Shown: in pieces, positions 1 through 64,000 of the stretch
Position numbering within the stretch: position 1 is the stretch's first letter
Layout: each line of letters starts with the position of its first letter
From: an uncultured Verrucomicrobiota bacterium
GTDB lineage: Bacteria > Verrucomicrobiota > Kiritimatiellia > CAIVKH01
Length of the DNA stretch: 64,000 nucleotides
Assembly: GCA_937873455.1 (NCBI GenBank)
Contig: CALMYG010000027.1
Span: 1 to 64,000 of the forward strand
Direction: 5' to 3'
Notes under the pieces: generated by a model
Told to the model about the DNA's origin: nothing
Database searches by the model: none
The model's input: the letters and a program-made list of their open reading frames with translations, nothing else
Program-made: the position numbers and the translations under genes

Positions 1-95
1 CTTGATAGCGTCATGATAGGCGAGTGGCGAAGTGATGTCAATTCGCGGGTATTCGTCATTGACCTTGTATCAAAAAAAAGAATGATACGACGTGC

Positions 96-1112
96 ATGTC
101 TAAAACCTCATCCAATGCGGGCCGTACCGCGGCGCTGGTGATCAGCGTCGGCATTAGCGTCGGCATTGTTGTGTACCTGTTCGCGAAGTTGGATTGGGCG
201 GAGGTATGGACGCAGGTACGGCGGGCCAATCCCTGGATGATGGCCGGATTGACTCTTTCCTTTCTGGTGATGATCTGGATGCGGGCGATGCGCTGGCGGC
301 TGTTGCTGCCCGGGCGGGAAAAACTTTCGATTCCCCGGCTGATGGACGCGACCATCGTCGGATTTTTTGCCAGCTTCGTGCTGCCATTGCGGGCGGGGGA
401 AATCATCCGCCCCTGGGTGGCCAGCCGCTGGCAACCGGTGACGTTTTCCGCCGCGCTGGCCAGCATCATGATCGAGCGCCTGGCCGATTCGGTGATATTA
501 TTGACCTTGCTGGCGGTATGCCTGACCCAGATCAGCGAAATTCCGGTGGTCATTCTCGCCGGGGCGAAGGCGCTGGGGTTGTTGTGCGGCGTATTGATTC
601 TTCTCGTGATCGCTTCGTATGCGCTGCCCGGGCGCATGGAGAAGTTTTTCCATTTTTTCAGCGACCGGCTAGTCGGCCGTTTCGCTCCGCACGCGGCGGA
701 AAAAGTCAACCGCATGGTGAATGAGTATTTCGCCGGTCTGCGGGTGATCGGTTCGGCGTGGCAATTGCTGGCCGTGCTGGGGTGGTCGTTGGGCATGTGG
801 CTGGTCATGGCCGCGTGGTATCATGGCTTGCTCTGGGCGTTTGGAGAATCCCCCACGTTTTGGGTGGCCATGGTGCTGAACGTCACCATCGCGATGGCGG
901 TGGCCGCGCCCAGCGCACCCGGGTTTGTCGGCACCTTTCAAGTGGGCTGCATTCTCGCCCTCAGCACGGTATACGGCTACAGCAAGGAATTCGCGATGGC
1001 CTATTCGGTGGTCGGCCACGTACTGCAAATGATCTTTAATGTGGCGGCGGGGCTGATCGTGCTCCATCTACGCGGCCTGAAATTCCGGCAGTTGCGTCAG
1101 CTTGACTCGTGA
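96..1112 (+). CDS. Flippase-like integral membrane protein (LPG synthase TM / UPF0104 family)
   Basis: Predicted polytopic inner-membrane protein of 338 residues with about seven or eight hydrophobic segments, beginning at residues 10-30. The motif region LPLRAGEIIRPWVASR (about residues 105-120) and the late segment APSAPGFVGTFQVGC are typical of the lysylphosphatidylglycerol-synthase transmembrane family, which also includes AglD-like proteins. Members without the soluble aminoacyltransferase half are usually flippase-like proteins of unknown lipid substrate. No such soluble domain is present here. The ATG at 96 has only a weak purine-rich stretch (AAAAAAAAG) before it. Its 3' end overlaps the convergent glycosyltransferase gene by 77 bp. 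A role in moving a glycolipid intermediate would fit the neighbouring glycosyltransferases, but that is inference. Confidence 0.8.
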   Translation: MSKTSSNAGRTAALVISVGISVGIVVYLFAKLDWAEVWTQVRRANPWMMAGLTLSFLVMIWMRAMRWRLLLPGREKLSIPRLMDATIVGFFASFVLPLRAGEIIRPWVASRWQPVTFSAALASIMIERLADSVILLTLLAVCLTQISEIPVVILAGAKALGLLCGVLILLVIASYALPGRMEKFFHFFSDRLVGRFAPHAAEKVNRMVNEYFAGLRVIGSAWQLLAVLGWSLGMWLVMAAWYHGLLWAFGESPTFWVAMVLNVTIAMAVAAPSAPGFVGTFQVGCILALSTVYGYSKEFAMAYSVVGHVLQMIFNVAAGLIVLHLRGLKFRQLRQLDS

Positions 1113-2526
1113 GCGATCGGGCCGTGCCCGGCGCAAGCATCAGGAGAACGATCAGCGGAACGAAGGGCAGGTGATGGCGATCGCCGCCCTCGAACACCAG
1201 ATAGACCACGGCATTGGAGAGTATCAATACCCCGGTCATCCACTCGAAGGCATCCGGGGAAGTCCGCGATGCGAACCGCCTTCCCGAGGCCATCAACCAC
1301 ATGCATGCGACGAGCGACCAACCGCTCATGGTCACCGCGCTGAACGCGGGCTTGATCCAGGATCGGTTCTCGCCGCGCCAATTGATCAATTCGGTGAAGG
1401 TCGCTTCGACGCCCCAGGTGTGGAGGAATTTGCGGGCGGCCAAGCGTAGAAAATCCACCGGTTGCTCCATCATGAAGCTCTTGGCCTGTTCCGAACACCA
1501 CCGGGTATGGGCCAGCATCTCGGCCGGCGTCGATAACGCCACATCATCCGGGAGCGGACTGTACAAGCCGTTGGAGAGCGGGTTATTGGCGCTATAGAGC
1601 ACCAGACCGCCCGAGGTGCATACCGGCACCCAGGCGTGAAAGACCTGATAATTGCGCCAGGCCCACGGCCCCACGGCGACGATCATCCCGATCAGGAAAA
1701 GGATCAGACCCACCGCCCAGCTCCGCCACGGCGCCCGGCGCGGAGAATCCGACAAGGCCCGCATCAGCATCCAGGTGGCGATTTGCAGCGGCGCGATCAA
1801 CTGCACGGCCTTGGTCAAGGCTCCCAGCCCGGCGGTCAGTCCGGCCAGCGTATACCACGTTGCCGCCCTGGTCTGCGCATGGACGGTCATCATCATGACT
1901 AACACCATCCCTACCGTCATCAACGTGTATAAGAAATGGTAGTACGGCGTGGTCAGGCCATAAACCAGAAACGAGGGATACCAGGCGACCAACAAGGCGG
2001 CGAGCCGACGGGGACCCGCGGCCAGTCCCAGATGTTCGGCCAGGCGGTGCGTGCACCAGACCACCCCCACGGACAGGGGAATTTGGGAGAGTTGGGCCAC
2101 CAGGTTGGATGGTCCGAGAAGATAAAACCAACCGGCATACCACCAGGTTTGCGCTGGCGGGTAATAGGTCATCGGGTCCATCGCTCCGGTTGCCACCAGC
2201 ACCTCGGCATGCCGGTAAACAAACAGGCCATCAAAGGTCGGGACGGACCGGAACACCAGAATCAGCGCCAACTGAACCAACACCGGCAACCCATAAAGCA
2301 GCAAGCGCACACGACCCGGCGACCAACCGGTCAAATGCTCTTCCAGCGCGCCACGATACCGGATCACCCCCCACCCGCCCGCCATGCCGACCAGCACCGG
2401 CAGGTAGCCGATCCACAGCGATTTATACGCCGGGATGATCAGGATGCACGCGACGACCAGAAACGGAAAGACGCGCACACACCCGATCCCCAACGCGGCC
2501 AAGGCATGATTCCAGGTTGTTTTCAT
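1036..2526 (-). CDS. GT39/PMT-like membrane glycosyltransferase
   Basis: A 496-residue polytopic membrane protein with about a dozen hydrophobic stretches from residue 15 onward. The first large loop has the acidic and aromatic signature of ArnT/PMT-type GT-C enzymes (TFDGLFVYRHAEVL near residue 115, then MDPMTYYPPAQTWWYAGWFYLLG-like sequence, where a polyprenyl-phosphate sugar is bound). These enzymes use lipid-linked sugar donors on the periplasmic side of the inner membrane to modify lipids or proteins. The start overlaps the stop of the upstream GT4 gene by 4 bp (2523-2526), so the two are probably translationally coupled. The 3' end overlaps the convergent flippase-like gene by 77 bp. 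The acceptor is unknown. Confidence 0.75.
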   Translation of the reverse strand: MKTTWNHALAALGIGCVRVFPFLVVACILIIPAYKSLWIGYLPVLVGMAGGWGVIRYRGALEEHLTGWSPGRVRLLLYGLPVLVQLALILVFRSVPTFDGLFVYRHAEVLVATGAMDPMTYYPPAQTWWYAGWFYLLGPSNLVAQLSQIPLSVGVVWCTHRLAEHLGLAAGPRRLAALLVAWYPSFLVYGLTTPYYHFLYTLMTVGMVLVMMMTVHAQTRAATWYTLAGLTAGLGALTKAVQLIAPLQIATWMLMRALSDSPRRAPWRSWAVGLILFLIGMIVAVGPWAWRNYQVFHAWVPVCTSGGLVLYSANNPLSNGLYSPLPDDVALSTPAEMLAHTRWCSEQAKSFMMEQPVDFLRLAARKFLHTWGVEATFTELINWRGENRSWIKPAFSAVTMSGWSLVACMWLMASGRRFASRTSPDAFEWMTGVLILSNAVVYLVFEGGDRHHLPFVPLIVLLMLAPGTARSLTSQADATAGISGRVDGARSAPPPH

Positions 2527-3620
2527 GGTGCGATCCGCAAGGACCGGTAAAGAGTTTGATGCGCCCGGGCACAGGTGGCCAGATCAAAATGTGAAAGCAA
2601 ACGGCGACGACCGGCCTGTCCGAACGCGGTCAATTCATGGGGATGTTCCGCCCATCTACGCAGCACGCCGGCCAGCGCAGACGCATCATCCCGGCTGACC
2701 AGCGATCCTGTTTCGCCGTCGATCACCAGGTCGGGGATGCCCCCTACCCGCGTCCCGGCGACCGGTACCGCCCAAGCCATGGCCTCGAGAATGCTGTAGG
2801 GCAGGTTTTCGATCCGCGAGCAGATAACGTACGCATCGATATGTTTAAAAAACACCTCCGGGGGTTGATAGCCGGGAAAGGTTACCCGCCCGGTCAGCCC
2901 GAGGCGTTCGGTCAGGTCGCGCAATGCGCCTTCGCGCGGACCTTGTCCGGCAAGGACAAACCGCGCGGACGGACACGTCCCGGTAATTTGGCCGGCGGCT
3001 TGCAGAAAACGTTCGTGTTGTTTCTCCTCGCTGAAACGACCCATCATGCCGAACACCACGGCTTCGGAAGATCGCGGACGCGGCGGGATCGCCGCCTCGT
3101 CCGGAATCACCCGCAGCCCGGAGGGAATAAACGACAAACGTTCCGCGGGCACGAACCGGGCGACGAGATCGCGGTAATAGGTCGACAAGCAGATGACCCG
3201 GTCGCAGCGGCGGAGGGTCATGCGGTCCAGCGCATCGTATAGCCGCTCCTTGAGGTCGGCGCGAAACAACCAGCCATGCACGGTGGCCACACGAGGACGA
3301 ATGCCGGCAAACCAGGCGTGGAGGTTTGCCTTGGAACCCACAACGTGCAGCACCTCGCCGCCATCTTCGACAAACGCTTGCCGAACGGCCCTGGCCATGC
3401 CGGGGGAGAATCGACCGGTCACGGGAAAGCGGCGCATCGGGAACCCCTCCGTGGCCACGGCCTGGACCAGACCCTCGGCGGTTTGAGGGCGTCGCAACTC
3501 CTCAATCAGGTAAAAATGCGGAGAAAATCCGGCTTCTCGCAAACCTATCGCCAAGTCCAGGGTTGCGCGTTCCGCACCGAAGATGGCTCCGGTGTCCTGC
3601 ATAAAAAAAACAATCATCAT
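2523..3620 (-). CDS. Glycosyltransferase family 4 (GT-B fold)
   Basis: A 365-residue cytoplasmic GT-B enzyme. The N-terminal donor-independent half opens with IVFFMQDTGAIFGAERATLD, typical of GT4. The C-terminal half contains GRFSEEKQHERF (residues 195-205) and the EX7E motif E271-E279 (ENLPYSILE), followed by the conserved GGIPDLVIDGETG donor-binding loop. Such enzymes transfer a sugar from a nucleotide-sugar to a lipid-linked or polysaccharide acceptor. There is no transmembrane segment. It is first in a two-gene operon with the GT39-like gene, which it overlaps by 4 bp. Two consecutive ATG codons are present at 3620 and 3617 with no clear Shine-Dalgarno, so the exact start is uncertain by one codon. 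Confidence 0.85.
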   Translation of the reverse strand: MMIVFFMQDTGAIFGAERATLDLAIGLREAGFSPHFYLIEELRRPQTAEGLVQAVATEGFPMRRFPVTGRFSPGMARAVRQAFVEDGGEVLHVVGSKANLHAWFAGIRPRVATVHGWLFRADLKERLYDALDRMTLRRCDRVICLSTYYRDLVARFVPAERLSFIPSGLRVIPDEAAIPPRPRSSEAVVFGMMGRFSEEKQHERFLQAAGQITGTCPSARFVLAGQGPREGALRDLTERLGLTGRVTFPGYQPPEVFFKHIDAYVICSRIENLPYSILEAMAWAVPVAGTRVGGIPDLVIDGETGSLVSRDDASALAGVLRRWAEHPHELTAFGQAGRRRLLSHFDLATCARAHQTLYRSLRIAP

Positions 3621-3978
3621 GATCGGGTTGCCACCGGTCTACCATTCCCGAATCCCCGGCCGACATCCAACAAAAAAGCATGGGGGCGCAACCGCAGAGA
3701 CCGCCACCCTCGGCGGACAACTGGGGCAATCAGGAGGTAACCAATAACGAAGGGGACAGAGAAATCAGGTGATCCGGCATTGCCGGAAGCGGGCCGAAGA
3801 AGAAAGCAGTCGCATTTTATTCATTATAATGCACTTACACTAAAATATTATCAAAATTCACGCCGCAACCAACAAAAATAACAACACTTTATTAAACCGC
3901 TTAACAAAATTGTTTTATCGGTTTAATTGTTATGTTCGCGGGCCGGAAAATGGGCCTGGTTATTATCAGGAGATCGTC
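3621..3978. other. A+T-rich intergenic region upstream of the secreted alpha-amylase gene
   Basis: These 358 bp between divergent genes are clearly more A+T-rich than the flanking coding DNA, especially 3815-3935. A TATAAT hexamer lies at 3825-3830, but no good -35 box sits 16-18 bp upstream, so I do not call a promoter. The clearest structure is the nested dyad at 3892-3926, listed separately. No gene is evident. Confidence 0.6.
3892..3926. promoter_or_regulatory. Nested inverted repeat upstream of the amylase gene (possible operator or leader hairpin)
   Basis: The outer arms TTAAACCG (3892-3899) and CGGTTTAA (3919-3926) are perfect complements. Between them lies a second palindrome, AACAAAATTGTT (3903-3914). 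The dyad ends 52 bp before the amylase ATG. It could be a repressor or activator site for a regulated polysaccharide-utilisation gene, or an mRNA hairpin. No regulator can be assigned. Confidence 0.4.
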
Positions 3979-6900
3979 ATGATTGGGAAATCGTTGTTGC
4001 TTACATCGGCCCTGGCTGCCTGCACGTGGGGAGCATGGCAGCTTCCCGCGCATGCTTGGAACACGCTGCCATCCCGGACTGATGATGAACCCGGCTTTCA
4101 ATACACCCCCTCCCCCGCGGACTGGCGAAAGATCAACATGTACCAGATCATGACCGATCGGTTTAATGACGGAGACCCCGCCAACAACCACGTCAATGGC
4201 CCCTACCAACCGACCGAGCGGTTCGGCATTCATGGCGGCGATTTCGCCGGCATCCGGCAACAACTTGACTACATCCAAGGCATGGGAGTTAAAGCCATTT
4301 GGATTTCACCGGTTCAATTTTCCCACAACGCCTACCATGCCTATGCGGTTACGGATTTCAACCGCATCGAAATTCGATTCGGATCGCTACAGGAATTGCG
4401 CGAACTGATTGATGACTGCCATCGCCGCGGTATATACGTGATTCTCGACATTGTCATCAATCATATGGCCGATTTCATTGGTTCCGACGACCCGGGCTTT
4501 CCCGCCTTCACGTGGAGCGGCTACAACCTCAAATGGCGCAACCAAAACCAGAAGCACGCGCCGCCGTTCGACCGCCTTGACCGCTTTCACAATCATGGAG
4601 AGATTGATGATTACGATGATCCATGGAAAGTCCTGAAAGGCGAGTTCAAGCCCGGAGGCCTTGACGACATCAAGACCACCGATCGCGACGTCCAGGATGA
4701 CATGATTCGCATTTTCAAGGCCTTGATCGATGCCACCGACTGCGACGGCTTCCGGGTGGACGCGGTTAAACACGTGGAGGCCGAATTTTTCGCCCGGTTC
4801 ATGCCCGCGATCTACGCCCACGCCGCCTACCGGGGCAAAACCAACTTCCTGATTTTTGGGGAATCCATTGACGGCAACGACGTGACCCTGTCGCAGTGGA
4901 CCCATGGCGACTACCAATTCAATTCCATGCTTCACTTCCCGATGTACTACAAAATGGTGGATGTTTTTGTGCACCGTCAACGCACCAGCTTGTTGACGGA
5001 GCGGATCAATGATCTCTGGCGGTACAGTGCCAACTCCCGCCACCAACTGGTCACCTTCCTGGACAACCATGACACCTGGCGCATCATGTATGATCAGAAT
5101 CTGAACGGCGATGTCTGGCGTCTGCGACCGGCCCTGACATTTCTCTACACATCCTTGCATATTCCCTGCCTGTACTACGGCACGGAACAGGGCTTTAACG
5201 GAGGAACCGACCCCTGGAACCGGGAAAACATGTTCGACGGCCAATTTCAATGGGGGCCCTCCGCAGGCAATGCATTTCGAACCAACAGCGAGATTTATCA
5301 GTTTGTTCGTCAACTAAATCAATTTCGTGACGCCTATCCCGCCCTGACCGTGGGCCAGTTCGCGCAACGATGGCAGACCGCATCGGGACCAGGAATATAC
5401 GCCTACACGAAAACCCTGGGCGCCGAAGAAGTGCTGGTGGTCCTGAACACGAGCGCCTCCACCCTCAATTGCGCACCGGCGGTAACCCGACCCAACGGGA
5501 CGGTGTATGTCAACCTCTTCAACCCCTCGGAAAAACTGACGGTCAACGGTGGAACGCTGTCGGTTCAGGTGCTCGGTCATGACCAAAAACTCTTCGCTAC
5601 CGAACGCCCCCCGCTCTGGATCGGCAACCTGACCTCCTGGCCCGGCCCCACGCATCCAGACCAGTCCACGCTCGAACCCGGAGAAGACCTGTGGGTCGAT
5701 GTCGAAACGCGGCCGATTCGCAACGGGCAAACGGTCACGTTGTTTTACCGCACCGACCCCGCCAGTCCCTGGATCGAGCGCACCATGGGTTGGAATTTCA
5801 ATACCGGTAATGGATCGTTCTGGAATGTAAACCTCGGCTCTTTTCCGGCCGGTGTCACGATTGAGTATTTCGCGCGGGCCACCGAAGGCCATGTCGAAGT
5901 CTATGCCAATCATGACGGCGCCAATACCTCCATCACCGTCACCTCGCCGGGGCTTCCATCCGAACTGACCTACACGCCACAACCGATAACCGGATGCGCC
6001 ACGGTCACCCTCACATACCGTCCTCGTCAGGGTCCGCTCGCCCATGCCACCCACATCATCGCGCATCTCGGCCGCAACAACTGGCTTGATATCGCCTCCC
6101 CTTCGCTGACGCTGGACCCGGCGACCGGAACCTGGTCCCATACGTTCCCTGTACCGCCCGGCACCCATGAATTAAACCTTGTCTTTCACGATGGCGCCGG
6201 CGTCTGGGACAACAACCAAAACCAAGACTGGTTGATTCCCGTGACCGGTTGTGAGGTCGATTTCTCCGGCCTGGTGATCACAAACCCCGTATCCGGCACG
6301 ATTAAGACGCACGAGCAACAAGTGGCTCAACTCCAAGGTCTTTTCCCCGGAGGCATAGGACACCTGATTATCAGCAATCAGCTGTCCGGCTTCGTCACGA
6401 CGGCCCCGGCCACTCCGACCTGGAGCCAAGAGGTTCCGCTGGCGGTGGGCGCCAACGTGATCGTTGTTCGTGGATCCAATACTGCCGAAACCGTAGGGGC
6501 GATGGTCTATTCCAACCGGCCCACCGACACCGTCTATGCCGGCGGCTGGGACGGCGGAGGGTGGAGTTTTTACACCGATAGCACCAACAATTCGGAAGCC
6601 GGGCGATTCATCGCCCAAAATGCCCCCAACAGTAACATTGGAACCGCTTGGGGCCTCTATGCCAACAGCGGCAAAATCTCCGAGGCGAAAATCAATGACT
6701 TTGGGCGTACGCTTGCCCATCGCGACCGCTTCAGGGTACGCTTTGACAACGGATTTATCGATCACGGCTTCGGGGTCGGCATGTCCCTGATCAGCCAAAA
6801 CAATCATAACATCTGGGAGTTCTGGTTTAATGGGGGCGACACCAACTACAACATGACCGGCATTGCCAACACCGGCATTCCCTGGACCTCCGGCGGGCTG

Positions 6901-7542
6901 GATATTGAATTTGTATTTCTGGCGCCGAACGGATTCGAGGCGACCGTGACGCCGGTCGGCGGAACCCCATACCGCTTCACGGGAACCCTGCAAGGCACCT
7001 CGCCCATCATGCGTTTCCGCGCCTGGAACTACAGCGCGGGCTCCGGACCGGATTACGACGTTTTCTTGAGCGACATGGCCATTCTGAACACCGCGGCCGG
7101 CGCCATTACCAGCCAAACCATTACGGTTACCCGGCAGTCCGCCGCGGAGGGCGATTCCAATGGCGATGGCATTCCGGACGCCTGGTATGTCCGCTACGGC
7201 TTCAATCCATACAGCTATCCCATTGCCACTCTGGATCTGGACAACGACGGGGCCACGTGTTGGGAGGAATACATAGCCGACACCAATCCCACCAATGCCG
7301 CATCGGTCTACCCGAACAGTATAAACGCCATGACCGGCGCCGGTGTGATGGCACTTCAAGCCGGACCACCCACCTCGCCCGAACGGCGTTACGACGTCTA
7401 CTGGTCAACCAATCTCGTCGGCGGCCAATGGACGGCAATGGGCCTCAATCAGCCTGGACACGCCCATGGCGGCCCCGTGCAACTCACATTCACCAACAAT
7501 CTGGATGGCCGATTTTACCGGACCGGCGTCCGGTTGCCATAA
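3979..7542 (+). CDS. Secreted modular alpha-amylase (GH13) with starch-binding and C-terminal EF-hand-like modules
   Basis: Predicted extracellular endo-acting starch hydrolase of 1,187 residues. The start at 3979 is chosen because AGGAG (3968-3972) sits 7 bases upstream and a signal peptide follows directly (basic n-region, hydrophobic core, cleavage near PAHA). The GH13 barrel covers about residues 40-490. Catalytic residues are visible: nucleophile Asp261 in GFRVDAVKH, acid/base Glu295 in FGES and Asp365 in DNHD. A CBM25/26-like starch-binding module follows at about 660-755 (GTWSHTF..., VWDNNQNQDW), then an Ig-like stretch. An unrecognised beta-rich domain (about 850-1040) comes next. An EF-hand-like segment (GDSNGDGIPDAW, near 1060-1110) and a YDVYWSTNL tail close the protein. 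The last two parts match the end of the GH31 protein at 22337-25690. A TTG codon upstream at 3910 would only add a non-signal-like leader. Confidence 0.9.
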   Translation: MIGKSLLLTSALAACTWGAWQLPAHAWNTLPSRTDDEPGFQYTPSPADWRKINMYQIMTDRFNDGDPANNHVNGPYQPTERFGIHGGDFAGIRQQLDYIQGMGVKAIWISPVQFSHNAYHAYAVTDFNRIEIRFGSLQELRELIDDCHRRGIYVILDIVINHMADFIGSDDPGFPAFTWSGYNLKWRNQNQKHAPPFDRLDRFHNHGEIDDYDDPWKVLKGEFKPGGLDDIKTTDRDVQDDMIRIFKALIDATDCDGFRVDAVKHVEAEFFARFMPAIYAHAAYRGKTNFLIFGESIDGNDVTLSQWTHGDYQFNSMLHFPMYYKMVDVFVHRQRTSLLTERINDLWRYSANSRHQLVTFLDNHDTWRIMYDQNLNGDVWRLRPALTFLYTSLHIPCLYYGTEQGFNGGTDPWNRENMFDGQFQWGPSAGNAFRTNSEIYQFVRQLNQFRDAYPALTVGQFAQRWQTASGPGIYAYTKTLGAEEVLVVLNTSASTLNCAPAVTRPNGTVYVNLFNPSEKLTVNGGTLSVQVLGHDQKLFATERPPLWIGNLTSWPGPTHPDQSTLEPGEDLWVDVETRPIRNGQTVTLFYRTDPASPWIERTMGWNFNTGNGSFWNVNLGSFPAGVTIEYFARATEGHVEVYANHDGANTSITVTSPGLPSELTYTPQPITGCATVTLTYRPRQGPLAHATHIIAHLGRNNWLDIASPSLTLDPATGTWSHTFPVPPGTHELNLVFHDGAGVWDNNQNQDWLIPVTGCEVDFSGLVITNPVSGTIKTHEQQVAQLQGLFPGGIGHLIISNQLSGFVTTAPATPTWSQEVPLAVGANVIVVRGSNTAETVGAMVYSNRPTDTVYAGGWDGGGWSFYTDSTNNSEAGRFIAQNAPNSNIGTAWGLYANSGKISEAKINDFGRTLAHRDRFRVRFDNGFIDHGFGVGMSLISQNNHNIWEFWFNGGDTNYNMTGIANTGIPWTSGGLDIEFVFLAPNGFEATVTPVGGTPYRFTGTLQGTSPIMRFRAWNYSAGSGPDYDVFLSDMAILNTAAGAITSQTITVTRQSAAEGDSNGDGIPDAWYVRYGFNPYSYPIATLDLDNDGATCWEEYIADTNPTNAASVYPNSINAMTGAGVMALQAGPPTSPERRYDVYWSTNLVGGQWTAMGLNQPGHAHGGPVQLTFTNNLDGRFYRTGVRLP

Positions 7543-7608
7543 GTTCGGCCGCCCGGTCCCCCGGAAATTTACATTGGTTTCGTCGGCGAACTCCGGTTAA
7601 CTATTCGA

Positions 7609-8604
7609 ATGCTGGTATCCATTATCGTCGTCACGTTTAACGAAGCCAAGGCCTTGCCGGTGGTTAAGGCCGCCTTTGACCGGCTGCGGCGGCCGGAAGG
7701 CCTTGAGGTGGAAACCATCGCCGTGGACGGCGGAAGCCGGGACGACTCGGTGGCATTGGCGCGGGAGCTCGGCTTTACCCGGGTGTTGGAATGTCCGGGC
7801 GCAAGCATTCCGGTATGCCGCAACGCGGGGATGCGGGAGGCGCACGGCGCCTGGATCGCTTTTGTGGACGGCGACTGCGTACTCGATCCCGATTGGTTGG
7901 AACAGGCGGCCCGCCTGCTCCACGCCCACCCGGCGCTGATTCTCGGCTGGCCGGCCAGTCCGCCCTCGCCGGGCACCTGGGTACAACGGGCCTGGCATGC
8001 CCATTGGATGCACAAGAACCCCGCGGTGGAAATGGAAAACGGCGTGGCGGTGGTCAAGCGGGACGGCTTTCGCCTGCTGACCACCCGCAACATGATTTTT
8101 CACCGGGCGGTTGCGGAACGCCTCGGCGGATTTGACGAAAGCCTGACCACCGGAGAAGACACCGACTTCGTGTTCCGCGCCACCATGGCCGACCTGCCCG
8201 CATGGGGCCTTCCGGCGATGAAGTCGACGCACCTTGGCGAACCGGATACCTTGCGAAAATTCTACAAACAACAAGTATGGCACGCCAACCGCCGGGCGTA
8301 TAAAACCATCCTCGAAAAGAGCGGCATGAAGCACGGTGGAAACGCGCCGATCTTCACCCTGGTCTTCACGGCGGGCGTTGTGGCGGCGGTCGGCGGCCTC
8401 CTCCTCGCCTTTTGGTTTCCGCCGGCGGCTTTGGGCCTGGCGCCGCTACCGGTCCTGTTGCTGGGCCTGGCCATGCGGACATCGCGGCGCGCCCGCCGGC
8501 CTGGACTCATCGTCCCGCTCGCCATCCTGTATGCCGCATACGGGTGGGCGCGCATGATCGACCTCATCGGGTTGTCGCCCCACAAACCGAGCTGGAAAAA
8601 ATAA
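7609..8604 (+). CDS. Glycosyltransferase family 2 with C-terminal membrane segments
   Basis: A 331-residue GT-A glycosyltransferase. The N-terminus VSIIVVTFNEAKALP is the typical nucleotide-sugar binding start. The metal-binding DXD-type motif is DGDCVLDPDW (about residue 86), and the later GGFDESLTTGEDTDF region supplies the catalytic ED acid (about residues 173-186). Two or three hydrophobic segments near the C-terminus (about residues 247-305) suggest attachment to the inner membrane. It lies 66 bp after the amylase gene on the same strand, but with no sign of coupling. The product is probably a surface glycan, glycolipid or carotenoid-type glycoside; the acceptor cannot be told. Confidence 0.85.
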   Translation: MLVSIIVVTFNEAKALPVVKAAFDRLRRPEGLEVETIAVDGGSRDDSVALARELGFTRVLECPGASIPVCRNAGMREAHGAWIAFVDGDCVLDPDWLEQAARLLHAHPALILGWPASPPSPGTWVQRAWHAHWMHKNPAVEMENGVAVVKRDGFRLLTTRNMIFHRAVAERLGGFDESLTTGEDTDFVFRATMADLPAWGLPAMKSTHLGEPDTLRKFYKQQVWHANRRAYKTILEKSGMKHGGNAPIFTLVFTAGVVAAVGGLLLAFWFPPAALGLAPLPVLLLGLAMRTSRRARRPGLIVPLAILYAAYGWARMIDLIGLSPHKPSWKK

Positions 8605-8692
8605 GCCGGACCCGGAGACCGGAGAAATCTGATGATCGACATACCGCCGGTGTTCGCGGTAGGATACTTCAAACATTCAGGAGCAGGACACT

Positions 8693-9070
8693 GTGGAACG
8701 CAATACCCGTCAACGCGCATCAATTCTGGAAACCTTTCAACGCTCAAGTGGACCGCTGAACCCGCAGGAGGTGTTGTCCATGACCCACCGGCAGATGCCC
8801 GGCTTGGGTATCGCCACGGTTTACCGGAACATCAAGTCCTTTGTGGAAAGCGGCATGCTTCAAGTCGTGCCCGTTCCCGGGGAAGCGGATCGCTACGAGT
8901 TGGCGGGCAAGCAACACCACCACCACTTTATCTGCGTGAAATGCGACAAGGCCTACGAAATGGAAGGCTGCCCGGGCTCGCTGGCCAATCTCGCCCCCGC
9001 CGGATTCAAGGTCGAGCGGCACGAAATTTATCTCTACGGGCGCTGCAAAGACTGCCTGAAGCGCAAATAA
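8693..9070 (+). CDS. Fur/PerR/Zur-family metal-dependent transcriptional regulator
   Basis: A 125-residue DNA-binding repressor of the Fur superfamily. The winged helix covers about residues 1-80 with the typical recognition region GIATVYRNIKSFVESGML. The dimerisation and metal-binding half contains the HHHHFICVKCDK cluster and a second CxxC pair (CKDC) at the C-terminus, which together form the structural zinc site. GTG start, chosen because AGGAG at 8679-8683 precedes it with 9-base spacing and the helix begins immediately. Whether it senses iron, zinc or peroxide cannot be decided from sequence, and no metal-transport gene is adjacent. It converges on the pilus ATPase operon, ending directly beside the stop codon of that operon's last gene. 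Confidence 0.9.
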   Translation: MERNTRQRASILETFQRSSGPLNPQEVLSMTHRQMPGLGIATVYRNIKSFVESGMLQVVPVPGEADRYELAGKQHHHHFICVKCDKAYEMEGCPGSLANLAPAGFKVERHEIYLYGRCKDCLKRK

Positions 9071-10780
9071 TCAGGTGTATTTCAACACTTCTTCGACGGT
9101 CGTATAGCCATCGAGAATACAACGGATACCGTCCTCGCGCAGGGTGCGCATACCCATCTCCACCGCTTTGTCGCGAATAACCAGCGTCGGCTTGCGTTCG
9201 TTGATCAATTCCCGGATCGGATCGGTCACGCGCAGGTATTCGTAAATACCGCGACGGCCTTTGTAGCCGGTTTCGTTGCACTGGGGACAACCGGCGCCGA
9301 AGTAAAACGGTCGCCCGGCGATCGATTCCCGGGTTAAACCCAATTGTTCCAGCACATCGTCTTCCGGTTCGTACGGGGTTTTGCAGTTCGAGCAAATGGT
9401 GCGGACGAGGCGTTGGCCGAGCACGCCCTCCATGGTCGAGGCGATCAGGAAGGGCTCCACCCCCATGTCGATGAGGCGGGTTACCGCGCCGGGTGCGTCG
9501 TTGGTGTGCAGGGTACTAAACACCAAGTGGCCGGTCAGCGAGGCTTGAATGGAGATTTCCGCGGTTTCTTTGTCGCGAATTTCGCCGACCATGATGATGT
9601 CCGGATCCTGGCGGAGGAAGGCGCGAAGGGTTCGGGCAAACGTAAGTCCGATCGCTTCGTGCATGGGAATTTGAATGATGCCTTCGATATCGTATTCCAC
9701 CGGATCTTCGGCGGTGAGCAATTTGCTCTCGATCTGGTTCAGCCGGCGCAAAGCCGAATACAAGGTGGTGGTTTTGCCCGAACCGGTCGGCCCGGTGACC
9801 ACGACGATGCCGTTGGGCTTCGCGATGTCGTCGCAAAAATCCTGGTAGATATCATCGGGCATACCGATGTTGTCGAGATCAAGGGAAACCACGCTGCGGT
9901 CGAGTACGCGGACCACGACGCTTTCGCCGAATTGCGTGGGCAACGAGGAAACGCGGAAATCCACCTGACGCCCCCCGATGTTGAGCTGGATGCGTCCGTC
10001 CTGGGGCAGGCGGCGCTCCGCGATATTCAGCCCGGAAATCACTTTGATGCGGGAGGTGACCGGCAAGGCCAAATGTTTCGGCGGCGGGGCCATTTCGTAA
10101 AGGGCGCCGTCCACGCGGTAGCGGATTTTGAATTCGCTTTCGAACGGCTCGAAGTGAATATCCGAGGCCTTGTCCTTCACCGCCTGGTAGAGGATCAGGT
10201 TCACAAACCGGATGACGGGCGCTTGATTGGCGGCATGTTCGATTTCGAGGACATCATCCTTGAGGCCGGTCGGGGTGATCTGCCCGACATTTTCCAGCTC
10301 ATCCTCCAGCGCGGAAAGCATGTCGGTGACGGACTCGCTGTCGTCGCCATAAAACTGGGAAAGAAAGCCCTTGATGTCGGCTTCGCGGGCGACCACAAAC
10401 GAAATGTCGCGGGTGAGCACGAAGGTGAGCTCATCAATGACCTCCGGGCTGAGCAGGTCAAAGGTGGCGAATTCCACCGACTGGCTGTCCATGCGAACCG
10501 GGACGACATTGTACATGCGGGCGACGCTGGCCGGAACGGCACGAACGACGTCGGTGGGGATATTCATGTGGGCGATATCGACCACTTCGGCGCCGAGTTG
10601 CCGGGCGATGGCCTCCAGCACGGCTTCCTCGGTCATGATATCCATGTCCACCAGCAACTCGCGGACGGGTTTGCCCATGCGCTCGTGTTCGTCGAGCACT
10701 TCCTCGGCCTGGCGCGGGGTGATCAGTTGATCTTCAAACAACTGTTGCAGCAAGGGATCTTTGTATTCTACTTCGGCCAT
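9071..10780 (-). CDS. GspE/PilB-type secretion or pilus assembly ATPase (second paralogue)
   Basis: A 569-residue hexameric ATPase that powers pilus or pseudopilus extension at the cytoplasmic face of the inner membrane. It has an N-terminal MshEN/GspE_N domain (about residues 1-150), then the core with Walker A GPTGSGKT at 330-337, an Asp box and Walker B (RQDPDIIMVGEIRD). A four-cysteine zinc motif follows (CSNC and CPQC). The ATG at 10780 is preferred over the upstream in-frame codon at 10840, because it starts 4 bp after the pilT stop and avoids a 56-bp overlap; a weak GGTGA sits just upstream. It is the last gene of the six-gene operon. It could serve a type II secretion system or a second type IV pilus; the sequence does not decide. 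Confidence 0.9.
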   Translation of the reverse strand: MAEVEYKDPLLQQLFEDQLITPRQAEEVLDEHERMGKPVRELLVDMDIMTEEAVLEAIARQLGAEVVDIAHMNIPTDVVRAVPASVARMYNVVPVRMDSQSVEFATFDLLSPEVIDELTFVLTRDISFVVAREADIKGFLSQFYGDDSESVTDMLSALEDELENVGQITPTGLKDDVLEIEHAANQAPVIRFVNLILYQAVKDKASDIHFEPFESEFKIRYRVDGALYEMAPPPKHLALPVTSRIKVISGLNIAERRLPQDGRIQLNIGGRQVDFRVSSLPTQFGESVVVRVLDRSVVSLDLDNIGMPDDIYQDFCDDIAKPNGIVVVTGPTGSGKTTTLYSALRRLNQIESKLLTAEDPVEYDIEGIIQIPMHEAIGLTFARTLRAFLRQDPDIIMVGEIRDKETAEISIQASLTGHLVFSTLHTNDAPGAVTRLIDMGVEPFLIASTMEGVLGQRLVRTICSNCKTPYEPEDDVLEQLGLTRESIAGRPFYFGAGCPQCNETGYKGRRGIYEYLRVTDPIRELINERKPTLVIRDKAVEMGMRTLREDGIRCILDGYTTVEEVLKYT

Positions 10781-10784
10781 AGTA

Positions 10785-11882
10785 TCACCGTTTGCGGGTT
10801 CCTTGAGCGGCCTGGATTTTCTCCACCACGCCGTCGACATCCTGGGCGCTGGTGACGACGGATTCGTAGCTGATCTTGCCCTGTTCGTACAAGGACATCA
10901 GGTGGGCGTCGAGGGTATTCATCCCCCACTTGGCGCCGGTTTGGATATCGGAATCGATGCGGTAGGTCTTGTTATCGCGAATGAGCGCCCGGATGGCCGG
11001 CGTGCTGATCATGATTTCAAAGGCGGCCACGCGACCGGGCTTGTCCTGACGCACCAGTAACACCTGGGAAATGACGGCGATGATGCTGGACGCCAACTGG
11101 GTGCGGATCTGCTCCTGCTGGTTGGTCGGGAAGGCGTCGATGATCCGGTCCACGGTCCGGGCCGCGCCGGTGGTGTGAAGGGTGGCAAACACCAGGTGAC
11201 CGGTTTCCGCGGCGGTGATGGCCGCCTCCATCGTCTCCAGATCCCGCATTTCGCCGACGAGCATGACGTCGGGGTCCTGGCGCAACGCCCGGCGGAGGGC
11301 TTCGCTGAACGTGGGCACATCCACCCCGAGCTCCCGTTGGGTGACGATGCTCTTTTTATGCGGGTGGTAATATTCGATCGGGTCTTCGATGGTGATGATG
11401 TGGCAGTCGCGGGTCTCGTTGATGATGTTGATCATGCTGGCGAGGGTGGTGGTCTTACCCGAACCGGTGGGGCCGGTAACCAGGATCAGTCCGCGCGGGC
11501 GATACAAAAGCTCCCGGATCGCCGGAGGCAGGCCGATCTGCTCCAAGGTCAACAGCGACTTGGGAATCTGGCGGAGTACAATACCCACATGGTGCTTCTG
11601 CTTGAAGATACTGACGCGGAACCGGGCGCGATCCTCGAAACTGAACCCGAAATCACTGCCCATGTTTTCCTGGAGGGATTTCAGGTGATGCTCGTCGGTG
11701 ATTTCCAGCATCAGCCGTTCGGTGTCCTCGGGTTTCAGCGGTTCGCTTTCCAACGGTTGCAAACCGCCGTTGAGGCGCAAAACGGGGGGCATGCCCACGG
11801 CGATGTGCAGGTCGCTGGCCCCTTCCTCGACGACCAGGTTCAGCAAGTCGTGCATATTCAAGCTGGATGACAGCGTGGACAT
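10785..11882 (-). CDS. pilT: Type IV pilus retraction ATPase PilT
   Basis: A 365-residue retraction ATPase of usual PilT length. The N-terminal PAS-like domain (about residues 1-100, with [19 protein letters not shown]) is followed by Walker A GPTGSGKT (137-144), an Asp box ([11 protein letters not shown]), Walker B ([14 protein letters not shown]) and the His box ([19 protein letters not shown]). The region corresponding to the C-terminal AIRNLIRE motif reads [10 protein letters not shown], supporting retraction rather than extension. There is no four-cysteine zinc motif, unlike the two flanking paralogues. The ATG overlaps the TGA of the upstream ATPase gene by one base (TGATG), and the next ATPase starts 4 bp downstream, so all three should be made together. 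Confidence 0.95.
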
Positions 11883-13588
11883 CAGTTCTGGTCTCCCATG
11901 GTGACGCGGAATACTTCTTCCAGCGTGGTTTGCCCGGCGATGACCTTGCGCAGACCATCCTCACGCAAGGTGCGCATTCCCAGTTCACGGGCCTTGGCCC
12001 GTAAAACCGACGCGGAAACGCGTTCGAAAATCAAATGGCGGACGGAGTCATTAATCACGAATATTTCAAACAGACCGATGCGTCCCCGGTAACCGGTGTG
12101 GGCGCAATCAGCGCATCCGCGGCCCTTGAACAAACTCGCCTGGGAGATCTGCTCGGCGGCCGGACCGAGCAGGCGCAACTGCTGCTCGGTGGCTTTGACC
12201 GGCTCCTTGCAACGCTCGCAAATTTTGCGGACCAGGCGCTGGGCCATGATGGCGCGGGTCGACGAAGCGACCAGGAAGGGTTTGACGCCGATATCAATCA
12301 GACGGGTAACCGCGCTGGGCGCGTCGTTGGTGTGCAGCGTACTGAACACCAAGTGACCGGTCAGCGAGGCGTTGACCGCGATTTCCGCGGTTTCCAAGTC
12401 GCGGATTTCCCCGATCATGATGATGTTCGGGGCCTGGCGCAGCATCGCGCGCAACGCCGCGGCGAAGGTCAAGCCGATGTCGGAGCGGACATGGACCTGG
12501 TTGATGCCCGACATCTGGTATTCCACCGGATCTTCCACGGTAATGATCTTGCGGTCCGGTTTGTTGATGTAATTCAAACAGGCGTAAAGCGTGGTCGTTT
12601 TCCCGGAACCGGTGGGTCCGGTCACCAGCACGATGCCGTCGGACAACCCGATCAGGCGTTCAAACACCTGCTGGTCATCGGAGAAAAACCCGAGTTTGGG
12701 CAAGCCGAGGTGCAGGCTTTCCTTGTCCAGCAAGCGCATGACAATGGATTCGCCGTGATTGGATGGGATCGTGGACACCCGGAGGTCCAGGTCGCGACCC
12801 ATGACATTGATCTGGATGCGTCCGTCCTGTGGCAGACGCTTTTCCGCGATGCTCATGTTGGCCATGATCTTTACGCGGCTGATAATCGCGGACTGCAGGC
12901 GTTTGGGCGGGCTCTCGACCTCATGCAAAACGCCGTCGATGCGGTAACGAACGCGAAACTTCTTTTCCTGCGGCTCCAGGTGAATGTCGGACGCGCGATT
13001 GCGGAACGCCTCGAGGATGATCAAGCTGACGAGCTTGATGATCGGGGCGTCGGCATCGGTGACTTCATCTTCGCCGCTCAGTTCGAGCCCGCCGGTGCCG
13101 GCTTGCACCGAGCCCTCGGTCATGTCCTGAAGCATGGAGGCGGCGGAAAGGCCGGTCGCGGCGTAATAATGCTTGAGCGCAGCGTCGATTTCATCCGGCG
13201 TGGTGACCACGCCTTCCACCCCGCAGCGCAGGATATACCGCAAGCTATCCAGGGTTTCGACATCCAGCGGATCGCTCAAGGCCACGGTGATGGTATTTTC
13301 GTTCCGGTATACCGGAACGACCTTGTAGCGCTGGGCCACCTCGCCCGGGATCAGATCGATAACCGCCTGGTCGATGTCCATCCCGGCCAGCGTGATGAAT
13401 TCCATGCCGAACTGGTTGGCGAGCGCCTTGAGAATGTCGGACTTGGTCGCGATTTGGCGGGCGACCAGCGCATCAATGACCGGCTGATCGTTTTGCTCGG
13501 CCCAACGCAATGATTCCTGAGCCTGCGTGCGATTGATCAACCCGACGCCTTCAAGGATTTCCACTACATATTCGTCGTTGGCGCTCAA
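11882..13588 (-). CDS. GspE/PilB-type pilus or secretion assembly ATPase (first paralogue)
   Basis: A 568-residue extension-type ATPase with an N-terminal MshEN/GspE_N domain (about residues 1-150), Walker A GPTGSGKT at 324-331, Walker B ([19 protein letters not shown]) and a CERC/CADC zinc motif. A TTG start at 13588 is chosen: CTCCT on the plus strand (13596-13600) gives an AGGAG seven bases upstream, and the protein then begins with the family-like [15 protein letters not shown]. The longer in-frame start at 13630 has no such site. It lies 44 bp after the pseudouridine synthase gene and overlaps pilT by one base. It is one of two extension ATPases in the operon and is not close in sequence to the other over its N-terminal half. 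Confidence 0.9.
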
Positions 13589-13632
13589 TGAACTTCTCCT
13601 GATAAATACGGGCCGATCACAACGCAGCAAAG

Positions 13633-14388
13633 CTACCGATGTTTAGACGGACTGTCAACGATGGCGGCGCGGTCGGAGCGGGTCATGCCCAGCCCGTGAA
13701 GTTCGCCGCTGGACAGGGGGCGGCATTGGCCGCGCTTCAAGGCGCCCAACGCCAATCGCCCGATCGCCACCCGCTGGAGACGAAGCACTTTCTTGCCGCT
13801 CGCCGCGGCCATGCGCCGCAGGTGCCGGTTCTTGCCTTCGCCCAGACGAATCCGGTAACCAAATCCGCCGCGGCCCGCTTCCAGGGGACGGATCTCGAGA
13901 ACCTTGAGGCGTTCGCCCTGGTCGTGAATGCCGGCTTTCCATTGCGTGCATTGTTCACGGGAAAGCGGTTCGTGCAGCCACAGGTGATAGAGCTTCGTCA
14001 CTTCGTGGCGCGGATGCATCAGCCGGTGCGCGAAGTCACCGTCGTTGGTCAAGAGGATCAGCCCTTCACTTTCCGCATCGAGCCGGCCGACGGTAAAAAG
14101 CCGACCCGCGCCGGGCGGCGCCAGATCCAGCGCGCGCGGACGGCCTTGGGGGTCGCGGGCGGTGCAGACATAACCGGGCGGTTTGTGCAGCGCCAAGTAG
14201 ACATGGATTTCCGGCCGGACGATCCGGCCATTAAACCGTATTTCAACCTGATCCGGCTCAACCACGGTTCCCGGCTCGCGGGTTTCGATGCCATCCACGG
14301 TGACCCGGCCCTCGGCCATCCATCGCTCGCATTGCCGGCGCGAGCCAATACCGCAGGCGGCGAGGTATTTGTGGAGCCGTTCGGCCAT
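13633..14388 (-). CDS. rRNA pseudouridine synthase, RsuA/RluB/RluE/RluF family
   Basis: A 251-residue enzyme that isomerises specific uridines in ribosomal RNA. An N-terminal S4 RNA-binding domain (residues 2-48, RLHKYLAACGIGSRRQCERWM) is followed by the catalytic domain. The family motif GRLDAESEGLILLT places the catalytic aspartate at residue 104, and the KLYHLWL and EGKNRHLRRM stretches are also typical. Length and architecture match RluB/RsuA-type proteins; the target base cannot be assigned. It starts 4 bp after the zinc-ribbon protein gene and lies 44 bp before the ATPase trio. Confidence 0.92.
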   Translation of the reverse strand: MAERLHKYLAACGIGSRRQCERWMAEGRVTVDGIETREPGTVVEPDQVEIRFNGRIVRPEIHVYLALHKPPGYVCTARDPQGRPRALDLAPPGAGRLFTVGRLDAESEGLILLTNDGDFAHRLMHPRHEVTKLYHLWLHEPLSREQCTQWKAGIHDQGERLKVLEIRPLEAGRGGFGYRIRLGEGKNRHLRRMAAASGKKVLRLQRVAIGRLALGALKRGQCRPLSSGELHGLGMTRSDRAAIVDSPSKHR

Positions 14389-14392
14389 GGCA

Positions 14393-15415
14393 TCAAGGGA
14401 CCGCGTAACGGGAGACCGATTCCGGCAACCATTCCCGGTAGGGTAAATACCGTTCGGGGAGCTCGGTTACCGCGGTTTCAGTAACGCGGGTAAGCCGGAC
14501 GCTTTCACCTTCAGGGACAATCCACCCGTCGCGAATCAGCAGATACGGCGGATGCGCGCCGGGCGTCGCGGGAAAAATGACTTCAAAGGTCAGGGTTCGG
14601 GCGGCTTCGCCAAAATAATGGAATGTCTCCCGCATGGATTCGCCGGCCACTTCGACCATGCGGTCAAACCGGTGCTCCCCGAGCGTTGACTCCAACGCCA
14701 GGTACAAATCTTCGCGCAATTCCCCGCCAGCCTCGGCAAACGGGGGAACCGAAAAGGTAATCCGCGTATCCGATTGCTCGGCTACGCGTGCACGTTCCTG
14801 CTCCATCTGGCGCATCCGGTCGCCCACATACACCATGACATCCTGAACCAAACCCTTTTCATCATCCGAGAGCCGAAGCATCTCAATGAGGTCGGGATGC
14901 ACCTCGCCATTCTCGGTCAGCGGGGCCAGGCGCAAGCGACCAACCAAGCGCTCGGGAAGCGGATATTTGCCCCGGTAGTTGTCGACCATCCATTGCAGCA
15001 TCTTATTGTAGCGCCCTTGCAATGCGGCGTGATCTTCCAATAACTGCCGGTGTACCGCCCGGTCGGATACGGCGGGCGCTTCTTCCGACTCCGGCGCAAC
15101 GGCGGCTACGGGTTCCGCTTTCGCATCCGCCGCGGCGGATGGGACGCGGGCGACGGCAACCGCCGGCGGGTCTTCCGCCGGACCGGGCGCCGCGAACCAC
15201 CAGCCGATGGTGATCGCCAACGCGATCAATGCGGCCTGACCGGCATACAAGCCGACCCGCTTCATGGCCGGGGACCAAGCGGTCGAACGGGTTGGAATCG
15301 GGATGTTTTTGCCGCACTCGGGGCAATCCGCGCGGTAGCCTCCGGCCTGGACGTCCACGACCAACCGCTTATCGCAGGCCGGACAGAAAAACCAAATGTT
15401 TGTTCGTTTCCACAT
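14393..15415 (-). CDS. Zinc-ribbon, single-pass membrane protein of unknown function
   Basis: I do not recognise the full-length protein (340 residues). The N-terminus carries a zinc ribbon made of two CxxC knuckles, CPACDKRL and CPECGKNI (residues about 10-35). A single hydrophobic segment follows (about residues 50-70, AALIALAITIGWWFAAPG), then an alanine- and proline-rich linker and a C-terminal domain of about 240 residues with charged helices (for example YRGKYPLPERLVGRLRLAP). The topology suggests a cytoplasmic zinc finger and a periplasmic C-terminal domain. ATG at 15415 chosen; a GTG at 15424 overlaps the avtA stop (GTGA) and is an alternative. It is co-directional and tightly packed between avtA and the pseudouridine synthase. 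The architecture resembles MJ0042-type zinc-ribbon proteins; function is not inferred. Confidence 0.75.
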   Translation of the reverse strand: MWKRTNIWFFCPACDKRLVVDVQAGGYRADCPECGKNIPIPTRSTAWSPAMKRVGLYAGQAALIALAITIGWWFAAPGPAEDPPAVAVARVPSAAADAKAEPVAAVAPESEEAPAVSDRAVHRQLLEDHAALQGRYNKMLQWMVDNYRGKYPLPERLVGRLRLAPLTENGEVHPDLIEMLRLSDDEKGLVQDVMVYVGDRMRQMEQERARVAEQSDTRITFSVPPFAEAGGELREDLYLALESTLGEHRFDRMVEVAGESMRETFHYFGEAARTLTFEVIFPATPGAHPPYLLIRDGWIVPEGESVRLTRVTETAVTELPERYLPYREWLPESVSRYAVP

Positions 15416-15420
15416 AACCG

Positions 15421-16698
15421 TCACGTCATCGCCCCGGCCCCGGCGTACGCGCGGGCGACTTCCTCGGCCAGAATGGCCACGCCGCGCTGCACGACGTCTT
15501 CGCTCATGGCGTACGAGATGCGCAGGCATTGGTGCTGGTGGGGGTGCTCCTCTTCCAATCCGTAGAAGAAATAGTGCCCAGGTATCACCAAAACCCCGCG
15601 CGCCTTCAACCGCTGATACAAGATCTCGGCGGTAATCGGCAAACCGTCCAACCACAACCAAAGGAACAACGCCCCTTCACTGACATGTATGCGGTACGGC
15701 AGCGCCGGATCAAGCGCCTCGGTTATCCATTGGATCGCCTGCCGCGATTTTCGTTCATAATACGGACGGATTACGTCGCGGCTCAGGTCATACAACCGCC
15801 CGTCCCGCAGCAGCGGGGTGGCGATGACTTGCCCGATGTTTCCATTGGCCAGACCGACCACGGCATTCATGGCGGCGATGGACTCGATCAACTCTTCACG
15901 GGCAAGGATGATGCCGGTGCGGGTACCGGGAAGTCCCAACTTGGACAAACTCATGACCAGCACGGTGTGTTCCGACCAAACCGGCCGGATATCCTTGAAT
16001 AAAATGTCCGGAAACGGCGCGCCGTAGGCATTGTCGATGATCAAGGGCACGTGATGGCGGGCGGCCAACGCCTCCAACTGCTCGATTTCCTCGTTGGTCA
16101 GGACGTTGCCGGTCGGATTGGTCGGCCGGGACACGCACAACGCGGCGGTGGAGGCGTCCAGTTGAAGACGGTTAAAATCAATGTGGTATTTGAAAAAGCG
16201 ATCACCCACCATTTCAACCAACGGCGGGGTGGAGCGAAACACGCCGGGGAAGACCGGTTGGTCGGCATAGCCGATGTATTCCGGGCTGAGCGGCAAGGCG
16301 ATGTGTTTGTGCCGCTCTTCCGGACCGGCGCCGGCCAGCATATTGAACAGATAAAAAAACGCATTTTGGCTGCCGTTGACCACCGCGATGTTTTCCGGCC
16401 GGATATCCCACCCGTACTCGCGAACCAGGCTCTCGGCCAGCGCCTCGATGAACGGTGGATGGCCCTGCGGCCCGTCGTAATTGCCCAAGGTTCGCTCAAG
16501 CTGATCATCCTGCTCATAGATCTCCCGCCATCGCGAACGCCAGACCGCCTCCACTTCGGGCAGGTGGGCGGGGTTGCCGCCGCCCAGCATCAGCACATCC
16601 CGGCCGCCGGACATCGCCGCGCCCAGATCACGCATCAATTCGTTGATGCCGGAAGGTCCGCTTAACCGCTCGCCAAATTGGGAATAGGTCCATGTCAT
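15421..16698 (-). CDS. avtA: Valine--pyruvate aminotransferase (AvtA)
   Basis: A 425-residue fold-type I PLP enzyme that interconverts valine and pyruvate with 2-oxoisovalerate and alanine. The N-terminal signature (YSQFGERLSGPSGINELMRDLG) is specific to the AvtA group rather than general class I aminotransferases. The PLP-binding lysine is Lys253 in SLSKLGLPGTR, with the phosphate-binding Arg260. VSRPTNPTGNV and IDNAYGAPFP are the standard cofactor and substrate contacts. An AGGA sequence lies about 8 bases before the ATG. It is the first gene of the leftward operon that continues through the zinc-ribbon protein to the pilus ATPases, and is divergent from the EEP hydrolase gene. Confidence 0.92.
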   Translation of the reverse strand: MTWTYSQFGERLSGPSGINELMRDLGAAMSGGRDVLMLGGGNPAHLPEVEAVWRSRWREIYEQDDQLERTLGNYDGPQGHPPFIEALAESLVREYGWDIRPENIAVVNGSQNAFFYLFNMLAGAGPEERHKHIALPLSPEYIGYADQPVFPGVFRSTPPLVEMVGDRFFKYHIDFNRLQLDASTAALCVSRPTNPTGNVLTNEEIEQLEALAARHHVPLIIDNAYGAPFPDILFKDIRPVWSEHTVLVMSLSKLGLPGTRTGIILAREELIESIAAMNAVVGLANGNIGQVIATPLLRDGRLYDLSRDVIRPYYERKSRQAIQWITEALDPALPYRIHVSEGALFLWLWLDGLPITAEILYQRLKARGVLVIPGHYFFYGLEEEHPHQHQCLRISYAMSEDVVQRGVAILAEEVARAYAGAGAMT

Positions 16699-16792
16699 GG
16701 CGGCATCCTACGAATCCGCCTCCCGCGGTTCACGCTTTTTCTTTTCCTCGGCAAACAATTAACGCACACTGGTTGGATACAAGGAAAAGATC

Positions 16793-17695
16793 ATGAAAAC
16801 AACGCGTTGGATTGTCGTACTCGCATTATTGGGCGGGATGTTTGCCGTCACGAGTCTTCACGCCGCCAAGGTCAAGGTGGTGGCGCTGAACATCGAATGG
16901 TTCCCCGGGCAGAAATGGACCCCGGAACCGGAAGACATGGAGCGGCACATGGGCGAAACCGCCGAAACACTCCGTGCGCTGGCCCCGGAAATCCTTGTCG
17001 CCACGGAAATTTGCGACGCCGATGCATTCCGTACCGTGTTGCGCGCGGTTCCCGGCTTGAACCTCCGCGTGATCTCCAATTTCACCGGAAGCGAAGAAGA
17101 TAGCGAACGCCGCAACCAGCAGATTGCCCTCGCAACCATGCTGCCGACCATCGCCGGCTGGGCCGAACCCTGGAAGGCCACGGTGGATGGTTTACGACGC
17201 GGCTTTTCCTTTGCCGCCATCGAGAACCCGTTCACCGGGCGGCTGATCATGCTCTACGGCCTGCACCTTAAAAGCAATTTGAGCAATACGCCCGAAGAAG
17301 AACAAATGAATTACGACATCCGTGACGAGTCCGTGCGCCAATTGCTCGTGCATGCCGATCAGATGGCCGAGCAATTTGCCGCACGCGGCATTGACGGGTG
17401 GATCATCGCCGGCGACATCAACACCAACCACGATGGCAAGTTCGGCGACCGGGTGGTGGAGATGTTCGTCGAGGCGGGATACTGGAATACCTGGGAAGGC
17501 GTGCCCCCGGAAGAACGGCAAACCTGGAAGGGCCGGCACGAGCGCTTCGAGCCGTCCACTCTGGACTACATCTTCCTCAAGGGGTTGGGCCAACCGCAAG
17601 CCTCCATGATCTGGGTGGATGAGACGGTGAGCGATCACAACGCCGTGGTCGTGGAAATTGAACTTCCGGGCGCGTTTGACCACGCCGACGACTGA
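16793..17695 (+). CDS. Secreted endonuclease/exonuclease/phosphatase-fold hydrolase
   Basis: A 300-residue member of the EEP superfamily, which hydrolyses phosphodiester or phosphate bonds with divalent metal. It has a cleavable signal peptide (cleavage near SLHA at residue about 24), so it acts in the periplasm or outside the cell. Conserved elements are LNIEWFPG (metal and Asn site), EILVATEI, the GDINTNHDG catalytic Asp/Asn motif (about residue 205), LDYIFLKG, and the C-terminal SDHNAVVVEIEL with the catalytic histidine. AAGGA lies 7 bases before the ATG at 16793. The substrate (nucleic acid, phospholipid or sugar phosphate) is not evident. Confidence 0.88.
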   Translation: MKTTRWIVVLALLGGMFAVTSLHAAKVKVVALNIEWFPGQKWTPEPEDMERHMGETAETLRALAPEILVATEICDADAFRTVLRAVPGLNLRVISNFTGSEEDSERRNQQIALATMLPTIAGWAEPWKATVDGLRRGFSFAAIENPFTGRLIMLYGLHLKSNLSNTPEEEQMNYDIRDESVRQLLVHADQMAEQFAARGIDGWIIAGDINTNHDGKFGDRVVEMFVEAGYWNTWEGVPPEERQTWKGRHERFEPSTLDYIFLKGLGQPQASMIWVDETVSDHNAVVVEIELPGAFDHADD

Positions 17696-17701
17696 GCCGG
17701 A

Positions 17702-18493
17702 TCAACGCCAGTTCAGCAAAGCGCCCGCGGCATCGGCCACCGCCGGATGTCCGGCGGCGAGGACCCGGTAGCGCCCCGGTAAGCCGGAGGGCATTTGCCG
17801 GTAACACCCTCCCGCCCGTTCGATGATCAGGCCGGCGGCCGCGATATCCCAGAGGTAAAGTCCGTTTTGGAAAAAGAGATCGGCGGCCCCGGACGCGACC
17901 TGGCACAAATCAATCGCGGCGGCCCCGAGAATACGTATTTTTTGCACATGCGGAGCCAGTGTCTGCGCGGCATGAAGGGGCGGAACACCGGGTTCGAGTT
18001 CCTTCTCGGAACCGGTAATCGCCAACGCATCGGCCAACCGCTCCACACCGCCGCCACGCACGATGCGTTCATTAAGCCGGGCCGGCCCGAACCGATCCGC
18101 ATCAAACAACAAACCCGCTTCCGGGGCATACACCGCGCCGGCCTGGATGACTCCGTCCACCCGCACCGCCACCGACGAACACCACCAGGTTAAGCCGTGA
18201 AAAAAATTTACGGTGCCGTCTATCGGGTCTACGATCCACTCCACGCCGTCCGCACCGGCGGATGCGACCGTACCCTCCTCGCCCACCACATGTGCGTCAG
18301 GGGCATGACGACGAATCGCCTCCACCGCCACCTCCTGGCACTCATGATCAAGGGCCAGCTTGATATCGTGGGCGTAACGGGTGTGAACTTCCTGATGGCG
18401 CGGGCGATGGCGCACCGCATGTTCGCCGGCGGCGATGACCGCCTCCCGGCAACGCTCCACCCACCAGCCCGCAGACGGCTCGCGGGAGCTCAT
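17702..18493 (-). CDS. Inositol monophosphatase family phosphatase
   Basis: A 263-residue Mg-dependent sugar-phosphate phosphatase of the IMPase/SuhB/CysQ family. Metal ligands are visible in GEEG (71-74) and DPIDGTVNF (Asp89, Asp92); the late motifs GAAAIDLCQVASG and LYLWDIAAAGLIIERAGG correspond to the third metal site and the family C-terminal signature. It probably dephosphorylates inositol-1-phosphate or a related sugar phosphate in the cytoplasm. The start overlaps the stop of the epimerase gene by 4 bp (18490-18493), which makes it the last gene of the leftward envelope operon and suggests a nucleotide-sugar context. Confidence 0.9.
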   Translation of the reverse strand: MSSREPSAGWWVERCREAVIAAGEHAVRHRPRHQEVHTRYAHDIKLALDHECQEVAVEAIRRHAPDAHVVGEEGTVASAGADGVEWIVDPIDGTVNFFHGLTWWCSSVAVRVDGVIQAGAVYAPEAGLLFDADRFGPARLNERIVRGGGVERLADALAITGSEKELEPGVPPLHAAQTLAPHVQKIRILGAAAIDLCQVASGAADLFFQNGLYLWDIAAAGLIIERAGGCYRQMPSGLPGRYRVLAAGHPAVADAAGALLNWR

Positions 18494-19422
18494 GACGGGC
18501 GGCGGTACCAGTCAATGGTACGGGACAGCCCCTCGGTAAAGGTGATTTGCGGCGTCCAGCCAAGCGCTTCCTGGGCGCGGGTGGAGTCGGCCTGGCTGTC
18601 CCGAACATCGCCGGCGCGGGCGGGCTCGTGAATCGGCGCGATGTCTTTGCCAAGAATTCCAGCGATGGTAAGCGCCAGCTCCTTGATGGAGATCCGGTTG
18701 CCCCAGGCAACGTTGTACACCCCCCCGGCCGCTGACTCAGCCGCATGACAACAGGCCAGGTTGGCGCTCAGGATGTCCTCCACAAACGTGAAGTCCCGGG
18801 TTTGTCCGCCGTCGCCGTGGATCACCGGAGCGCGATCTTCCAGGCAGGCTTGAATGAACAACGGAATGACCGCGGCATAGTGCGACTTCGGATTTTGACG
18901 CGGGCCGAACACATTAAAATAACGCAGGGCATACGTTTTGAGGCCGTAGAGCTGATGAAATATCCGGCAATAATGCTCCCCGTTCAACTTTTGGGCCGCG
19001 TAGGGAGAAAGCGGATTCGGGGTCATGCCCTCGTGCTTGGGCAGCACCGGGGTGTCGCCATAGACGGAAGACGACGAGGAAAACACCAGGCGCTCGACGC
19101 CGGCATCGCGGGCGGCCAGCAGCAGGTTAAGGGTGCCGTCGATGTTGACTTCATTTGCCGACCAAGGGTCCTCGACGGAGCGAATGACCGAGGGCAGCGC
19201 GCCGAAATGCAGCACATAACGAACGCCGGCAACCGCGCGGGCGACGGCCTGACGATCGCGGAGATCCCCTTCGATCACGTCCGCACGACCCTCCGTACCC
19301 GCGAGATTTTCCCGTCGGCCGGTGGCGAAATTATCCAGAATGCGCACCTTTTCGCCGGCCGCCAGCAGGCGGTGCACCATATTGGAACCAATAAATCCGG
19401 CGCCGCCGGTAACTAAATACAT
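18490..19422 (-). CDS. NAD-dependent sugar epimerase/dehydratase (extended SDR)
   Basis: A 310-residue extended short-chain dehydrogenase acting on a nucleotide sugar. NAD-binding TGGAGFIGS begins at residue 5; the catalytic Tyr141-x3-Lys145 pair lies in SPYAAQKLNGE, and the serine run SSSSSVYGD gives the third catalytic residue. GPRQNPKSHYAAVIPLFI and the C-terminal layout most resemble the UDP-GlcNAc/GalNAc 4-epimerase (WbpP/Gne) group, though substrate cannot be fixed from sequence. AGGGA lies about 6 bases upstream of the ATG. It starts 24 bp after the lptD stop and overlaps the IMPase gene by 4 bp. It is distinct from galE at 47768-48739. Confidence 0.85.
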   Translation of the reverse strand: MYLVTGGAGFIGSNMVHRLLAAGEKVRILDNFATGRRENLAGTEGRADVIEGDLRDRQAVARAVAGVRYVLHFGALPSVIRSVEDPWSANEVNIDGTLNLLLAARDAGVERLVFSSSSSVYGDTPVLPKHEGMTPNPLSPYAAQKLNGEHYCRIFHQLYGLKTYALRYFNVFGPRQNPKSHYAAVIPLFIQACLEDRAPVIHGDGGQTRDFTFVEDILSANLACCHAAESAAGGVYNVAWGNRISIKELALTIAGILGKDIAPIHEPARAGDVRDSQADSTRAQEALGWTPQITFTEGLSRTIDWYRRPS

Positions 19423-19446
19423 GGAAATCCCTCTCGTTTGTCTGGA

Positions 19447-21603
19447 TTAGTAGTTGGCCTGAATCAACGCATCGGGGAAGGCGGTCAACCAGACCAGCAG
19501 AAACACTTCGAGTTCGTCGTCTTCCTGGTCGCGAATTTCGCGCACGCCGAGTCCCCAACTGACACATTGGCCGCGACGTTTGACCATGTAAAAATGTTCT
19601 TCGAGTTCGCTTTCCTCGGCGTTGTAGCGGGCGGCGAATTGAAAGGACCAACGATCGCGAGGGAACAAATCCAGGGTCAAACCAAGCAGGTTTTGGCTGT
19701 CCTTGCGGTAGCGGTGCTCCAACCCGATGTAGGAGGCGTCTTCCAGATTAAACATGACCCGGGTATTAAAGGTGCGCAGCTCGGACTCGTAGGGATCGAA
19801 TGCGCTGTCGAATTCGATGAGCATGCTGCGGTGGAGCCGGAGGTTACCATCGAGAAACAGGTCGGAGAAGTCCTCCTCATTTGCATTTTTTTCCACACGG
19901 TAGAAGGTGTAAAGGTTGAGATCAATGACATCCACCGGATTGTCGTTACGACGGGTCTGGAGTTTGTTCCGGAAACCGAGGCGAATGTCGTGGCGTTTGT
20001 TGAGGGTATCGATGCCGTCGAATTGCGGCAGTTCGTTGGGTAGCAGGTTCGGCTCGCCCCAGTACGTGTGGTCGAAATAGGGCTCGGCGACATGGCGAAG
20101 CCCATCGCCATCGCCCAGAACAATCAGGTCATCCCAGGCCCGGAACGCCTTGAAGGAACCTTCCATCCCGAGTTTGGGGATATGCCGCACGTTGCCGCCT
20201 TTTTCCTGCACGATGGTGCGGACTTCGTTGGTGACGAACGACGCGCCATTGGTCGGAGTAATCACGTTGGCATTGGTTACAACGGTGCGCGAAAACGTTT
20301 CCGAATAATACGTACCCTGATAACCGACGCGCGGAATCAGGTTGAGAAAACCGCCTAAACGCAGGGGGTAATACAGTTGATGTCCGGTATCAAAGCGAAA
20401 CGCATCGTAATCCTCGCTGGTGGATCCTTCGGGGAACACCCGTTCCAGGTAGGAAGCGCTGTTCCGGCTTTCGTAATAGAGGTCGGTTTCTCCTATCGGA
20501 ATCCGGGGGACATCGAGCGTCAATTCCGGCATGCGGTCGACATTGCTATAGAAATCGTTCAACCGCTTGTTCACTTGGGCGGCCGCAATGAAATTATCAC
20601 CGCGATGGGTCAGGGTCGCCCGGTTTTCCGGCTGCACCGCTTCGCGGTACTCCTTGCGGAAAAAGTCCTTGAGGATGTAGGGATCGCTCAAGTAATTCGC
20701 CTCGCCGAGGAAACTGTCGCGCTCGCTTAATTGATGGCGGTGGGCCAGGCGGATGCGGTAGCGCTCCTCCTCGACCAACGCCTCGCGGTTTTCCCGGGCC
20801 GGACCGATGGTCGGGTCGTCATCGTTCAGGTAATACCCCTGCACAATACCTTCGTAGGTTTTCTCCTGATCTTTCCAGGCAAAATCCTGGCCGAAGCCAA
20901 GCCCGCGCTTGGTGCGGTAGTCGAGGTGGGTAATGCCGCGCACCGGACCGGCAATCGGATAGTTGTACGCCGTGAGCAGGAAGGCGCCGAGGCGTGAGTT
21001 GTAACCGGGCAGGAACTGGAAAAACCGCTCGTGGGAATTCAAACTGCGGGTGTAATAGGGCATGTAGAAAATTGGAACCGTATCGGCGATGTAGACCACC
21101 GCGTTGTTCATGCGAACGCGGTTGTTGCGGATGTTTGCCCGGTCGGCTTCGATCGACACTTCCGGCCGTTCGCCGTCGCAGGTGGTGAGTACCACGCCCT
21201 CCAGCTCGTATTCGTTTTCCGAAATGCGGCGGGAGGCCAGGGCGGTTACGTAAAAGGGATCGTAGTAGGCCTTGAAGGCGCCGAAATCACCCTGCTTGGT
21301 CCGCAGGTTGTAGCGGAACTCCTGCCCGGTCCAGGTATCGGCGCCGCTTTGATAAAACACATTGCCGACCGCGTGAACTTCCCGGGTTTCGGTGTTGACC
21401 GCCATGTAGTCGGACTTCAACACGACCCCCCCGTCGCGAACTTCGACATTCCCCCGCCCCACCATCAGCTTCTGATCCGCCAGGTATTCCAAGCTGTCCG
21501 CGGTTATATCGAGCGGGCGGCCGGGTTGTGCCTGCGCCGTAGCGGCCCAGATTACCAGGAACCCTGCGGCGGCGGCTCGAATCAACCAAGTTGTCAGCGG
21601 CAT
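19447..21603 (-). CDS. lptD: LPS assembly outer-membrane protein LptD
   Basis: A 718-residue outer-membrane translocon component that inserts lipopolysaccharide into the outer leaflet. It has a signal peptide ending near AQAQ, then an OstA/LptA-like beta-jellyroll repeat domain (about residues 25-150; DITADSLEYLADQKLMVGRGNVEVRDG and later repeats). A long C-terminal barrel region with many aromatic, alternating strands follows. The ATG at 21603 is preferred over the in-frame ATG at 21615, because GGAG then lies six bases upstream, whereas the earlier ATG overlaps that site. The final residue is Tyr (IQANY), unlike the C-terminal Phe common in proteobacterial barrels. It is encoded in the same run as the EVE and epimerase genes and shows that the cell has an LPS-bearing outer membrane. 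Confidence 0.9.
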   Translation of the reverse strand: MPLTTWLIRAAAAGFLVIWAATAQAQPGRPLDITADSLEYLADQKLMVGRGNVEVRDGGVVLKSDYMAVNTETREVHAVGNVFYQSGADTWTGQEFRYNLRTKQGDFGAFKAYYDPFYVTALASRRISENEYELEGVVLTTCDGERPEVSIEADRANIRNNRVRMNNAVVYIADTVPIFYMPYYTRSLNSHERFFQFLPGYNSRLGAFLLTAYNYPIAGPVRGITHLDYRTKRGLGFGQDFAWKDQEKTYEGIVQGYYLNDDDPTIGPARENREALVEEERYRIRLAHRHQLSERDSFLGEANYLSDPYILKDFFRKEYREAVQPENRATLTHRGDNFIAAAQVNKRLNDFYSNVDRMPELTLDVPRIPIGETDLYYESRNSASYLERVFPEGSTSEDYDAFRFDTGHQLYYPLRLGGFLNLIPRVGYQGTYYSETFSRTVVTNANVITPTNGASFVTNEVRTIVQEKGGNVRHIPKLGMEGSFKAFRAWDDLIVLGDGDGLRHVAEPYFDHTYWGEPNLLPNELPQFDGIDTLNKRHDIRLGFRNKLQTRRNDNPVDVIDLNLYTFYRVEKNANEEDFSDLFLDGNLRLHRSMLIEFDSAFDPYESELRTFNTRVMFNLEDASYIGLEHRYRKDSQNLLGLTLDLFPRDRWSFQFAARYNAEESELEEHFYMVKRRGQCVSWGLGVREIRDQEDDELEVFLLVWLTAFPDALIQANY

Positions 21604-21656
21604 GATGATCTCCATAAAGTTGTGTGACGGTAGCAGACCGCCCGACGCCGCGACAA

Positions 21657-22163
21657 CTACTTTTGCACCGACCCGAAGGCCAAAGTACGAATGATTTTGA
21701 CATGTTGCGGCTCAACCGGTTGCACCGACAGTCGCATGCCGCGTTTCAGCACCAGCATCGCGGCCAACTCCGGTTGCCCGCGCAATTCGTCCAGCGAAAT
21801 CAGTCGGGGAAACTTTTCCACGAAGGAAACCTCCACCATCATCCATACCGGGTGGTCGGGTGTTGATTTTTTATCGTAATAGGGACTCCGGGGGTCCCAC
21901 GCCGTGAAGTCCGGATAGGCCGCGCGGGATACGCGCGCCAACCCGGCCACCCCGGGAGGCTCGGCATTGGAATGGTAAAACAGCACGTGATCGCCGACCG
22001 CCATGTCGTCGCGCATAAAGTTTCTGGCCTGATAGTTCCGGACGCCGGTCCACGGCGTATGCCCGTCACGCTGTAGATCGTCGATGCTGTAGACATCAGG
22101 CTCGGACTTCATTAACCAGCAGCGGGCGGCACGGGCCGCGGGTTTTCGGGGGGTGGCAATCAT
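21657..22163 (-). CDS. EVE domain protein (thymocyte nuclear protein 1-like)
   Basis: A 168-residue single-domain EVE protein of the PUA-like fold. Conserved family residues are visible in CWLMKSEPDVYSIDDL, the WTGVRNYQARNF loop, GDHVLFYHSN and the Asp/Pro-rich YPDFTAWDPRSPYYD segment. EVE domains bind modified bases in DNA or RNA; bacterial stand-alone members have no settled role. It starts 3 bp after the tiny zinc-ribbon gene and lies 53 bp before lptD, in the same operon. Confidence 0.93.
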   Translation of the reverse strand: MIATPRKPAARAARCWLMKSEPDVYSIDDLQRDGHTPWTGVRNYQARNFMRDDMAVGDHVLFYHSNAEPPGVAGLARVSRAAYPDFTAWDPRSPYYDKKSTPDHPVWMMVEVSFVEKFPRLISLDELRGQPELAAMLVLKRGMRLSVQPVEPQHVKIIRTLAFGSVQK

Positions 22164-22166
22164 CGC

Positions 22167-22340
22167 TCAAAACTCCGCGCAATTGAACACGATACGGTAA
22201 ACGCAGGCCTCGCTACGGCAGACCAACTTGCATTTCTCGCTTACCAGTGCCGCGCCGCAAACCGGGCAAACCGCCGCGGAAGGCGCCTGCTCTCCGTCGC
22301 AGGCCGAAACCGGGGGTTTTTCTTCCGCAGGTTCGCTCAT
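22167..22340 (-). CDS. Tiny zinc-ribbon protein, coupled to the GH31 gene
   Basis: A 57-residue protein. After a polar, glutamate-rich leader it has the cysteine pattern CPVCGAALVSEKCKLVCRSEAC followed by YRIVFNCAEF, that is two CxxC-like knuckles plus extra cysteines. I read it as a small zinc ribbon; no function is known to me. The ATG (22340-22338) overlaps the TGA of the GH31 gene (22339-22337) in an ATGA arrangement, and its stop lies 3 bp before the EVE gene. That packing is the strongest evidence that it is a real gene. Confidence 0.7.
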   Translation of the reverse strand: MSEPAEEKPPVSACDGEQAPSAAVCPVCGAALVSEKCKLVCRSEACVYRIVFNCAEF

Positions 22341-25300
22341 GGCCTGAACGCTTCCAGCCGGTACACCCGGTACGGCGCGGTTGAGGTGTCGGTTATGGAG
22401 ATGAACCCGGTTCCGCTGACGTTGGTATGGGGAACGAGGGGGAGCCACCCCAAACCGTTCAACAGGTTGGTTGAGTATTGAACTCGATACCGCCGACCAC
22501 TTACCGCCAACCAGGAAAGGCTTGGCGGCTCGACAATGCCGGCCAACTGCAGAAACGAAGCCGGATCCACAATCGAAGTGCCGGCGATAAATTCTTGCCG
22601 GTTGTCGAATCCATCGCCATCGATATCCCAAACCGCGTCGTTGGTGGCGTAGGGATTCAAGCCGTAGTAGGCCTCCCAGGCATCGGGCAATCCGTCGCCA
22701 TCCACATCCGAATTCCAAGCGGAAACAACACCAAACCGCTGGTTGGTTTCGTTAAAAGTAAAGGTGTAGAATCCCTGGTAGGAACCAGAAAGCTGGATAT
22801 TCGCACCGTTCAGGGTTCCGGTACGATTCAACAGGGGCGGCACGATGGATATCGGATTGTCGTCACCCCAATTCGCGACTTCCCAGGCGTCGTTGGCGAC
22901 GAACTTGAATTGGATATTGGTCCAGCCGGTGAGATCAAAAACCCCGGCCCATTGGTTCGGACCGACCTTACGCAGGTTGGCCGCGCGTTGATTCCAGAAA
23001 TTAAAGGTTCCGGCCACGGCCAGATTGGTATAGAGCGTCGAAAACGAGGGGGTGGTATACGTGACCGGGGGGGCAAAGTCGGCCTGGACGACCCGATGCG
23101 CACCATCTCCGGGGAACTTCACGGTAAGCCGACGATCCAGGAAGGAATAGGACCAACCGGCTTGGCCAGATTGCTCCAATTCCTCCCGGTTGGCCAGACG
23201 CGTCACGCTATTGCTGTTCATCCGGACCGCCGTCACCGGATCGAGGTCATACACGATGAGATAAAAATCGCGGGCGCCCGGATGATAGGAACCGACGCGG
23301 GCTCGCGAGGTAAAGGTCAGGCTGTTGGAAGTGCTGACGGCTTCAAGCGGGGTGCGGGCAACTACGCCGGCGAGGTAATTGGTGGTTTCGCCGTCGTCTT
23401 CGTAAAGCTCAACACGGTTGGCGCCGCCCGGCCAATGATGCAGGTCCAGCGAGGCGGGTTGAAACTGGTTGGCGTAATACTGAACCGGCCCCATCGGGAT
23501 GATCGCCCCGGCACGGCTAAACAAAGGCATGTAGGCCAGCGAAGCGGGCACGACAACCGTTTGACCGCCGGCAAACCGCCGCCCGGTATCCCAATGATAC
23601 CAGGCCGGGCCCGCCGGCAGATAGACCTCTCGGGTCGATGCGCCACTCAGATAAACGGGTGCGGCCAGCAGATCCCGACCCACCATAAAGTCATAATCGT
23701 TCAAGCTGTACGTGTTGGTGTCGGCTTGAAAATAAAAAACCGTCGGTGCGTTGAGCGGAATGCCGTTGGTCGTGGAGGCGGCGGCCTGGGAATAGAGATA
23801 AGGCATCAGTTGGTAGCGAAACTTGGTCCAGCGCCGGTTGGAAGCCACATAATCTTCGTCAAAGACCCACGGCTCCTGGTCGGCCGTGTCCAACGTAGTG
23901 TGATTCCGAAACATCGGCTGCAGCGCCCCGATCTGGGTCCAGCGGGCGATCAACTCATTGTTGCTGTTATCCACAAATCCGCCAATGTCATGACCGAACC
24001 ATGCCTGACCGCTGATCATCACATTCAAGCCAAAGGGCGTGTTAAAACGCAGGTGATCAAAGTTGGATATATTGTCGCCCCCCCACCCCGCCGCGTATTG
24101 CTGAATGCCGGGCCAGGCGCTGCGGCTGAGTACGAAAGGACGCTTGTGAGGATGCTGCATCCGCAAGGCCTCGTACGTCACCCGGCACTCCCAAATGCTG
24201 TAGGTGTTTTTGTTGATGGCGTGCCATTTGCGGGTGTCGCTTACTTCAAGCCCCCCGCCATACCGGCCATCGAGAAACCAGAGAATGTTCAGCGGCATGG
24301 CATTTTCATTGGGCTCATTGAGGTCATTCCAAATCCCTTCAAAGCCATACGTGCCGAGGTAATTCGTCAACAGCCCGCGCCACCAGTCCGCCGCCGGAAC
24401 GATACTGAAGTCCAACCAGGAAATCCGCCCGAGAAAATTCGTGCCGACATACGTGGACAAGTCGTTGTTCTTGAGAAAATACAATTCGTCCCGGGCGGTG
24501 GCGTAGAGCGGATCGTTGGTGGTAAGCAACGGTTCGATCAAGGGAATCAGCTTGATGCCGAGATCCGCGGTTGCCTGCACCAGGCCGGGTACGTTGGTGT
24601 AGGCATCGTTGAACGTCATTTGCGCATTCTGACCGTTCACGGTAGCTTGGCTGCCGATATCGAGGTAGATGGCGTCGCCCGGAAAGTCATTCGCCCGCAT
24701 CGCCGTGGCGACTTCCATCACCCGGTCTTGGCTGAAATACGAATGACGCGACTGATGAAACCCCAGCGCCCACTTGGGAAGAACGGCCGGGCGACCGGTC
24801 AGCTCGCTGTAGCGATCAATCACCGCGGGCATGGTCCGGTTCGTACCTCCGCCAAAGAAAAAGTAGTCCAGTTGGTCGTCGCCCGCCTCAAACAACCAGG
24901 TATTGGTGGAAGCGTTGAGATTGAACACCGGGCGCGCCGGATTGTTGAAAAATAGTCCGTAGGCCAGTGCCGGGTGGTTGGTGCCGGCTGGACGCACCCC
25001 ATACATCATCGGCAAGGCAGTATAGCGGGGCGTTTTCTCCTCACCGAATGCATAGGTATCCTGGTTCCAGAATTGGATGGCCCGGCCCCGCCGGTTCAAC
25101 GGTCCGGCGGTATCGCCCAAGCCAAAAAAGGCATCCCGAGGATCCAAGCGCTTGGTGCTCCTCAATTTAAACCCGGATGGAAAATTGGACACCGAAACGG
25201 ACCCGGCCCATCCCACCTGCTCGTAGGCGGCCAGGTCATCAATCTGCTTGTAGTCGAGATTGTATTCGATCCGGTCATCCAGCAGAACCGGATAACCGGA

Positions 25301-25690
25301 AGGATCAAGAAAGTGGACCTGAAACCGGTTGCTCAAGACAATGCTGATGCGCAAGGCATCGGTCTGAATCAGGTAATTCGTGGCATTCGGTTGTGAGAAG
25401 GTCTGGGTAAACGGCGGCCAATCGTTAAACGGCTTATTGATGGCAATTTCCTCGCGCTCATATAATCCGCCAAAATGGAAACGAACCCGCACGACATCCG
25501 GCGCGTATGGGGTAACTTCAACCGTGCCGCTGGGGTGTAATTCAAAGAATACCTGCCGGTTACCCGCGCCATTGGTAATGAGTGTTATGGCGGTGACATG
25601 CAAGGCGGTAACTACCGTGGCATACGCGTTCGGAACCAAAAACAGGCCGAAAACAACAACCACACGCTTAAGAAAAGTTAGCAGATTCAT
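22337..25690 (-). CDS. Secreted GH31 alpha-glucosidase-type enzyme with C-terminal EF-hand-like module
   Basis: A 1,117-residue exported glycoside hydrolase of family 31, which removes alpha-linked glucose or xylose from oligosaccharides. The signal peptide ends near AYAT (residue 25). The catalytic nucleophile is Asp456 in GIWNDLNEPNEN, and the acid/base is Asp568 in GHDIGGFVD. After the (beta/alpha)8 barrel and the usual C-terminal beta domains, a beta module (TFNFWNQR ... WAGVFDLTGW) resembles starch- or glycogen-binding sheets. An EF-hand-like stretch (DVDGDGLPDAW, then DIDGDGFDNRQEFIAGT) and a RYRVQYSTNL tail finish the protein. The same last two parts close the GH13 amylase, which suggests a shared export or surface destination. 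First gene of the leftward operon; the mobile repeat at 25787-25909 lies just upstream. Confidence 0.92.
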   Translation of the reverse strand: MNLLTFLKRVVVVFGLFLVPNAYATVVTALHVTAITLITNGAGNRQVFFELHPSGTVEVTPYAPDVVRVRFHFGGLYEREEIAINKPFNDWPPFTQTFSQPNATNYLIQTDALRISIVLSNRFQVHFLDPSGYPVLLDDRIEYNLDYKQIDDLAAYEQVGWAGSVSVSNFPSGFKLRSTKRLDPRDAFFGLGDTAGPLNRRGRAIQFWNQDTYAFGEEKTPRYTALPMMYGVRPAGTNHPALAYGLFFNNPARPVFNLNASTNTWLFEAGDDQLDYFFFGGGTNRTMPAVIDRYSELTGRPAVLPKWALGFHQSRHSYFSQDRVMEVATAMRANDFPGDAIYLDIGSQATVNGQNAQMTFNDAYTNVPGLVQATADLGIKLIPLIEPLLTTNDPLYATARDELYFLKNNDLSTYVGTNFLGRISWLDFSIVPAADWWRGLLTNYLGTYGFEGIWNDLNEPNENAMPLNILWFLDGRYGGGLEVSDTRKWHAINKNTYSIWECRVTYEALRMQHPHKRPFVLSRSAWPGIQQYAAGWGGDNISNFDHLRFNTPFGLNVMISGQAWFGHDIGGFVDNSNNELIARWTQIGALQPMFRNHTTLDTADQEPWVFDEDYVASNRRWTKFRYQLMPYLYSQAAASTTNGIPLNAPTVFYFQADTNTYSLNDYDFMVGRDLLAAPVYLSGASTREVYLPAGPAWYHWDTGRRFAGGQTVVVPASLAYMPLFSRAGAIIPMGPVQYYANQFQPASLDLHHWPGGANRVELYEDDGETTNYLAGVVARTPLEAVSTSNSLTFTSRARVGSYHPGARDFYLIVYDLDPVTAVRMNSNSVTRLANREELEQSGQAGWSYSFLDRRLTVKFPGDGAHRVVQADFAPPVTYTTPSFSTLYTNLAVAGTFNFWNQRAANLRKVGPNQWAGVFDLTGWTNIQFKFVANDAWEVANWGDDNPISIVPPLLNRTGTLNGANIQLSGSYQGFYTFTFNETNQRFGVVSAWNSDVDGDGLPDAWEAYYGLNPYATNDAVWDIDGDGFDNRQEFIAGTSIVDPASFLQLAGIVEPPSLSWLAVSGRRYRVQYSTNLLNGLGWLPLVPHTNVSGTGFISITDTSTAPYRVYRLEAFRP

Positions 25691-26015
25691 GGGCGCAAAA
25701 CCGCTTTAACGAATGTCAAGGCTAACATACACCAATTGATGTCGCAATACACCATGAATTGTAAAAGTTGTTGGAACGGTGGAACGGGGCGCATCTCCGA
25801 GTTTTGACAAGTGCCTTGGTGTAGGCCGACCCTCTGCGGTCGGCGGAGAGGCGCCGGGGACAGAGCCCCGGTCTACAAGGAACCTTTGCACAAACTCGGA
25901 GATGCGCCCTTGGAACGGAAGTTTTACAAGAACGTGCTTTGGCAAAATGTCCGAAATCAAGTACACTGGATGTTTTGTTGCGAACCATTGAGGATAATTT
26001 CCGGATTTTCTCCTT
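25691..26015. other. Intergenic region between divergent GH31 and RND-efflux operons, occupied by a mobile repeat
   Basis: These 325 bp separate two divergent operons. The central 123 bp are the MITE-like element at 25787-25909. The remaining flanks hold no recognisable gene, and no convincing promoter could be chosen. Any promoters for the two operons must lie in the roughly 95-105 bp on either side of the element. Confidence 0.6.
25787..25909. mobile_element. 123-bp MITE-like element, copy 1
   Basis: Terminal inverted repeats of 18 bp (GGGCGCATCTCCGAGTTT and its exact complement) bound the element. It differs from the copy at 61360-61482 at two positions only. Left flank GTGGAACG (25779-25786) and right flank TTGGAACG (25910-25917) match at 7 of 8 bases, like a slightly decayed target duplication. 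The interior has the TGTAGGCC core that recurs elsewhere in the window. No coding capacity. Confidence 0.85.
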
Positions 26016-27104
26016 ATGAATACACGATTATGGCTGACCTATTGCTGGCTGTGCGCGGCGCCTTTCCTCCTCGCGGGTTGCGGTCGTCCCCCGCCCACCG
26101 GAGGCCCACCCAGTGAATTTTCGGTCTTGGCGGTAGTGGCGCCGGTCGCCGAAGAACCCTTGCGGGCAACGCTGCAAGTTGTTGGCACGCTGCGGGCCCC
26201 CCATGATATCGAAATCGTCAGCGAAATCAGCGCCACCGTGCGTGACGTGCTGTTTATTGAAGGCGAAGACGTGGCGGCCGGTCAGCTTCTCGTGCGATTG
26301 GATGATGTCAAACTGCAGGCGCGCGCGACTGAAGCGTCGGCTCGGTTTCGTCTGGCCCGGACCAACCTGGAACGCCGCCGGGAACTCCTGGCCAGCCAAA
26401 CCATATCCCAGCAGGAGTTTGATCAGGCGGAAGCGGAATTCGACGCCGCGGAAGCGCTGATGAAACTCGCGGAACGGGAAAAGCAGGACGCCCAAATCCT
26501 GGCGCCCTTCGCGGGAAAAATTGGAGAGCGACGGGTCAGCCCCGGTCAATGGCTCACCCCGGGCGCTCCAGTAACCCGGCTGGTACAAACCGATCCGATG
26601 GAACTCGAGTTCCGGATGCCGGAACGCCACGTGGATAAAATCGTCATGGGTCAAACCGTATTCATCCGGGCGGTCGGCTTGCCCGGAGCAGCCCTCGAGG
26701 GGCAGACCTTCTTTATGGATCCGGTCGTGGATGAAACGTCACGTACCGTGTTGGTCAAGGCACGCCTCGCCAATCCGGATAGTCGCCTAAAACCCGGCAT
26801 GTTTGGGCAGGTCGACGTGGTGATTGCCGAACGTGAACGCGCGCTCATACTTCCTGATGCCGCCATTCGTTTTCGGGGCGATCAAGCGTATGTGGTCGTC
26901 GTGAACGAAGAACAACGCGCCGAGTTCCGTGATGTTACCGTCGGGCACCGGATGGAAGAACGCGCGGAAATCACCGCGGGCCTGGTTGCCGGCGAACGGA
27001 TCGTGGTTGAAGGCTTCCAAAAAATGGGGCCGGGTACCGCCATTGATATCAGTCCGGCATCGGCGCGTTATGGAATCACGCCGCCCCCCGCCCCGGAATC
27101 CTGA
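26016..27104 (+). CDS. RND efflux periplasmic adaptor lipoprotein (AcrA/MexA family)
   Basis: A 362-residue membrane-fusion protein that links an inner-membrane RND pump to its outer-membrane channel. The N-terminus is a lipoprotein signal with lipobox LLAGC (cysteine at about residue 22). It then has the lipoyl half-motifs, an alpha-helical hairpin (about residues 95-150, arginine/glutamate/alanine rich, LERRRELLASQTISQQEFDQAEAEF-like) and beta-barrel and membrane-proximal domains (VVDETSRTVLVKARL; GLVAGERIVVEGFQKM). It is first in an operon with the pump (8 bp downstream) and TolC. No strong Shine-Dalgarno precedes the ATG. The substrate range is unknown. Confidence 0.92.
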   Translation: MNTRLWLTYCWLCAAPFLLAGCGRPPPTGGPPSEFSVLAVVAPVAEEPLRATLQVVGTLRAPHDIEIVSEISATVRDVLFIEGEDVAAGQLLVRLDDVKLQARATEASARFRLARTNLERRRELLASQTISQQEFDQAEAEFDAAEALMKLAEREKQDAQILAPFAGKIGERRVSPGQWLTPGAPVTRLVQTDPMELEFRMPERHVDKIVMGQTVFIRAVGLPGAALEGQTFFMDPVVDETSRTVLVKARLANPDSRLKPGMFGQVDVVIAERERALILPDAAIRFRGDQAYVVVVNEEQRAEFRDVTVGHRMEERAEITAGLVAGERIVVEGFQKMGPGTAIDISPASARYGITPPPAPES

Positions 27105-27112
27105 GCCTTATC

Positions 27113-30100
27113 ATGACCCTTTTCGAACAATTCATTCGCCGCCCGGTGGCGACTACCATGTTGAACACCTCGCTGCTGGTGTTCGGAATTCTCGGCTTGA
27201 TGCAATTACCGGTACGGGAATTGCCGGATATTGACCCCCCCATCATCACGGTTTTAACCGTATTTCCTGGCGCTTCGGCGGAAGTGGTGGAAACCGAAGT
27301 CACCGAACGCCTCGAAGAGGCCATCAGCAGCGTGGAAGGCATCAAGCTGCTCACCAGCGAGAGCCGCGAGCAGGTCAGCAGCATTACCGTTGAATTCATC
27401 CAGAACCGGGACATCGACGTCGCGGCGCAGGATGTACGGGATCAAGTGGCGCGAATCCGCGGCAATCTGCCGGATGACATCGAAGAGCCCATCGTGGCCA
27501 AGCAGGATTCCAATGCCCGCCCTATCATGTGGGTGTCCTTCTTCAGTGACCGTTACGATACCCGCGAGTTGACCCGCATCGCCGACACCATGGTCAAAGA
27601 CCGACTGCAAACCGTCGAAGGCGTCAGCTCCGTAATCATTGGCGGCGAGAAACGGTTTGCCGTTCGCATCTGGATCGATCCCGGAAAAATGGCGGCCCGC
27701 GGCGTCACCGTGTTGGACGTGGAACGCGCGATCCGGGAACAAAACGTGGAATTGCCCAGCGGCCGGGTCGAAAACCGGCAACGGGAATTCACCATTCAAA
27801 CCCAAGGTCAATTCCCCACCGCCGACGCGTTTAACCGGCTCATCATCCGGCAAAACGGCGCCGATGTCGTTCGCCTGGAAGACATCGGGTATGCCCGTGA
27901 CGGCGTCGAAGATGAACGCTCAATTGCCCGCTTTAATTCCCAGCCTGCGGTTGGCCTGGGCATTGTGCGGCAATCAAAGGCCAACACCCTCGCCGTGGCC
28001 GCCGGCGTCAAAGCCCGGATGGACGAAATCGCCCCCGGACTTCCCGAGGGCATCCAGTACCGGTTTCCATACGATGAGTCGATCTTCGTCAGCCGGGCGG
28101 TTACCGAGGTGTGGCAAACCCTGGGCATCGCCTTCGTTCTGGTCGTGCTGACTATTTTTGTTTTTCTCCGGAATTTCCGGTCCACCCTCATTCCCGCCAT
28201 ATCGATTCCGCTTTCGATCATGTCGACCTTCGGCGTGTTGTATGTGATGGGTTTTTCCGTGAATATTTTCACGTTGCTGGCCCTGGTGCTCGCCATCGGC
28301 ATCGTGGTCGACGACACCATCGTGGTGCTGGAAAACATATACCGGCACCTGGAAGAAGGCATGGAGCCGTACGCGGCATCGGTTAAAGCGATGAAGGAAA
28401 TCGCCTTTGCCATCATCACGACCACGCTCTCGCTGGTGTCGGTGTTTCTTCCGCTCGCGTTTATCGGCGGGGTAACCGGCCGGCTGTTGCTCGAATTCGC
28501 CTTTGCCCTGGCCGGAGCGGTTATCATTTCCAGTATTGTCGCCTTGACGCTCTCGCCCATGGCCGGCGCGCGCGTACTGAAGCCGCTTCACCTGGTCCAG
28601 CACGGCCCCCTGTTCCTGTTCTTTGAGCGGGGCCTCAACGCCATGAACCGCCGCTACGAACGGATGCTCGGCTGGTCGTTGCGGCACCGGATCGCCATGA
28701 TCATGATTGCCCTGGCCTCGGTCGGGATTTCGCTCTACTTTTTCCACAACCTGGAGCGGGAATTTTTACCCGAGGAGGATAAAGGCCGTTTGTTGGTTTT
28801 CTCCATCTATCCCACCGGAAGTACGCCCGAATATTCCGACCGGATGATGCAGCAACAGGAGGCGATCTTGCGGGACACCCCGGGTGTGCAAACCTACTTT
28901 TCGGCGGTGGCGTTGCCGTTCAACGGTCCGGGAGACCCGACCTTTGGCTTTATGTTTATCCGGCTGGAGAGCGAGGGACGCCCGCACATTCGTGACATGG
29001 TGGGCGGACCCTTCGGGCTGGGTGCACGGCTGATAACGGAAGTTGAAGGCGCCATCGCGATTCCGATTATGCCCAAAGCGGTCGATATCGGCTTCTCACA
29101 GCCGTTCCAACTTGTTATTTCGCATCCCGACCTCCAGCGGCTGAACGACCAGGTGCAGGCCCTTCAAGGTGCGCTCTGGCAGGGAGGATTTCTCGGAAAC
29201 GTCCGTTCCACCTTTAATCTCGAGAAACCGGAGTTCCGGGTCGTCATTGATCGCGAGCGGGCGGGCGCCCTCCAGGTTTCGGTTCAGGAAATCGCCCGCA
29301 CCCTGCAACTCCTGTTCGGCGGCCAACAGGTCGGCGACTTCAAACAGGAAGGCAAACAATACGACGTGATTGTTCAACTCGAGCGGGACAAACGCCTGAC
29401 CCCCGGCGACCTCGAGGAGATTTATGTCCGTGGCGTCGATGGCGCATTGATCCAGTTGGCCAATGTGGTGCGCCTCGAGGAGGGCGCCGGCCCGAATGCG
29501 ATCGAACGTTTCCAACGCCAGCGTTCGGCCACCATCGAAGGAACACCCCTCGGCGTTCCGCTCGGCGCGGCGATGGAACGGACGGAGGCCATCCTCCGTG
29601 AAACGCTGCCGGAGGGCTTCACGTTTGACTGGAAAGGCGAGGGCCGCAACCTGCGTGAGTCTTCGGCGGACATTTACGGTTTTATGCTGCTGGCGATCCT
29701 CGTGGTGTACATGGTGCTGGCCGCCCAGTTCGAAAGTTTTATTCATCCATTCACGGTGCTGCTTGCGCTTCCCCTTGCCTTCCTGGGCGCGTTCGGATTG
29801 TTGTATGTGTTGAGCTGGGTCAATTTTGCCGGTCAGCAAATGTACGGATGGGCCAATTTCGCCCCGGACCCTCCGGCCATCGCGGGCATTTTGTCCTCCA
29901 TCATTCCTCGCATTTCATCGATGAACATGAACATCTTCAGCCAGGTCGGCCTGATTTTGCTGATCGGACTGGTGACCAAAAACTCGATTCTGCTGGTGGA
30001 ATTCGCGAATCAGCAAATGGCCAAGGGACTGGACAGCCGGGCCGCCATGATGCGCGCCGGAATCCTTCGCCTCCGCCCCATCCTCATGACCAGCCTGGCC

Positions 30101-30361
30101 ACCATTGCCGGCATCCTCCCCATCGCGATCGGCTTTGGCGATGCCGCGGAAAGCCGACGCCCCCTCGGCGTCGTGGCCGTCGGCGGCATGATCACCAGCA
30201 CCTTGTTGACCTTGTTCGTGATTCCGGTCATATACACCTTGTTTTCCGATCTTTCCCTGAAAATAACCGGACGTCCGGCCGGCATTCACAAAGGCAGCGT
30301 CCTGGATCAGGAACTTCAAGCCGACGACCCGGAAACGGTCAAGGAGGGTTCCCATGTTTAA
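27113..30361 (+). CDS. RND multidrug efflux permease (HAE1, AcrB-like)
   Basis: A 1,082-residue proton-driven RND transporter of the AcrB/MexB type with two 6-helix halves and two large periplasmic loops. The N-terminal IRRPVATTMLN sequence is typical. The proton-relay Asp pair is present in transmembrane helix 4 (AIGIVVDDTIVVLENIYRH), and the relay lysine in helix 10 (IGLVTKNSILLVEF). Between TM10 and TM11 the family signature LRPILMTSLATIAGILP is intact. It is flanked by its adaptor (8 bp upstream) and its TolC-type channel (8-bp overlap downstream), so the three proteins should form one tripartite exporter. A metal-specific (CzcA) function is less likely given the HAE1-type motifs. Confidence 0.93.
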   Translation: MTLFEQFIRRPVATTMLNTSLLVFGILGLMQLPVRELPDIDPPIITVLTVFPGASAEVVETEVTERLEEAISSVEGIKLLTSESREQVSSITVEFIQNRDIDVAAQDVRDQVARIRGNLPDDIEEPIVAKQDSNARPIMWVSFFSDRYDTRELTRIADTMVKDRLQTVEGVSSVIIGGEKRFAVRIWIDPGKMAARGVTVLDVERAIREQNVELPSGRVENRQREFTIQTQGQFPTADAFNRLIIRQNGADVVRLEDIGYARDGVEDERSIARFNSQPAVGLGIVRQSKANTLAVAAGVKARMDEIAPGLPEGIQYRFPYDESIFVSRAVTEVWQTLGIAFVLVVLTIFVFLRNFRSTLIPAISIPLSIMSTFGVLYVMGFSVNIFTLLALVLAIGIVVDDTIVVLENIYRHLEEGMEPYAASVKAMKEIAFAIITTTLSLVSVFLPLAFIGGVTGRLLLEFAFALAGAVIISSIVALTLSPMAGARVLKPLHLVQHGPLFLFFERGLNAMNRRYERMLGWSLRHRIAMIMIALASVGISLYFFHNLEREFLPEEDKGRLLVFSIYPTGSTPEYSDRMMQQQEAILRDTPGVQTYFSAVALPFNGPGDPTFGFMFIRLESEGRPHIRDMVGGPFGLGARLITEVEGAIAIPIMPKAVDIGFSQPFQLVISHPDLQRLNDQVQALQGALWQGGFLGNVRSTFNLEKPEFRVVIDRERAGALQVSVQEIARTLQLLFGGQQVGDFKQEGKQYDVIVQLERDKRLTPGDLEEIYVRGVDGALIQLANVVRLEEGAGPNAIERFQRQRSATIEGTPLGVPLGAAMERTEAILRETLPEGFTFDWKGEGRNLRESSADIYGFMLLAILVVYMVLAAQFESFIHPFTVLLALPLAFLGAFGLLYVLSWVNFAGQQMYGWANFAPDPPAIAGILSSIIPRISSMNMNIFSQVGLILLIGLVTKNSILLVEFANQQMAKGLDSRAAMMRAGILRLRPILMTSLATIAGILPIAIGFGDAAESRRPLGVVAVGGMITSTLLTLFVIPVIYTLFSDLSLKITGRPAGIHKGSVLDQELQADDPETVKEGSHV

Positions 30362-31688
30362 CCGCATCCTTCTTCCCTCGCTGATTGTCGGAATGGCCAT
30401 CGTAGCCTCGGCGCGTGAGGAAACGCCGCCCCTGCCGACGGCGTTGGATATTGCCGGCGCGGTTCGTCTCGCCCATACCCACAACCCGGCGCTGAACGAA
30501 TCCCGCGAGCGCCTGGTCGAGCAGGATGGCCTCCTGCTATCAACGGAAAGCTCCCGGAAACCCTTTATTGACGGCTTCGGATTGTATCAAGTGGAAGACG
30601 AAAACCGAATCGGGTCTTTTGGTGGCGGCGGCGACGCGGATGAAGCCTACTGGCGGGCGGGCGTGCAGCTCGTACAGCCGTTGTATTCCGGCGGCCTTCT
30701 AAACGCCACAGTTCGTTCCCGCCGTTTTCAAAGCCAGGCGCTGGAAGCATCCGTTGAAGAAATACGGCACCGGGTGATGACCCAAACGCACCGGTTGTTT
30801 TATGCCGCACTGTTGGCCCGGGAAGTTGTGGAGGTGCGCAAGGAGGCCATCGAACTTCTGGAAAAGCAGCTCGAGCTCGCCCGCAACCGTTTCGAAGCGG
30901 GCGCAGGCCCCCGTTTTGATGTGCTCCAAGCCGAGGTTCGTTTGGCCAATGCCCGGCCAACCTTGATCCGGGCGGTCAACCTTTACCGCATCGCTATTGA
31001 AGAACTGCGCACCATACTCGGTCTCCCCTATGCTCCGGGTCAGTCCCCCGCGGATATCCATTTGGCGGGAAGCCTCGAACGGGAAATGGCGTTTCCCGAT
31101 CTGGCCGAGGCATTAGCCGAAGCCCGCGAAAACCGACCCGACTTGGAAGCCCTGGCCCGGCAGCGTGATGCCGCCGAACAGGATATTCAACGCTCGCGGG
31201 CGCAGCGCGCTCCACGGATCAACTTCTTCGCCAATTACAGCATGGAAAATGATCGTTACAGCGAAACCTCCGAACGGCTCGACGGCTGGCAAGCCGGTGT
31301 CGAAGCCCGGCTAAGCCTTTGGGAAGGCGGACGCATCCGCGGGGAAACCGCTCAGGCCCAGTCCCGCTTTCAGCAGCTTCATTATCGCCAGGATGCGGCA
31401 CACCTCCGCGTCGAGTTGGAAGTCCGGCAAGCGTGGAGCCGGGCCGAAGAAGCCCGGGAAATCCTGGATGCTACCAACCTGGTCATCACGCAGGCGGAGG
31501 AAGCCCTGCGACTAGCCGAAAACCGTTATGCCGTGGGTTCGTTAACGCAACTGGACGTACTCACCTCCCAGTTGGAATTAACCCAGGCCCGCGTCGAGCA
31601 GCTCACCGCCCAACACGACTTCGCCATCGCAGTCATCGAACTGGAGGCGGCAATGGGGCGGCTTCCCGGTCAGCAGTGGATTGACTGA
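30354..31688 (+). CDS. TolC-family outer-membrane efflux channel
   Basis: A 444-residue outer-membrane factor. A signal peptide (cleavage near ASA at residue about 22) is followed by two homologous halves rich in long alpha-helical, coiled-coil-forming sequence (for example ARNRFEAGAGPRFDVLQAEVRLANA and the matching second-half AENRYAVGSLTQLDVLTSQLELTQA). These are the OEP repeats that build the periplasmic barrel. An AAGGAGG site lies about 6 bases before the ATG, inside the end of the pump gene, which it overlaps by 8 bp. It completes the tripartite exporter. Its TGA abuts the convergent alr stop with no spacer. Confidence 0.92.
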   Translation: MFNRILLPSLIVGMAIVASAREETPPLPTALDIAGAVRLAHTHNPALNESRERLVEQDGLLLSTESSRKPFIDGFGLYQVEDENRIGSFGGGGDADEAYWRAGVQLVQPLYSGGLLNATVRSRRFQSQALEASVEEIRHRVMTQTHRLFYAALLAREVVEVRKEAIELLEKQLELARNRFEAGAGPRFDVLQAEVRLANARPTLIRAVNLYRIAIEELRTILGLPYAPGQSPADIHLAGSLEREMAFPDLAEALAEARENRPDLEALARQRDAAEQDIQRSRAQRAPRINFFANYSMENDRYSETSERLDGWQAGVEARLSLWEGGRIRGETAQAQSRFQQLHYRQDAAHLRVELEVRQAWSRAEEAREILDATNLVITQAEEALRLAENRYAVGSLTQLDVLTSQLELTQARVEQLTAQHDFAIAVIELEAAMGRLPGQQWID

Positions 31689-32798
31689 TCAGCTCCGGTA
31701 TATCCGCTCCGCTCCAGGGTGGATGCTGGTCAGCATCTCGTAGGCGATTGTACGCGCCATGCGGGCCATTTCGTCGGCCCAAAATGCCTCGTGCCCCTCG
31801 CCGCCAATCAAGGTGACGTCATCGCCCGGGGCCACCCCGCTATCCAGTCCGACATCTAGGGTAATCCAATTCATACTCACCCGGCCGACTACCGGATAAC
31901 GCTTGCCATGAATCAGCGCAAATCCCCGGTTGCCGAGCAACCGGTTATAACCATCCGCATAACCGGCGGCAATGGTGGCGATACAGGTTTCCCGGGAAGT
32001 CGCATAGCTGCTGTAATATCCAATCGGAAACTTGGCTGGAACGCGTTTCACCATCATCACCCGGGTTTTCCATTGCAAAATGGGCTCGGTGGGCGCCCGC
32101 AACCCGGGATCTCGCGCACCATAGCCATAGAGAATGATCCCGGGACGCACCGCGTCGAAGTCCCAATCCGGAAAACACTCAAAGGCACGGCTACTCGACA
32201 CATGCCTCATGAGCGGCCCGTCATGGAATGAAGCAACGGCTTCGGTTATGGCCCGGAATCGATCCACCTGCTCCGGACCCAACGAGGGCCGGGCCACTTC
32301 CACAGAGGCAAAATGCGTGCAAATACCGGTCACGCGAAGCCCCGGCAAGCGCTTCAGGGATCGGAAATCATCGACTGCGCTGGCCCAAGGAACACCAAAG
32401 CGCCCCATCCCGGTATCCACCTTCACATGACAATCCAAGGTAATTCCGCGTTGACGGGCCGCGGAAGAAAGCGACTCGGCGTGCGGGATATCCACGATGA
32501 TCGGAATCAGTCGAAAGGTGAAAAGATCCTCCACGTCCCCGGGTGCGACCGCCCCCAGGATCACGATGTTGGCGTTTGGTGCAACATCACGGACGATCTT
32601 CGCCTCATCCAGATAGGCCACGGCAAACCAGGTAACGCCCTGCGTCGCGGCGTGGCGGGCGATTTCCCGCAACCCATGCCCGTAGGCATTGGCTTTGACG
32701 ACAAAAACCAGCTTGGTTTCCGGCTTCAGTGCCGAACGAATCCGGGCGATGTTGCCGGTCAAACGGTTCAGATCAATTTCCACCCAGGTGTTTTTCAT
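31689..32798 (-). CDS. alr: Alanine racemase
   Basis: A 369-residue PLP-dependent enzyme that converts L-alanine to D-alanine for peptidoglycan. The PLP-binding lysine is Lys35 (VVKANAYGHG), the opposite-face catalytic tyrosine is Tyr280 (AAGYADGYNR), and the C-terminal beta-barrel motif RVSMNWITLDVG is intact. Length is normal for the family. It is transcribed away from the rRNA operon end and converges on the TolC gene with directly abutting stop codons, so no separate terminator space exists between them. Confidence 0.95.
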   Translation of the reverse strand: MKNTWVEIDLNRLTGNIARIRSALKPETKLVFVVKANAYGHGLREIARHAATQGVTWFAVAYLDEAKIVRDVAPNANIVILGAVAPGDVEDLFTFRLIPIIVDIPHAESLSSAARQRGITLDCHVKVDTGMGRFGVPWASAVDDFRSLKRLPGLRVTGICTHFASVEVARPSLGPEQVDRFRAITEAVASFHDGPLMRHVSSSRAFECFPDWDFDAVRPGIILYGYGARDPGLRAPTEPILQWKTRVMMVKRVPAKFPIGYYSSYATSRETCIATIAAGYADGYNRLLGNRGFALIHGKRYPVVGRVSMNWITLDVGLDSGVAPGDDVTLIGGEGHEAFWADEMARMARTIAYEMLTSIHPGAERIYRS

Positions 32799-32894
32799 AA
32801 CATGTCGCGCAACGTTTCATAACGAACTTATCGGGTCCCGTCCATGGTTAAACCGAATCAGGCATCGGAGGGATGAACCGAAATTCTAAACGGG

Positions 32895-32935
32895 TAAAAA
32901 AAACCGCCCCGATACGCTTTCGCGATCGGGGCGGT
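32895..32935 (-). terminator. Rho-independent terminator of the rRNA operon
   Basis: A strong G+C stem, ACCGCCCCGAT with its complement (32903-32913 and 32925-32935), encloses an 11-base loop and is followed on the minus strand by a run of eight T (plus-strand A run at 32895-32902). It starts about 7 bp past the 5S gene. Confidence 0.9.
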
Positions 32936-32941
32936 AAAATA

Positions 32942-33057
32942 ATCCCGGCAACGTGCTACTCTCCCATGGCCAACACCATAGTACCATCGCCGCTGAGGAG
33001 CTTGACGGCCGTGTTCGGAAAGGGAACGGGTATTTCCTCCTCGCTATGGTCACCGGA
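32942..33057 (-). rRNA. rrf: 5S ribosomal RNA
   Basis: About 116 nt read leftward, beginning near TCCGGTGACCATAGCG and ending near GCACGTTGCCGGGA, which pair to form helix I. The conserved CCGAACACGGCCGTCAAGC and GGGAGAGTAG segments are present. It is the last gene of the rRNA operon and precedes a strong terminator. Ends are estimated from helix I pairing and may be off by one or two bases. Confidence 0.92.
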
Positions 33058-33166
33058 AAATCGGTTGGGCATCGACGGGAAGGAGTGCGCCAAGCAGCTC
33101 TTACCCGCCTAACCCGAAAAAGCAATTGCATACGTAGAATAAAACCGTAGAGATTCCGCCCCTGAC

Positions 33167-33193
33167 CGCCCGTGCGCGAAACGCGCACGGGCG
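33167..33193 (-). other. Perfect hairpin in the 23S-5S spacer
   Basis: Twelve perfectly paired bases (CGCCCGTGCGCG and its complement) close a 3-base loop between the 23S 3' end and 5S. Such stems usually serve rRNA processing. No T-run follows, so it is not called a terminator. Confidence 0.6.
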
Positions 33194-33208
33194 CCAGGCT
33201 TGGAAAAT

Positions 33209-36164
<2,956 letters not shown>

Positions 36165-36243
36165 AAATTGTTAAAATTGGTCGTTCTCTTAATCTCTATC
36201 ACTTTGCAGTGAAGTTATACTTGTTGTTACCCTACGTATGCAA

Positions 36244-36274
36244 TTTTCAAAGAACGACCCCGACGATGTCGGGG
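36244..36274 (-). promoter_or_regulatory. boxA-like antitermination site with adjacent hairpin, before 23S
   Basis: On the minus strand CGTTCTTTGAAAA (36256-36244) matches the boxA-type sequences that load the NusB/NusE complex on rRNA transcripts. A 7-bp hairpin (CCCCGAC/GTCGGGG, 36258-36274) lies immediately upstream, like a boxB. The same 13 bases recur in the 16S leader at 38574-38586. Confidence 0.6.
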
Positions 36275-36329
36275 AAATTGTTCACAATCATGTTGGACGG
36301 TTCACCGCGGCGCGGCGTTCACAATCCCT

Positions 36330-36347
36330 ATCCCGCCACGGCGGGAT
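36330..36347 (-). other. Hairpin abutting the 3' end of tRNA-Ile
   Basis: ATCCCGCC and its complement GGCGGGAT flank a 2-base loop, directly after the encoded CCA of tRNA-Ile in transcript order. Probably a processing signal in the 16S-23S spacer. Confidence 0.5.
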
Positions 36348-36424
36348 TGGTGGGCGTGCCTGGATTCGAACCAGGGACCTCGTCCTTATCAGGGACGCGC
36401 TCTAACCAACTGAGCTACACGCCC
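36348..36424 (-). tRNA. tRNA-Ile (anticodon GAT)
   Basis: A 77-nt cloverleaf: acceptor GGGCGTG/CACGCCC, D arm with GCTC/GAGC, anticodon arm CGTCC-CTGATAA-GGACG, T arm CCTGG-TTCGAAT-CCAGG, discriminator A and an encoded CCA. It is the second tRNA in the 16S-23S spacer. The anticodon GAT reads ATC and ATT isoleucine codons. Confidence 0.97.
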
Positions 36425-36493
36425 GGGATTAGGAATCCCGCGCTGAGCGGGTTGGTTGCTGCGGCCCGTCTTCGCCCATCGGGCTTCGCCGGG

Positions 36494-36518
36494 CACTTTT
36501 TCGCTTCGCGAAAAAGTG
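36494..36518 (-). other. Hairpin overlapping the 3' end of tRNA-Ala
   Basis: CACTTTTTCGC pairs perfectly with GCGAAAAAGTG across a 3-base loop. In transcript order it begins at the last two bases of tRNA-Ala. It probably helps RNase cleavage of the spacer; a terminator is unlikely inside an rRNA operon. Confidence 0.5.
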
Positions 36519-36589
36519 GAGGCAAGGGGGTTCGAACCCCTGACTTCCAGCTTGCAAAGCTGGCGCTCTCCCAACTGAGCTATGCCCCC
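36517..36589 (-). tRNA. tRNA-Ala (anticodon TGC)
   Basis: A 73-nt cloverleaf: acceptor GGGGGCA pairing with TGCCTCC, D arm, anticodon arm CCAGC-TTTGCAA-GCTGG, T arm AGGGG-TTCGAAC-CCCCT and discriminator A. CCA is not encoded, unlike in its neighbour tRNA-Ile, so it must be added by CCA-adding enzyme. It lies first after 16S in transcript order. Confidence 0.97.
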
Positions 36590-36861
36590 GTCGTGAAATC
36601 ACGTTGAGAGGAGGCTCGCCCGAGCCGTTTCATGATCGTATTCAGGAAAATCTTGCGCCATCGCTTCGTATCAGAACTGATGCGGTTTGTTGAGTACCGT
36701 CGTTATCCGGTGGAACGCATTGCTGCATTCCGGCATCCCGACACCGAAGTGCCGGGACGTTATCCTCTCCTTGAGATTATCGTATTTCGATTTGGAGTTT
36801 AGATTGTTGCCAATCCAAAAATCCAGAATCATCATTTGAAAATCCCTTGGATGCTCCTTAG

Positions 36862-38427
<1,566 letters not shown>

Positions 38428-38573
38428 GAAAGTTTTGAGCATCCCGAGGTATCGGGATTAACTTCTAGCTGGCCGGCTGATTAAGCCGGCCTGATTTATA
38501 AAACGAATAATTGACGTATACTCGCACAAACCACATCACTTCTGTCACGAAGCAATGATTGTGCAATATTTCC

Positions 38574-38586
38574 TTTTCAAAGAACG
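38574..38586 (-). promoter_or_regulatory. boxA-like antitermination site in the 16S leader
   Basis: CGTTCTTTGAAAA on the minus strand, identical over 13 bases to the site before 23S at 36244-36256. Its placement in the leader, about 100 nt after the predicted transcription start, fits rRNA antitermination. Confidence 0.6.
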
Positions 38587-38690
38587 GAAAGACAAACGTC
38601 TCAAATGCCGACGTTCCTGTCAATACATAACAAAAACTTTTTTAATCGGCTTTCGCTTACGGCCTGACGACCTGCAGCAAAGTGGGGCGT

Positions 38691-38742
38691 ACAATAGGAG
38701 GCCCCCCACCTGGTGTCAACACTGTTTTAAAAAATATTTTTT
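38691..38742 (-). promoter_or_regulatory. Candidate rRNA operon promoter with UP element
   Basis: On the minus strand a perfect TTGACA (-35, plus-strand 38714-38719) is separated by exactly 17 bases from TATTGT (-10, plus-strand 38691-38696, 4 of 6 to consensus). Directly upstream is an A/T tract (38722-38742) like an UP element. Transcription would begin near 38684, giving a leader of about 257 nt before 16S. Confidence 0.65.
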
Positions 38743-38937
38743 CCCGCGGCGCCAATTGGGCATAAACCCTTATTTTTCAAAGAAAAACGCCGGCAAAAAA
38801 AACCGACCCCACCGACAAAGAACCCGCCATTTTTCCCGGCATCACATAGTTTTCGTTGTTCAGGCAAGGGCCGGGTTGCTACCCTGTGATTTTCAAGGAT
38901 ATTCAACCGCACGAATCATGATAAATGGGCCATATTT

Positions 38938-39645
38938 ATGGAAAATACTGCAATAATCGTAGCGCTGGATGTTGCCACGCGATCGGAGTTGATGGACGCA
39001 TTCAAGCCCTTGCCCCCCGAAATTGCATGGTACAAAGTCGGGTTGGAATGCTTTGGTGCTGAGGGCCCCAATGCGCTGGAACCGCTAAAATCGGCCGGAA
39101 AACGGATATTTTTAGACCTCAAGCTTCACGACATTCCCCGCACCGTGGAAAAAGCGGTGGCGGCAATCAGCGCGCATGGCGTTGATTTACTCACGGTGCA
39201 TGCGTCCGGCGGTCCCGCAATGCTGAAGGCGGCGGCTGAAGCGGCTAAATCCCGGGCCGGTTCCCGCCCGTTACGCCTGTTGGCGGTAACGGTTTTAACC
39301 AGCCTGGATCAGGCGGATTTATCAGCGATCGGGGTCGACCGGAATCCCGCCGATCATGCGGTTGCCCTCGCGGAATTGGCGGTTTCCTGCGGTATCGATG
39401 GCGTGGTGTGTTCGGTGCATGAAGCTGCGCGTATTCGCCGCGCGGTGGGTCCGGAAGCGTTGATGGTCACACCGGGTATTCGCCTGCCCGGGGAAGCGGT
39501 GGGCGACCAAAAACGCATAGCGACCCCCCGTGAAGCGCACCAAGCCGGCGCTACACATATCGTCGTGGGCCGCCCTATCCTCGGCTCGCCGGATCCGGCG
39601 GCCGCCTACCAGGCCATCGTGCGCGACTTGAAGGGCGCCGCGTGA
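38938..39645 (+). CDS. pyrF: Orotidine-5'-phosphate decarboxylase
   Basis: A 235-residue TIM-barrel enzyme that converts OMP to UMP, the last step of de novo UMP synthesis. The catalytic lysine is Lys62 in DLKLHDIP (residues 60-67), with the partner Asp residues in the same motif. VTPGIRLPGEAVGDQKRI and VVGRPILGSPDP are the phosphate-binding loops. Length is typical for class I bacterial PyrF. It is divergent from the rRNA operon and far from the other pyrimidine genes in this window (pyrG, carA, carB). The ATG lacks a clear Shine-Dalgarno. Confidence 0.95.
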   Translation: MENTAIIVALDVATRSELMDAFKPLPPEIAWYKVGLECFGAEGPNALEPLKSAGKRIFLDLKLHDIPRTVEKAVAAISAHGVDLLTVHASGGPAMLKAAAEAAKSRAGSRPLRLLAVTVLTSLDQADLSAIGVDRNPADHAVALAELAVSCGIDGVVCSVHEAARIRRAVGPEALMVTPGIRLPGEAVGDQKRIATPREAHQAGATHIVVGRPILGSPDPAAAYQAIVRDLKGAA

Positions 39646-39735
39646 TGGTGTGCCGGACCGTGACGTCAGTTGGCGGGACGTCACTTGTGCGTTTGTAGCA
39701 CTCGCTTCAGTATGTCCCGAAATATACCACCCGGT

Positions 39736-40140
39736 TCACTCCGAGTTCGCGGGGCCATGCACGGATAAGGGAACGTGCATCACCAATTCTTCGCGATACC
39801 GCTTTCCGCCATCATAGAATTGCTGGAATTTCGTATCGATGAAATGCCGCTCCATGCGATTACGGGTGAAGTTGCAGTGGGCGAAAATTACAAACCATTT
39901 GTGAATGGCGGGAATCATGTCCGGAGGCACGTTTTCGCCGAGCAGATAAAAACCGCCAATGTGATCGAAATGTTTGATCGGCTTGCCCTGGGCATCACCG
40001 GCGGAGAACAAGGTGTCAAGCCGCCCGTTGACGCTCTTGGCCAACCAGATTTTGATCGGCTTGTCACCAATCAACTGATCGAGCTTTTTCTTGAAGTCTT
40101 CCTTGGTGAGCAGGTTCGGCGTTAATTTTTCCTTCGCCAT
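39736..40140 (-). CDS. Hypothetical protein, 134 residues
   Basis: I do not recognise this protein. It is basic and aromatic-rich, with no signal peptide, no membrane segment and no cysteine cluster. Notable stretches are IKIWLAKSVNGRLDTLFSAGDAQGKPIKHFDHIGGFY and FYDGGKRYREELVMHVP (shown only in part for orientation). A good GGAGGTG ribosome binding site lies just upstream of the ATG, and it starts 18 bp after the SnoaL-like gene, so expression as a pair is likely. It converges on pyrF. Confidence 0.65.
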   Translation of the reverse strand: MAKEKLTPNLLTKEDFKKKLDQLIGDKPIKIWLAKSVNGRLDTLFSAGDAQGKPIKHFDHIGGFYLLGENVPPDMIPAIHKWFVIFAHCNFTRNRMERHFIDTKFQQFYDGGKRYREELVMHVPLSVHGPANSE

Positions 40141-40158
40141 GGCGCACCTCCGTGACGG

Positions 40159-40746
40159 TTACAACCGCGCGCGTATGTTGCGTATCAACCAACCAACAAA
40201 GGGAAAGTGTTCGTAAAGCCCGCCGGCGGCATCCCAGTAGTCTTGATGAAGGATGACGCGTCCGGCTTCGTTGATGCGAAGGTGGGTGATGCCGATGGAA
40301 GACCAAACCTCACCCGGGCGGGCGCGCTTGGGCACGACATGCATATCCCAGCGCACGTAATACCCTTGGTCCGTGTAGGCGATATCCTTGATTTCCACCC
40401 GGCAGGATTGAACGTGGCCGGCGGTGGTGAGCATATAGTCGAGCAGGGTCGCTTGGTCGGTAATGGTCTTGACGGTGTCGTTGAACCAAATGGAATCGTC
40501 GTACACGCGGGGAAGCAGCTCGCGCACCCGCGCTTCGGTTAGATCGCTCCAGAGTGATTTGAACCGGGCGAATGCTTCCGCTTCCTCAGGGGAGTTTGGC
40601 GTCACCCACGGTACACGGGCGGCATCGGTGAGGGCCAGGGCGTCCGCGTACGAAACGGCCGATTCGACCGGTTGGCGATCGACGTAAGCGATCAAACCCG
40701 CCAGTGCCGCCACCGCCAGGATCATGATGACTGTGCAGCGTTTCAT
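40159..40746 (-). CDS. Membrane-anchored SnoaL/NTF2-like protein
   Basis: A 195-residue protein with one N-terminal hydrophobic segment (CTVIMILAVAALAGLIAYV), acting as a signal anchor or signal peptide, followed by a domain that looks like the SnoaL/NTF2 cone fold (FKSLWSDLTEARVRELLPRVYDDSIWFNDTV..., and a WDMHVVPKRARPGEVWSSIGITHLRINEAG sheet region). Such domains are often non-enzymatic or act on small molecules; no catalytic residue can be named. ATG at 40746 chosen because the hydrophobic segment follows directly; the in-frame start at 40815 would overlap the helicase gene. It lies 35 bp after the helicase stop and 18 bp before the 134-residue gene. Confidence 0.65.
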   Translation of the reverse strand: MKRCTVIMILAVAALAGLIAYVDRQPVESAVSYADALALTDAARVPWVTPNSPEEAEAFARFKSLWSDLTEARVRELLPRVYDDSIWFNDTVKTITDQATLLDYMLTTAGHVQSCRVEIKDIAYTDQGYYVRWDMHVVPKRARPGEVWSSIGITHLRINEAGRVILHQDYWDAAGGLYEHFPFVGWLIRNIRARL

Positions 40747-40781
40747 GCTAGCATTAAGATACACGCTTGGAGCGCGTTCGC

Positions 40782-42221
40782 CTATGGCTTCTTCTTGAAT
40801 TTTTTCTTGGCCCACGGGCGGGACTTTCCTTGCGCCCCGGCGGGTCGCCCGAATCGATACGGCTTCTTCCGCGGACCCGCCCGCAGACGGTGGTGTTCAT
40901 CGGGATGTATCCCGATGGCATCGGGCCCGCTTTCGTTTTGTTGGCCAAGCATCATGGAAAGCAAGCGCGCCGCCAATTCCTCCGGCGGATAATCGTCCTG
41001 AAAACTCCGGGTGACTTCGCGGGCTTCCTCGGCGACTTTGGCGTCGGCGAGTTGATCCCGCAACCGGGCGAGCCGGTTGAGTCGCAGCGTCCGGCGATTG
41101 GGAATGTGGCCTGCCTCCATGCGCGAACCGGTGTCGCGCTGGATGTACTCAATTTGCCGGTATTCGCGCGGGGTAACCAGGGTCAGGGCCAGCCCCTTGC
41201 GGCCGGCCCGCCCGGTGCGGCCAATGCGATGGATGTAACTCTTGCTGTCGAAGGGAATGTGATAGTTGAACACGAGGGAAACTTCGGCAACGTCCAGCCC
41301 GCGGGCGGCGACATCGGTCGCGACCAGCAACTCGAAATCGCCCCGGCGAAATCCCGCCATGACTTTATTGCGGGCTGCCTGTTCCATATCACCATGCAGG
41401 GCCTGGGCTAAAAATCCCCGGGTGCCGAGAAACATGCACAATTCGTCCACCTCCAACCGGGTACGGCAGAAAACGATGGCCTTTTCCGGGTCGAGATCTT
41501 CAATCAGGCGAACGACGGCTTCTTTGCGTTCTTCCTCCTCGACCACGAAATAGCGTTGTTGGATGTCTTTATTGGCCGACTCATGAGCGCCGTGGGTTTT
41601 GATATGGGCGGGATCGCGCAGCGTGGCCTCGGCAAGCTTGCGGATCGGGTCGGGCATGGTGGCGGAAAACAGGAGGGTCTGGCGGTCCTGCGGCAGGAAG
41701 GAAAAAATCGCTTTCACATCATCCAGAAAACCCATGTCGAGCATTTCATCGGCTTCATCCAGGACAATAACCGAGGGTTTGAAGTTTTTGAGTTGCCCGC
41801 TTTTGAGGAGGTCCAGCATGCGCCCGGGCGTGGCGACGACGGCCTGGCATCCGCCATTGGCGAGCTTGAGCTGGCGGGTGTAGGACTGGCCGCCGGTCAC
41901 CGCCACCGACCGAACACCGGCGTGGTGGCCGAGTTTGTAGATTTCATCGCTGACCTGGGCGGCCAATTCCCGGGTCGGCGCGATAACCAGCAATTCAACC
42001 CCGCCCCGTTGGTGCATCCGCTGCATGGCCGGTAAACAAAACGCGGCGGTCTTTCCGGTGCCGGTGTGGGCCTGGGCGATCAGATCGCGGCCCTGAAGAA
42101 TCAGCGGAATCACCGCCTCCTGAATCGGACTGGGCTGCCGGAACCCGGCCTCCCGGATACCGCGAATCAGGGCGTCGTTAAAACCAAAAGCGTCAAAGGT
42201 GAAGGGTATTTCTTGTTTCAT
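40782..42221 (-). CDS. DEAD-box ATP-dependent RNA helicase (RhlE/CshA type)
   Basis: A 479-residue RNA helicase. It has the Q motif (FRQPSPIQEAVIPL), motif I AHTGTGKT (51-58), motif Ia PTRELAAQ, motif II DEAD (155-158), motif III SAT, and motif VI HRIGRTGRAGRKG. The C-terminal extension after the RecA-2 domain is short and basic (ending KKKFKKKP), which helps RNA binding. Probable roles are ribosome assembly and mRNA turnover, especially at low temperature. It is divergent from typA with 157 bp between the starts. Confidence 0.93.
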   Translation of the reverse strand: MKQEIPFTFDAFGFNDALIRGIREAGFRQPSPIQEAVIPLILQGRDLIAQAHTGTGKTAAFCLPAMQRMHQRGGVELLVIAPTRELAAQVSDEIYKLGHHAGVRSVAVTGGQSYTRQLKLANGGCQAVVATPGRMLDLLKSGQLKNFKPSVIVLDEADEMLDMGFLDDVKAIFSFLPQDRQTLLFSATMPDPIRKLAEATLRDPAHIKTHGAHESANKDIQQRYFVVEEEERKEAVVRLIEDLDPEKAIVFCRTRLEVDELCMFLGTRGFLAQALHGDMEQAARNKVMAGFRRGDFELLVATDVAARGLDVAEVSLVFNYHIPFDSKSYIHRIGRTGRAGRKGLALTLVTPREYRQIEYIQRDTGSRMEAGHIPNRRTLRLNRLARLRDQLADAKVAEEAREVTRSFQDDYPPEELAARLLSMMLGQQNESGPDAIGIHPDEHHRLRAGPRKKPYRFGRPAGAQGKSRPWAKKKFKKKP

Positions 42222-42378
42222 GGGACTCGACGGAATACTTGGATGGTCGCGGGGTAAGGCGACCGGTTACTTCATTTCAGCAGACTACGGACGAGCGCCG
42301 CGACTGTCAACGCGCGTTCCGGGCTTGCCTTTATGCCCTTTGGCCCTACACTCCCGCGCCCGACACCCAAAGGATGCC

Positions 42379-46242
<3,864 letters not shown>

Positions 46243-46394
46243 AGACGCTCTTGCTCCTCTTTTTTTACCAAGCTTCTAACGCCTTAACCCGGGCTAAACA
46301 ATCGTAAAACACTGGCGTGCAAAGAAAAACGTTTTACGCAAATCCGGGTTTTCCGGCCCCGGAAACTGCCCGTCCACCGCGCCGAAACAGCTTC

Positions 46395-46467
46395 GTCATG
46401 TCGAGCGAAGTCGAGACATCTCAGCCTATGGATGCTGCCGAGATGCCTCGACTTCGCTCGGCATGAC
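46395..46467. repeat. Long imperfect inverted repeat between hppA and cinA
   Basis: Arms of 28 bp (46395-46422 and 46440-46467; start GTCATGTCGAGCGAAGTC) pair with only two mismatches across a 17-bp spacer. The motif CGAGCGAAGTCGAG is a type of dispersed repeat found in many genomes. It can form a strong hairpin downstream of cinA or upstream of hppA, but it has no T-run. Confidence 0.75.
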
Positions 46468-46529
46468 CGTGGAAGCGACCTGCGTTCTTGGTGCACACCC
46501 ATTGTTATGTCAGGCGTTCACGTAACGAG

Positions 46530-47767
46530 CTACCGGCGCGAACTGTAGCCCAGTCGGCGACGCAGTAGATCCAGGGCCAGGGTAGCGGAGGCTTCGCGAA
46601 TGATCCCGCGTCCCCCACCCAACCGCAATTCATCAACCTCCGTCCCTTCCGGCCCCGCGACGGCGATAAAGACCAATCCGACCGGTTTTTCCGGCGTGCC
46701 GCCATCCGGCCCGGCAATCCCGGTAACCGCCACCCCGTAGTCGGCGCGCAAACGCTCCCGCACGCCTTCGGCCATGCCCCGGGCGACCGCCGCGCTGACC
46801 GCCCCCTCCGCCGCCAACGTTGCCGCGTCCACACCCAGCACGCTGACCTTTACTTCATTGGCATACGCAATGACGCCGCCGCAAAACACCGCCGAACTGC
46901 CCGGCAAAGCCGTGATCCGCTCCCCGATCATTCCGCCGGTGCAGGACTCGGCCACCGCCACCGTCGCCGCCCGTGCCCGCAACTGCTGAAAAACGGTTTC
47001 CTCCACGGTCTCATCCTGTTCGGAATACACCGCGCGCCCCAGAACGTCGCGTACCAAAGCCACCCCTTGGTCAAAATCCGATTCCGCACCGGGCTGTTCG
47101 CTTAAACGCACGGTCACCCGAGCCGGCATTGCGCAGTACGCAACCTCCAGCGCCAGTTCCGCAAACCCCCGCGCGTTCAGCGCAGCGGCAATGTCCGACT
47201 CCCCCATCCCGCTGACCTGAAAAACCGCTCGGCGCCCGGAACGCGCGACCCCCAAAGCCTCCAGCCAGGGCAGCACATGGTCCCTCATCACGCCTTGAAA
47301 TTCCCGGGGCGGCCCCGGCAGCAAAAACACATGCCGACCCTCCCGCTCCAAGTGTTCCCCCGGGGCCAGGCCGTGCCGGTTTTCCAATACCCCAGCCCCC
47401 TCCACCACCAGGGCATGACGCTCCACCATCGCATTGAGCGGCTTGTTCCGGCGACGATAGGCCTCCACCACGTGCCGCCGGGAAGGTTCGTGCATGATCA
47501 GCTTGGCCCCCAGCCATTCCGCCGCCACCTCGCGGGTCACGTCATCCGTGGTGGGTCCCAGTCCGCCGGTCACGATCACCACCGCACAGCGGCGTGATGC
47601 CTCCACCAGCGCGTCGCGGATGGCCGCGCTGTCGTCGGGAACCGTGGTATCGCGGCGGAGCGTCCAGCCCAGGTCGTGCAGCGCGGCGCCCAGCCACCGC
47701 GCATGACCGTTCACCACCCCGCCGTTCAGCAACTCCGCGCCGGTGGTGACCAGCTCCAGCTCCGGAC

Positions 47768-47771
<4 letters not shown>
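46530..47771 (-). CDS. cinA: CinA family protein (molybdopterin-binding-like plus nicotinamide-nucleotide amidase)
   Basis: A 413-residue two-domain protein. The N-terminal COG1058/MoCF domain contains TGAELLNGGVVNGHARWLG and the VTGGLGPTTDD motif. The C-terminal PncC-type amidase domain starts near ATVAVAESCTGGMIGERIT, and continues through VTGIAGPDGGTPEKPVGLV. It recycles nicotinamide mononucleotide in NAD salvage and is linked to competence in some bacteria. Start at 47771 chosen because the ATG overlaps the galE TGA (ATGA) and the conserved sequence starts immediately; an in-frame upstream codon at 47810 lies inside galE. Confidence 0.92.
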
Positions 47772-50669
<2,898 letters not shown>

Positions 50670-50692
50670 TGCTTGATCAACAAACAGAACGT

Positions 50693-50777
50693 CGCCGGAC
50701 ACAGAGGTCCGGCCTACAACCCCTTGGTGGACCGCACCCCGCTGTAGGCCGCCCCTCCGTGGGCGGCGTGGCCCCGC
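50693..50777. repeat. Degenerate TGTAGGCC-family repeat between pyrG and carA
   Basis: Two half-elements lie side by side: CCGGCCTACAAC near 50709-50720 and GCTGTAGGCCGCCCCTCCG near 50741-50759. Both resemble the interior of the MITE-like element at 25787-25909, but in swapped order. It sits in the 124-bp gap inside the pyrG-carA-guaA-carB run. Confidence 0.6.
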
Positions 50778-50793
50778 ATGAAATAACCTCACC

Positions 50794-51879
50794 ATGAAAG
50801 CACTCATCGCATTGGAAGACGGCGCCACCTTTGAGGGCGAATCCTTCACCGGCCCCGGCGAGGTCGAGGGCGAACTCGTCTTCAACACCTCCATGACCGG
50901 GTACCAGGAAATTCTCACCGATCCCTCCTACAACGGTCAGATCGTGACCATGACTTACCCGCTGATCGGCAATTACGGCGTCAACCACGAAGACAACGAA
51001 TCGTACCAGCCGCATGCCCGAGGCCTGATTGTCGGCGAAGTCAGCCGCATCACCAGCAATTGGCGCGCCGACCGGTCGCTGCCCGATTACCTCAAGCACC
51101 ATGGCATTCTCGGCATTCATCAGGTGGACACCCGCGCCATCACCTTTCACATACGATCGCGCGGGGCGATGAAGTGCGTGATGTCGTCCATCGACACCGA
51201 CGCGGCCTCCCTCGTCGAAAAGGCCCGGAAATCGCCGGGCCTCGTCGGCCGCGACCTCTGCACCGAAGTCAGCGCCAAACAGCCGTATGTCTTTGCCGGT
51301 TCGGAAAACAATCCGCGCAAGGTGGCGGTCATTGATTGCGGCATCAAGACCAACCAGCTCCGCATTCTCAGCGCTCTTGGCTGCCGCCTGCATGTGTTTC
51401 CCAATCGCTTTCGCGCCGATGACATCAAGGCGCTCAAGCCGGACGGCTTCTTCATTTCCAACGGCCCCGGCGACCCGGAAGGCGTGCCCGAGACCGTCCG
51501 CGAGCTGCGCGAAATTATCACCAGCGGCATCCCCACCTTCGGCATTTGCTTCGGCCATCAGCTCACCGGTCTCGCCCTCGGCGGCAAAACCTTCAAACTC
51601 AAGTTCGGCCATCGCGGCGGCAACCAGCCGGTGATTGAACTCGCCACCGGACGGGTGGACATCACCTCGCAGAACCACGGCTTCGCGGTGGACAAAGAAT
51701 CCCTGCCCGCGGACGTGGAAACCACCCACATCAACTTGAACGACCAGACCTCGGAAGGCCAGCGCCACAAAAAATTGCCGGTGTTCTCCGTGCAGTACCA
51801 CCCAGAAGCCGCGCCCGGCCCCAACGACGCCGCCCACCTCTTCGAGCGATTCATCACGCTGATCGACGCAAAAAGCTGA
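50794..51879 (+). CDS. carA: Carbamoyl-phosphate synthase small (glutaminase) subunit
   Basis: A 361-residue glutamine amidotransferase subunit that feeds ammonia to CarB for carbamoyl phosphate, used in pyrimidine and arginine synthesis. The CPSase small-chain N-terminal domain ([27 protein letters not shown], shortened here) precedes a class I glutaminase with nucleophile Cys252 (GICFGHQL) and the His/Glu pair in YHPEAAPGP. It is 4 bp from guaA, which separates it from carB. Confidence 0.96.
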
Positions 51880-51883
51880 CGCC

Positions 51884-53428
51884 ATGGCCCACGACTGGAT
51901 CGCCATTCTCGATTTCGGGTCGCAATACACCCAACTCATCGCCCGCCGCCTGCGCGAGCAACAGGTGTACTGCGAAATCCTGCGCTTCGACACCCCGGCC
52001 GCGAAAATCGCCGAACGTTCACCCCGCGGCATCGTGCTCTCCGGCGGACCGGCCAGCGTCTACGATGCCAAAGGCCCGCGCCCCGACCCCGCCCTCTTCG
52101 CGCTCGACCTCCCGATATTCGGCATCTGCTACGGCATGCAGCTCATGGCCCAGGAACTCGGCGGGCGCGTGGACAAAGGCCAACACCGCGAATTCGGCTA
52201 TGCGGAAATCGATGTCGTTGATCCCCAACCGCTTTTCGGCGGCCTGCCCGCGAAGCTGCAGGTTTGGATGAGCCACGGCGACCAGGTCGGCCAACTGCCA
52301 CCCGGCTTCCGTGCGGTGGCCAAAACCGGAAGCTGTCCCGTTGCCGCTATGGCTGACGCCGCCAACCGTCGCTTCGGCGTGCAGTTTCATCCCGAGGTTG
52401 TTCACACGCCGCAGGGTGTCCACCTGCTGCGTCACTTTCTGTTCGATGTTTGCGGCTGTGCCGGCGATTGGAAAATGTCCAGCTTCATCGAAGAAAGCAT
52501 CGCGAACATTCGGGCAACGGTCGGCGACGGGCACGTGCTCTGCGGTCTGAGCGGCGGGGTCGATTCGTCCGTGGTCGCGGCGTTGCTGCACAAAGCCATC
52601 GGCCCGCAACTGCATTGCGTATTTGTCGACAACGGCGTTTGTCGCTTCGGCGAAACCGAACAAGTGCAGCAACTGTTTGGCGATGCCCTGGGCGTTGATC
52701 TTCATATCGCTAAAGCCGGAGAAACCTTTTTATCCCAACTCGCCGGCGTCATTGATCCCGAACAAAAGCGTAAAATCATCGGCAAGACTTTCATCGATGT
52801 CTTTTCCGAGCAGGCGCGCCTCCTTGGAAAAGACATTGCCTTCCTCGCCCAAGGCACCTTGTATCCCGACGTGATTGAAAGCATTTCCCCCATCGGCGGG
52901 CCTTCCGCCACCATCAAGAGCCATCACAACGTCGGCGGATTGCCGCCCGACCTGAAATTCAAACTCATCGAACCGTTGCGCGAGTTGTTCAAGGACGAAG
53001 TCCGGGCGCTGGGTCGCGAATTGGGTTTGCCTTCGAGCCTCGTTGACCGCCAACCCTTTCCCGGCCCCGGCCTCGCCGTGCGCATTCTCGGCGAAGTCAC
53101 CGCCGAACGCGTCGCCATCCTGCAACAGGCCGATATCCGGGTGCAGGAGGAAGTCCAGAAATTGGAGAACTACCGCGACATCTGGCAGTCGTTCGCCGTA
53201 CTCCTGCCGGTACAATCGGTGGGGGTCATGGGCGACGACCGCACCTACGAGAATGTCATCGCCGTCCGCGCCGTGCGCAGCCTCGACGGCATGACCGCCG
53301 AATGGTACCGTTTGCCCTACGACACGCTGGACCGCATTTCCACCCGCATCATCAACGAAGTTCGCGGCGTCAACCGCGTCGTGTACGACATCAGCTCCAA
53401 ACCCCCGGCCACGATTGAGTGGGAGTAG
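51884..53428 (+). CDS. guaA: GMP synthase (glutamine-hydrolysing)
   Basis: A 514-residue enzyme converting XMP to GMP. N-terminal class I glutaminase with Cys82 (GICYGMQ) and [11 protein letters not shown]; then an ATP-pyrophosphatase P-loop SGGVDSSVV from residue 223; and the C-terminal dimerisation domain with [16 protein letters not shown]-like sequence. It lies between carA (4 bp) and carB (5 bp), so a purine gene is embedded within the carbamoyl-phosphate synthase pair. Confidence 0.96.
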
Positions 53429-53433
53429 CACAT

Positions 53434-56400
53434 ATGCCAAAACGCACCGACATTCATAAAATCATGATCATTGGCTCCGGGCCGATCGTCATTGGCCAAG
53501 CCTGTGAATTTGACTATTCCGGCACCCAGGCCTGCAAGGCCCTGCGCGAGGAAGGCTACGAGGTGGTGCTGATCAACAGCAATCCCGCCACCATCATGAC
53601 CGACCCGGAAACCGCCGACCGCACCTACGTCGAGCCGATTACTCCGGAGGCGGTGATCAAAATCATCGAGAAGGAACGCCCGGACGCCCTTCTCCCCACC
53701 CTCGGCGGCCAGACCGCGCTCAACACCGCCCTTGAAGTCGCGGCCACCGGCGCGCTGGAAAAATACGGCGTCGAATTGATCGGCGCGAAAGTCGATGTCA
53801 TCAAACGCGCCGAAGACCGCATCCTGTTCAAGGAGGCGATGGTTGACGCCAAGGTCGAATGCCTGAAAAGCAAGTTGGTCAGCACCCTCGAGGAGGCGGA
53901 AGCGGTGGCGGAGGAAATCGGCTTCCCCATCATCATCCGCCCCAGCTTCACCCTCGGCGGCACCGGCGGCGGCACGGCCTACAACCTGGAAGAACTCAAA
54001 CGCATCACCTACGGCGGCCTCAAAGCCAGCTTGAACCACACCGTGTTGCTGGAAGAATCCATCCTCGGCTGGAAAGAGTTCGAACTCGAAGTCATGCGCG
54101 ACCGCAAGGACAATGTGGTCATCGTCTGCTCCATCGAAAACGTGGACCCGATGGGCATTCACACCGGCGACAGCGTCACCGTCGCCCCGGTGCAAACCTT
54201 GACCGACCGCGAATACCAGCTCATGCGCGACGCGGCCATCCGGGTGATGCGGGTGATCGGCGTGGAAACCGGCGGCTCCAACGTGCAGTTCGCGGTGAAT
54301 CCACAAAACGGCCGCATGGTGGTCATCGAGATGAACCCGCGCGTCTCGCGCAGTTCCGCCCTCGCCTCCAAAGCCACCGGCTTCCCCATCGCCAAAATCG
54401 CCGCGAAACTCGCGGTCGGGTACACCCTGGACGAAATCCCCAACGACATCACCCGCGAAACTCCGGCTTCATTCGAACCGACGCTCGATTACTGCGTGGT
54501 GAAATTTCCGCGCTTCGCCTTTGAGAAATTCGCCGGGGCCGAAGCCATTCTCGGCGTAAGCATGAAATCGGTCGGCGAGACCATGGCCATCGGCGCCAAC
54601 TTCAAGGAGGCCTACCAGAAGGCCCTGCGCGGACTCGAAATCGGCGTGGACGGCTACGACCTCAAGCTGGAGGCCAAGGTCGCCAACATCGAGGACATCG
54701 AAGGCGAATTGAAGAAACACCGGGCCGACCGGCATTTCCTGATCAAGCGCGCCTTGAAGATGGGCATTCCTCCGGACCGCGTCGCCGAACTGACCAAGTT
54801 CGACCCCTGGTTCATCGACCAGTTCATGCAAATCATCGAGAAGGAACACGAAATCCTCGCCCAACCGAAAGACCGTCCGCTCGACAATGACCTGCTCAAG
54901 TCGGCCAAACGCATCGGGTTTTCCGATCGGCAAATCGCCGCACTGCGCGGGGATGCTTCCGAACACGCCCTCCGCGAGCAACGCAAAGCCGCCGGTATCA
55001 AGCCGGTGTACCGGCTGGTCGACACCTGCGCCGCCGAATTCGAGGCTTATACGCCATATTTTTATTCCGCCTACCAGACCATGGACCAGTCGCGGGTGAC
55101 CGACCGCAAGAAAGTCATCATCTTGAGCAGTGGTCCCAACCGCATCGGCCAAGGTATCGAATTTGACTACTGTTGCGTCCACACCGTCAAAGCCGCCCGC
55201 GAACTCGGCTACGAAGCCATCATGGTCAACAGCAACCCGGAAACCGTCTCCACCGACTACGACACCTCCGACAAATTGTATTTCGAGCCGCTGACGTTTG
55301 AAGATGTGATGAACATCTATGAAAACGAAAAGCCGCTCGGCATTGTGGTCCAGATGGGCGGACAAACCCCCCTGAACCTCGCGGTGCCGCTGATGAAGGC
55401 GGGCTGCAACATTCTCGGCACCTCGCCCGACAGCATTGACATCGCCGAAGACCGGAAACGTTGCCGGGAATTGCTGAATCAACTCGGACTCCGCCAACCG
55501 GAAAGCGATACCGTCACCTCGGTGCAGGAAGCCGCCGTGGCCGCCCGCAAGATTGGCTATCCGGTGATGATCCGCCCGTCTTACGTGCTGGGCGGCCGGG
55601 CCATGATGGTGGCCTATGGCGATCATGAACTCGGACCGTTCGTCGAGGCCGCCTTCATGGCCAGCCCCGGATTTCCCGTATTGATCGACCGTTACCTGGA
55701 ACGCGCCACCGAAGTGGATGTCGATTGCCTGTGCGATGGAACCGATGTGTATATCGGCGGTGTCATGCAGCACATCGAAGTCGCCGGTATTCACTCCGGC
55801 GACAGCGCCTGCGCCACCCCGCCCCACACCCTGCCCGAGCCGATCATCGCACAGATCAAGGATGCCTGCCGCAAAATGGCCCTGGCCCTGAATGTCAAAG
55901 GCCTGATGAACGTACAGATGGCGGTCAAGGACGGGGAGATTTACGTAATCGAAATCAATCCCCGCGCCTCGCGGACGGTTCCCTACGTCAGCAAGGCCAC
56001 CGGCGTACAGCTCGCCAAGATGGCGGCGAAAATTTCATTGGGCATGACCCTGAAGGAATTGGGACTCGCCGAGCGCGATGGCGCGGTGCCGTGGTGCGCG
56101 GTCAAGGAAGCCGTGCTGCCCTTTAACCGGTTCCCCGGCGTCGATCCCATACTCGGTCCGGAAATGAAATCCACCGGTGAAGTCATGGGCATCGACCGCA
56201 CCTTCGAGCTGGCTTACTGGAAAAGCCAAATCGCCGCCGGACAGAAGTTGCCCAAGGAAGGCGGCGTGTTTTTGAGCGCCCGCGATTCCGACAAACCCTG
56301 GATGGTCGAAGTCGGGAAAAAACTCGCGGCGATGAAGTTCAAAATCATCGCCACCGAAGGCACCGCGCACGCGTTGGAAGAAGCGGGCATTCACTCCGCG

Positions 56401-56655
56401 GTCGTCCACAAACTGGTGGAAGGACAAAGCCCGAATGTGTTGGACCTCATGAAGGCCGGCGAAGTCAAGATGGTGATCAACACCCCCAGCAGCCTGGTCG
56501 CCCGGGCCGATGAAATCAAGATTCGCACCGAAGCCATTTCCCGCGGCATCCCGATCATAACCACCCAGGACGGCGCAAGCGCGACCGTTCATGCCATCGA
56601 GGAAGTGATCGACAAGGACTGGACGGTCTGCGCGTTGCAGGACTACCACGCGTAA
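53434..56655 (+). CDS. carB: Carbamoyl-phosphate synthase large subunit
   Basis: A 1,073-residue enzyme, full length for the family. It has two ATP-grasp halves, each with [19 protein letters not shown]-like or [16 protein letters not shown] sequence at the start (near residues 11 and 555), and a C-terminal MGS-like allosteric domain (about 940-1073, [14 protein letters not shown]). The ATG at 53434 is chosen over an in-frame ATG at 53419, because GGGAG lies 8 bases upstream. The last 29 bases of homology, 56621-56649, are repeated at 57708-57736 beyond the toxin-antitoxin-like genes. Confidence 0.96.
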
Positions 56656-56791
56656 CGTTCAACGTAAAAAGAGCAGTCCCCGGCGGAAGCGTCCGGCGGG
56701 GTTGGTGAGCTGGGGGCAAGACTACCCGCAAATTATCCGGTTCGGCGATCCGGTCGTAGAGATGGTCCGCGCGCTTCCCATCCTGCCCGCT

Positions 56792-57124
56792 CTACTCGGA
56801 CACCTCCACCAGGCGTTGTCCCGCCGAGAGTTCCCGGAGGATATCGGGCAGCAAAGGTTCCAACCGCGCAAACAACACGCGGTTGACACAGTTTCCTATG
56901 CGCAACCAGATCACGCTCGGGCCTTGCGGCGATTGCATCACCCGGTCGGCGAAGTCTTCGTCCTTGGTCACAATGATCCACTGGCCCCTCTCGGCCAGCG
57001 CCCAGATTGCGGAATCCGATGCGTCACGCAAGCCGAGATCTCTCACCGCCGACGCCTCGTGGCCATGCTGAACCAACCATGCCGCCAAGGCCGGGGGCAA
57101 CTGTGCATCGACCAGAAACTTCAT
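56792..57124 (-). CDS. DUF5615 PIN-like protein (toxin of a VapBC-like pair)
   Basis: A 110-residue protein with the features of the DUF5615/Mut7-C-like PIN domain: N-terminal FLVDAQLPPALAAWL with an acidic residue at position 6, then DLGLRDASDSAIWALA, IIVTKDEDFADRV and a C-terminal VIWLRIGN. PIN-like toxins cleave RNA with acidic metal-binding residues; here the Asp/Glu positions are present. It follows the DUF433 gene by 1 bp, the usual antitoxin-then-toxin order for this pair. Confidence 0.85.
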   Translation of the reverse strand: MKFLVDAQLPPALAAWLVQHGHEASAVRDLGLRDASDSAIWALAERGQWIIVTKDEDFADRVMQSPQGPSVIWLRIGNCVNRVLFARLEPLLPDILRELSAGQRLVEVSE

Positions 57125-57125
57125 A

Positions 57126-57356
57126 TCACCCGGCCGTTACGACCGGATGGTCGACATAGCGCGCCGCATAAGCAATACACGCCTGGATATCCCCGGCTTC
57201 CAAATCGGGGTAATCACGTAAAATTTCTTCCGGCGAAGCCCCTCCCGCCAACATGTCCAACAAATCCTTGACCCGAATGCGCATGCCGCGAATGCACGGG
57301 CGCCCTCCGCATTGCTCCGGGTTCACGGTAATTCGATTGTTGAGATATTTTGTCAT
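57126..57356 (-). CDS. DUF433 protein (antitoxin of a VapBC-like pair)
   Basis: A 76-residue protein of the DUF433 family. The signature RITVNPEQCGGRPCIRGMRIRVKDLL is followed by helix-turn-helix-like sequence (GASPEEILRDYPDLEAGDIQACIAYAARY, shortened). Such proteins are usually paired with DUF5615 and are thought to be DNA-binding antitoxins. It is the first gene of the two-gene operon. Confidence 0.85.
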   Translation of the reverse strand: MTKYLNNRITVNPEQCGGRPCIRGMRIRVKDLLDMLAGGASPEEILRDYPDLEAGDIQACIAYAARYVDHPVVTAG

Positions 57357-57547
57357 ACGTCACCTTCGCTCTTCTAGTATAGCGTTCTTTCGTTATCCTG
57401 TCAGTCGATAAATCAAATACAAAGACCGACTTGCCTGAGACTTCAATACAAACGAGGGGGTTGTGCTGCTGGGGAGGGGCCGACGTTCGCGCCCCTCGAT
57501 CTTGCGCCTCATGGAGGCGCTACTACAACCGCTTTGGCGTTTTGATC

Positions 57548-57646
57548 GTTGTAGGCCGGGGCCAGCCTGCCCCCTGCCAAGCAGGCGGGGCTGGCAGGCT
57601 CTGTCCCCGGCGGTCCTCCGCCGACCACAGAGGGTCGGCCTACAAC
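57548..57646 (-). repeat. TGTAGGCC-family palindromic repeat, 99 bp
   Basis: Perfect 11-bp terminal inverted repeats (GTTGTAGGCCG and its complement). On the minus strand, its first half is nearly identical to the core of the MITE-like elements (TGTAGGCCGACCCTCTG, then GGTCGGCGGAG and GCCGGGGACAGAGCC), with an extra C/G-rich palindromic insert. It lacks the 18-bp outer arms. Confidence 0.75.
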
Positions 57647-57689
57647 TACAGATATGTCGCGGGCACGGCCACCCGGAAGCCGCTACTGA

Positions 57690-57742
57690 AGGTTACAAGG
57701 ATTGGGAGGACGGTCTGCGCGTTGCAGGACTACCACACGTAA
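57690..57742 (+). pseudogene. Displaced remnant of the carB 3' end
   Basis: 57708-57736 is identical over 29 bases to 56621-56649, the end of carB. In one frame it still encodes [10 protein letters not shown] and a TAA stop, against [10 protein letters not shown] plus stop in carB. Weaker similarity (ACAAGGATTGG versus ACAAGGACTGG) extends slightly upstream. No start codon or larger carB segment is present. Confidence 0.8.
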
Positions 57743-57803
57743 ATTGTCCGCGGCTGTAGCCGCTCCTGCGCTCAAACGCGCCAGCAGGCGCGTCGAAACG
57801 AGG

Positions 57804-58550
57804 CTAGTCCGCCTGAACGTGCAGCGGGTCTTCCGCTTCGTCTTCCTCCATGCGCTCGTGTTTGAGCAGGAACGGGGAGACAAAGGTGTAGTACAGGCCC
57901 ATCAGGCAAAAGGCCAGGGCCGACATCATCGCGAAGTCTTCAATAAACAACAAGATCACCATGACCGCGCCGAGAATAAATACGGCCGGCTTCTTGACCG
58001 GTTTTCCGTAGCGCACGCGGGAAACCTGAAGGAAAACCATCGCCGCGGAAACACCCCAAATGACCAGCGCGGACAGCCCGGAGGTCAGGGTCAGCGAGTC
58101 CAGATACCCGCTGCCGGAGTGGCTGAGCATGACCACCATCGCCACCCAACCGGCATTGACGGTGATCGGAAGCCCCATGTAGCCGTGTTGGCCGCGATAC
58201 GGATCAATGATACGGAATCGCGACAACCGGATCGCCCCGGAAAAAATAGTGAGCACCACCAGCACCATGGCCCAAATGCCGATATCAGGCACAATCATGT
58301 AATACAGGATCATGGCCGGGGCGATACCGTATCCGGTCATATCGACAAACGTGTCCAACTCCGCTCCGAGCTTGGAGGTGCCGCGGAGCAGGCGCGCCAT
58401 GATTCCGTCCAACCCGTCCAGAATCAGGACCAGCATAATCAATTGCGCGGCCAGGTAAAACTGACCATTGGCCGCCGCCACCAGGCAAAAAAACGAAGCC
58501 AACAGGGCCGCCAGCGTTATCAAATTGGGAACTATTTTACGCCACGTCAC
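57804..58550 (-). CDS. pssA: CDP-diacylglycerol--serine O-phosphatidyltransferase
   Basis: A 248-residue integral membrane enzyme that makes phosphatidylserine from CDP-diacylglycerol and serine. The CDP-alcohol phosphotransferase motif is complete: Asp45, Asp48-Gly49, Ala52-Arg53, Gly62, Asp66 and Asp70. Several hydrophobic segments follow, and the C-terminus is acidic (EDEAEDPLHVQAD). It starts 3 bp after the psd stop, and the adjoining decarboxylase completes phosphatidylethanolamine synthesis. Confidence 0.93.
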   Translation of the reverse strand: MTWRKIVPNLITLAALLASFFCLVAAANGQFYLAAQLIMLVLILDGLDGIMARLLRGTSKLGAELDTFVDMTGYGIAPAMILYYMIVPDIGIWAMVLVVLTIFSGAIRLSRFRIIDPYRGQHGYMGLPITVNAGWVAMVVMLSHSGSGYLDSLTLTSGLSALVIWGVSAAMVFLQVSRVRYGKPVKKPAVFILGAVMVILLFIEDFAMMSALAFCLMGLYYTFVSPFLLKHERMEEDEAEDPLHVQAD

Positions 58551-58553
58551 GGC

Positions 58554-59210
58554 TTAACCTTTCGTAATACGGGCAATAACGGTAAGTCCGGCAAACACCC
58601 GATCGCCGGCCTTGACCACCGGGGTAACATCCTCCGCCGGCAGATAAATGTCCAGCCGGGAACCAAACTTCATGATGCCCAACCGATCGCCCCGCCCCAC
58701 GTCCTGGTTCAATTCCAGCCAGTATTTAACCCGCCGAACAAGCGGGCCGACAATCTGACGGACCATGCAGGTGATCTTCTCGCCGGCGATTACGATGGTG
58801 CTGTGCTCGTTGACTTCTGAAGATTGCGGATTCCGGGTAAGAATATGTTTTCCCGGGGTATAATCCAATCCGATGACCCGTCCGGCCACCGGGACCCGGT
58901 TGACATGGACATCCCACGGGGTGAGGTACACGCTGATCCGCACCGTATCGCGCTTGAGATAGCGCGCCTCGGAAATGCGCTCAACCGAACGCACCCAGCC
59001 GTCGGCCCCGGAAACCACCACATCCGGATCGGACGGCGATACCCGCTCCGGATCCCGGAAAAAATAGACCATAAACGCGGTGAGCAGCACCCCGGCGATC
59101 AACAACAACACGCCCGCCAGCATGAACTGATGATAGAGGCTGAAGCCACCCACCACGCCAACCAGAAGCCCAACTGCAATATGCGACCACCCGCCGCGAG
59201 CGATCTTCAC
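58554..59210 (-). CDS. psd: Phosphatidylserine decarboxylase proenzyme (short, PSD-A type)
   Basis: A 218-residue proenzyme that self-cleaves to produce a pyruvoyl cofactor and converts phosphatidylserine to phosphatidylethanolamine. Two N-terminal hydrophobic segments anchor it (about residues 10-50). The VYLTPWDVHVNRVPVAG segment and HSTIVI are family motifs; the cleavage site is Gly183-Ser184 in KFGSRLDIY. Its short length matches the archaeal/PSD-A subfamily rather than E. coli Psd. It is first in the operon with pssA. Confidence 0.93.
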   Translation of the reverse strand: MKIARGGWSHIAVGLLVGVVGGFSLYHQFMLAGVLLLIAGVLLTAFMVYFFRDPERVSPSDPDVVVSGADGWVRSVERISEARYLKRDTVRISVYLTPWDVHVNRVPVAGRVIGLDYTPGKHILTRNPQSSEVNEHSTIVIAGEKITCMVRQIVGPLVRRVKYWLELNQDVGRGDRLGIMKFGSRLDIYLPAEDVTPVVKAGDRVFAGLTVIARITKG

Positions 59211-59269
59211 CGTACTGTTCCCTGTTTTTTCATGCCCGACACTATACCGGGAACGCGCCCGGGCGCAAC

Positions 59270-61294
59270 TTATGATTCCACGCCCTGATCAAAAACCGCG
59301 GTGGCGGCGGCCAACTGCGCGGAGGTGCCGAGCAGCAAAACCTCATCACCGGCAAGGAGTTCAATATCCGGACCCGGGTTTATGATCGGCGCGCCATCCC
59401 GCTCCAACGCGATGATACTGGCCCCGGTGGTGGTGCGCAATTGCAGCTCCCGGATCAATTTTCCCGCCAAGGGTCCCGGGTTGACCAGCGCTTTACGAAG
59501 GTGGGCTTCGGATAGGTGTTTGATCCGGGGCGTCTCGGGCGGCGGCGGTTCCGGCTCTTGAAACGTGGCAATCAACGCGAATTTCCCTTGGGAGTACCAG
59601 CGGTTGAAGGCGCGGCCATACCGGAACACCAGCCCGCCGAGTAACAGCAATAAGATAATCAGGGTTTGCCAGGGCGGGAGCAAAGCGGCGCTGACAATTA
59701 ACGTGACGACCAAAAGAAACAGGACCTGAACCGCCAGCAATACGCCGTCCAAGGCGGCCCGGAAGACCCGCTGGGTCCGCCGGTCGGGTGCTCCCCCGGT
59801 CATCAATTCCGTCAGCATCATCGCCAAGGCTTGCATCTTCCGGAACGTCGCTATGTAAACCGGCAGTAAAATGACCACCGTGCCCAGCCAAACCAGACTG
59901 TGCGAACCTCCGGTGATGTTGGGCAGAAAGGAAAACAAATGCGGGAATGCCTTGTTGACATAACCCGCGGCGAGAAACCCTCCGGCGATCAGCGCGATGT
60001 TCAAGACCAACTGGATGACCAAACTCCAGACGTGCCGCATGGCGGACTTCTTCGGCCGGTGAACCCCCAGGTCGGCGGCGCGCCGACGGAAAAAAGACAA
60101 CTGGTTGACCAGAGGGCCGGGCAATAGCGAGGCCAACCCGCGGGCCAGCCGCTCGCTGTTATCAACCAGATAGGGTCGCACCAAGGCATTGAGACAGGCA
60201 ATGGTAACCACCAGCGGGTAGAGAAATTCGCTGGTCAACTTGAAATGGGTGCCCAGCGTAGCCAGAATAAAGGCGAATTCGCCCAATTGCGCCATGTTTG
60301 TTCCCACCCGCATGGAGGTTTTGGCATCCGTGCCGATCAGGAATGCCCCCACCGCGCACGCCAGCACTTTGACCACGATATACCCCGCGCAAATCAGAAC
60401 TGCCGGGATCAGACTCCCGGCCAAATGGGCCGGATTGATTTGCATACCAATGGCCACGAAAAACACCGCAACGAACATATCGCGTATCGGCGCGGTCAAC
60501 GCCGCCACCCGGCCGACATCCCGCGACTCCGCCACCACCGCGCCGATCAGGAACGCTCCGAGAGCGGCGCTGAATTCAAGCTTCACCGCAAACAGGGCCA
60601 AGCCAAAACAAAGCCCCAGCGACACAATCAGCAACGTTTCATCGGTGGCATGCCGGGCGATATACCGCAACAACCGGGGAACCACCAACAGCCCCAGAAT
60701 CACCGCGGCGACCAGGAAAACAAACAGGCCGGACAACATCAGCAACAAATCGAGCGTGGGCAGGCTGCCCGTTCGGGCAAATCCGGGAAGCGCGACCATA
60801 AGCAGAATAACGAAGATATCATCAAACAAACTGATCCCGGTGATCAACTGCGTATGTTTTGCGTGCATCTCGCCGCGATCGCGCAGGCTCTTGACCACGA
60901 TCATGGTCGAGGTCAGGGCGAGGATAACGCCGAGAAAAATACAATCCGCCTTGCTCCATCCGAATGCCGAGCCCATCAGGTAGCCGGCAAAAATCATGAT
61001 CAGGATTTCAAACGCGGCGACAAACAATGCGGCGAGACCCACCTGTCGCAATTTGCGCAGGTTAAAATCCATCCCCAGCGAGAACATCAGGAAAACCACG
61101 CCGAGATCGGCCATGGTGCGGATGGTGTCCTCATCACGCACCAGAGGAAAAGGCGGGGTGAACGGACTGATAATGAATCCGGCCAGCAGATAGCCCAGCA
61201 CCACCGGTTGTTTCAAGCAATGAAACAACAGGGTCACCATCCCGGCCACCATCATCACAATGGCCAGATCTTGTAAAAAGGATACGCCGCTCAT
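59270..61294 (-). CDS. CPA2-family monovalent cation:proton antiporter with C-terminal TrkA-C domain
   Basis: A 674-residue membrane antiporter with about 12 helices in the N-terminal half (LFHCLKQPVVLGYLLAGFIISP, GVVFLMFSLGMDFNLRKL; shortened) and more helices around residues 430-560. The C-terminal 85 residues form a TrkA-C/RCK_C regulatory domain (LRTTTGASIIALERDG, GDEVLLLGTSAQL). The region ALTSTMIVVKSL, then LFDDIFVILLM, corresponds to the ion-binding helices of KefB-type exchangers, with Asp-Asp where many have Gln-Asp. It probably exports K+ or Na+ for protons. No KefF/G-type ancillary gene is adjacent. It converges with nothing; psd follows 59 bp downstream on the same strand. Confidence 0.9.
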   Translation of the reverse strand: MSGVSFLQDLAIVMMVAGMVTLLFHCLKQPVVLGYLLAGFIISPFTPPFPLVRDEDTIRTMADLGVVFLMFSLGMDFNLRKLRQVGLAALFVAAFEILIMIFAGYLMGSAFGWSKADCIFLGVILALTSTMIVVKSLRDRGEMHAKHTQLITGISLFDDIFVILLMVALPGFARTGSLPTLDLLLMLSGLFVFLVAAVILGLLVVPRLLRYIARHATDETLLIVSLGLCFGLALFAVKLEFSAALGAFLIGAVVAESRDVGRVAALTAPIRDMFVAVFFVAIGMQINPAHLAGSLIPAVLICAGYIVVKVLACAVGAFLIGTDAKTSMRVGTNMAQLGEFAFILATLGTHFKLTSEFLYPLVVTIACLNALVRPYLVDNSERLARGLASLLPGPLVNQLSFFRRRAADLGVHRPKKSAMRHVWSLVIQLVLNIALIAGGFLAAGYVNKAFPHLFSFLPNITGGSHSLVWLGTVVILLPVYIATFRKMQALAMMLTELMTGGAPDRRTQRVFRAALDGVLLAVQVLFLLVVTLIVSAALLPPWQTLIILLLLLGGLVFRYGRAFNRWYSQGKFALIATFQEPEPPPPETPRIKHLSEAHLRKALVNPGPLAGKLIRELQLRTTTGASIIALERDGAPIINPGPDIELLAGDEVLLLGTSAQLAAATAVFDQGVES

Positions 61295-61600
61295 GATTCG
61301 ACGCCAGCCTACAGGAAAACCGGAAAAACGCCATAGCTATTCGCCGTTGCCCCGGAAAAGGGCGCATCTCTGAGTTTTGACAAGTGCCTTGGTGTAGGCC
61401 GACCCTCTGCGGTCGGCGGAGAGGCGCCGGGGACAGAGCCCCGGCCTACAAGGAACCTTTGCACAAACTCGGAGATGCGCCCCCGGAAAAATGCGATCTG
61501 CTTGCCGCCGTCATCCGGTGATGGTATTGACGCGATGGCCGGACGAAAAAAAAGAAGGAAACACGGACGTGAACGGTCCGCCGGCCAGAGGTTATCTTGC
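61295..61600. other. Intergenic region between the divergent antiporter and GH18 genes, occupied by a mobile repeat
   Basis: Of these 306 bp, 61360-61482 are the second MITE-like element. The remaining 65 bp on the antiporter side and 118 bp on the GH18 side hold no recognisable gene or clear promoter. Confidence 0.6.
61360..61482. mobile_element. 123-bp MITE-like element, copy 2
   Basis: Same length as copy 1 (25787-25909), with two substitutions; one of them reduces the terminal inverted repeats to 17 of 18 matches. It is flanked by perfect 8-bp direct repeats CCGGAAAA (61352-61359 and 61483-61490), as expected of a target-site duplication. No coding capacity. Confidence 0.9.
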
Positions 61601-62680
61601 ATGATCACGTTGAAACAAATCCTGGCTGTCGGGTTGCTGATGACCGCCCTCCACCTTCCGCCGGCGTCGGGCGCTCCGGAGGTGGCCCGGCACCGGCCGA
61701 TCCTCACCGGCTATTGGCATAATTGGAATTCCCCGGGCCGAAACGTTCCCTTGCGCGATGTCCCCGCCTGGTTTGATCATGTGCACATCGCCTTTGCTTT
61801 TCCGGTCCGCAAAAATTCCGGCGAGATCATTTTTACCCCTTACCAATCCACCCCGGACGCCTTTCGCGCCGACCTGCGCCGTCTGCAGCAACGCGGCGCC
61901 AAAGTCATCCTCTCCCTGGGCGGCGGCAACCACCCCATCGAACTCAAAACCCCGGCCATGCGGGATGCCTTTGTGCGTTCCGTGAACAATCTGATCACGC
62001 TTTATGGGTTTGATGGCATCGACCTGAACCTCGAAGGCGCATCAATCATCCTCGATAAAGGCGACACAAATTTCCGCCGGCCCACCACGCCAAAAATTGT
62101 CCATATGATTGAGGCGGTGAAGGAGCTGCGTCGGAGGCGCGGGCCGGGCTTCATCATCACCGCCGCGCCGGAAACCCGTCCGGTCACCGGGGCGTATGGC
62201 CGTTATGGCGTGGATTCGGGCGGCTGGTTGCCCTTGCTGCATCACCTCCGCAACGAACTGAACCTCGTCCATTTCCAGTTGTATAATTCGGGAACCCAAT
62301 ACGCCCTCATCCGCAAGGCCGGGCAGGTGCAGCATCACATCGTCAAACAAGGCACCCCCGAATTTGCCGTCGGCTTGGCGGAAATGCTGATCCTCGGCTT
62401 TCCGATCGCCATGGACCCGAAAAACGTATTTCCCGGCCTCGGGGCCGAGAAGGTTTCCCTGGGGTTTCCGGCATATGCTTCGGAAGGTTTTCAAAAACCA
62501 TCGCAGGTCCGACAGATCGTGGATATTCTGCAGAAGGGCGACCCGCGTAATCGCTTCCATATGCGCCAGCCCTCCGGTCATCCACGCCTCGGTGGCGTCA
62601 TGATGTGGTCGATCAACTGGGACTACGCCGCCAAGCCGGTCGGCAGCTTCCCCCTCGCCCGCGCGATCAAAACGCCGTAA
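61601..62680 (+). CDS. Secreted GH18 chitinase-like glycoside hydrolase
   Basis: A 359-residue single-domain GH18 protein with an N-terminal signal peptide (cleavage near PPASGA, residue 23), so it acts outside the cytoplasm. The barrel motif VILSLGGGNHP corresponds to SxGG. The catalytic DxxDxDxE motif reads DGIDLNLE (residues 138-145): Asp138, Asp141, Asn143 and Glu145, so the third acidic residue is replaced by Asn. The protein would hydrolyse chitin or related beta-GlcNAc polymers if active. ATG at 61601 is chosen because the signal peptide starts there; upstream in-frame codons would add a basic, non-signal-like leader. No carbohydrate-binding module is present, unlike the GH13 and GH31 proteins. 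Confidence 0.88.
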   Translation: MITLKQILAVGLLMTALHLPPASGAPEVARHRPILTGYWHNWNSPGRNVPLRDVPAWFDHVHIAFAFPVRKNSGEIIFTPYQSTPDAFRADLRRLQQRGAKVILSLGGGNHPIELKTPAMRDAFVRSVNNLITLYGFDGIDLNLEGASIILDKGDTNFRRPTTPKIVHMIEAVKELRRRRGPGFIITAAPETRPVTGAYGRYGVDSGGWLPLLHHLRNELNLVHFQLYNSGTQYALIRKAGQVQHHIVKQGTPEFAVGLAEMLILGFPIAMDPKNVFPGLGAEKVSLGFPAYASEGFQKPSQVRQIVDILQKGDPRNRFHMRQPSGHPRLGGVMMWSINWDYAAKPVGSFPLARAIKTP

Positions 62681-62776
62681 GCCTATCCATCCATCATGGC
62701 CACATGCGGGCTTTTCAGCAGAATCGAACGGACACATCTTCCATCTTCTTTGTCTCCGTTGCGCCTTCTGTTTTCC

Positions 62777-62796
62777 GGACGGCGAGGCCGCCGTCC
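62777..62796. repeat. Short GGACGGCG...CGCCGTCC hairpin between GH18 and ccsA genes
   Basis: 8-bp perfect arms around AGGC lie in the 127-bp gap between convergent genes. It could be a weak bidirectional stop signal, but there is no T-run on either strand. Confidence 0.45.
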
Positions 62797-62807
62797 CGCA
62801 CGGCTAC

Positions 62808-64000
62808 TTACGCGGCCCGGCGGGCGAAGGGCGCGGTGAGCGCGACGAACAGCACTTCGATGCCAATACTAATCCACATGCCGAGGGCGAGGCCGGAGGT
62901 GAAGCCGTAGGAATGCAGACCGACGCCAAGCAAATTGACGCCCAGCCAGGCGAAAATAACAATGATGACGCCGAGCACGCTGCCTGCCGCCATGCCACGC
63001 GGACCGATCATCCCGCCGAGGCGGGCATGGAACAGCACGGCGCACCACAGCACGATCAGCAGCGCGCCATTTTCCTTCGGATCCCACCCCCAGAACCGGC
63101 CCCAGGATTGATCCGCCCAGACGCCACCCAGCATCGTACCGAGAAATGAAAAAATCAGGCCGAAGGCAAGCAAGCCATAGATCGCCTTGCTGGTGGAGCG
63201 CAGGGCCGGGTGTCCCTCCGGCTTGAACAAGGCCTGCAAGAGGTACACATGCCCGGCCACCCCGGCGGCCACGCAACCCGCGTAACCAATGGTGATGGTG
63301 ACAACGTGGGTGGCCAACCAGAAATTGGAATCGAGCACCGCGACCACCACGCCCAGCGTATCACCTTGGGTGGAAAACCGGTCCGCGATCATCAACAAAG
63401 CCAACCCGGAAAAGCCCGCCATGACCGACCCGAGATTGTTCCGCTGAAACCATTCAACGATCAAACCGAGCAACACCACCACGAAGGCGACGAAGACAAA
63501 GGTGGCATACAGATTGGTCATGGGCGGTCGGCCCATGATCATCATGCGCCATACCATGCCAACCGCATGGGGCACTACCGCCAACGCGGTGAGCCCGACC
63601 GCCGCCCAGCGCACCCCTTTCCACTCGGTCATGATGCCGATCAATCCGAGGAGAAAGGCCAGGCCGTAAATAATTTTGGCCCGGTAGAACAGATCGAGCC
63701 GGTTGTAGTTCAACTCCATGCCCAAATGCCGGATGCCCCGCCCGGGATGGGCCCGCTTGAGCACGGAACGCTCGAAGGAATGAACCGCCAGATCGAATTC
63801 CAACTGGCGACCAGCCCGGTAATGACGAACCGCGTCCTGCAGCAGGGAAACTTCCTGGCGCAGCTCCGGCGTCGCCAGGCCCATGGCCAGAATGTCCCAC
63901 GGGCTGACCCAATCCTCATTGCCATGACCGTGGAGCGGAATCATCGGAATCGGCAGGGCACGGTGATGACGGCTCCACTGGAACAACAGCGACGACAAAC
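62808..64000 (-). CDS. CcsA-type cytochrome c biogenesis protein (3' part, runs off the window)
   Basis: About 397 residues of an integral membrane heme-handling protein. Many hydrophobic segments follow a soluble N-terminal stretch (to about residue 105). The WWD-type heme motif is WGRFWGWDPKENGALL, and NNLGSVMAGFSGLALLMIADRF and conserved His residues (THVVTITIGYAG) fit CcsA/ResC. The frame is open to the window edge with no convincing start, and the soluble segment before the membrane part resembles the end of a larger CcsB-CcsA fusion, as found in many PVC and Bacteroidota genomes. The true start therefore lies beyond 64000. It acts in attaching heme to c-type cytochromes at the outer face of the inner membrane. 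Confidence 0.85.
   Translation of the reverse strand, partial: LSSLLFQWSRHHRALPIPMIPLHGHGNEDWVSPWDILAMGLATPELRQEVSLLQDAVRHYRAGRQLEFDLAVHSFERSVLKRAHPGRGIRHLGMELNYNRLDLFYRAKIIYGLAFLLGLIGIMTEWKGVRWAAVGLTALAVVPHAVGMVWRMMIMGRPPMTNLYATFVFVAFVVVLLGLIVEWFQRNNLGSVMAGFSGLALLMIADRFSTQGDTLGVVVAVLDSNFWLATHVVTITIGYAGCVAAGVAGHVYLLQALFKPEGHPALRSTSKAIYGLLAFGLIFSFLGTMLGGVWADQSWGRFWGWDPKENGALLIVLWCAVLFHARLGGMIGPRGMAAGSVLGVIIVIFAWLGVNLLGVGLHSYGFTSGLALGMWISIGIEVLFVALTAPFARRAA

Follow-up and report, generated by a model that had tools for sequence, protein, structure and literature searches.

A 123-bp MITE with a REPIN core, probably of the ISKra4 family, lies near promoter-like sites in a Verrucomicrobiota genome

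Within the 64,000-nucleotide stretch analysed here (the window), one copy of a 123-bp repeat lies between two divergent genes, with an alpha-glucosidase/alpha-xylosidase-like gene on one side and, on the other, a putative sigma70-type promoter facing a gene for an efflux RND periplasmic adaptor. A second copy and a shell-less relative of the repeat's core are found elsewhere in the same window. The features are as follows.

22337..25690, minus strand: alpha-glucosidase/alpha-xylosidase-like gene, divergent, on the other side of copy 1
25779..25786, plus strand: left target duplication of copy 1, GTGGAACG, imperfect
25787..25909, plus strand: copy 1 of the 123-bp MITE, probably ISKra4-type (sequence, genome search and copy alignment)
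25787..25804, plus strand: left 18-bp terminal inverted repeat (TIR) of copy 1, GGGCGCATCTCCGAGTTT (TIR pattern search)
25821..25876, plus strand: REPIN core of copy 1, GTAG-GCCGACC-ctctgc-GGTCGGC ... CCGGGG-acagag-CCCCGG-tCTAC
25892..25909, minus strand: right 18-bp TIR of copy 1, a perfect inverted match to the left one (TIR pattern search)
25910..25917, plus strand: right target duplication of copy 1, TTGGAACG, 7/8 match
25939..25967, plus strand: putative sigma70-type promoter, TTGGCA-17-TACACT, toward the RND adaptor gene (consensus match)
26016..27104, plus strand: gene for an efflux RND periplasmic adaptor, preceded by the putative promoter (TIGR01730)
57551..57644, minus strand: shell-less relative of the REPIN core, without TIRs
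61352..61359, plus strand: left target duplication of copy 2, CCGGAAAA
61360..61482, plus strand: MITE copy 2 (sequence, genome search and copy alignment)
61394..61449, plus strand: REPIN core of copy 2
61483..61490, plus strand: right target duplication of copy 2, CCGGAAAA, 8/8

An earlier note had described the two copies as 123 bp long, bounded by 18-bp inverted repeats and differing at two positions; all of this was confirmed, with the mismatches at element positions 12 and 86 and the TIRs of copy 1 perfect. That note had also proposed a whole-genome search, and in the window's own assembly (G000; 4.12 Mb in 197 contigs, 92.6% complete, with contigs breaking at repeats) we identified 17 complete copies and four partial ones at contig edges, about 21 in total, with E-values down to 1e-59, so the resemblance of the pair is not due to chance. 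Among 16 aligned copies, 10 are letter-identical, and the remainder carry one or two substitutions or a deletion of 2 or 10 bp. A search of the same genome with the TIR pattern, permitting up to three mismatches, returned 50 matches compared to two in a reversed control. The repeat is thus a MITE by the usual description, being short, bounded by TIRs, free of a transposase gene and dispersed in near-identical copies.

The complete element had no match in 193 related genomes, including one of the same genus (G001), while its core alone did match, which indicates that amplification of the 123-bp form was recent and local. Relatives identified by name are Verrucomicrobia and Lentisphaerae MAGs. 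Also, a viral collection yielded one stray TIR match and a plasmid collection none, and an Rfam scan of the element gave nothing credible (best score 19.7 bits against a cut-off of 80). TIR matches encountered in unrelated phyla, among them those in Acidobacteria and Hyphomonas, were single, partnerless ends and were taken as chance.

Examination of the flanks showed that insertion duplicates the target. For copy 1, the octamers GTGGAACG and TTGGAACG agree at 7/8 positions as previously reported; copy 2 has an exact octamer duplication (CCGGAAAA on both sides) which the earlier note lacked, and which becomes 9/9 (CCCGGAAAA) when both repeats are allowed to include the terminal C of the element. 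When the flanks of the other copies were listed, as had been suggested, direct repeats were present throughout much of the family, at 9/9 in 11/16 aligned copies and at 8/8 in two. The exact 9-bp duplications each have a different sequence (TTTTTAAGC, GTTTTAAGG, AAAAGCGGC, GCCGGGATC, CCCGCCCAA, CGTCACAAT, TCAGGGCAG, GACAAAAAA, TGCCCCCAG, TTGTTGGAT and TTCCATAAA); that of L014 (TTCGGCGG) is exact at 8 and, like copy 2, at 9 with the element's last C shared, and the duplication is imperfect in three of the 16 copies, copy 1 among them. With 11/16 exact at nine, two shareable and three imperfect, the family duplication length is 9 bp, and in copy 1 the duplication has aged or been repaired; the target duplication originally proposed for copy 1 stands, and its length of eight does not. 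Identical copies at unrelated loci with exact 9-bp duplications support the earlier view of a MITE that was recently active and moved in trans, as do the absence of the element from the related genomes and the ISKra4 elements described below, which match it in ends and duplication length. Gene conversion, offered there as an alternative, is superfluous given that every copy has its own duplicated target.

Between the arms, the core consists of a pair of GTAG-tagged REP hairpins, inverted relative to each other, the arrangement that defines a REPIN. The earlier note mentioned neither this core nor a link to ISKra4. REPINs of the same architecture, representing the nearest but a non-identical variant, flank both sides of a RAYT gene at L131 on contig C173 (NF047646, 97.9 bits against a cut-off of 80). 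The left REP half of the element has 19 exact matches, 17 of them within ISKra4 shells, and the shell-less relative at 57551-57644 has another palindromic repeat (CCAGCCTGCCCCCTGCC..GGCAGG) interrupting one of its hairpins. A shell in another genome, G193, holds a different doublet (GTGGACCGCGACCTCCGGGCGCGG and its partner) which is also found outside shells there. For the window's own genome there is good support that an ISKra4-type MITE captured a REPIN, and the data hint at repeated capture in the phylum as a whole. We found no earlier report of a REPIN inside a MITE in the literature searched, in which subscription journals were thinly covered.

Several RAYT-like genes were observed at L131, L132 and L133 (C173, C67 and C101), each with its own distinct flanking REP family, and some of these families form tandem arrays with a spacing of about 93 bp. 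Separately, an ATPase-like gene at L021:1503-3059 (C22) is bordered left and right by identical REPIN halves, with a 123-bp MITE approximately 230 bp beyond; the captured REPIN may derive from this locus.

Ends of this type bound a wider array of elements. In the own genome, the motif GGGCGCATCYCYGA has 147 matches at up to one mismatch (three in the control), many at contig ends, and bounds an older, diverged family of 212-411 bp with asymmetric inner ends (e.g. L071:347-726, L085:430-837 and L087:379-789), for which 9/9 duplications were found at L077, L085, L087, L090 and L098. The same arms also bound unrelated cores, as well as elements of 66 and 95 bp that lack a REP core. Among other genomes, G193 possesses elements of 162 and 161 bp that have this TIR type and 9/9 duplications, and an Opitutaceae MAG (G194) a 108-bp element at L188 with the same TIR type, a different GTAG core and an 8/9 duplication. 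Further palindromic cores lie beside the same end type in G194, G195 and G196, where many of the elements have only one good end. Closer inspection of L085:430-3235 identified two MITEs in opposite orientation around genes which, by sequence reading, are exonuclease-like and phosphodiesterase-like; this may be a composite unit, and a clear duplication was seen at the first MITE only. The 2806-bp L085 interval had been considered as an autonomous element, and was set aside as really two separate MITEs around ordinary genes.

A link to a mobilising enzyme came from complete ISKra4-family insertion sequences (IS) of the same phylum, which share GGGCGCATC ends and 9-bp target duplications with the 123-bp family. 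These are a 1805-bp IS at L226, with a perfect 18-bp TIR (GGGCGCATCTGCGTAATT) and duplication CCGCGTTTT, and a 1477-bp IS at L227, with TIRs GGGCGCATCTCAG, duplication CCCACTCAC and a transposase frame broken in two. ISKra4 was the top model for both transposases (E = 2.8e-43 and 3.1e-40), and for a decayed C-terminal stretch in a genome of the same class (G011, L206:2007; E = 3.6e-13, profile positions 315-413); as their scores fall under the model's curated cut-off, the three proteins are regarded as divergent ISKra4 members. The G011 remnant is located about 74 bp from GGGCGCATCTCCGAGT, which is 16/16 identical to the TIR of the 123-bp element. A match of this extent beside an ISKra4 transposase was found only at this decayed remnant, and the TIRs of the complete ISKra4 IS diverge from that of the 123-bp element after GGGCGCATCTC/G. 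Three other ISKra4-like IS (L214, L217 and L223) have long perfect TIRs (GGGCGCATGGCAGTTC) without a 9-bp duplication, and the flanks of the one at L223 are inverted repeats of each other.

No ISKra4 transposase (NF033572) was found in the own assembly (197 contigs, 92.6% complete, broken at repeats), so that we infer mobilisation in trans by ISKra4, and do so strongly, from shared features, namely the ends, the duplication length and the insertion preference. Movement requires such an enzyme somewhere, but its presence in the same genome does not define a MITE. Searching for an autonomous element in this genome, we inspected 40+ regions around TIR-like ends, and no candidate stood; open reading frames recurring near such ends were AAA+/DUF4143-like ATPases, by sequence reading, or repeat artefacts. 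Likewise, GGGCGCATC ends near six Y1_Tnp genes included none that were convincing.

The insertion preference was derived from an outward scan from each element end for TTGACA/TATAAT-like pairs, which produced a single peak of -35-like boxes 26-29 nt from the junction. Promoter-like pairs occur on either side of the element and in both orientations. Using a tested window of 25-30 nt and pairs scoring at least 8.5, 9/16 copies have a sigma70-like -35 box at that distance, whereas 4000 shuffles averaged 0.88 and never exceeded 5; a -35-like match at L007 was left out, since a neighbouring MITE forms the left flank there. The distance window was taken from the 123-bp copies first and then applied to the other sets. 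At the same promoter distance, boxes were found for 4/8 of the G193 and G194 elements (0.47 expected), and the IS at L226 lies at a distance of 27 from TTGACG-17-TATACT. The signal is weaker for the older 212-411-bp family, with 6/25 and an equally high count (6/25) in the neighbouring 18-23 nt window. Near copy 1, the -35 of the putative promoter begins 29 nt past the element and its -10 ends 48 nt short of the RND adaptor ATG, and the region contains no terminator-like site; for copy 2, the expected distance holds no promoter. The earlier proposal that the element could affect promoters thus holds for placement, through consensus matches at 26-29 nt in 9/16 copies, while an effect on expression is a possibility.

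According to Guerillot et al., some members of the ISKra4 group target positions ahead of sigmaA promoters, at 13-17 bp counted from the IR junction, and this occurs on both sides where the two IRs are close to complementary (PMC3942029). The placement preference observed here is the same in kind as this published targeting, at a distance about one helical turn longer, where the two counts may treat the duplication differently.

Together, these findings make it very probable that the element is a non-autonomous, REPIN-carrying MITE of the ISKra4 family (prokaryotic Mutator-like, DDE), mobilised in trans and guided to promoters. An ISKra4 transposase supplied in trans would bind the TIRs and make 9-bp staggered cuts, guided to promoter regions. 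In this lineage, a REPIN (a GTAG REP doublet of the RAYT type) may at one time have been captured between ISKra4 ends, after which the transposase, and not RAYT, would have spread the chimera; such a history would leave most copies of this REPIN variant within ISKra4 shells, as 17/19 exact half-site matches are.

Dispersal of the element as a REPIN by RAYT, through HUH-type single-strand transposition and with the outer 18-bp arms as an extension of the REPIN, would fit the resemblance of the core to RAYT-flanking repeats, the RAYT genes in the own genome, and the folding of the complete 123-mer into one hairpin (z = -7.4/-7.5). Transposition of the IS200 type by HUH enzymes is not known to make such target duplications, whereas exact 9-bp duplications lie outside the arms here. 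Furthermore, the arms bound unrelated cores and the core-less 66- and 95-bp elements, the core also occurs armless, and ISKra4 IS share the end motif, leaving this explanation very improbable. The very stable hairpin, together with an intergenic position near promoters, could instead reflect an element that is not primarily mobile but is selected at divergent promoters as a structured RNA or for regulation, as a terminator, attenuator or insulator. We regard this as scarcely credible, given that the element belongs to no Rfam family, is missing as a whole from the same-genus genome and 192 others, showed no conservation at orthologous positions in relatives, lacks a terminator-like site in its region, and shows duplications and identity across unrelated loci that point to insertion.

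A MITE moved by a different DDE family making 8-9-bp duplications (e.g. ISLre2, IS256 or ISL3) would be compatible with ISLre2 being the second-best model for the L226 and G011 proteins, and with an own assembly in which no mobilising transposase was identified. ISKra4 outscores ISLre2 by far for all three proteins, however, and the likeness of TIRs and target duplications was observed at intact ISKra4 elements. Separate searches of the own assembly covered two other models, DDE_Tnp_1 (PF01609) and IS256 (PF00872), and neither had a match. Mobilisation by such a family is accordingly unlikely, and we retain the ISKra4 assignment.

Within known systems, the element shares with ISKra4 IS (p-MULT 4, Mutator superfamily) GGGYGCA-type ends, 9-bp duplications and, on either side, a position ahead of promoters of the sigma70/sigmaA type, but differs in its length of 123 bp, the lack of a transposase gene, its REPIN cargo and a -35 at 26-29 nt rather than the published 13-17 bp (PMC3942029); p-MULT elements in general have IRs of 18-39 bp and direct repeats of 8-9 bp (PMC3942029). 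It has in common with REPINs, GTAG REP doublets and their RAYTs (PMC3116915, PMC3733652) the two inverted GTAG-tagged hairpins, and differs from those systems in that the core is held within 33-34-bp arms with TIRs and target duplications, which implies that copies spread by DDE-type transposition. Similar to MITEPsy1 (100 bp, 18-nt TIRs; PMC3189936), NEMIS and ERIC, it is short, TIR-bounded, non-coding and multi-copy, and it shares target duplication with MITEPsy1 (PMC3189936); unlike these, it is linked to ISKra4 instead of IS5-like parents and carries a palindromic REP cargo. Pack-MULEs, the non-autonomous plant Mutator elements bearing host sequence (PMC3942029), are likewise non-autonomous and Mutator-type, carry foreign DNA and insert near gene starts, but the present element is bacterial and carries a selfish repeat instead of a gene fragment.

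REPINs are usually accounted for by RAYT transposases alone; here, on the evidence of the target duplications, most copies of one variant apparently spread through another class of enzyme. Placement upstream of promoters would offer a way for a bacterial MITE to land harmlessly yet be able to alter regulation, and the findings suggest that ISKra4-type elements were recently active in a Verrucomicrobiota-type genome. More tentatively, ISKra4-type shells in Verrucomicrobiota might repeatedly capture host REPINs and deliver them to fixed promoter-upstream sites, with two unrelated transposition chemistries, RAYT/HUH and ISKra4/DDE, acting on one chimera. If this is true, REP sequences would acquire a promoter-directed route of dispersal.
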